Assembly: GCA_947486375.1 (NCBI GenBank)
Contig: CANKTP010000020.1
Location: forward strand, 1-33,963
Direction: 5' to 3'
DNA from: Candidatus Hydrogenedentota bacterium
GTDB taxonomy: Bacteria > Hydrogenedentota > Hydrogenedentia > Hydrogenedentales > GCA-2746185
Length of the DNA: 33,963 nucleotides
In this document: piece after piece, positions 1 through 33,963 of the stretch
How positions within the stretch are numbered: position 1 is the first letter of the stretch
How the letters are laid out: each line of letters starts with the position of its first letter
Notes under the pieces: model-generated
Told to the model about the DNA's origin: nothing
Database searches by the model: none
Seen by the model: the letters and a program-made list of their open reading frames with translations, nothing else
Made by a program: the position numbers and the translations under genes

Positions 1-1638
1 ATGTTCGCGATCCTCGAGTGGCCTGATCTCGAGGAGTTCGACCTTTGGATGGCCTCGATGCTGTCGCGGAGCTTGATCCAGACGCTGACCATGGCGTTCG
101 CGATTGCCAGCGTCCTGTTTGTGCCCGCCGTCGCGGCGACCGCCATCGTCTCGGAACGGGAACGCTCGACCTATGATTTCCTGACCCTGTCCCTGGTCCG
201 CCCCCTGGGCATCGTGTGGGCGAAGCTGGTCAATGTCCTTGGATTTTTCTTCCTGCTGTTCGTGGCGCTGATGCCGGTGTTTGGGCTGGCGTTTTTTCTC
301 GTCGGGGTGGATTTGTGGGACATCTTGCCCGCCCTGTCCATTGTCGCGGCCTCGGCCGTTTCCTGCGCGTCCATCGGGCTCCTGTGCTCGTCGCGCGCGA
401 GGACCACGATGCGGGCGGTCGCGACGACCTACGCGGCCGTGCTGTTGTACATGTCGCTGCCGGGGATCATATTCGGGCTCGCGCGCGGCGTCGAGTTCGT
501 GATCACGCGCAGCTACTACGACTTGCCCGATTGGATACCGGCGGCCCTATTCGTGTCCAGTCCCGCGGTGGCGTTCGTGATGTTGCTACAAGACGCCACG
601 TCCTTCATCGCCCCGTATCCCCTGGATACGGCCGTCTCCCTGCACCTCGCCTACCAGGGCTTGGTCACGGCGGCGTCGATTTTTCTGGCCGCGCACTACG
701 TCAAGCGGCCGATCAAGCCACCCAAGATCGAGCTGCGCAAGCCGATCGACGATACCGCCGAACTCGACCGCCGCCGCAAGCGCTTCCCCTACTATATTGT
801 CGATCCCATGCGCCGGCGGAAGGAAATCGAGGATGGGCGCAACCCGATGATGGTGCGCGAAATGCGCTGGGGACTGCTCAACAACGCGACCCTGTCGATC
901 CGCGTGTTTTACGCCTCCTTCGTCGTGTATTTCTTCGCGGGCATCATCGTCACGTTCGAGGGATCGCCGGAAGACTACGCGGCCACGTGGACGCTGACGC
1001 AAGTGATCATCACCATTCTCGCGGCCCCGGCCATGACCGCGAACGTGATGACCAAGGAACGCGAACTGCGTAACATGGACATGCTCCGCATGACGCTGTT
1101 GACGCCGCGAGAGATCGTGCTAGGCAAACTCGCCGCGGGGATCGTCTCGATGGTTCCGCTCTTGACGGCAGCGACCCTGGCGTCGGTCGTCGTGTTGGTC
1201 CTCGGGGTGAACGATATCACCCAGTTGGCCGTGGGCTACGGGGTGTTGTTCGTATCGGCTTTCGTCGCCGTCTGCATCGGGCTGTTCGCGTCGACCCATG
1301 CCTCTCGGACCGCGACGGCCCTCGCGATCGGGTATGCCGTGTCGATCCTGTTCTTCGGCGGGATCGACGCGATCGGGGAGACGATAAACCCCATCGAGGC
1401 CCCAACCCCCGTCGATTCGTGGCATGCGGGCCTGTTCCCCCGGAACTTTCCCACCGTGTCTCCGATCATCGGGTACCTCGAAAGCATTGATTCTCACGCC
1501 CTCACGTGGGCGGGCTACGAAGGGTCGGTGGTCGTGCCGTATGTGGGCTTTGGGTTGCTCTCTTCCCTGCTCACTGCCTTTCTCCTCACCTCTTGGTCCG
1601 TGTATTTCTTCAAGCGCTTCCGGATGCAGGACAGGTAG
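1..1638 (+). CDS. ABC-2 type transporter permease, duplicated core, probably 5'-truncated by the window edge
   Basis: Long hydrophobic ORF. Two related halves each carry a '...P(A)xxA..(S/T)(K)ERE.....D.L..(S/T)L..P..IV..KL' element typical of ABC-2 permeases. Stop TAG at 1636-1638. Confidence 0.8.
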   Translation: MFAILEWPDLEEFDLWMASMLSRSLIQTLTMAFAIASVLFVPAVAATAIVSERERSTYDFLTLSLVRPLGIVWAKLVNVLGFFFLLFVALMPVFGLAFFLVGVDLWDILPALSIVAASAVSCASIGLLCSSRARTTMRAVATTYAAVLLYMSLPGIIFGLARGVEFVITRSYYDLPDWIPAALFVSSPAVAFVMLLQDATSFIAPYPLDTAVSLHLAYQGLVTAASIFLAAHYVKRPIKPPKIELRKPIDDTAELDRRRKRFPYYIVDPMRRRKEIEDGRNPMMVREMRWGLLNNATLSIRVFYASFVVYFFAGIIVTFEGSPEDYAATWTLTQVIITILAAPAMTANVMTKERELRNMDMLRMTLLTPREIVLGKLAAGIVSMVPLLTAATLASVVVLVLGVNDITQLAVGYGVLFVSAFVAVCIGLFASTHASRTATALAIGYAVSILFFGGIDAIGETINPIEAPTPVDSWHAGLFPRNFPTVSPIIGYLESIDSHALTWAGYEGSVVVPYVGFGLLSSLLTAFLLTSWSVYFFKRFRMQDR

Positions 1639-1663
1639 ATTCATCGGCCTCAAAGAACACAGC

Positions 1664-1676
1664 GCGGCATAGCCGC
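1664..1676. other. Small GC hairpin just after the permease gene (gcggc-ata-gccgc)
   Basis: Perfect 5-bp stem, 3-nt loop, 26 nt after the stop codon. No T-tract. Confidence 0.3.
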
Positions 1677-1787
1677 AACCAAAACAAGCCAAGCCTTCGC
1701 CAACGTGTTCTTCGTCGCATCGATGCTGTCATCCCCCAGATGCTGGGCAACGTGTCACGCATCGGCTCGAATACTTATCTGGTTTCA

Positions 1788-1861
1788 ATCCGTGTTATCC
1801 GTGTTATCCGTGGTCACGAACGGTTCCTTTTTTGACCACGGATAACACGGATGACGCGGAT
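1788..1861. repeat. Long imperfect inverted repeat (ATCCGTGTTATCCGTG family) between convergent genes
   Basis: Left arm 1788-1816 atccgtgttatccgtgttatccgtggtca. Right arm 1833-1861 tgaccacggataacacggatgacgcggat. 29-bp arms with 2 mismatches and a 16-nt spacer. Confidence 0.85.
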
Positions 1862-1980
1862 AAAGAGTGGACGGGCCAACGAACTCGCCGCGTGATATTC
1901 TGACAAGGAAAACAAAGTTCTGACGGGTAGCAGTACAAAGAAGAGGCTCTTTGCGATCTCTGCGTTCATGGGGGTTAAAT

Positions 1981-4731
1981 TTAATGCGGTTGTACCGGGT
2001 ATCTGGCGTGGATGAGTTGGTCTTCGACGGAATACTCGACCTCGAAGCCGACGCGTTTGCAGACCTCGATCATGGTCCGGTTTTCGGGGAGGATGTTGCC
2101 GACGACGCAGGGGATGCCCTCGGCCTTGGCCACGTCGAGCACCTTGCGCAGGAGCATGGAGCCGAGGCCCTGGCCGTGGAATGCGTCGCTGACGGCGACG
2201 GCGAATTCGGCCTCGTCGCTTCCGTGGAGGCGAATCAACCGGACGACCCCCATGATCGATGTTTCGAGCGCGCTTGGGTCGGTGTGCAGCGCGATCAGGG
2301 TCATCTCGCGGTTGTAGTCGATGAAGCAGGACCGCACGAGCACGCGATGGTCCACTCGGTGCTCGAGGCCCATGATGTGGAAATAGCGGAAGTACACGCT
2401 CTCGGGCGAGAGGGTCTCGTGGAACTTCACCATCAACTGCTCGTCCTCGGGACGTATCGGCCGGATGGCCACGCTCAACCCTTGTTTTGTCGTCCACTCC
2501 GTCTCGTAGTGCGCGGGATAGGGGCGAATCGCCAGCTCGGGGACGGCCTCGATCGGCGTGTCGAGGGAATGCAACAGCATCCGCGCATCCAGCGCCATCA
2601 AGCCGTCCTCTGAGATCAGGAGGGGATTCAGGTCGATCGAGTTGATCCATCGTTGCTCGGACACCAGGTGGCTGAAGCGCGCCAGCACGCCCGCGAGCGC
2701 ATTCAGATCGATGGCGCCCGCCTCGTCCTTCCGCGACATCGTCGCGTGGATGCGGGTTTGTTCCATCAGGCGCGTCGCCAGGGTCGAGTTCAACGGCGGC
2801 AGCGCGAGCGCGAGATCCTGGATCGTCTCGAGCATGTGGCCGCCGGTGCCGAAATACAGCACGGGACCGAAGTGGGGATCCGTGTGGCTCCCCAGCGCAA
2901 GCTTGAACCCGCCGAAGGGCGCCATCGGTTGGACCACGACGCCTTGCACGTGCTCGGCGCCCGCCTTCCGCGCCACCGCCTCCATGATGCGGCGATAGGC
3001 CCGCACCGCGCCGTCGTCCGACGTCACACCGAGCTCGACGCCGCCCACACGAGTCTTCTGGGACAAGGTATAGGAGTGGACCTTGATCGCCACGGGATAC
3101 CCGATGGCGTTCGCCGCCGCGACGGCCTCTTCCTCGGTTCTCGCGATGCGCGTGTCCGCCGTGGGAATCCGGTAGGCCCGGAGGAGTTGTTTCGATTCGT
3201 GCTCGGACAGAGCCGTCCGGCCTTCGCGCCGCGCCGCATCGATGATCGCGTGCGCGAGGTCCCGGTCTGGCGCATCGGCGTCGTCCATTGCGGGTAACGC
3301 GGGCGTCTCGTAAATCCCGTCGAGGTTGCGCGTGTATTGCCACATGTACGTGAACACGCGCGCGGCTTGGTCCGGGAACGGGAGGTTCGGAATGCCCGCG
3401 CGATCAAGGATCGCCGCCGCCGGGGCGATCTCCGCGCCGCCCATCCAACTCGCGAGGACCGGCTTGTCGGTCTTGCCCTTGACCGCCGCCGCGAATTGTT
3501 CCGCGGTCTTTAGCGGGTCGGTCATGGCCTGCGTCGTCAACACCGCGAGCAACGCGTCGCCGCCCGTCTCGGCAAGCGCGATGGCCGCCGCCTTGCCGTA
3601 TTCCTCCGGCGTGGCATCGCCGAGGACGTCGATGGGATTCCCCCGGCTCCAATGCGGCGGGAGCAGTTCGTTCAACTGCCGCTGCGTCGACTCGGACAAT
3701 TCGGTCGGCGTGCCGCCGGTGGCCACGAGGACGTCGGTCGCGAGGACGGCCGGCCCACCGGCGTTCGTGAGGATCGTCAACCGGGGCCCGCGCGGCCGCG
3801 GCTGTTTGTCCAGGATGTCCGCCATGTTGAACAGCTCCTGGATGCTGCGCACGCGGAGCACGCCGCAACGGCGAAAGGCGGCGTCGAGCACGGCATCGTC
3901 TTCGACCAGCGCGCCGACATGCGCGCCCGCCGCCCGCGCCCCGGCCTCCGTGCGCCCCGCCTTCAGCACGATGATTGGTTTTGTGTACGACACCTCGCGC
4001 GCCGCCGACAGGAACGCCCGGTGATCGTTCATCGATTCCATGTAGAGCAGGATGCTCTTCGTGTGGCGGTCGTCGGCGAGGCGATAGAGCAGATCGCTCC
4101 AGCCAATATCCACCATGCTCCCGATCGAGACGAAGGCGCTGAATCCCACGTTCGCAGTACGGCTCCAATCGAGGATGGCCGTGCAGAGCGCCCCGCTCTG
4201 GCTGATGAATCCCACCTTCCCCGGCAACGCCATCGTCCGGGCGAAGGTCGCGTTGAGGCCGGTCCTCGGGTTCATCAGGCCGATGCAGTTCGGGCCGAGC
4301 ACGCGCACGCCGCCGCGCCGGGCTTCCTCGGCCACGGCCTTCTCGAGCGCCGCGCCTTTCTCGCCGACTTCGCGGAACCCCGCCGTGAGGATCACCGCCG
4401 CCTTCACGCCCGCCGCCGCGCATTCGCGCAGCGCCTGCGGCACCAGGTCGGCGCGAATCACGATGATCGCGAGGTCCACCGCCTCGGGAAGATCGCCGAC
4501 GCAGGCCCAGGCCGGCACGCCGAGCACGCTCTTGCGATTTGGGTTCACCGGATACACCGTGCCCCCGAAGGGCGACCCGAGGAGGTTCGTGATCGTCGCG
4601 CGGCCCACGCTGCCCGGTTTGTCCGTCGCCCCGATGACCGCGATGTGCCTCGGCTCGAAAAGGGCATCGAGCGAGCCGCGCGCGGCGGCCTCGCGAAAAA
4701 CGTCGTGTTGTCCCGTCGGGGGCGTGGCCAT
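1981..4731 (-). CDS. Bifunctional ADP-forming acyl-CoA synthetase-like / GNAT acetyltransferase (PatZ/YfiQ-type architecture)
   Basis: CoA-binding N-terminus ([21 protein letters not shown]), ligase domain ([36 protein letters not shown]), ATP-grasp ([43 protein letters not shown]), C-terminal GNAT ([41 protein letters not shown]). Confidence 0.9.
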
Positions 4732-4783
4732 GGTTAGTGGTCTCGTGCAGGTGATTTCATCGTGTCATCATACCCGACGGGAC

Positions 4784-4882
4784 GTGGCACGGGCGTCCCG
4801 CCCGTGGGCTCGTGGCGAAGCCACGCGAACTTCACAAGAACATGGGCAGGATGCCCACGCCACACTGGAAGCCTGCACCACA
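4784..4882. repeat. Cloverleaf-like intergenic palindromic element with an appended half-repeat
   Basis: Nested stems: cacgggcg-tcc-cgcccgtg, cgtggc-gaa-gccacg, tgggca-gga-tgccca, enclosed by an outer gtggc...gccac pairing (4784...4863). Followed by ctggaagcctgcaccaca (4865-4882), identical to 11391-11408. Confidence 0.75.
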
Positions 4883-4894
4883 AATGGGGTGACC

Positions 4895-6427
4895 TCAGGT
4901 CCCTTGCAGGCCCGCGCAACGCCGCAGTCGCCCGCCGAGGCAGCGCACGGCCAGAAGCGCGGAGGCGAGATGCCCGAGCACGTTGACCCCGATATAGACG
5001 GCGATCGCGAGCACGGTGTAGCCCGCCCCGGTTCTATAGACGAGGTTCCGCGTAGTCGGAAACATTCCAATAAGATACTCGACATAGAGCGGCATCAAAA
5101 GACCGATGACGGCGCCGCCGACGAAGAGATAGGCCCAGAGGCTGCCGGTCATGCCGTAGCGGAAACGCGCGGTGCCGGCGACGCACGAGAGGGCGGTGAC
5201 GTTGATGTGGGCCGCGATGGTAATAGGGAGAAAGATCAGAAGCATCCTGACGCCATTCCGGTCGAACTGCATGAACCATGCGTAGAAGGCGAACCAGATC
5301 ACGATCGCGGCGAAATACATGCGCGTCGCGCAGGTATGGCCCCGCCAAAAGGCGACGCCCAGCGCCTCGTCGCTGACCGGGACCAAGACCAAGTCGTCGA
5401 GCGCGCCTTGCTCGCGCGCCTTCTTCAAGGCCAGGATGGTCTCGCGGAAAACGAGGATCCAGAGCATGAACAATCCCGCGACGGGGAACATCAGGATCGT
5501 CAGCAAGCCGAGAAACGCGAGTATCCGCATGGGGATTGATCGCCGCGAGAAGCCCATCGAGCGCAAGCTCGATGCCGCCAACTTGGCCAGCGGTTCCGAA
5601 CTCCGCCGTGCCCACCGTCGTCCCCTTTCGGAACCCCTGACTTTCGCGGTGCGCGGCGCGTCGGCCCGCGCATGGATTTGTCTCGGTAGAATGCGCACGG
5701 CCTCGAAGAGGCACGCGGCGGCGATAATCATGTTCAGGAATACGCCCGGGAGCATCTGTGCGAGGGGTATCCCGGACGCACCCCAGATTGGCGTGAGGAC
5801 GCCCAGCGCCGGTTGCCCGATGGGGAGCCCCCATGCGGCCGAATTGTAGTCCACGTACGACGTGCCAACGAACCACAGGCCCAGCAACAGCGCCGTCTGC
5901 GTGACGGCAAGGCCCGACTGCGGGCTTACCGCCGAAAAATAGGTCCCCGCCGCGCAGGCCATGATGAGAAAACTCGTCATCATCGCCGCGTGCATGCCCA
6001 CGGTGTGCAGGTCCACGCCGCCGAAGATCATGGCGAACCCGATGAAGGGCATGGCCGAGAGCAGCAGCATCTCCGAGAGCAGGAAGACCGATACGAACTT
6101 CGCCAGCACCACGTCCCATCCGCGCAGGTCGGCCATCAGGAGCAGGCCGAGGGTGTTCTCGTCCTTCTCGTCGGTCAGCGTGGCGCAGGCGACCATCGGC
6201 GCGGAAAACCCTGTGAGGACCTCGATGATGGCGACCAGGAACATCATGAATGAACCGAAGGTTTCGGGCGAGGGGGTGAATATCTCGTCTGTATACCAGG
6301 AAATCGCCATCGCAAACGACAGGAAAGCCAGGGCGATGAGCAACGGCCCCGTCCGGTTGATATAGGTGATGCGGCGGCGGCCCAGGCGCAGCAGTTCGTT
6401 CCAGACGATGGGCAAATGAATCGTCAT
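4895..6427 (-). CDS. ABC-2 type transporter permease
   Basis: Start MTIHLPIVWNELLRLGRRR at 6427; the ORF track's 6913 extension lies in the ATPase gene. Multiple TM segments, 'ATLTDEKDENTLGLLLMADLRGWDVVLAKF'. Overlaps the upstream ATPase stop by 4 nt (ATGA). Confidence 0.88.
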   Translation of the reverse strand: MTIHLPIVWNELLRLGRRRITYINRTGPLLIALAFLSFAMAISWYTDEIFTPSPETFGSFMMFLVAIIEVLTGFSAPMVACATLTDEKDENTLGLLLMADLRGWDVVLAKFVSVFLLSEMLLLSAMPFIGFAMIFGGVDLHTVGMHAAMMTSFLIMACAAGTYFSAVSPQSGLAVTQTALLLGLWFVGTSYVDYNSAAWGLPIGQPALGVLTPIWGASGIPLAQMLPGVFLNMIIAAACLFEAVRILPRQIHARADAPRTAKVRGSERGRRWARRSSEPLAKLAASSLRSMGFSRRSIPMRILAFLGLLTILMFPVAGLFMLWILVFRETILALKKAREQGALDDLVLVPVSDEALGVAFWRGHTCATRMYFAAIVIWFAFYAWFMQFDRNGVRMLLIFLPITIAAHINVTALSCVAGTARFRYGMTGSLWAYLFVGGAVIGLLMPLYVEYLIGMFPTTRNLVYRTGAGYTVLAIAVYIGVNVLGHLASALLAVRCLGGRLRRCAGLQGT

Positions 6428-7356
6428 GCGCCCGCGCCGGTGAGGTGCAGGAAGGCGTCCTCGAGCAGGACCTCTTCTTCCTTGATGGTCAGGACGCGGA
6501 AGCCGTTTCGCACAAGCGCCTCGGCGACGAAGCTGAAGTCCGCCGTCCCGTGGGGAAGCTCGACTCCGAGAATTTCTTCGCCCACGCTGATCTCGACGAT
6601 TCCCCCGGTCTCCATCAGCATCTTGCCGGCTTCGTCGTGGCGATCCGCGAGACGAATTTCCAGGCGCAGTTTCGTGCGCGCCCGCGCGAGCGCCTCGTCG
6701 ATGCTGCCTGAGTACACGAGCTTCCCGCCATCGAGGATGCCGATTGTGTTGCAGAGCGTGCGCAGCTCGGAGAGGATGTGCGAGCTGATCAACACCGTCT
6801 TGCCCATTGCCCCAAGGGCGCGGAGGATTTCCTGCACCTCGATGCGCGCGCGCGGATCGAGGCCCGACGCGGGCTCGTCGAGGATGAGCACCTGGGGATC
6901 GTTGATGAGGCAACGGGCCAGGCCGAGGCGTTGGCGCATGCCGCGCGAGAGGCCCTCGATGAGGGCGTCCCGTTTGTCGACGAGGCCGGTCAGTTCGATG
7001 CAGTCGTCCACCACGCGCCGCCGCCGGTCGATGGGGACGCGGTAGGCGGCGGCGAAGAATTCAAGGTACTCGACCACGAGCATGTCGCGATAGGCCCCGC
7101 TCGAATCGGGCATGTATCCGATCAGCGGGCGGACCGCATGCGGGTGCGTGACGACGTTGTGCCCCATGACATGGGCCTCGCCGGAATCTGGCCGCAGGAG
7201 CGTCGCGAGGATTCGCATCGTCGTCGTTTTGCCCGCACCATTCGGGCCGAGGAACCCGTAGATGTCCCCCTCGTGTACGTCGAAGGACAGATCCTGCACG
7301 GCATTCACGTTGCGGTATTTTTTGCACAAGTGCCGGATGGATATCGCCACGCTCAT
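6424..7356 (-). CDS. ABC transporter ATP-binding protein
   Basis: Walker A GPNGAGKTTTMRIL, signature LSRGMRQRLGLARCL, Walker B VLILDEPASGLDPRARIE. The start MSVAISIRHL (7356) is preferred over MHRRKL (7374). Confidence 0.93.
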   Translation of the reverse strand: MSVAISIRHLCKKYRNVNAVQDLSFDVHEGDIYGFLGPNGAGKTTTMRILATLLRPDSGEAHVMGHNVVTHPHAVRPLIGYMPDSSGAYRDMLVVEYLEFFAAAYRVPIDRRRRVVDDCIELTGLVDKRDALIEGLSRGMRQRLGLARCLINDPQVLILDEPASGLDPRARIEVQEILRALGAMGKTVLISSHILSELRTLCNTIGILDGGKLVYSGSIDEALARARTKLRLEIRLADRHDEAGKMLMETGGIVEISVGEEILGVELPHGTADFSFVAEALVRNGFRVLTIKEEEVLLEDAFLHLTGAGA

Positions 7357-7464
7357 GAGTTTCCTCCGATGCATATCGCTTGCTGTTGTCGGAAGGCCAG
7401 TCTACACGCGCCTTGCCGGAATTCCAAAAGGGTGGGTCCAGTAAGGTGTGCGTCAGAAACGCGG

Positions 7465-7501
7465 GAATGGACGATATGGACTCGATGGACGATATGGACC
7501 G
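7465..7501. repeat. ATGGAC-phrase repeat (atggacgatatggactcgatggacgatatggac)
   Basis: Direct repetition of atggac/atggacgatatggac in the divergent intergenic region; related phrase at 11268-11302. Confidence 0.7.
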
Positions 7502-7606
7502 CGGGGCCCTCGCTGCGAGTGTCGATTTTTCCGCCGCGGGCGTGTCGCGATTTCGTATACTATCGGCGTTATTCAACGACCGTCGCTTCCCCACGAGGAT
7601 TAACCC

Positions 7607-8620
7607 ATGATTCGCGCGATTGCCCTGTCCGTTCTTGTGTCTTTCGTTTCCATGCTCGCCCACGCCGACGGCCCGGCAAAGTGGGTCACCTACGAGGGGC
7701 GCGAGGGGCCGGGACACGGCAAGCACATCGTATTTGTCACCGGGGACGACGAGTACCGCTCCGAGGAGTCGATGCCGCAATTGGCGAAGATTCTTGCGGT
7801 CCGGCACGGCTTCAAATGTACCGTCCTTTTCGCCATCAACAAGGACACGGGCGCGATCGATCCGGCGACCCTCGACAATATTCCCGGCCTCGAACAGCTC
7901 GATACCGCCGACCTGATGATCTTGTTCCTCCGCTTTCGCGAATTGCCCGACGACCAGATGACGCACATCATGGACTACACGAACTCGGGCAAGCCGATCA
8001 TGGCCCTGCGCACCTCGACGCACCCCTTTTTCTACAAGGACATCAAGTCGAGTCCATATTCGAAGTGGAATTGGACCAGTCCCGATCCCAAGGGCGGCTA
8101 CGGCCGCGAGGTCCTCGGCGAGACGTGGGTCAACCACTACGGCAATCACAAGGTCCAGAGCACGCGCGGCATCGTCGCCCCAGGCATGGAGAAGAACCCG
8201 ATTGTGCAAGGCTGCGAGGACATCTGGGGGCCGTCGGACGTTTACGAAGTGACGACACTGAGCGGCGACGGCGCGCCGCTCATCCTGGGGCAGGTCCTCA
8301 CCGGCATGAATCCGACGGACAAGCCCGCCGACGGGAAGAAGGAACTGCCCATCGCGTGGACGAAGACCTACACCGGCACGAGCGGGAAGCCTTCGCGGGT
8401 CTTCACGACGACGATGGGCCACTCCTTCGACTTGCATAGCGAAGGATTCCGGAGGCTGCTGGTGAATGCGGCGTATTGGAGCATCGGCATCGAGGATCAA
8501 ATCCCCGCCCGCGCCGACGTAGCCATCGTCGGCGAATATACGCCGATCGACATCGGCTTCGGCACGCACCGCGTTGGGATCATGCCGGAGTCGCACGTCC
8601 TGGGTGCCGAGGCGCCCTGA
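7607..8620 (+). CDS. Secreted ThuA-like (trehalose-utilisation/GATase1-like fold) protein
   Basis: Signal peptide MIRAIALSVLVSFVSMLAHA. ThuA-type text HIVFVTGDDEYRSEESMPQLAKIL and LFLRFRELPDDQMTHIMDYTNSGKPIMALRTSTHPF. RBS-like gagg upstream. Confidence 0.75.
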   Translation: MIRAIALSVLVSFVSMLAHADGPAKWVTYEGREGPGHGKHIVFVTGDDEYRSEESMPQLAKILAVRHGFKCTVLFAINKDTGAIDPATLDNIPGLEQLDTADLMILFLRFRELPDDQMTHIMDYTNSGKPIMALRTSTHPFFYKDIKSSPYSKWNWTSPDPKGGYGREVLGETWVNHYGNHKVQSTRGIVAPGMEKNPIVQGCEDIWGPSDVYEVTTLSGDGAPLILGQVLTGMNPTDKPADGKKELPIAWTKTYTGTSGKPSRVFTTTMGHSFDLHSEGFRRLLVNAAYWSIGIEDQIPARADVAIVGEYTPIDIGFGTHRVGIMPESHVLGAEAP

Positions 8621-8655
8621 GTTCGTTGACGATTCATTCGGCATAGAGACGGCGC

Positions 8656-8677
8656 GGGCGCACACACAGGTGCGCCC
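8656..8677. terminator. Putative stem-loop after the ThuA-like gene (gggcgcac-acacag-gtgcgccc)
   Basis: Perfect 8-bp GC-rich stem, 36 nt after the stop codon; no U-tract, so intrinsic termination is uncertain. Confidence 0.35.
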
Positions 8678-8780
8678 AATCAACTGCGGACCCGGCAATC
8701 CACCCCAAAAGTGTGCATATTCGGGTCTATTGTGCTAGATTGAATTCCCTCGCCGTAGGCGCACCCCCATCGAGTTTTTC

Positions 8781-10217
8781 ATGAGTACCCCCCCATCCAC
8801 CGATACCCGTTGGGAAGGACTGCGTGAAGTCCTGACCATGGCCTGGCCCATAATGCTGGGCTCCATCTCGTTCACCCTGATGGATTTCGCGGACAAGTAT
8901 TTCGTCGCCCAATTGGGCGCCGACGATCTGGCCGCCGTGGGGTCCTCGAGCCTTTGGTCGTATATATTGGGCGTGTTCTTCCTGCATCTCGCCGCATGCG
9001 TCAGTACCTTCGCGGCGCAGAGCCTTGGCCGCGGGAACAAGGAAAACTGCGCGCGCTATGCGTGGCAGGGCATCTATATATCCGTCGCGGCCGGACTGTT
9101 CGCCGCGGCGCTGTGGCCATTCATCCCCGGCATGTTTGCCGCGATGGACCATTCGCCCGCCGTGACGGAGCGCGAGACCACGTACATGCAGATTCGCCTG
9201 CTGGGCTACGTGTTCATCGCGTGGCAGGCGTCGTTGTCGTCATTCTTCACGGCGGTGGGCCGTCCCATCGTGGCGATGTACGCGACGCTCGTGGCGAACG
9301 TACTCAATATCCTCTTCGACTGGCTGCTCGTCTTCGGGCTGTACGGATTCCCGCGAATGGAGATTGCCGGCGCCGCATGGGCGACTGTCGGTTCGCTGGC
9401 GGTCCAGACCCTCATACTCCATGCCCTGTTCCTCGGGCCGAAAATGCATGCGGAATACCATACGCGCACGTCGTTCGCGATCGACATGGTAAAGGTCCGC
9501 GAATTTCTCCGCATTGGTTGGCCCTCCGGTGTCGCCGCCTTCATGGATGTCGCCGCCTGGGGCATCTTCACGAGTTTCATTGTCGGCGGCCAGGGGCGGA
9601 CGATGCAGCTCGCCGCCCACACCGCCGCCCTGACCTTCATGCACTTGTCCTTCATACCGGTGCTGGGCCTGAACCAGGCCACGACGGCGATTGTCGGGCA
9701 ATGGATTGGTCGCAAGCAGATCGCGATCGCGAAAGCGCGCGCCTACACCGCCGTGAAAATCGGCGTGGCGTTCATGATGACGACGGCACTGCTGGGCGTG
9801 TTCTTCGGCTCCGAAATGATCTCCCTCATGAGCGACGATCCTGAAATCATCCGGCTGGGCCACCTGCTGCTCATATTCGCCGGCATATTCGCGGGTTTCG
9901 ACGCGATCAGCATCGTCCTCCTGGGGGCGCTTCGCGGGGCGGGCGACACGCAATGGAGCATGCGCGTCTTGATCGTCGGCGCGTTCGTGTTCCTGTTGCC
10001 CATGGGATACGTCTTCGCGCGGCCGCTCGGGATGGACGTCGCCGGTGCCTGGGTCGGCGCCACGATCTACATCATCGCCCTGAGCGGCGTGGTGCTCCAC
10101 CGCTTCCACGGCGAACGATGGAAGCACATTGTCATCTTCGAGGAGGACCGGCCCAGGACTGCGGACGATGGCGTCCCCGTCGCGCCGACCGTCCAAGGCG
10201 ATCCGGTCGCGCCGTGA
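8781..10217 (+). CDS. MATE family efflux transporter
   Basis: 478 aa polytopic protein: WPIMLGSISFTLMDFADKYFVAQLGADDLAAVGSSSLW, VGQWIGRKQIAIAKARAYTAVKIG, LLGALRGAGDTQWSM. Confidence 0.9.
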   Translation: MSTPPSTDTRWEGLREVLTMAWPIMLGSISFTLMDFADKYFVAQLGADDLAAVGSSSLWSYILGVFFLHLAACVSTFAAQSLGRGNKENCARYAWQGIYISVAAGLFAAALWPFIPGMFAAMDHSPAVTERETTYMQIRLLGYVFIAWQASLSSFFTAVGRPIVAMYATLVANVLNILFDWLLVFGLYGFPRMEIAGAAWATVGSLAVQTLILHALFLGPKMHAEYHTRTSFAIDMVKVREFLRIGWPSGVAAFMDVAAWGIFTSFIVGGQGRTMQLAAHTAALTFMHLSFIPVLGLNQATTAIVGQWIGRKQIAIAKARAYTAVKIGVAFMMTTALLGVFFGSEMISLMSDDPEIIRLGHLLLIFAGIFAGFDAISIVLLGALRGAGDTQWSMRVLIVGAFVFLLPMGYVFARPLGMDVAGAWVGATIYIIALSGVVLHRFHGERWKHIVIFEEDRPRTADDGVPVAPTVQGDPVAP

Positions 10218-10299
10218 TCGGCCGATTGGACGCCGCGCCGGCGTCCGCGTATTATTTCGGCTCTTTCATTCCCCATGTCCAAAGGAACGTCTCTCTGTC

Positions 10300-11259
10300 G
10301 TGAAACGAGTGCTCATCACCGGCGGTGCCGGGTTTATTGGGTCGAGCCTGGCGGACGCGTTGATCGCGCGGGGCGATTTTGTCGTGTTGTTGGACGAGTT
10401 CAACGACTATTACGACCCGGCGATCAAGCGCGGGAACATCGCGGGGGCGCTGGCGTCGGGCAAATGCGAACTGGTCGAGGGGGACATTCGCAACGCGGCC
10501 TTGGTCGATCGCGTGTTCGCCGAGGCGCGGGCGGATGTCGTCGTACACCTTGCCGCGCGCGCGGGGGTCCGGCCTTCGCTCGAACAGCCCGTGCTCTATC
10601 ACGAGGTCAACGTCGTCGGTTCGCAACATGTCCTCGATGCCTGCCGGAAATACGCGCCGTCGCATTTGGTCTTCGCCTCGAGCTCGTCGGTCTATGGCGG
10701 ATCGACGCGCACGCCGTTTCGCGAGGACGACCCGGTGGACACGCCGATCAGCCCGTATGCGGCGACGAAGCGGATGAACGAACTGATGGGCCATGTCTAC
10801 AGCCACGTGCATGGCCTGCGCGTCACGATGCTGCGGTTCTTCACGGTCTACGGCCCGCGGCAACGGCCCGACATGGCGATCTCGAAATTCACGCGGCTCA
10901 TCGGCGAGGGCCTGCCCGTGCCGATGTTCGGCGACGGCTCGACGCGCCGGGACTACACGTACATCGACGACATCGTCGATGGGCTGTTGCGCTGCGTCGA
11001 CACGCCTTTCGACTTCGAGATCTTCAACTTGGGCGAGCAGAGGACGATAACACTGGCGGATTTGATCGCGCTGATCGAGAAGGCTGTTGGCCGCACCGCC
11101 ATCATCGAGCGCATGCCGATGCAGCCGGGTGACGTGGAGACGACGTATGCCTGCGTGGACAAGGCCCGGGCGATGTTGGGCTACGATCCGAAGTGGGCGA
11201 TGGAGGAGGGGGTGCGGAGGTATGTCGAGTGGTGGCGGGAGCGGGGGCGTGCGTCATGA
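10300..11259 (+). CDS. NAD-dependent epimerase/dehydratase, UDP-glucuronate 4-epimerase-like
   Basis: GTG start giving VKRVLITGGAGFIGSSLADALIARGDFVVLLDEFNDYYDPAIKRGNI (Rossmann GGAGFIGS, FNDYYDP). YAATK catalytic motif, YGPRQRPDMAI. RBS-like aaagga upstream. Confidence 0.9.
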   Translation: MKRVLITGGAGFIGSSLADALIARGDFVVLLDEFNDYYDPAIKRGNIAGALASGKCELVEGDIRNAALVDRVFAEARADVVVHLAARAGVRPSLEQPVLYHEVNVVGSQHVLDACRKYAPSHLVFASSSSVYGGSTRTPFREDDPVDTPISPYAATKRMNELMGHVYSHVHGLRVTMLRFFTVYGPRQRPDMAISKFTRLIGEGLPVPMFGDGSTRRDYTYIDDIVDGLLRCVDTPFDFEIFNLGEQRTITLADLIALIEKAVGRTAIIERMPMQPGDVETTYACVDKARAMLGYDPKWAMEEGVRRYVEWWRERGRAS

Positions 11260-11267
11260 AAAGCGGA

Positions 11268-11302
11268 TGGACACGATAGAAGGTATGGACGAAATGGACG
11301 GA
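11268..11302. repeat. ATGGAC-phrase repeat (second copy)
   Basis: cggatggacacgatagaaggtatggacgaaatggacgga; same phrase family as 7465-7501. Confidence 0.55.
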
Positions 11303-11345
11303 CGCCGTAATTGGTAACAGGCGCAGCAGGCGCGCTGGTCGATTT

Positions 11346-11408
11346 TGTGGCGCGGGCTTCCAGCCTGCACGAAATATGTCGGGAAGCAGGCTGGAAGCCT
11401 GCACCACA
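11346..11408. repeat. Long inverted repeat between convergent genes
   Basis: Left arm 11346-11368 tgtggcgcgggcttccagcctgc. Right arm 11386-11408 gcaggctggaagcctgcaccaca. 23-bp arms with 2 mismatches and a 17-nt spacer. Confidence 0.85.
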
Positions 11409-11412
11409 ACGA

Positions 11413-13191
11413 CTACTGCCCGGCGGCTGGCGCTGCGGCGGGTTGCGCGGCGAGGACGAGGTCGGGGGCGGGGTTCGTGGTGAACTCGGCGACTTGTTCG
11501 GCGGTCTCGGCTTTCCAGACGCCGATGGCGCCGGTCCAGCACCCGGCGACGACTAGGGAATCCTTCGCGCCGAAGCGGGTCTGGTAGGCCCAATCGGCGA
11601 GCGCGGGATAGGTCGTGAGGGCCGTGCCGTTGATGTCCCAGCGTTTCGCCGTGCGGTCGATGCCCGCGGTGACGAGTTGTCCGGCGTCGCTGAAGTCGAT
11701 CGACTGGGCCGATCCGGCATGCGCGCCCCAGGAACGAATCAGCGCGTTGGTCCAGGTGTCCCAGAGGATCACGTTGCCCTCGATCCCGGTTGTCGCGAGG
11801 ATGGCGGAATCGTAGCTGAAGGCCATGTCGTTGATGCCGGCGTTGTGGCCGCGCAGGTTCTCGACGGGGCGCCCGTTGGCGGCCTGCCACAGGTAGAGAC
11901 CGCCGCTGCGGTCCGCGCTCGCGAGGAGCTCGCCGTCGGGAGAAAACTTGATGCTGTTGATCCAATCGGTGTGGGTCTCGATGACGTAAAGCTCGGCGGC
12001 GTCCTTCGTGCTGTAGACGCGGACCTTGCGGCTGGGACCGCCGACGGCGACCATCGAGTGGTCGGGGCTGATGTCCGCCGCGAGGACGGTGTCGAAGTTT
12101 TTGCCGAATTCGCCGATGCGCGCGGCGGTGCGCACGTCCCACAAGATGACGCTGCCCGAATCGCCTTCCTCGCCGCCGCCGACGAGGAGTATCTCGCCAT
12201 TCGCGCTAAAGCTCATCGTGTAGACGTCGCCCTCGGGGTAGGGCAGGGCACCGATGAGAGTCAGCTTTTCCAAGTCGTACAGGAGGATTTGGTTGTTTCC
12301 GCCCACGGCGAGCAAGGGCGCGATGGGGCTGGACGCGATCGCACGCGCAACCACTCCGCGCTCGGTCTTTTCATTGAGGGAGGCAAGGGCGACGGCGGGC
12401 ATCGGCGGGGGGCCGTCGCCGATTTTCGCGGCAACAAAGGCCGGCGCGTCGCTGCTGGGGCCCGCGGAAGCCATGACCATCGACTCGGATCCCGCGGTGG
12501 CGAGCGTCCCGCCCGCGATCCATTGGCGGATGACTTCGATCTCGGCGGCGGTCAGGGGATCGCCGGAGGGCGGCATCTTGGGTTCTTCGGTTTGCCGGAT
12601 CAAGCGCAAGAGGCGGCTGCCGTCGGGCTGTCCGGGATTGAGGACCTTGCCGGAGCTTCCGCCCGCCATCGCCTTGTCGAAGGTCATCAGCGAGAGGCCG
12701 CCGCGCATCTTGTCGTCGTCGTGACACTTCACGCAGCGGGCTTGGAAAATCGGCGCGACGTGATCGGCGAAGGTCACCACCGGGGCGGAAGCATTCTCGA
12801 CAGCCATCATGCCCTCGGGGGCCATACCCTCGGCGGGCGCGGCGGCCTGGACTTCCGGCGCGACCATGCCCTCGGCCATCGCGAGCGCTTTCATGATGTC
12901 GACGAAGGGGTTCAGTTTTGTCTGGAACGCGGCGATCTGCGCGTCGAGTTCGCCCGACTGTGCGCGGAGTTGCTGCGACTGCGCCGCGAGGGTCTCGGCC
13001 TCGGCCTTCATCTCGCGGACGCGCGCGGCCAACTGGGCCGGATCAAGCTGGAGTAATTGCGTCAGCACATCGTCCGCCGTCGGGGCGGGCGGGGGCGCGG
13101 GGGCGGCTTCCTGGGCGCGGACGATCTGCGCGGGAAACAGCAGGGCCGCGATCGTGATCGCGGTGATGGTTGGTCTAAGGCGTTCTAGCAT
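11413..13191 (-). CDS. Secreted coiled-coil / planctomycete-type cytochrome c (PSCyt1-like) / WD40 beta-propeller protein
   Basis: Signal peptide. Haem site FQARCVKCHDDDKMRGGLSLMTFDKAMAGG with MPPSGDPLTAAEIEVIRQWIAGG. WD repeats ending IKFSPDGELLASADRSGGLYLWQ, IDFSDAGQLVTAGIDRTAKRWDI. Confidence 0.88.
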   Translation of the reverse strand: MLERLRPTITAITIAALLFPAQIVRAQEAAPAPPPAPTADDVLTQLLQLDPAQLAARVREMKAEAETLAAQSQQLRAQSGELDAQIAAFQTKLNPFVDIMKALAMAEGMVAPEVQAAAPAEGMAPEGMMAVENASAPVVTFADHVAPIFQARCVKCHDDDKMRGGLSLMTFDKAMAGGSSGKVLNPGQPDGSRLLRLIRQTEEPKMPPSGDPLTAAEIEVIRQWIAGGTLATAGSESMVMASAGPSSDAPAFVAAKIGDGPPPMPAVALASLNEKTERGVVARAIASSPIAPLLAVGGNNQILLYDLEKLTLIGALPYPEGDVYTMSFSANGEILLVGGGEEGDSGSVILWDVRTAARIGEFGKNFDTVLAADISPDHSMVAVGGPSRKVRVYSTKDAAELYVIETHTDWINSIKFSPDGELLASADRSGGLYLWQAANGRPVENLRGHNAGINDMAFSYDSAILATTGIEGNVILWDTWTNALIRSWGAHAGSAQSIDFSDAGQLVTAGIDRTAKRWDINGTALTTYPALADWAYQTRFGAKDSLVVAGCWTGAIGVWKAETAEQVAEFTTNPAPDLVLAAQPAAAPAAGQ

Positions 13192-13228
13192 TCAACGAAT
13201 CTTCCGTGGGTATCGACTGCGTATGAGG

Positions 13229-13918
13229 TCAGTTTGATGCCGGGGGCGCGGGAGCTGCCTCGGCGGGCGCGGGTTCCGCGGGCGCAGGAGCGACCTCAGC
13301 CGGTGCGGGTTCTGCGGGCGCTGCCTCTGCCGGTACCGGTTCCGTTGGCGCGGGGGCCATCTCGGCGGGCACAGGCTCGGCCGGGGCAGGCGCTGCTTCC
13401 GCCGGTACCGGTTCTGTTGGCGCGGGGGCCATCTCGGCGGGCGCAGGCGCTGCTTCCGCCGGCACCGGTTCTGTTGGCGCCGGGGCCATCTCGGCGGGTA
13501 CGGGCTCGGCCGGTGCCGGTGCTGCTTCCGCCGGTACCGGTTCTGTTGGCACGGGGGCCATCTCGGCGGGCGCGGGCTCGACCGGGGCGGCTGGCTCCAA
13601 TGGCGCTTCAGGCGCGGCGGGCGGCGTCATCGCCGCAGCGAGTGCCGAGGTGAAGGACTCGATGGTGGAGACGCGGGCATTGAGCGCCGCGGATTGGGCC
13701 TCGAGGGTGTCCGCGTTTGTTCGCAGTTCGGTCGCTTGCGCGGCCAACTGGTCGATCTGCGTGCGCATCTCGACGATCCGCGCGAGCAACGCATCGGTGC
13801 CGACGGCGGCCAATTGCTCCATGACGGCGTCGATGTTGGGCGGCGGGTCTTGGGCGCGCGCGGGTGTGGCGATCATGGCCAGCGCGACGGCAAGCGAGAG
13901 GAACGATATAAGTTTCAT
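13229..13918 (-). CDS. Secreted coiled-coil protein with Pro/Ala/Glu-rich repeat C-terminus
   Basis: Start MKLISFLSLAVALAMIATPARAQ (13918) with a GGGAG RBS. Coiled-coil followed by repeats of APAEPVPAEMAPAPTEPVPAEAAP. Confidence 0.8.
   Translation of the reverse strand: MKLISFLSLAVALAMIATPARAQDPPPNIDAVMEQLAAVGTDALLARIVEMRTQIDQLAAQATELRTNADTLEAQSAALNARVSTIESFTSALAAAMTPPAAPEAPLEPAAPVEPAPAEMAPVPTEPVPAEAAPAPAEPVPAEMAPAPTEPVPAEAAPAPAEMAPAPTEPVPAEAAPAPAEPVPAEMAPAPTEPVPAEAAPAEPAPAEVAPAPAEPAPAEAAPAPPASN
13320..13590. repeat. In-frame coding tandem repeat, about four copies with 72/57/72 bp periods
   Basis: Copies begin at 13320, 13392, 13449 and 13521 (gctgc[ct]tc[tc]gccgg[tc]accggtt[ct][ct]gttggc...). 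Period differences are multiples of 3. Confidence 0.85.
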
Positions 13919-13959
13919 GAGGCGATCTCCCTGCAAGTTCATCAGGTCCATTGCGGGAC

Positions 13960-16392
<2,433 letters not shown>

Positions 16393-16438
16393 CGAATATT
16401 CCTCGATCTCTTACCAATACGTCCGACCAACCATGCAC

Positions 16439-16523
16439 CGTCATTCCCGCGCAGGCGGGAATCCACGCTTCGCACCGGGCGCGTCGAGAATTCCCGTGGA
16501 TTCCCGCCTTCGCGGGAATGACG
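16439..16523. repeat. Intra-operon long inverted repeat (CATTCCCGCGxAGGCGGGAATCCA family)
   Basis: Left arm 16439-16467 cgtcattcccgcgcaggcgggaatccacg. Right arm 16495-16523 cgtggattcccgccttcgcgggaatgacg. 29-bp arms with 1 mismatch and a 27-nt spacer. Confidence 0.92.
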
Positions 16524-16591
16524 ATTTTCGACTGGCGCCTTGAAAGTATGTCTATGCGTCTATTGTTCGCTTCCCGAGTGTCGGGATGGCC

Positions 16592-18937
16592 TTATTGTCC
16601 GCTGGAGAACCGGCTCTTGCGCGCGGGCTGATCGGGCGCGGCCTCGACCGGCGGGGCCGCCTGCAACTCCGCGGGCAGCGGCGCGAACACGGCAAGCTCG
16701 GCGCCGGGCGACTGGTGACGGATGATCTCGCCATTGCTCGTGAGCGTGGTGGACATCACCATCGCGTAATGTTTTCCCTCGGGCGCGTCGGCCGTCGCGG
16801 TGACGGTGAATTTCAGTTCTGTCGTGGCTGAATTTACCTGGAGGACCGGGGCCGTGATGCCATTGGGGAAATTGCCCATTGCGACATCGTAGGTACCCTC
16901 GAAGGGTGCGTTCTGGACGACCTTCACGGTGACATCGACCGACTTCCCTTTTTCCAAGGGCGTGTTCGGGACTTGGAAAGCAACGTACGGCTCGGAAACC
17001 TGGACCGGTGAGAACGGGGTACACACATCCCAGCCGGCGCTATTGCCCATCACGACGAATTTCGCCTCGCCCACGGCAGCCTCGGCTCGCGCCTCGAGAT
17101 ACAGCGGGATCTCGTTGACGCCCTCGGGGATCGTGGCAGTCCCGGCGCCGAGTCCATTCGGGAGCCAGGGGATTCGCAGCGTGATAGGGGCCGTGAACCC
17201 TTCGGCGCGAACGGCCTCGATGATCAGGTCCTTGCTGCTCCCCTTGACGACTGGTACGGCGGAGGGGCGCATGCGTATCTCGAAGGGCGCCTTGTCGGAG
17301 ACGGCCATGGCGAGCTTGTCGACGACGCGGTCTTGAAAAATGGTCAGGTTCTCGCCTTCGACCAGGACCACCTGGTGGCCGAAATGCCCGGTGACCTGGG
17401 GCGCGGCCGGATCAGGGCCAAAGGTGCCGACAACGTCCACGAGCGCGCCGGCGCGTGGGGCATCGGGCGCGCCGTGAAGCACGACCGGCCATACGCCGAC
17501 TCCCGCGGGGATCGGCAGGAACTCCGCCGTCACGCCCGCAGGCAGATTGTTGAAGGCCACTTGAAGCTCGCCGTCGAACTCGGTGCGGTTCGCCTGGAGA
17601 TAGAGAAACGTCCGGTTGCCCTGCGGGACCGTGACGGCCGCATCGAGATTCTCCGCGGCCTTGAATGTCAGGCCCGCCTTGACCGGCGCGATTTCGAGCC
17701 GGTACGAGAACGTCGGGCCACCCCGTTTGAGATGGTCCACAATCCACGCTTTGTAGACGCCGTCCTCGGGCAGCGTCAGACGGAAATAACTGTCGACGCC
17801 CGCAGCATCGTCATCGCCGGCGATTTGGCCGCCGGAGGGGGCGTTGAGATACAGGATCGAATCGAGGGGAGAGCCGAGGTGGCGCGCCCAAATCCGAAAG
17901 TCGTAGACCGATCCGGCCTTGGCCTCGAATTGGAACCAGTCGATGTCACCGGGTTCGCCGATGACGCCGTCGAATGCACCGGGCACCTGGCCGGCCGTCG
18001 GTTGGTCGGCGGCGTTATTGGGCTCGGCCTCGAGCACGCCCGGGAATTCGCTCAGCCGAAAGGGCATCTCTGTGGGCGCGATGCCCTGATCGCTCGCGGG
18101 CTCGATGAACGAGGTGCCGGGGTTCCCCGCCGGCACCGCGATCGTCTGCGGCACAAGCCCGGAATCGCCCAGCCATGTGACTTGGGCCTGCGTGCCGGGG
18201 ACACCGCCCAGCGGCGTCATGCTTAATGGCCGGGGAAACGACCCGACGTGCAGGCGGTAGAAATAACTGTCGTTGCCGCCATAGGCCGCCTCGCTCACGG
18301 CGAGCAGATGGCGTCCCGCTTCCGTCGCGGTGAACACGAACGCGGCGTCCTGGCGCATGAGCGGCGTGTCGTCCTCGGAGACCAGCTCGAGGCCGGTCGG
18401 GCCGAAGAGACGAAGTTTCGAGTCGAACAGGGCCAAGCCCAGGCGCAGCGCCTCGACCTCGACCGCGACGCGCGCGCCGGGTTGCAGATCGACCGCGAAG
18501 AAATCGACGTCCTCGTAGGGGACATTGCCGTTGATGACCGTGGGCAAGGCCAAGGCCTGTGCCGTCTCGGCCGCGTTGTTGGGTTCCGCTTCCTGGATCT
18601 CGGGAAGGTTCCCTACGCTGAACAGCTTGAGGTTCGAGATGCCCGTGGCCGTGCGGACGCGCATGGCGTGCGTGCCGACGCGGCAGTCCGGGGCGATGCG
18701 CAAGAGGGCCTTGGCCACTCCGCCCTCGATGCCGCGAAACTCGACGAGCGAAATCCCCTGGTCATGGAACATGATGTCCACGGTGTCCTGGAGGTTGCCG
18801 CCCTGAAACGCGACTTCCACGTCCAGGCCGCGCTGCGCGCCGCGCGGCATGATGTTGCCCAGCTGCGGATCGGCCGCCCAAGCGGACACGCACGCGAGGG
18901 CGAAGGCCCACGCGCACGCGATTGCACGAAGCTTCAT
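16592..18937 (-). CDS. Secreted protein with PPC (pre-peptidase C-terminal-like) domains
   Basis: Signal peptide MKLRAIACAWAFALACVSAWA. Two 'EAEPNNAA' PPC-type domain starts (QEAEPNNAAETAQALALPTVINGNV; LEAEPNNAADQPTAGQVPGAFDGVIGEPGDIDWFQFEAKAG). Confidence 0.82.
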   Translation of the reverse strand: MKLRAIACAWAFALACVSAWAADPQLGNIMPRGAQRGLDVEVAFQGGNLQDTVDIMFHDQGISLVEFRGIEGGVAKALLRIAPDCRVGTHAMRVRTATGISNLKLFSVGNLPEIQEAEPNNAAETAQALALPTVINGNVPYEDVDFFAVDLQPGARVAVEVEALRLGLALFDSKLRLFGPTGLELVSEDDTPLMRQDAAFVFTATEAGRHLLAVSEAAYGGNDSYFYRLHVGSFPRPLSMTPLGGVPGTQAQVTWLGDSGLVPQTIAVPAGNPGTSFIEPASDQGIAPTEMPFRLSEFPGVLEAEPNNAADQPTAGQVPGAFDGVIGEPGDIDWFQFEAKAGSVYDFRIWARHLGSPLDSILYLNAPSGGQIAGDDDAAGVDSYFRLTLPEDGVYKAWIVDHLKRGGPTFSYRLEIAPVKAGLTFKAAENLDAAVTVPQGNRTFLYLQANRTEFDGELQVAFNNLPAGVTAEFLPIPAGVGVWPVVLHGAPDAPRAGALVDVVGTFGPDPAAPQVTGHFGHQVVLVEGENLTIFQDRVVDKLAMAVSDKAPFEIRMRPSAVPVVKGSSKDLIIEAVRAEGFTAPITLRIPWLPNGLGAGTATIPEGVNEIPLYLEARAEAAVGEAKFVVMGNSAGWDVCTPFSPVQVSEPYVAFQVPNTPLEKGKSVDVTVKVVQNAPFEGTYDVAMGNFPNGITAPVLQVNSATTELKFTVTATADAPEGKHYAMVMSTTLTSNGEIIRHQSPGAELAVFAPLPAELQAAPPVEAAPDQPARKSRFSSGQ

Positions 18938-18947
18938 TCGGCGTTCC

Positions 18948-20267
18948 TTACGCAATTAGGTTCCGCACGGCTTTGCCGTCGCGGACAATGTCGATGGGAC
19001 GATTGCCCGGGCTCATCAGCTTGCGGGCCGGATCGATGCCCAGTTGCGTGAAAATCGTCGCCGCCAAGTCCATGGGCGAAACCGGGTCTTGGGTCGGCTC
19101 GGCGCCGCGGGCGTCAGTACGGCCGTGGATCGTGCCGCCCTTGATGCCGCCGCCAGCCAGCAACGCGCTGAAGGCCTTGGGCCAATGGTCGCGTCCGCCG
19201 TCCTTGTTGAGGCGCGAGGTGCGGCCGAACTCGGAGCACATGACGATGAGGGTCTTCTGGAGCAGGCCGCGCTCGTTGAGGTCGTTGATGAGCGCCGCGA
19301 GCCCCTGGTCGACCGCGGGCAACTGCCCGCGCATCGCGTCGCGAATGTTGACATGGTGATCCCAGCCGCCATCGACCACCGTGATGAACCGCGCGCCCGC
19401 CTCGACAAGTCTCCGCGCCAACAGGAGCCGCTGGCCGAAGTAGCTGCGACCGTAACGGTCGCGCATCTCGGGGGCCTCGGCGGCGACGTTAAAGGCCTCG
19501 CGTGCCGTTTGGGACGAGATCAACGCATAGGCGCGTTGGTAATAGCTGTCCATCGCATCGAGCGAGTCGCCCTTCTCGAGTTCGCGGAAATGGCTGTCCA
19601 CGGACGCGAGCAAGCCCTTGCGGCTTTCCATGCGGACCGGATCGACGCCCGAGGCGAGGTTGAGGTCGCGCACTTGGAACCCGTCGGCCTGCGGTTCGCC
19701 GCCGACGCTAAACGCACCATAGGCCGCGCTGAGATAGCCCGTGCCCATGAAGGGATCGCCGACCCCGGGGATCGCGATGTACGCCGGGAGATCGTTGCGC
19801 GGGCCGTACTCGTGCGAAACCACCGAGCCCATGCTCGGGTAGACGATCGCGGGGCTCGGGCGATAACCCGTCAGCATGTTGTGCGCGCCGCGCTCGTGCG
19901 CCGCCTCGCCGTGCGTCATCGAGCGGATGATGGCCATCTTGTCCGCCGATGCGGCCAGTTGCGGCATCAGGCCGCTGATCACGTCGCCCGTGTTCGTATT
20001 GGCGACGCCGAGCTCGCCGCGATATTCGATCGGGGCGAAGGGCTTGGGATCGAAGGTGTCCATATGGCTCATGCCGCCGGACATATAGATAAATATGACG
20101 GATTCAGCCGCGGCGGTCCCGGCTGCGGGAGTCCCCGCCATGGCCTGCATCTTGAAGAAGTCGCCCAGCGTCAGCCCGAGACCGGAAAGGAGACCGACCT
20201 TGAGGAAGTCCCGCCGAGTGGGGGGGCCGGGACACGTGCATCCCTCGAAGTCCGAAGAGTGATTCAT
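18948..20267 (-). CDS. DUF1501 domain protein (Tat-exported, alkaline-phosphatase/sulfatase-like fold)
   Basis: Twin-arginine PTRRDFLKVGLLSGLGLTLGDFF. SVIFIYMSGGMSHMDTFDPKP, EFGRTSRLNKDGGRDHWPKAFSALLAGGGIKGG. Start MNHSSDF at 20267. Confidence 0.92.
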   Translation of the reverse strand: MNHSSDFEGCTCPGPPTRRDFLKVGLLSGLGLTLGDFFKMQAMAGTPAAGTAAAESVIFIYMSGGMSHMDTFDPKPFAPIEYRGELGVANTNTGDVISGLMPQLAASADKMAIIRSMTHGEAAHERGAHNMLTGYRPSPAIVYPSMGSVVSHEYGPRNDLPAYIAIPGVGDPFMGTGYLSAAYGAFSVGGEPQADGFQVRDLNLASGVDPVRMESRKGLLASVDSHFRELEKGDSLDAMDSYYQRAYALISSQTAREAFNVAAEAPEMRDRYGRSYFGQRLLLARRLVEAGARFITVVDGGWDHHVNIRDAMRGQLPAVDQGLAALINDLNERGLLQKTLIVMCSEFGRTSRLNKDGGRDHWPKAFSALLAGGGIKGGTIHGRTDARGAEPTQDPVSPMDLAATIFTQLGIDPARKLMSPGNRPIDIVRDGKAVRNLIA

Positions 20268-20605
20268 GAAAGCAACACCTTTCCCAAGTTGATACACCTC
20301 TACACGTTATCCAGTATACACCAATTGCCTATCGCGGTGCAACTCAACGCCAAAACGGACGGATGCACGTTGTGGCCATGATGCATAACCCTTGCGATAT
20401 CAACGGCTTGGATTCCCATGAGAACCGCATGGATGCAGCAAATGAGCACCTATATGAATTCCCGGAGGAACGATTGGGTTCCATCCCCCATGGGAGGCCC
20501 GGAACTCGCAGGCGGATTGCGCCGCAGCGCGGAGGGCACCGAGGGCAAAAGTTGTGGGGCAAATCGCGGGCGGGTCTTTAACGGCGGCAGGATTCGGCGT
20601 GCGGG

Positions 20606-21976
20606 TCACCGGGGATGGAGGACAACTTTCTCGCCGATGACCGGATCGAACTTGGCGCAGCCGTTGCCGCAATTTTCGTGCATCCATGCGACGGCGGGGG
20701 GATCGCCGTGTACGAAGATGAGGTTCTTCGGGTTGAAGCGCTCGACGACACGCTGGAGGGCCTTCCGGGGCGCGTGGGCGCTGAAATGATATGACCTGAC
20801 ATTTTCGAGGGCGACCTTGACGGGCTGTCCGCCGAGCGTGAAGACAAGTTCGTCGCCGGGCTTGGAGGCCTTGACGCGATGGCCGAGGGTGTCGGGGTCG
20901 CAGTAGCCCACGAAGAAGATTCCGTGCTGGGTTTCCTTGATCATATGCTGCGCGATCATGGCGGAGGGGGTGTTCTCGATCATCATGCCCGAGGTGGCGA
21001 CGATGATCCCCGGGGTCTTCAACAGCGTCCGGGCGACGGCGGGATCCCAGACGTCGCCGACGCGCCCAAAGTTTGCCAGGGGGCTGAGACGCGCCTCGGG
21101 CTTGAGTTGGCCGGAAAATCGGTCGTAAATCTCATAGATGGCGCGGCCCAGTCCAGAGGCATAGACGGGGACATCGGGGATGGTGCCGTCTTCCTGCATA
21201 CGGGCGACGATATTGAGAATTTCCTGGGCGCGGCCGAGGGCGAAACAGGGCACGAGCACGCAACCGCCCCCGCGCAGCACCGTGGCGATGTCCAGGCCGA
21301 AGCGGTCGGCCTCGGCGCCATAGTCGATGGCGTCCGCACCCTCGTTTGCGCCGTAGGTCGACTCGATGATGAGGGTGTCGAAGGAGCGGGCGTTGGCCGG
21401 GGCCTCGAAGCCGGGCATCAGTTCTTGATCGACGGCGCTAATGTCCGCGGTGTAGAACAAGGAATGATCCGGCGAATAGAGCTCGATGGATGCGCAACCG
21501 AGGACATGCCCCGCCGGATGGAACCGAACCCGCACGGGGCTGTCGGGAAATAGGCGGAACTCCTGGCCCATGTCAATGCCGTAACAACGGCGCATCGCAT
21601 TGTCGACGTCCACGTGTTCGTAGAGGGGATACTCTGGAATGTTCCGTTCGTCGCGCAGGATCCCCATCACGGACACGCTGTTGTGCAGCATGCGATCCAT
21701 GATCCTGAGGGTGGGGGCCGTCGCGTAGCCTGTCGTCGACGGGAAGAGCTTCATGAGGTAGGGCACGGACCCGCAATGATCGATGTGCGCGTGCGAGATA
21801 ATGACCGCGTCCGGGGCCTCCTTCAGCGGCGCGAAGTTCGGAAGCGCCGCCAAGCCCTCCTTTTTCGGATGCAACCCGCAGTCAAGGACGATCCGAAGTC
21901 CCCCGATTTCGACAACGTACGAATTGGCCCCGACTTCCCCCGCACCACCCATCGGCGTAAAGTTTACTGTGCTCAA
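20606..21976 (-). CDS. MBL-fold / beta-CASP RNA-processing-type nuclease (COG1236-like)
   Basis: SHAHIDHCGSVPYL, HPAGHVLGCASIEL, IIESTYG, LVPCFALGRAQEIL, IVATSGMM, HFSAHAPRKAL. Likely TTG start at 21976 (LSTVNFTPMGGAGEVGANSYVVE); upstream ORF text is not protein-like. Confidence 0.85.
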   Translation of the reverse strand: MSTVNFTPMGGAGEVGANSYVVEIGGLRIVLDCGLHPKKEGLAALPNFAPLKEAPDAVIISHAHIDHCGSVPYLMKLFPSTTGYATAPTLRIMDRMLHNSVSVMGILRDERNIPEYPLYEHVDVDNAMRRCYGIDMGQEFRLFPDSPVRVRFHPAGHVLGCASIELYSPDHSLFYTADISAVDQELMPGFEAPANARSFDTLIIESTYGANEGADAIDYGAEADRFGLDIATVLRGGGCVLVPCFALGRAQEILNIVARMQEDGTIPDVPVYASGLGRAIYEIYDRFSGQLKPEARLSPLANFGRVGDVWDPAVARTLLKTPGIIVATSGMMIENTPSAMIAQHMIKETQHGIFFVGYCDPDTLGHRVKASKPGDELVFTLGGQPVKVALENVRSYHFSAHAPRKALQRVVERFNPKNLIFVHGDPPAVAWMHENCGNGCAKFDPVIGEKVVLHPR

Positions 21977-22049
21977 TGATTCCGCTCCATGAGAGCCATG
22001 ATAGACTTGCCGCAGCGAAATATCAAATTGTCGAAAGTCCCGATTACCG

Positions 22050-22655
22050 CTATAGAAATCGTGAGCGGGATCCGTGCATCCGCGTAAACAGACCGTCGCC
22101 CAGCGTGCGAAGCAGATTATCCAGGCGCACAATGGGAAGTCCGAGGACGTTTTGATAGCAGCCCTCGTATCGCGCGACGAGCAGGCTGCCGGGTCCGTCC
22201 ACGGTGTAGGCGCCGGCGCGGTCGACGGGGTTGACCGCCTCGACGAAGGCGCCGATCTCGGACTCGGCCAGGGCGCGGAAGGTCACTTGGGTCGTTTCGA
22301 ATCCCTCGGTGGCCTGGCCTGTCTGCGTATTGCGGATGGCCACGCCCGTCAAGACTTCGTGCGTACGGCCGGACAACGCGCGGAGCATGGCCCGCGCTTC
22401 CTCGATATCGGCGGGCTTGCCCATGATCCAGTCGCCCAGGACAACGATGGTGTCGGCGGCGATCACCAGCGCGGGATGCGCAACGCGCGCCGCGATTTCG
22501 TCTCGCTTGATTCGGGCGTTGTACAGGACCACCTCGCTGGGGACGCCGTCGAGGGTTTCCTCGGCGGCGCCCGGAATCACCTCGATCTCGATGCCAAGCG
22601 CCTCGAGCAGGGCGCGCCGCCGGGGCGAAGCGGAGGCGAGAACGATGGGAATCAC
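22050..22655 (-). CDS. maf: Maf-like nucleotide pyrophosphatase
   Basis: GTG start giving VIPIVLASASPRRRALLEALGIEIEVIPG...ADTIVVLGDWIMGKPADIEEARAMLRALSGRTHEVLTGVAI. Overlaps the preceding gene by GTGA. Confidence 0.92.
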   Translation of the reverse strand: MIPIVLASASPRRRALLEALGIEIEVIPGAAEETLDGVPSEVVLYNARIKRDEIAARVAHPALVIAADTIVVLGDWIMGKPADIEEARAMLRALSGRTHEVLTGVAIRNTQTGQATEGFETTQVTFRALAESEIGAFVEAVNPVDRAGAYTVDGPGSLLVARYEGCYQNVLGLPIVRLDNLLRTLGDGLFTRMHGSRSRFL

Positions 22656-23392
22656 GGATTGCCCACGAGGCTCTCGGTGGCCAGGGGTCCCGGGACCGTC
22701 TTGCCTTCGGGTCCCGCAGTCTCGATGTACTGTTCGTCCTCCACGATGTCCGTTCCCTCGGGCACGATGATGTGGGTCTTGTCCGGCGGCGCCGTGTCGC
22801 CGAGCGCGAACTCCCCGATACGAATGGTCACGTTCGACTCGGCGTCGTTGACGATGAAAATCTGCGTGGGCAAGAGATCGCCGGGACGGAGTTGGAGGGT
22901 CGCGGACTCGAATACGGCCATGTCGGATTCCGGATCGCGCGGCGTGAGCTTTAGGGCGACGCCGCCCTTGTTCGATTCGGCGGGAAGAGCAAGCTCGATG
23001 ACGTAGGCTTTCTTCAGGTTCTCCGAGTCGTCGCTGAACCCGAGAAACAGCGCCTCGGTCTCGGGGCGATCCTCGAGCTTCCACGATTTCAACTGGCCCA
23101 GTTCCTTGTCATACTCGTACGTGACAAGCCCGTCGGTAATGTACACCAGGACGGAAGTCTCGCCGGTCTCCGGGTCGGCATAATGAAGCAGAAGGCGCTT
23201 GGGCGACGCATACACCACGCGGCCCTTTAACAAAATCGTCTCGTCGGGCGTCACAGTGGTTTGCTCGAAGGGCGCCTCGAGAAAACGAATGCCATTGCGC
23301 TTCTTTTGGAACTCCGCGAAGAATGCGTCAAAATCGGGTACCGTCTGCGCGGGAATGGCCAGCCACAAGGCCGTCAAGGTTAGTGCAATCAT
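22652..23392 (-). CDS. LolA-like outer-membrane lipoprotein carrier family protein
   Basis: N-terminal hydrophobic signal. FLEAPFEQTTVTPDETILLKGRVVYASPKRLLLHYADPETGETSVLVYITDGLVTYEYDKELGQLKSW matches LolA/LppX-type organisation. Confidence 0.75.
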   Translation of the reverse strand: MIALTLTALWLAIPAQTVPDFDAFFAEFQKKRNGIRFLEAPFEQTTVTPDETILLKGRVVYASPKRLLLHYADPETGETSVLVYITDGLVTYEYDKELGQLKSWKLEDRPETEALFLGFSDDSENLKKAYVIELALPAESNKGGVALKLTPRDPESDMAVFESATLQLRPGDLLPTQIFIVNDAESNVTIRIGEFALGDTAPPDKTHIIVPEGTDIVEDEQYIETAGPEGKTVPGPLATESLVGNP

Positions 23393-23436
23393 AAATTCAC
23401 GTCCTCACCGTGGGGGTACTCGTCTCGATCCCCCGT

Positions 23437-24243
23437 TTACTGTCCAAGTTCCCTCGAGCGCGCCGTCGCCGCGGCAACGGCGGCATGGACCGCGCCGGAG
23501 AAGTCGCGCTGGCGCATAGCCGCCATCCCGGCCGCCGTCGTCCCTCCTTTGGAGGTCACGCGTTCGCGCAGGACCGCCGGCGTTTCGCCGGATTCCATGA
23601 GCAACTTTCCCGCGCCGTACAAGGTCTGTCCCGCAAGCCGCAGGGCCTGGGCCTCGGTCATGCCCTGGACCGTGGCCGCCTCCACGAGGCACTCGACCAT
23701 GTAAAAGAAATAGGCCGGGCCGCTTCCGCTCAACCCGGTCACGGCGTCGATCGTTTCCTCGGGGACCCTCTCGCAAATCCCGATGGCGTCGAATATAGTC
23801 GTCACCACCTCCGCGTCCGCCTCGGAAGCGTTCGCGCTGAGGGAAAACGCGGCGGCCCCAAGGCCCACCATCGCGGGGGTATTGGGCATGACGCGCGCAA
23901 CGCGGGTGGTTGCACCGAGGCGCGTCTGGATGAACGATATCGATATGCCCGCCGCGATCGAGACCACGAGGGTGCGGTCCGTATAACCCGGCCGAATCGC
24001 GGCAAGCGCCACCGCCATGTCCTGCGGTTTCGGCGCAAGCAGGAGCGCGTCGCTCGCTTGGGCCAAATCCGCCGGCGTCGCGGCAACGCGCGCGCCCAGT
24101 TTCGCCGCCTCGGAGCGCTTTCCCGCATCCAGGTCGTATACGACCATGCCGGAGGCAGGCCAGGTCTTCGCGTCGACCAGCCCCCGCGCGATCGCGCTAC
24201 CCATGTTCCCGAACCCAAGAAATCCCAACGTTGGATGCGCCAT
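23437..24243 (-). CDS. proC: Pyrroline-5-carboxylate reductase
   Basis: LGFLGFGNMGSAIARGL, VMPNTPAMVGLGAAAFS, AVTGLSGSGPAYFFYMVECLVEAATVQGM, LRERVTSKGGTTAAGM. Confidence 0.95.
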   Translation of the reverse strand: MAHPTLGFLGFGNMGSAIARGLVDAKTWPASGMVVYDLDAGKRSEAAKLGARVAATPADLAQASDALLLAPKPQDMAVALAAIRPGYTDRTLVVSIAAGISISFIQTRLGATTRVARVMPNTPAMVGLGAAAFSLSANASEADAEVVTTIFDAIGICERVPEETIDAVTGLSGSGPAYFFYMVECLVEAATVQGMTEAQALRLAGQTLYGAGKLLMESGETPAVLRERVTSKGGTTAAGMAAMRQRDFSGAVHAAVAAATARSRELGQ

Positions 24244-24320
24244 GCCCGGATTTTCCTTCCCACGAAATGCGACGCGGGGAGTTTAGCACAGCGGCAGGAG
24301 TATGAATCTTCGGCAACGGA

Positions 24321-24623
24321 TTACGGCGTATTCTCCCGGGTAAAGATGGCCTCGATGTCGCGCGCGCCATGGAGCACGCGGGCGATTTCGATAGGTTGAC
24401 GCCCGATACGATGGAGGATTACGTGATTTCCGACGGGGAAGCGGTACAGGCTGGATCCCAATCTACCACAAGCGCGACCGATGCTTGGTTGACGGCCGAG
24501 AATATCGAATCTCTCGATGAGAAGCTCCGAGAAACGCGTGGCCGCATCCGGATTGTCCCTGGCAATGTAATCCCAGATTTCGTCCAGATCCTGACGGGCC
24601 GATCGCGAAAGTCGATACGTCAC
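24321..24623 (-). CDS. parE: ParE/RelE-superfamily toxin
   Basis: MTYRLSRSARQDLDEIWDYIARDNPDAATRFSELLIERFDILGRQPSIGR...YRFPVGNHVILHRIGRQPIEIARVLHGARDI. GTG start; GTGA overlap with the antitoxin. Confidence 0.9.
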   Translation of the reverse strand: MTYRLSRSARQDLDEIWDYIARDNPDAATRFSELLIERFDILGRQPSIGRACGRLGSSLYRFPVGNHVILHRIGRQPIEIARVLHGARDIEAIFTRENTP

Positions 24624-24916
24624 GAGGCGCTTGGGGTCGCTCGATTCGCAAGGCGCTCTTTGCCGCGCCGATCCAAGTCCTCGATATAGCGGCGCATGCC
24701 GGCGTCGTCGAGCTCGATGTAATCGCCCCGGTCCAGGTCCGCCAGGCCTTGAGCCAATTGCTTGCGAAATTCCTCCTCGCGAAGCGCCCGGATCCGTTCG
24801 TTCTCCTCGATGAGTCGCAATCCGTCCAGAAGCACATCGCCGGCGGACGGGTAGCGCCCGCTTCGGACACGCTCGCTGATGAAGGCCTCCCAGTGCGCTC
24901 CAAGCTCGATGTTCAT
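24620..24916 (-). CDS. parD: ParD-family ribbon-helix-helix antitoxin
   Basis: MNIELGAHWEAFISERVRSGRYPSAGDVLLDGLRLIEENE followed by an acidic C-terminus; directly upstream of parE. Confidence 0.88.
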   Translation of the reverse strand: MNIELGAHWEAFISERVRSGRYPSAGDVLLDGLRLIEENERIRALREEEFRKQLAQGLADLDRGDYIELDDAGMRRYIEDLDRRGKERLANRATPSAS

Positions 24917-25007
24917 TTTATGGCCTCCAGCTCGTCAAAAACCTACCATGCTCCCCGCGAATTCGCAATTCTGGGAAATCGGACGATTTGCGTGCGGCCC
25001 GATAGGT

Positions 25008-27527
25008 TCATTTTCCCTCACCAGCGAGCCACCACTGCAGCAGCGTCCGTAGCGCCTGCGGCGGATTGGTCGGGCCGGTCCTTCCGAACACATCTTCCCG
25101 ATTGAGGCCGTGGCAATTGCCGCAGACCCTAATCTCGCCCGACTTGAAAGTGAGCCAATAGCGCTCGCGCACGGCGGGCGTGCCGTCGGCCTCGGTGGTA
25201 TGCCACGACAACGCGCGGCCCGCCGGGACGAATGCCGCCATCGATCCGTCGTCCCCGAGCTGGACAGAAGCCTCGGGTGCGCCGGGGTCGGTCGGGTTCA
25301 CGAAGGAATCCATCGGGCGCGCAAGGACGCGCCGGCCGGGACGGGTGTATCCCCGGAGTTGCTTGCCCTCGAAGAACTGCATGTAGCCGATCTCTTTCGG
25401 GATTTCGGTTTCCTCGGCGCTGACGTGATCGCTCCACGCAATCTTGAGGTTGTAATCCTGTTGCGTGTCGGCGCGCACGGTGACATCGCGGCTCACCAGC
25501 AGGGCGAGATCGTTCGCATCGAGATAGGCCCGAAGGTCCTCGATGCCGCCGGCGCCGAGTTCCTCGGCGATTACGGCCTGTTCGATCTCGGGGACTTCCT
25601 CGAGCGGGGCGTCGGAAGGGATGGGCTGCGTGCGCACCTCGATCGCCTGGAGCTGCCACAGCGGACCGTCGTATTCCACATCGCGGTAGCGCGCATTGTC
25701 GAAGTAGGCGATCGACTTCACGATCGGGGCGACAAGGTCGGGACCCGGAACAAGGTGGCCGCCATCGCCGGGAACGAGCTGCGTGATCTCGAAATTGTAC
25801 CGGCTGGAAAGGACGAACGGGGCCGGCCCGGGGGGATTGTCCACGACCTCGTCGACCTGCCGCGCCGTGTTGCTGTGCGACGCCCAAATCGTCCCATCCT
25901 CGAGGACGACCGGATCGCGAAACATCCCGGCATGCCCCGGCGGCACGGGTTCCGCGTCGTCGACGGGGAAGGCCGTCTCCGGGTGAGTGTGGAACCGCGG
26001 CCGAATATCATCCGCGTTCGCGCCCGGCGGGGCGACGAGCGACACGAGTTGCCCGGACGCATGCGTGCCGAATTCGGCGCAGCGAATCCCATAGTATGTG
26101 CCCGGCTCGACGGGGCTCTCGCAGATATGCATGAAGATGTCGAGGGAATCCTCGTTGCCGGCATACTCGAGATACGTCCTCGCGGGCCCGATGTAGCCCG
26201 CCAATTCGTGCCGGCCAAGGTGGTTGAGGATCTCGAGGCCGGTGCCATCCTGCGATATCATCCACGGGAAGAAATGATTGAAGGTATGCACCGTTTCCGT
26301 GGGGTCGTAGTCCGCGTCCCAAAGCGGATCGACCGTCTCCGGATCGCCGGGGCCGTGAAGACCCCTAAGTTCCGGAAACACCTCGTCGGCGGGATCGAGG
26401 GCGTGCGAGGCATCGCTGTCCTCGCTGTCGAAGGTGAAGGACTCGAACGTGGATTCTTGCCCAAGGACAAGTTGCCGTATGTCGGCGTCCGCCTGTTGGT
26501 CGCGCTGGAGGTGGTCCCAGCGAGTGAAGATGACCCGGCCGAAGCTGTCGACGAACGGCGAGAAATCGCCAGAGGGACTGTGGTCGAGTATTTGCAAGCC
26601 GGAACCGTCCGCATTCATCTCCCACAATCCGCTGACGATGTCGGCGGATTCGTATTCGTCGCGCTGCGGATAGAGCATTCGGTCGCCATTTCGGGGACGG
26701 TCGCTCGTGAACAGGATGCGGCCGTCCGAGGCGTAGATCGGCGAGACGTTGTTGTAGTCCTCCGGCTGCGCGAGTTTGACGATCTCGACGGCCTCGTCCT
26801 GGCCAAATCCCGTGATCTCGTAAATCTGGAAGTACACCGGATCGATATCGTTCTGAATCGTCCCCCCGATGACCATGCTGAAAAGGGCCTTCGTCCCGGA
26901 CCAATGCGGCTGCGGGTCGCGGACCGCGATCTCTTCCCCGGGTCCCGTTCCGAATCCCGCCTCGGCGGTAAGATTCCGAAGCGTACCGTCCGAGTAACGG
27001 ATGTAAAGGTCGCCCCCGCGCGGCGCGCTGCCCACGCCGCCCTTGTGCGTGCCGAAGGTTGACATGAGGTTCGCGAAATCGTTGCCGAACGGGGTCTGTG
27101 TCACGAACATAATGGCGTTCGGGACTTCGCCTTCACCTTCTCCCTCGCCCTCACCTTCTCCCTCTCCTTCGCCTTCTCCCTCTCCTTCGCCTTCGCTCGA
27201 GTTGTCGGTCACCGTGATCAACACGCTCTCTGTGTCCGATCCCACGGTGGTCGTCACGGTGAGACGGACCGTGTACGCTCCAGGCGTATCGAAAGTATGT
27301 AGCGGAGATTGCTCGGTCGAAGTCTCGCCATCGCCAAAATCCCAGCCGGACTCGATGTTTCCCCCAGATCCGGCCGTACTTTCATCCGTGAACCGAACGG
27401 CCAACGGGGCCGGCCCGGTGGAATCGGACGGCGAAAACGCCGCCGTGGGCAGTACCCGGGGACATCCCCCCAATGAAATTGTGGCCAGAACGGAAAAAAA
27501 ACAGATCACGGGCGTCTTCAAGTTCAT
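25008..27527 (-). CDS. Lipoprotein with PKD domain, (EG)n linker and hydrazine-synthase-alpha-like propeller/monohaem C-terminus
   Basis: Start MNLKTPVICFFSVLATISLGGCPRV (lipobox LGGC). PKD text WDFGDGETSTEQSPLHTFDTPGAYTVRLTV. EGEGEGEG linker. FSPFVDSFGRVIFTRWDHLQRDQQAD. C-terminal CGNCH haem c motif. Confidence 0.82.
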   Translation of the reverse strand: MNLKTPVICFFSVLATISLGGCPRVLPTAAFSPSDSTGPAPLAVRFTDESTAGSGGNIESGWDFGDGETSTEQSPLHTFDTPGAYTVRLTVTTTVGSDTESVLITVTDNSSEGEGEGEGEGEGEGEGEGEGEGEVPNAIMFVTQTPFGNDFANLMSTFGTHKGGVGSAPRGGDLYIRYSDGTLRNLTAEAGFGTGPGEEIAVRDPQPHWSGTKALFSMVIGGTIQNDIDPVYFQIYEITGFGQDEAVEIVKLAQPEDYNNVSPIYASDGRILFTSDRPRNGDRMLYPQRDEYESADIVSGLWEMNADGSGLQILDHSPSGDFSPFVDSFGRVIFTRWDHLQRDQQADADIRQLVLGQESTFESFTFDSEDSDASHALDPADEVFPELRGLHGPGDPETVDPLWDADYDPTETVHTFNHFFPWMISQDGTGLEILNHLGRHELAGYIGPARTYLEYAGNEDSLDIFMHICESPVEPGTYYGIRCAEFGTHASGQLVSLVAPPGANADDIRPRFHTHPETAFPVDDAEPVPPGHAGMFRDPVVLEDGTIWASHSNTARQVDEVVDNPPGPAPFVLSSRYNFEITQLVPGDGGHLVPGPDLVAPIVKSIAYFDNARYRDVEYDGPLWQLQAIEVRTQPIPSDAPLEEVPEIEQAVIAEELGAGGIEDLRAYLDANDLALLVSRDVTVRADTQQDYNLKIAWSDHVSAEETEIPKEIGYMQFFEGKQLRGYTRPGRRVLARPMDSFVNPTDPGAPEASVQLGDDGSMAAFVPAGRALSWHTTEADGTPAVRERYWLTFKSGEIRVCGNCHGLNREDVFGRTGPTNPPQALRTLLQWWLAGEGK
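27130..27196. repeat. Hexameric coding repeat encoding the (Glu-Gly)n linker
   Basis: ccttcaccttctccctcgccctcaccttctccctctccttcgcc..., (CCYTCN)n-like, in frame with the 25008..27527 gene. Confidence 0.88.
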
Positions 27528-27700
27528 CGGATGGCTTCTCCCCAATGTTGGCGATTGTCGCCGGTCAATCAAATTGTACCATGCGTTTCGGTGCGCAAAA
27601 TGCCCGTCCCATGGGTCCCATAAACCTTTTTCCCACTGGAACAGTCTATATGACGTACAATGGCCGCAGCCGCGCCGAAATGGCGCCGGAGGATGATTCA

Positions 27701-29371
27701 ATGGCTACTCGGACAAAACTAATGGGCGGTGCCATGATCGGCCTTGCCGCGGTGGGCTTGGCGTCGATATTTCTGCTGGCCGGCTTGGGGCTCCGCGAGA
27801 CGCTCGGCTTGGCCTCCCCCGGTCCCGTGCCCCTGACGCTGCCCGTGCTCCGCCTAATGCCCGAATCCGCCGAGGTGGCCTGCGCCATTCCCCCGGTGGC
27901 CGATGTGCGCGACCGGTTCCTTGCGCTTGCCAAGCGCTTTCATCCGGAAGACGATCTGAATTCCGCCTACGATGAATTCGTGGCCGAGATTGCCGAGACG
28001 CTTGAGGCGGACACCGCCGCAACCCTCGAGGACCTCCTGGCCGCGAAAGGCATCGACGCATTCCAGCCCTTGGCCATGTTCGCCGACACGGACGCCCTCG
28101 AAGTCGCGGCGGCGGATGCGGAAGAATCCGCGCCCGAGAGCGAAGGCCTTCACCGCATTCCGCCGGGCCTCGCGCTCGTGATCGGGTGTGCCGATATCCA
28201 TGTGGCGCAGACGACCCTCGAGTCGCTGATCCCCGCCGAGGTGGCGCACTACACGGACGAGTCGTACAACGGCGTTTTCATTCGCACCTACGGCGACGCG
28301 TTCTGCTCCTACTATTTCGACGAGGACCGCATGGTCATCGGGAACTCGCTCGAGTTCGTCAAGGACATCGCGAAGCGCAGGACGGATCCCGCCAAGGTGC
28401 GCTATGGTTCGGCGGATTGTCCCGCGGGCGCGGCGGACGAGTTGGTCGCGCTGGTGCGGATGGATCGCGCGGCAGGACGTCTCGCCGATGTGACGGAGTC
28501 CCTCGCCGGCGATGAATCGCATGCCTTCCTCGAAGAGTTGCTGACGTTGCAGGACGGCTTCTCGAGCGATCCCCTCGTGGTGACCTTGGGCGAACACGAC
28601 GATGCATTCGAGCTTTTGGCCCGCGCCGATCTCGCGCAACACGAAGGCCTGCGCACCACGCTCGGGAAACCTTCCCCATTGCGTCTCGCCCAACTCCTGC
28701 CCGAGGACACGCTCGGCTTCATGAGCCTTCGGTTCAACCAGGAGTCGCGCGCGCTTCTCGTCAAGGCATTCGCAAACAACTTTCCCGAGACCGAGGGCGA
28801 CGAGGCCTTCCAGTTCATGACCGCGACCATGTTCAGCGATTGGATGACCATCATCGACGACGAGATGACCATCGCGGTCACGGAAATTCGCGACGACGAA
28901 GTCGAGGGCATCGGCATGCTCGCCGTGAACAACAAGGATCAATTGTCCACGCTTGTCTCGGCCATCCCGGGCGAGACCGTCGAGACCCATCGCAACGTCG
29001 ACCTGCGGAAGCTGCCCTTCGACGAGGCCGGCGGCATTCACTACGCCATCGCGCGCAACGTGTTTGTCATGAGCACGGACATCGAGCAACTTCGAGGCGT
29101 GGTCGATCGGCTGCTCGATCGCGAAACCTCGGCCCTGTTTGCCAGCTTCACGCCGCCCATCGACGAAGACACGCCGCGATACGGCGCGCTCGTCCTGCGT
29201 TCGGACTTGCTCGCCAAGGCCGGGATCGACTTCCTCGACAGCGATGATGCAAACACCGGCGTCGGCGGCATTGTGCGAGACGCACGCCTCACCGGCGACG
29301 TCGAGGGCACCTGGCTCGCCACCCGACTCGCCGTGTACCTCACTCCTCCGGCCTCCGCGCAGGCCGACTGA
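27701..29371 (+). CDS. Membrane-anchored/secreted protein, DUF3352-like
   Basis: Start MATRTKLMGGAMIGLAAVGLASIFLLAGLGL with GGAGG RBS. Long soluble domain with LPEDTLGFMSLRF and similar text; family assignment is tentative. Confidence 0.6.
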   Translation: MATRTKLMGGAMIGLAAVGLASIFLLAGLGLRETLGLASPGPVPLTLPVLRLMPESAEVACAIPPVADVRDRFLALAKRFHPEDDLNSAYDEFVAEIAETLEADTAATLEDLLAAKGIDAFQPLAMFADTDALEVAAADAEESAPESEGLHRIPPGLALVIGCADIHVAQTTLESLIPAEVAHYTDESYNGVFIRTYGDAFCSYYFDEDRMVIGNSLEFVKDIAKRRTDPAKVRYGSADCPAGAADELVALVRMDRAAGRLADVTESLAGDESHAFLEELLTLQDGFSSDPLVVTLGEHDDAFELLARADLAQHEGLRTTLGKPSPLRLAQLLPEDTLGFMSLRFNQESRALLVKAFANNFPETEGDEAFQFMTATMFSDWMTIIDDEMTIAVTEIRDDEVEGIGMLAVNNKDQLSTLVSAIPGETVETHRNVDLRKLPFDEAGGIHYAIARNVFVMSTDIEQLRGVVDRLLDRETSALFASFTPPIDEDTPRYGALVLRSDLLAKAGIDFLDSDDANTGVGGIVRDARLTGDVEGTWLATRLAVYLTPPASAQAD

Positions 29372-29462
29372 GGCGCCTTCCTCGCGCCACGAAAACCGGC
29401 CATCGAAGGGGACAGACACACACGAGGCTTACGCCTCACCCACAACGATGAAAATAGGTCAA

Positions 29463-29492
29463 TCTCTCCCCCCGGGAGAGGGCAGGGAGAGG
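29463..29492. repeat. ctctcccccc-gggagaggg intergenic palindromic repeat
   Basis: Stem ctctccc-ccc-gggagag followed by a second gggagaggg phrase; resembles a common interspersed intergenic repeat. Confidence 0.5.
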
Positions 29493-29570
29493 GAGGGTCC
29501 TCCGACGGCCCTCGTTTCGTAGTTTGTCCTGACCAAAGCACCGAATTTTCAAGGCAAGCAGACACTACAA

Positions 29571-29601
29571 CCCCGAAAGTTTCCCTTGCCAAATTTCGGG
29601 G
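29571..29601. promoter_or_regulatory. Possible leader stem-loop upstream of the 29692 gene
   Basis: ccccgaaa (29571-29578) pairs perfectly with tttcgggg (29594-29601), loop 15 nt. ggcaag (29553-29558) can pair with cttgcc inside that loop (29585-29590). Confidence 0.4.
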
Positions 29602-29691
29602 AAAGGATTATCGTAATCGAAGGTTGCGATATCCTCGGTCCGGATTTCTGGGCCGACGGTCATTCATTCCGTGCTTGGGAGGTCGGTCGGG

Positions 29692-30309
29692 ATGCCGGAT
29701 GCTGCGCTCACTCTCCTATCGTGGAGCTTCGCGCTCCTCGCGTTCAGTGGTTCCCAGTTGATCGAGTCCAAGGCCGCGCCTTCGACAAATGACGCCCCCG
29801 CCGCCAAGCCCGCCCTACCGATCGAGATTAGTGTGGTTGCGGAACGTTCTCCCTCCGCCATCGGCGAGGAGTTCGAGGTCAAGGCGGTCGCGGTCCTGAC
29901 CGAGCCCTATCCCGCCGTGGTCATTTCCTTCCAATCGGCGCACGGCCCCATCGTTATCGTGGAAGGCGAAGACACCCGCCACACCTATCCCGCCGTCAAG
30001 CACAGGCTCGAAGCCCGGGCCACCGTCAAGACGACCGCGGCCGGCAAGGCCGAGCTACGCGCGGTTGCTTCTGTCCAAGACGACCTCGGCCGGGCCATCT
30101 ACGCCCCCGCCGCGTCCCTCTACATCGTCGCGGCGACCAACCGCGTGGTCACCGGCAGCAAAGGCTATCTCGAACTCGAGCTCGGACTGCTGAAGCAACA
30201 ACTCGACGCGGGCGAAATCTCGAAGACCCAATACGACGAGGCAGTAGGCAAGGCGATGCGCGGAGGTGCGACCACCTCGCGAACGCAAGTCGACGAACCC
30301 AGAGAGTAG
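29692..30309 (+). CDS. Small secreted protein, stand-alone paralogue of the N-terminal domain of the downstream giant protein
   Basis: MPDAALTLLSWSFALLAFSGSQLIES signal, then a beta-rich domain ending LYIVAATNRVVTGSKGYLELELGLLKQQLDAGEISKTQYDEAVGKAMRGGATT. GGGAGG RBS upstream of ATG 29692. Confidence 0.75.
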   Translation: MPDAALTLLSWSFALLAFSGSQLIESKAAPSTNDAPAAKPALPIEISVVAERSPSAIGEEFEVKAVAVLTEPYPAVVISFQSAHGPIVIVEGEDTRHTYPAVKHRLEARATVKTTAAGKAELRAVASVQDDLGRAIYAPAASLYIVAATNRVVTGSKGYLELELGLLKQQLDAGEISKTQYDEAVGKAMRGGATTSRTQVDEPRE

Positions 30310-30352
30310 TGCAATCATGGCCCACGTATTCACCAGCTGCGGAGGAATTCCA

Positions 30353-33300
30353 ATGAATGCGCATTCGGATAGTCCACGAAAACTTTTACTCATTGTTGCG
30401 ACGATCCTAGCGATGACATTCGCGGCGCTGCCCGCGAGTGCCACGAAACCGCCCGCAGTCGTCGAGATGGACCTTTCCGTCGATGAATCGGCGCTCGCCT
30501 CGGACCGCGATGCTACCTTGACCCTGGTCGCGGTGCCCATAGTGGACATCCGGAAAGCCCGCTTCGAATTCTCCGTGGCATACGGGGACGGCCGTATCTC
30601 CGGCACGGTGGCCGAAGACCTTGGGGACATCGTCGCCGGCGTCTCCTACACCATTACGTCGCGCTTGGCGCTGACCGGTTTAGGGAAAGTTGAAGTGCGC
30701 GTTACGGCCTTGGGCGTCGATACCTCGAGCGGCACGCTGTTTCGCCGGGCCACCTGCCTCTACGTCGTGTCCTCTGGGGATCAAGTCTCTTCCAGCAACG
30801 AAGGATACATTCCGGCACACCTCGACGCCTTGAAGCGCCGCGCCACCAACGGCGGACTGACTAAGTCCGCGCTCGACGATGAAGTTCATCGGGCGATGAC
30901 GGGCGGGGCAAAGACTGAAGTGATCGCCGGCAAACAGGGCAAGCAGGCCGGCATCGGCATTCAGGGAACGGCGAGCTGGACCGACAGCGGCGGGAGCACA
31001 CACCCAGCGCGCAACGTCACGGTGGAGGTTCACGACGCTGCCGATGCATCTCCGGATCCCCTTGCAACGACCACGGCATCGGCCTTCGATGGGTCGTTTG
31101 GCTTTTTCGGGATTGACGATTCTCCGGAAGAACTTCGGGATATTTTCATCCGTATCAAGGCGACAAGCGCGTTCGCCACAATCAAGGGCGCATCCGGCGG
31201 GAACATACACGCCGTCGACTCGGATACGGCCGAAGACGTCGAGGATGGTGGATTCCGCTTCTTTGGCGTGGTCGCGAACAACACGGATGACAACGCGCAG
31301 GCCTTCTCTGTTCATGATGGACTAGTGTTGATCATCGGCTATGCCGACAATTTCGGCGCCATCCCGCGAATCGACACTATTTTTCCAGGAACAGGGACAT
31401 TCTTCCGTCCGGCGACCAGCGAGATACACTTGGTGAAGGGCGATTGGCCAGACTGGGACATCATCGGCCATGAGTACACCCACTACTTCCAACGCCAGAA
31501 GGCAATTAGCGCAAGCCCCGGCGGGGGCCATGCCATTTTGCAAAACATGGCGGAGACGCTTACCAAGGACAACGGCGTCAGGCTGGCTTGGTCCGAAGGA
31601 CATGCCACCCATTTCGGTATCGCCGCGCAGATCGACCAAGGCGCATCCTCTCTGGGCGTGCCGGAGGTCGGGGACACCGCCTATATCGACACCATCGACG
31701 GGGGCGGGTTCACCTACGACATGGAGATCAATGACAGCAAGGGCGAAGGCACTGGCGAGGACAATGAGTTGTCGGTGCAACGCATCCTCTGGGACATTTA
31801 CGACGGTCCCGCAGATGCCAACGATCAGGTGGCGACGAGCAACTTCACGCTGACGAGCCTGATGATCGACAACACGGTCGTCACCTTGTCCCAGTTCTGG
31901 AATGCGCTAACGGCGACGACAGATACCCGGCAAGACGTCACGTACGGGTGCATCTTTGGCGACCACAATGTCGCGCCGGAACTAACGGCGCCCGCCGACG
32001 GGGCCGAGTTCTTGAGTGTCGACCCGCCTCCGGCGTTTCGTTGGATTCGCAACGGCGCTGGTCCCTCGAATCGCCTGAACAAGTTTACTGTCGAGTTCTG
32101 GAATGAGGACTTCACCAGCAACATCTTTACTTCGCCTGAGGTGGACGACCCTATGTTCACCCCAACGGACGAGCAGTGGGACACCATCCTCGCCGGCGGA
32201 GATGTGATCAAGTGGGTCGTTCGCGGACGAAATACAACCGCGGCCGAGACGGGAACATACGTCAGTTGCGACCGGACGATCGGCGGGGTGGACGTCGGGT
32301 TTGTCATAGACACCACGGGGAGCATGGGTCAAGAGATAGACGGAATCAAGGCTGCATTGACCGCCTTCGTCACCGCCCTCGAGGAGGAAGAGATTACGCC
32401 GTCGATCAACATTGTGACATTCGACGATTCTCCCTTCTCTCGAATCATTTCGGACGATCTTGTGGCGATTCAGGCAGAGGTCGATTCGCTTTTCGCCGGT
32501 GGGGGGGGCGATTGTCCGGAGGGTTCCGTGGAGGCGCTCAACTTGGCGGCGAAGAACGTCCGGGCGGGCGGGCGTATCCTGTTTGCCACGGATGCCGACG
32601 CGCACGATGGGCTTAATATACCGGCCACGATTGCCGCCCTGCGCGGGAAGGGCATCCGGGTTGATGTGTTGCTCTCGGCAAGTTGTTCGATTTTCAAGGA
32701 ACTCGGAAATTGCAACGATGCCGATTGCGCGGGCGATCAACTAGACAAAACTGTCGGGACTTGCGATCTCCCGGTATGCGACGATCCGATTGTCTATCCT
32801 CCCGACTATCCGACGGACGCGGTCGTCGTGTTCTCCGCGATTGCGGCGGAGAGCGGTGGCGTGTTCGCCTTCATCCCAGAGGTCAATCGCGGCGACCCAA
32901 CCCGCTTCAACAACGTCGCGTTGAACGCGATGCTAGGCACGGTATTTCCCGGCATTCTCGACCTAAACCCGGCGAAGGGGGCCCCCAATAGTACCCTCAA
33001 CGTCGTCTTTACGGGGTCGAACACGAACTTCAACGGCGAGAGCACGGTTGCTTTCGGTGGGACCGGCATCGCCGTGAACTCGACGGAAACCCTGAGTGCC
33101 ACAAGCCTGCGGGCAAACGTTAGCATTGCGGAAGATGCAGGGCAGAGTTTCCGCGACGTCACGGTGACGACGACCCTCGGTGACGATTCCATCGAGGAGG
33201 CCACGGGAACGGGGGCCTTCGAAGTCGAAATCTCCTTTGTTTCGGATCTCACCAGCCTGTTCCCCTCGTCCGGCGCGATCGGCGACACCCTGAACGTTGT

Positions 33301-33963
33301 CGTCACGGCGTTCCTGTCGAACTTCGACGAGACGACCACCATCGACTTCGGTACGGGGGTAACGGTGAACTCCTTTACCCCGAACAGCGCCACCGAGGGT
33401 ATTGCAAACATCACGATTACGGGGAGCGCGGCGCCGGGCTTCCACCAAGTGACTATTGGCGGGGACTTCGGCACCATATTCGACTCGTCCCCTGGGTCAT
33501 TCCTTGTCACCTCCGCGGATCTCGCCGAAGGCTTCCCGCGGATCGTTACGGTTACGCCCAATATCGCGTCGCCCGGAGGCAACGCCACGATTACCGTGGT
33601 AGGCGAAAACACAACCTTCGAGGACGGGGTGTCCTTTGGCACCGTAAGCGGCGAAGGCGTGACCGTCGACACCACGACGGTCAACTCGGCGACCGTGGCC
33701 GAACTCGAGATTACCGTAAGCCCGGATGCCCCGACCAGCTTCCGCGACCTAAGCGTGACTACCGGCGGCGAAGTGGCGACCGCCCTCAACGCGCTCGAAA
33801 TCGGCAACAGCCCCCCTGTGGCCGACGCCGGCGACGATCAGTTGATCACCGTCACCAGCACCGGCACGACCGACGTCACCCTGGACGGTTCCGGCTCGAC
33901 CGATCCGGGCGGCATCACTGCCTACGTGTGGACGGGTACTCCCGACCCCGCGGACGTGGCGGC
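30353..33963 (+). CDS. Giant secreted multidomain protein: N-domain / HExxH metalloprotease / vWA / IPT-TIG-like repeats / PKD (3'-truncated by the window end; absent from the ORF track)
   Basis: ATG 30353 with GGAGGA RBS. Hand translation gives 1203 codons without a stop: signal MNAHSDSPRKLLLIVATILAMTFAALPASA; DIIGHEYTHYFQ...LAWSEGHATHFG; VDVGFVIDTTGSMGQEIDGIKAAL...GGGGDCPEGS; SPPVADAGDDQLITV...LDGSGSTDPGG. Confidence 0.93.
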   Translation, partial: MNAHSDSPRKLLLIVATILAMTFAALPASATKPPAVVEMDLSVDESALASDRDATLTLVAVPIVDIRKARFEFSVAYGDGRISGTVAEDLGDIVAGVSYTITSRLALTGLGKVEVRVTALGVDTSSGTLFRRATCLYVVSSGDQVSSSNEGYIPAHLDALKRRATNGGLTKSALDDEVHRAMTGGAKTEVIAGKQGKQAGIGIQGTASWTDSGGSTHPARNVTVEVHDAADASPDPLATTTASAFDGSFGFFGIDDSPEELRDIFIRIKATSAFATIKGASGGNIHAVDSDTAEDVEDGGFRFFGVVANNTDDNAQAFSVHDGLVLIIGYADNFGAIPRIDTIFPGTGTFFRPATSEIHLVKGDWPDWDIIGHEYTHYFQRQKAISASPGGGHAILQNMAETLTKDNGVRLAWSEGHATHFGIAAQIDQGASSLGVPEVGDTAYIDTIDGGGFTYDMEINDSKGEGTGEDNELSVQRILWDIYDGPADANDQVATSNFTLTSLMIDNTVVTLSQFWNALTATTDTRQDVTYGCIFGDHNVAPELTAPADGAEFLSVDPPPAFRWIRNGAGPSNRLNKFTVEFWNEDFTSNIFTSPEVDDPMFTPTDEQWDTILAGGDVIKWVVRGRNTTAAETGTYVSCDRTIGGVDVGFVIDTTGSMGQEIDGIKAALTAFVTALEEEEITPSINIVTFDDSPFSRIISDDLVAIQAEVDSLFAGGGGDCPEGSVEALNLAAKNVRAGGRILFATDADAHDGLNIPATIAALRGKGIRVDVLLSASCSIFKELGNCNDADCAGDQLDKTVGTCDLPVCDDPIVYPPDYPTDAVVVFSAIAAESGGVFAFIPEVNRGDPTRFNNVALNAMLGTVFPGILDLNPAKGAPNSTLNVVFTGSNTNFNGESTVAFGGTGIAVNSTETLSATSLRANVSIAEDAGQSFRDVTVTTTLGDDSIEEATGTGAFEVEISFVSDLTSLFPSSGAIGDTLNVVVTAFLSNFDETTTIDFGTGVTVNSFTPNSATEGIANITITGSAAPGFHQVTIGGDFGTIFDSSPGSFLVTSADLAEGFPRIVTVTPNIASPGGNATITVVGENTTFEDGVSFGTVSGEGVTVDTTTVNSATVAELEITVSPDAPTSFRDLSVTTGGEVATALNALEIGNSPPVADAGDDQLITVTSTGTTDVTLDGSGSTDPGGITAYVWTGTPDPADVA

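Follow-up and report, generated by a model that had tools for sequence, protein, structure and literature searches.

Why would a gene for a stand-alone copy of a giant protease's N-terminal domain lie just upstream of the protease gene itself, and what might the small protein do? The window, which is the whole stretch of DNA that we analyzed (33,963 nucleotides), is an entire contig (G000:C20) from a member of the Hydrogenedentota. The two genes lie head to tail at the window's right end, which falls inside the giant protease gene:

29586..29614, + strand: promoter-like site upstream of the gene pair, from a consensus scan only, which is not evidence of function
29692..30309, + strand: small exported protein of 205 amino acids, a free copy of the protease's N-domain (ATG start at 29692, stop at 30309)
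30353..33961, + strand: giant exported metalloprotease of at least 1203 amino acids, cut by the contig end (ATG start at 30353)

The start codon of the small gene is preceded by GGGAGG (29677-29682), and that of the giant by GGAGG (30341-30345); an alternative in-frame start for the small gene is the GTG at 29671. When we re-checked the window, the coordinates and both protein sequences quoted in an earlier, sequence-only reading of this DNA were correct. That reading also considered co-transcription of the two genes likely, and they probably do form one transcription unit: they are on the same strand, just 43 nt separate the small gene from the start of the giant, and a site scan found no terminator-like site between them. 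Between the pair and the preceding open reading frame (27473-29371) is a GC-rich palindromic stretch (29464-29515, CTCTCCCCCCGGGAGAGGG...), which resembles a dispersed intergenic repeat. Further upstream, on the minus strand, the window contains a Planctomycete-type cluster (11413-20297) of PSCyt1/WD40, PSCyt2/PSD1, PPC-domain, and DUF1501 proteins.

First, the small gene does encode a free-standing copy of the protease's N-terminal domain (N-domain). BLASTP aligns it to the giant at 52.8 bits (E = 3e-12, 28% identity over 163 amino acids). Shuffled copies stayed well below this score: of the 1,922 that could be aligned at all, the best had 25.4 bits. When six free copies were compared to six giant N-domains by profile-profile alignment (hhalign), the match was full length (162 columns), with a probability of 100 and E = 1.9e-40. 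Together, these three comparisons rule out chance similarity. The sequence-only reading had claimed homology across the whole domain and had suggested a profile comparison as the way to check it, with a lack of significant profile-profile similarity as grounds for giving it up; the claim held up. The homologous part of the giant is:

30437..30925, + strand: the giant's N-domain, made up of an Ig-like sandwich and a hairpin; its homology to the small protein is seen by BLASTP, profile-profile alignment, and model

The AlphaFold2 model of the small protein, which was built with 21 relatives (pLDDT 92), has a beta-sandwich and then two helices (pLDDT mostly above 90):

29821..30156, + strand: Ig-like beta-sandwich of the small protein (AlphaFold2 mean pLDDT 92; generic Ig-like matches in PDB)
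30166..30258, + strand: SHOCT-like two-helix hairpin of the small protein (AlphaFold2 helices at residues 126-139 and 145-156; Pfam SHOCT below its cut-off)

A two-helix hairpin near the C-terminus is a trait of the SHOCT domain (PF09851), and the model of the small protein has one. Against PF09851, the window's small protein scored 12.1 bits, which is under the gathering threshold of 27, and three relatives' free copies scored 17.6 to 19.9 bits (E = 6e-4 to 3e-3), which are all below 27 as well. The start of the giant's model shows the same sandwich and hairpin elements as the small protein. Because the 610-residue model of the N-domain with the protease has a pTM of 0.86, the N-domain may pack on the rest of the protease. 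Using Foldseek, the small-protein model matched generic Ig-like folds only (E down to 5e-5), and profile searches against PDB gave nothing useful.

Second, the small gene is consistently paired with the protease. Two separate profiles, for the N-domain and for the protease, found the identical 9 of 68 genomes of the phylum, and profile search found neither in the other 59; the chance of this co-occurrence is 4e-8. Seven of the nine genomes contain a stand-alone copy, which in every case is directly upstream of a protease and on the same strand, with about 40 to 260 nt between the open reading frames as called. One of the pairs (G061) was recovered by a profile built without that genome's sequence. 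The genes that flank the pair differ between genomes, so the conserved unit is two genes. The sequence-only reading had called for a survey of other genomes and had asked whether the small protein occurs mostly apart from any protease: all seven free copies lie beside one, and so does a copy from Clostridia. In G021, a single small gene is followed by tandem proteases; this tandem array (L024, L020) is split over contigs. In G012 (L023:6761-11500), the N-domain and the protease are in one frame, which is interrupted once, by a TAG directly behind the hairpin. This TAG may be a natural split or a sequencing error.

At two loci, G020 and the second locus of G033 (G033:C90), the protease has no free copy beside it (the contig extends only about 540 nt upstream in G020). 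These loci would fit a small gene that is just a passenger: a duplicate of the domain that has stayed next to the gene it came from and does little, or something unrelated to the protease. Tandem duplicates of this sort form readily. However, intact reading frames have been kept beside the protease in seven genera at roughly 20-30% identity, the hairpin is better conserved than the rest, and adjacency is 7 of 7 with no copies elsewhere. We therefore consider a passenger quite improbable.

The N-terminus of the window's small protein is hydrophobic (LLSWSFALLAFSGS); at the position of the lipobox Cys of several relatives, it has a Ser. We defined the lipobox by a simple pattern, [LVI][AST][GA]C following a hydrophobic segment at the N-terminus. 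It is present in four of the seven free copies from Hydrogenedentota (G007, G018, G024, and G061) and in the Clostridia copy (L061). It is absent from the window's copy, which reads LAFSGS, and from the copies in G021 and G033. The sequence-only reading described the small protein as secreted, which has to be qualified: the copies with a lipobox are probably membrane-anchored.

Besides its N-domain, the giant has a beta domain marked by WTDxxGxxHP, the zinc-protease region, a von Willebrand factor A domain, and TIG/QH-alpha-like repeats; a PKD domain begins before the contig ends. Full-length relatives have 1294-1416 amino acids. Its main motifs and domains are:

31469..31489, + strand: zinc-protease motif HEYTHYF (HExxH is unchanged in all aligned rows, 7 from Hydrogenedentota and 19 from many phyla)
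31589..31600, + strand: WSEG motif, whose Glu is presumed to be the third zinc ligand (W, E, and G are invariant in the HExxH alignments)
32297..32689, + strand: von Willebrand factor A domain (Pfam VWA_4, E = 3.7e-21)

HExxH and the downstream Glu are both invariant across the 19 rows from many phyla, which suggests that the giant is a gluzincin. None of the peptidase models in Pfam and NCBIfam matched the catalytic region with an E-value of 0.1 or less, and a profile search found no relative of it in PDB. The protease region (30932-31960, HExxH...WxEG) is conserved across many phyla and may deserve its own peptidase family. We found nothing relevant in the literature on proteases of Hydrogenedentota. 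At their C-termini, the giants of G007, G018, G024, and G061 have a Cys, then a hydrophobic segment, and then an Arg; in G021 and G033, the giants finish in dockerin-like repeats. The Cys-hydrophobic-Arg tail, which is also found in G012 and G020, resembles a C-terminal sorting signal.

A scan of GTDB contigs for the N-domain with the protease region identified 33 loci, and about 10 groups beyond Hydrogenedentota have the same protease with the N-domain at its start. The fused N-domain occurs without a free copy in Planctomycetota, Acidobacteriota, Nitrospinota, Myxococcota, Lentisphaerae, CSSED10-310, and Saprospiraceae, among others. Among 392 genomes of Planctomycetota and 297 of Acidobacteriota, there were no convincing free copies: the strong matches were all protease-size frames. 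Two weak short matches were dropped (L133 is a generic Ig-like protein, and the frame in L129 is unsupported as a gene). Since the fused form is widespread and these two samples lack a convincing free copy, the free form is probably derived from the fused form. Free copies are known mostly from Hydrogenedentota; the additional one is from a Clostridia metagenome-assembled genome (L061), where a lipoprotein with the sandwich and the hairpin, whose frame is broken in the assembly by a frameshift, ends 2 nt before a protease. This was the only Firmicutes pair in 399 sampled genomes, and no relatives were found on viral contigs or plasmids. In a phylogenetic tree, a single change separates the free copies from the giants' N-domains in 90% of bootstrap trees (support 71/84), and the window's copy is a long branch. 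The tree thus favors, with moderate support, one old duplication as the source of the free copies, and it does not favor a duplication specific to the window.

Homologous proteases in several lineages lack the N-domain (L057, L065, L073, L077, and L079), which weakens, in its strict sense, the suggestion from the sequence-only reading that the domain is a propeptide or chaperone. A foldase or export chaperone that acts on the giant before or during folding would fit the upstream position of the small gene and its probable co-transcription, but with proteases that lack the N-domain or the partner in many lineages, this role seems highly improbable. The main rival to the explanation that we favor, in which small protein and protease are co-expressed partners, is a trans-acting inhibitor or immunity protein: the free copy would mimic the N-domain and block the active site, and so protect the producer's envelope until the protease is outside. 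Precedents are CTLA-2, crammer, and BCPI, propeptide-like inhibitors (I29) that occur as separate proteins (PMC4089206). Inhibition would also fit the gene order, with the small protein first, the ability of a lipoprotein to guard the membrane, and the modeled N-domain, which may pack on the rest of the protease. However, that the N-domain is a cleaved propeptide is a supposition. Also, the five homologous proteases above do without the N-domain, and the N-domain proteases of G020 and G033:C90 do without a free copy. On balance, an inhibitor seems somewhat unlikely.

Different parts of the domain are conserved in the two proteins. Among the free copies, mean identity is 40% in the hairpin versus 25% in the sandwich; among the giants, it is 31% versus 38%, so that the sandwich is better conserved. 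The hairpins of a free copy and its own giant are more alike than those of permuted pairs (p = 0.0056, n = 7), although this test was post hoc, as the pattern was noticed before testing. The sandwiches of own pairs are not more alike than those of permuted pairs (p = 0.25, n = 7). We take the likeness of own-pair hairpins as no more than suggestive; co-adaptation, a shared ligand, or gene conversion would each account for it. If the domain is a shared docking module, then both proteins would attach to the same third component, for example a surface polymer or the S-layer, and would not contact each other. Lineage-matched hairpins would be expected from a common, lineage-specific ligand, and the lipobox-free copies of G021 and G033 accompany giants that end in dockerin-like repeats. 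However, the flanking genes vary by genome, and none that could supply such a ligand is conserved; we view shared docking as unlikely.

Relatives of the protease are also found in Mollicutes, in 11 of 120 genomes from the order of an Acholeplasmataceae genome. All 12 of the Mollicutes protease loci that we examined adjoin a small protein that is a lipoprotein or has a single transmembrane segment, upstream at 8 loci and downstream at 4. Four of these neighbors have hairpin-like segments (L103-L106). The simple lipoproteins were rejected as homologues of the N-domain (hhalign probability of 0.1), and the transmembrane-anchored proteins showed a weak match in the hairpin that was not significant (probability of 6). 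At L104, L109, and L072, two tandem anchored small proteins lie beside one protease, as if the partner were duplicating. We treat the Mollicutes pattern as supporting context only.

We favor a partnership, although we stop short of calling it probable: the small protein would be made together with the protease, would in most cases be tethered to a membrane, and would use its hairpin to dock or regulate the protease. An old duplication of the protease's N-terminal domain would have yielded the small gene, which would be expressed together with the giant metalloprotease. The exported small protein would fold into an Ig-like sandwich that bears the two-helix hairpin, and in most relatives an N-terminal lipid anchor would tether it to the membrane. 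The hairpin and the stretch after it would then bind the protease, or else the site that is bound by the protease's own N-domain, and the small protein would thereby hold the protease at the envelope or set its activity. We infer the binding, its site, and its effect on the protease by building on the homology, the predicted fold, the gene order, the co-occurrence in the genomes searched, and the lipobox in several relatives. In particular, the adjacency in 7 of 7 genomes with the small gene upstream, the L061 pair, the conservation of the hairpin and its match within pairs, and the Mollicutes neighbors all support a partner. Several observations count against it: the copies in the window, G033, and G021 lack a lipobox; the giants of G007, G018, G024, and G061 have a C-terminal membrane segment and would need no tether; and own-pair likeness of the hairpins could reflect gene conversion or a common third partner. 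Also counting against it, the single SHOCT domain assayed by the authors of that family did not oligomerize (PMC3581485), the Mollicutes partners have no significant similarity to the N-domain, and the proteases of G020 and G033:C90 have no partner.

Overall, the conserved pair points to an undescribed two-part cell-surface protease. An unannotated small gene becomes a testable partner of a large exported protease from an apparently unclassified peptidase family, in a phylum that is known mostly from metagenomes. If the binding is real, then a metalloprotease would join the few proteases that are under the control of their own N-terminal domain in free form, and one could propose what a SHOCT-like hairpin does in an exported protein. 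It is doubtful, but conceivable, that the system is widespread, with a tethered Ig-plus-hairpin protein controlling a metalloprotease of the unclassified family; the partner would have arisen by duplication in Hydrogenedentota and would have arisen separately, or been replaced, in Mollicutes.

How does the pair compare to known systems? The small protein has its beta-sandwich in common with generic Ig-like domains (TRAP, the FixG-related 2r39, and CARDB 3idu), but at 7-16% identity, no functional inference is possible. As in SHOCT domains (PF09851; PMC3581485), which are usually C-terminal, the free copies have two short helices; unlike in SHOCT, the hairpin here follows an Ig-like sandwich in the same chain and recurs within a protease. 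The giant shares HExxH and a downstream Glu-Gly motif with gluzincin-type zinc metalloproteases, and its fold weakly resembles that of the M1 insulin-regulated aminopeptidase (4pj6), but unlike known gluzincins, its catalytic region lacks a Pfam or NCBIfam peptidase model or a PDB relative by profile. Finally, the inhibitors of MEROPS family I29 (CTLA-2, crammer, and BCPI; PMC4089206) have another fold and act on another class of protease, and many of the homologous proteases here lack the domain. Nevertheless, those inhibitors and the pair that we describe share the same arrangement: a stand-alone gene that is homologous to the N-terminal region of a protease.

Follow-up and report, generated by a model that had tools for sequence, protein, structure and literature searches.

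In gluzincins of family M1, the HExxH motif is followed by a downstream helix carrying a WxEG(F/L)-type Glu, and the same is true of families M9 (collagenase) and M61 and of the protease described here. Closer to it are the M36 peptidases (PF02128; NCBIfam NF038112 and NF038111), which are secreted and have HEYTH or HEYGH followed by the Glu of an EG helix; a remote profile match links them to the present protein, and some bacterial M36 enzymes bear C-terminal sorting tails and are named in NCBIfam as myxosortase- or rhombosortase-dependent. The vWA domain of the protein has the MIDAS motif D-x-T-x-S, the GGGDCPE loop and the TDA motif of the VWA_4 family, but here it is fused to a metallopeptidase. 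The C-terminal ends of its homologues are similar to the MYXO-CTERM and GlyGly-CTERM signals (PMC11980579, PMC3237569) in having a Cys or Gly motif, a membrane helix and an Arg-rich end, and differ from them in an invariant Asp, mostly as Gly-Asp, before the helix. In the case of MYXO-CTERM, the intramembrane protease myxosortase cleaves at the lipidated Cys (PMC11980579). Moreover, the hairpin that ends the N-domain of the protein, and also its upstream partner, weakly matches the SHOCT domain (PF09851; PMC3581485), although the match is below the Pfam cut-off and the hairpin lies in the middle of the protein in the protease.

The gene is located at the right edge of the window, which here means the whole stretch of DNA analysed (33,963 nucleotides from a Candidatus Hydrogenedentota bacterium). 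The window is the complete contig G000:C20 of a 3.8-Mb bin (253 contigs, 89% complete), and the reading frame is open at its 3' end because the contig stops there. The features of the locus are as follows.

29586..29614, + strand: candidate sigma-70-like promoter, weak (9 of 12 consensus positions; 1 found versus 0.2 expected in shuffles)
29692..30309, + strand: partner gene encoding 205 aa, paralogous to the N-domain of the protease, with an exported Ig-like domain and a SHOCT-like helical hairpin
30353..33963, + strand: main gene, truncated after 1203 codons where the contig stops (1318-1427 aa in homologues)
30353..30442, + strand: signal peptide, residues 1-30, with basic n-region, hydrophobic core and PASA/TKP junction; same layout in homologues
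30458..30937, + strand: N-domain, residues 36-195, with a SHOCT-like hairpin at its end, from the alignment with the partner
30938..31276, + strand: transthyretin/carboxypeptidase-regulatory-like beta sandwich, residues 196-308, from AlphaFold2 strands and TTR-like Foldseek hits
31277..31987, + strand: metallopeptidase domain, residues 309-545, from AlphaFold2 and a 45-member family
31469..31483, + strand: HEYTH, with predicted zinc ligands H373 and H377 and predicted general base E374
31529..31531, + strand: H393 of PGGxH, conserved in every close member and a candidate for a transition-state or second-shell role
31595..31597, + strand: E415 in the LAWxEG helix, predicted third zinc ligand
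31766..31768, + strand: E472 of the GEDNE-SVQRILWDLYD motif, a family hallmark
31988..32287, + strand: conserved linking region, residues 546-645, from alignments, without Pfam match
32288..32962, + strand: vWA domain (VWA_4), residues 646-870, with MIDAS D653-x-T655-x-S657, loop-2 D720, and D747
32963..33796, + strand: three TIG-like beta repeats, residues ~871-960, 965-1057 and 1060-1148, from internal repeats
33800..33963, + strand: first part of a PKD domain, truncated where the contig stops (K319L-like_PKD, E=9e-4)

The most likely reading of the locus is that its two genes form a module which digests proteins at the cell surface. With a probability of about 0.68, we take the main protein to be a zinc endopeptidase that is exported by Sec, stays at the surface and belongs to an uncharacterised family of gluzincins; its target would be held by the vWA domain, and it would work with a dedicated partner. 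The signal peptide would direct export through Sec, the zinc site would fold with H373, H377 and E415 binding the metal, as their invariance and the order of the motifs suggest, and a water activated by E374 of the HExxH motif would cleave the protein target. The TIG-like repeats and the PKD domain may form a stalk spacing the protease from the cell, retention at the surface would be due to a tail of Cys, Gly-Asp, membrane helix and Arg, and the vWA domain, via a divalent metal in its MIDAS, could keep a substrate, or a partner on the surface, close to the catalytic domain. Export and cleavage follow from named motifs, and folding of the zinc site, retention and target capture are steps that we infer.

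The residues of the predicted catalytic site are conserved. An alignment of 45 sequences, including relatives from many bacterial lineages, shows no variation at H373, E374, H377, E415 and E472, a conservation of 96–98% at G416, D481 and D484 and one of 84% at H393, and the 12 close members all keep H373, E374, H377, E415, W368-D369, H393, E469, D470 and E472. E415 lies in LAWSEGHATHF, 38 residues past H377. The positions given in an earlier note on this DNA for HEYTH, for this Glu and for DTTGSM (at 32309) are all correct, and its reading of the protein as a secreted gluzincin-type metalloprotease is borne out by sequence features, by conservation within the family and by comparison of profiles. 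The profile built from the close members finds relatives, which have no usable names, in many other lineages and up to six per genome; among plasmids only one remote relative was found, in Streptomyces, and none was found in the viral contigs searched. One genome outside the phylum (G242; L061, L073 and other loci) encodes six members of this metallopeptidase family, and the proteins that contain them reach 1722 aa. As for the structure, the Foldseek hits of a model of residues 196-545 were dominated by the transthyretin-like domain, and the protease core was therefore modelled by itself from a deeper alignment that leaves out one row, a plasmid locus. AlphaFold2 predicted this core with a pLDDT of 87.4 (mean 87 over residues 300-545) and a pTM of 0.88, and placed HExxH and E415 on two helices with high confidence. 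Therefore an HExxH helix and a downstream helix Glu, all conserved, are present as in the gluzincins (clan MA(E)), and the assignment of H373, H377 and E415 as a predicted zinc site is well supported.

It is more difficult to place the protease in a family. Searches of Pfam, NCBIfam and PDB with the single sequence of the window protein gave no peptidase match, and no Pfam or NCBIfam model fits the protease domain, whether in the window protein or in close homologues. This agrees with the earlier note, where no named family was given for such a protease combined with a vWA domain and TIG/PKD repeats. Foldseek of the protease core against PDB gave no significant match, the best plausible one being the M61 aminopeptidase 7xyo (E=1.1, TM 0.44). 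When the active-site segment was compared profile to profile (hhalign), the probabilities were 96% for M36, 8% for M9, 1% for M4, 0.2% for vWA and 0% for shuffled M36, and on this basis simple M9 or M4 membership is rejected. One alternative is that the protein is a normal member of M36 (fungalysin) that has diverged beyond the reach of the Pfam model, and this is consistent with the remote M36 match over the HExxH-to-E region, with a PDB hit of the family profile (7qfy, an extracellular metalloproteinase, E=3e-4, with myroilysin at a similar score), whose HEYTHG and GEGW helices and LwDlyD helix align in register, and with weak matches of the family profile to M36-like genes. However, we consider it improbable, since the M36 model PF02128 matches none of 12 members even at E≤10, no M36 structure was found by Foldseek, G-x3-E stands in place of the third M36 motif VH-x3-GE(V/I)W (VH-x3-GEVW in the M36 genes examined here), and the Asp of GEGWSD, four residues past the ligand Glu, is replaced, mostly by Thr or Asn. 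The 38-residue spacing from HExxH to E in the window protein, with PGGxH, is also unlike M36, and further differences are the motif NExSVxxxLWDLxD, the fusion to a vWA domain and the paired N-domain gene. We conclude that, on its sequence features, the protease belongs to the gluzincins, with M36 as the closest family that has a name; in view of the failed Pfam match and the different third motif, it is not taken as an M36 member.

The most unusual feature of the locus is that a domain of the protease is strictly paired with a free copy of itself. The partner gene, which was overlooked in the earlier note, starts at ATG 29692, seven codons inside the listed GTG frame and with GGGAGG upstream, and stops 43 bases 5' of the protease start; the candidate promoter lies 5' of both genes. 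Its product is 28% identical to residues 27-189 of the protease. Among 68 Hydrogenedentota genomes, a profile of the N-domain finds matches in 9, all of them at loci of this kind, either at the protease N-terminus or in an adjacent stand-alone gene, and its absence elsewhere in the 68 genomes indicates that the two genes form a strict module. The stand-alone copy is directly upstream at all seven loci where it was found, including the window; it was not seen in G031, and in G015 the contig ends before the region. No conserved neighbour other than the partner gene was found at the homologous loci. In addition, a lipobox-like Cys is present in the stand-alone copies of G044, G035, G001 and G039 and absent from those of the window and the dockerin-bearing pair of genomes, so the partner may be a lipoprotein in several relatives. 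We assume that the upstream gene supplies a free N-domain copy which could act as a docking subunit, a chaperone or an inhibitor. The SHOCT hairpin of the N-domain was matched below threshold in 7 of 17 members, with a best score of 20.3 bits against a cut-off of 27 among the members scored; no SHOCT-mediated oligomer is assumed here, because the only published experiment on oligomerisation by a SHOCT domain gave a negative result (PMC3581485). Some copies of the module are disturbed or multiplied: in G031 (L030, 7758-12500) an in-frame TAG splits the N-domain from the remainder of the protease, and this may reflect an error of assembly, a gene divided in two or a copy that is broken; several copies of the module occur in G048 (contigs C8 and C179; L025, L026), and in G049 (L027, L028) the second copy is split by frame breaks.

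The end of the protein is absent from the window, as was noted before, and the missing C-terminus was not found on other contigs of the same genome, but the homologues now suggest that it is either a sorting tail with a membrane helix or a pair of dockerins. In six homologues the C-terminus consists of Cys, mostly Gly-Asp, a membrane helix and basic residues, and three others (L025, L026 and L027, in G048 and G049) end in tandem dockerin I repeats, two in each. A profile of the tail matches 41 of the 68 Hydrogenedentota genomes (wider matches catalogued as L137-L154), with five matches in the genome of the window itself, including G000:C31:12179-12283, C99:3259-3333, C7:2057-2149 and C6:29439-29549, and the matches that were checked end at, or a few residues from, the stop codon of exported-looking proteins. 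None of the NCBIfam sorting-signal models reached its cut-off in ten tails of other proteins of the phylum, where the best score of the MYXO-CTERM model was 8 bits against a cut-off of 20. Thus the tail, which is carried by many large exported Hydrogenedentota proteins, is a candidate for an unnamed sorting signal, and the protein in the window probably had one as well, judging from its homologues. In G048 and G049, which have little or no tail signal genome-wide, the anchoring systems have apparently been swapped, with dockerins in place of the membrane tail; the dockerin versions in these two related genomes would attach the enzyme to a complex that carries cohesins. Another possible role of the protease, acting chiefly in cis or on its own cell surface to mature the partner or other anchored proteins instead of digesting food proteins, would fit its strict pairing with a free N-domain copy and the surface-retention tails. 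We regard this as unlikely, given that the dockerin-tailed versions resemble extracellular degradative enzymes and that the wider family consists of varied secreted proteins with T9SS tails.

The vWA domain of the window protein is confirmed by Pfam, where VWA_4 (PF25106) scores 75.8 bits against a cut-off of 27 (E=3.7e-21) and is matched in ten of ten members. Of its predicted metal-binding residues, D653, S657 and D747 of the MIDAS are invariant in the ten members and T655 is nearly so, and the loop-2 position D720 varies among Asp, Thr and Glu. No vWA domain was found at the loci of metallopeptidase relatives from other lineages, where the flanks fetched would reveal one at the same distance and not one farther off, which suggests that the fusion is specific to Hydrogenedentota in this sample; among the genomes examined, a metallopeptidase fused to a vWA domain with intact MIDAS occurs only in this phylum. 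Since much of the chain consists of non-catalytic, adhesion-type domains, it might be asked whether the protein is chiefly a vWA adhesin and a pseudo-enzyme, with the site kept for metal binding or folding. This is still less probable than either alternative above, because the general base E374 is invariant in all 45 sequences, including the relatives without a vWA domain.

The domains that follow are less clear. The vWA call of the earlier note stands, and its TIG and PKD calls fall below the curated cut-offs in the window protein, where TIG scores 14.4 bits against 20.9 and a match of the same repeats to Qn_am_d_aIII is likewise below cut-off. PKD is clearer in the relatives, being matched at E≤0.01 in nine of ten family members, while TIG reaches this level in two of ten, so TIG-like is a tentative name given on a weak profile match. 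Another PKD domain occurs in a lipoprotein encoded on the opposite strand of the window (25008-27701, −), which has an EGEGEG linker and, close to its end, a CxxCH haem motif, and which matches the middle domain of hydrazine synthase alpha below threshold.

The frame from 30353 to 33963 is a real gene truncated by the contig end, as had been claimed for an unlisted gene of 1203 codons. Translation gives 1203 stop-free codons from ATG 30353 to the last base 33963, and the GGAGGA ribosome-binding site reported for this start is found immediately 5' of it. In 300 base shuffles of the region, the longest stop-free run averaged 165 codons with a maximum of 367, and HExxH occurred by chance in 0.8% of shuffled proteins. 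Homologues are present in nine other Hydrogenedentota genomes at 30–53% identity (the gene thus occurs in about 10 of 68), the top ones align over almost all of the 1203 aa at 44–53% identity, and the complete ones are 1318-1427 aa long. Furthermore, in pairs of homologues dN in the protease region is ~0.25–0.65 and dS is ~1 or more, often saturated, and a dN so far below dS indicates purifying selection on the gene. A frame left open by chance, or as the antisense of another one, in DNA rich in GC, to which the overlapping antisense frames and the GC content of 0.74 at third codon positions might point, is ruled out by the full-length homologues with conserved domains, the purifying selection on this frame and the shuffle statistics. 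Its absence from the list of open reading frames supplied with the earlier note is likely due to the open end, as a program that requires a stop codon would skip such a frame.

In the literature searched, nothing was found on a metalloprotease-vWA architecture, and no paper was found that pairs 'Hydrogenedentes' with 'metalloprotease'. The architecture of this secreted protease is new, and the principle underlying it is not. It is possible, with a chance that we put at somewhat under one half, that a new gluzincin family spread over many lineages has been adapted in Hydrogenedentota to a two-gene surface system, in which the vWA domain would present the substrate, the free N-domain would control or dock the protease, and the anchor would be exchanged between the phylum-wide tail and dockerins. 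The family offers a testable identity for large secreted proteins that recur without a named catalytic domain in Pfam or NCBIfam, and the strict gene pair gives direct access to the docking or control of such proteases. Considering that the extracellular proteases of Hydrogenedentota appear to be little studied, the surface module and the phylum-wide tail may inform how these bacteria acquire nitrogen and carbon.
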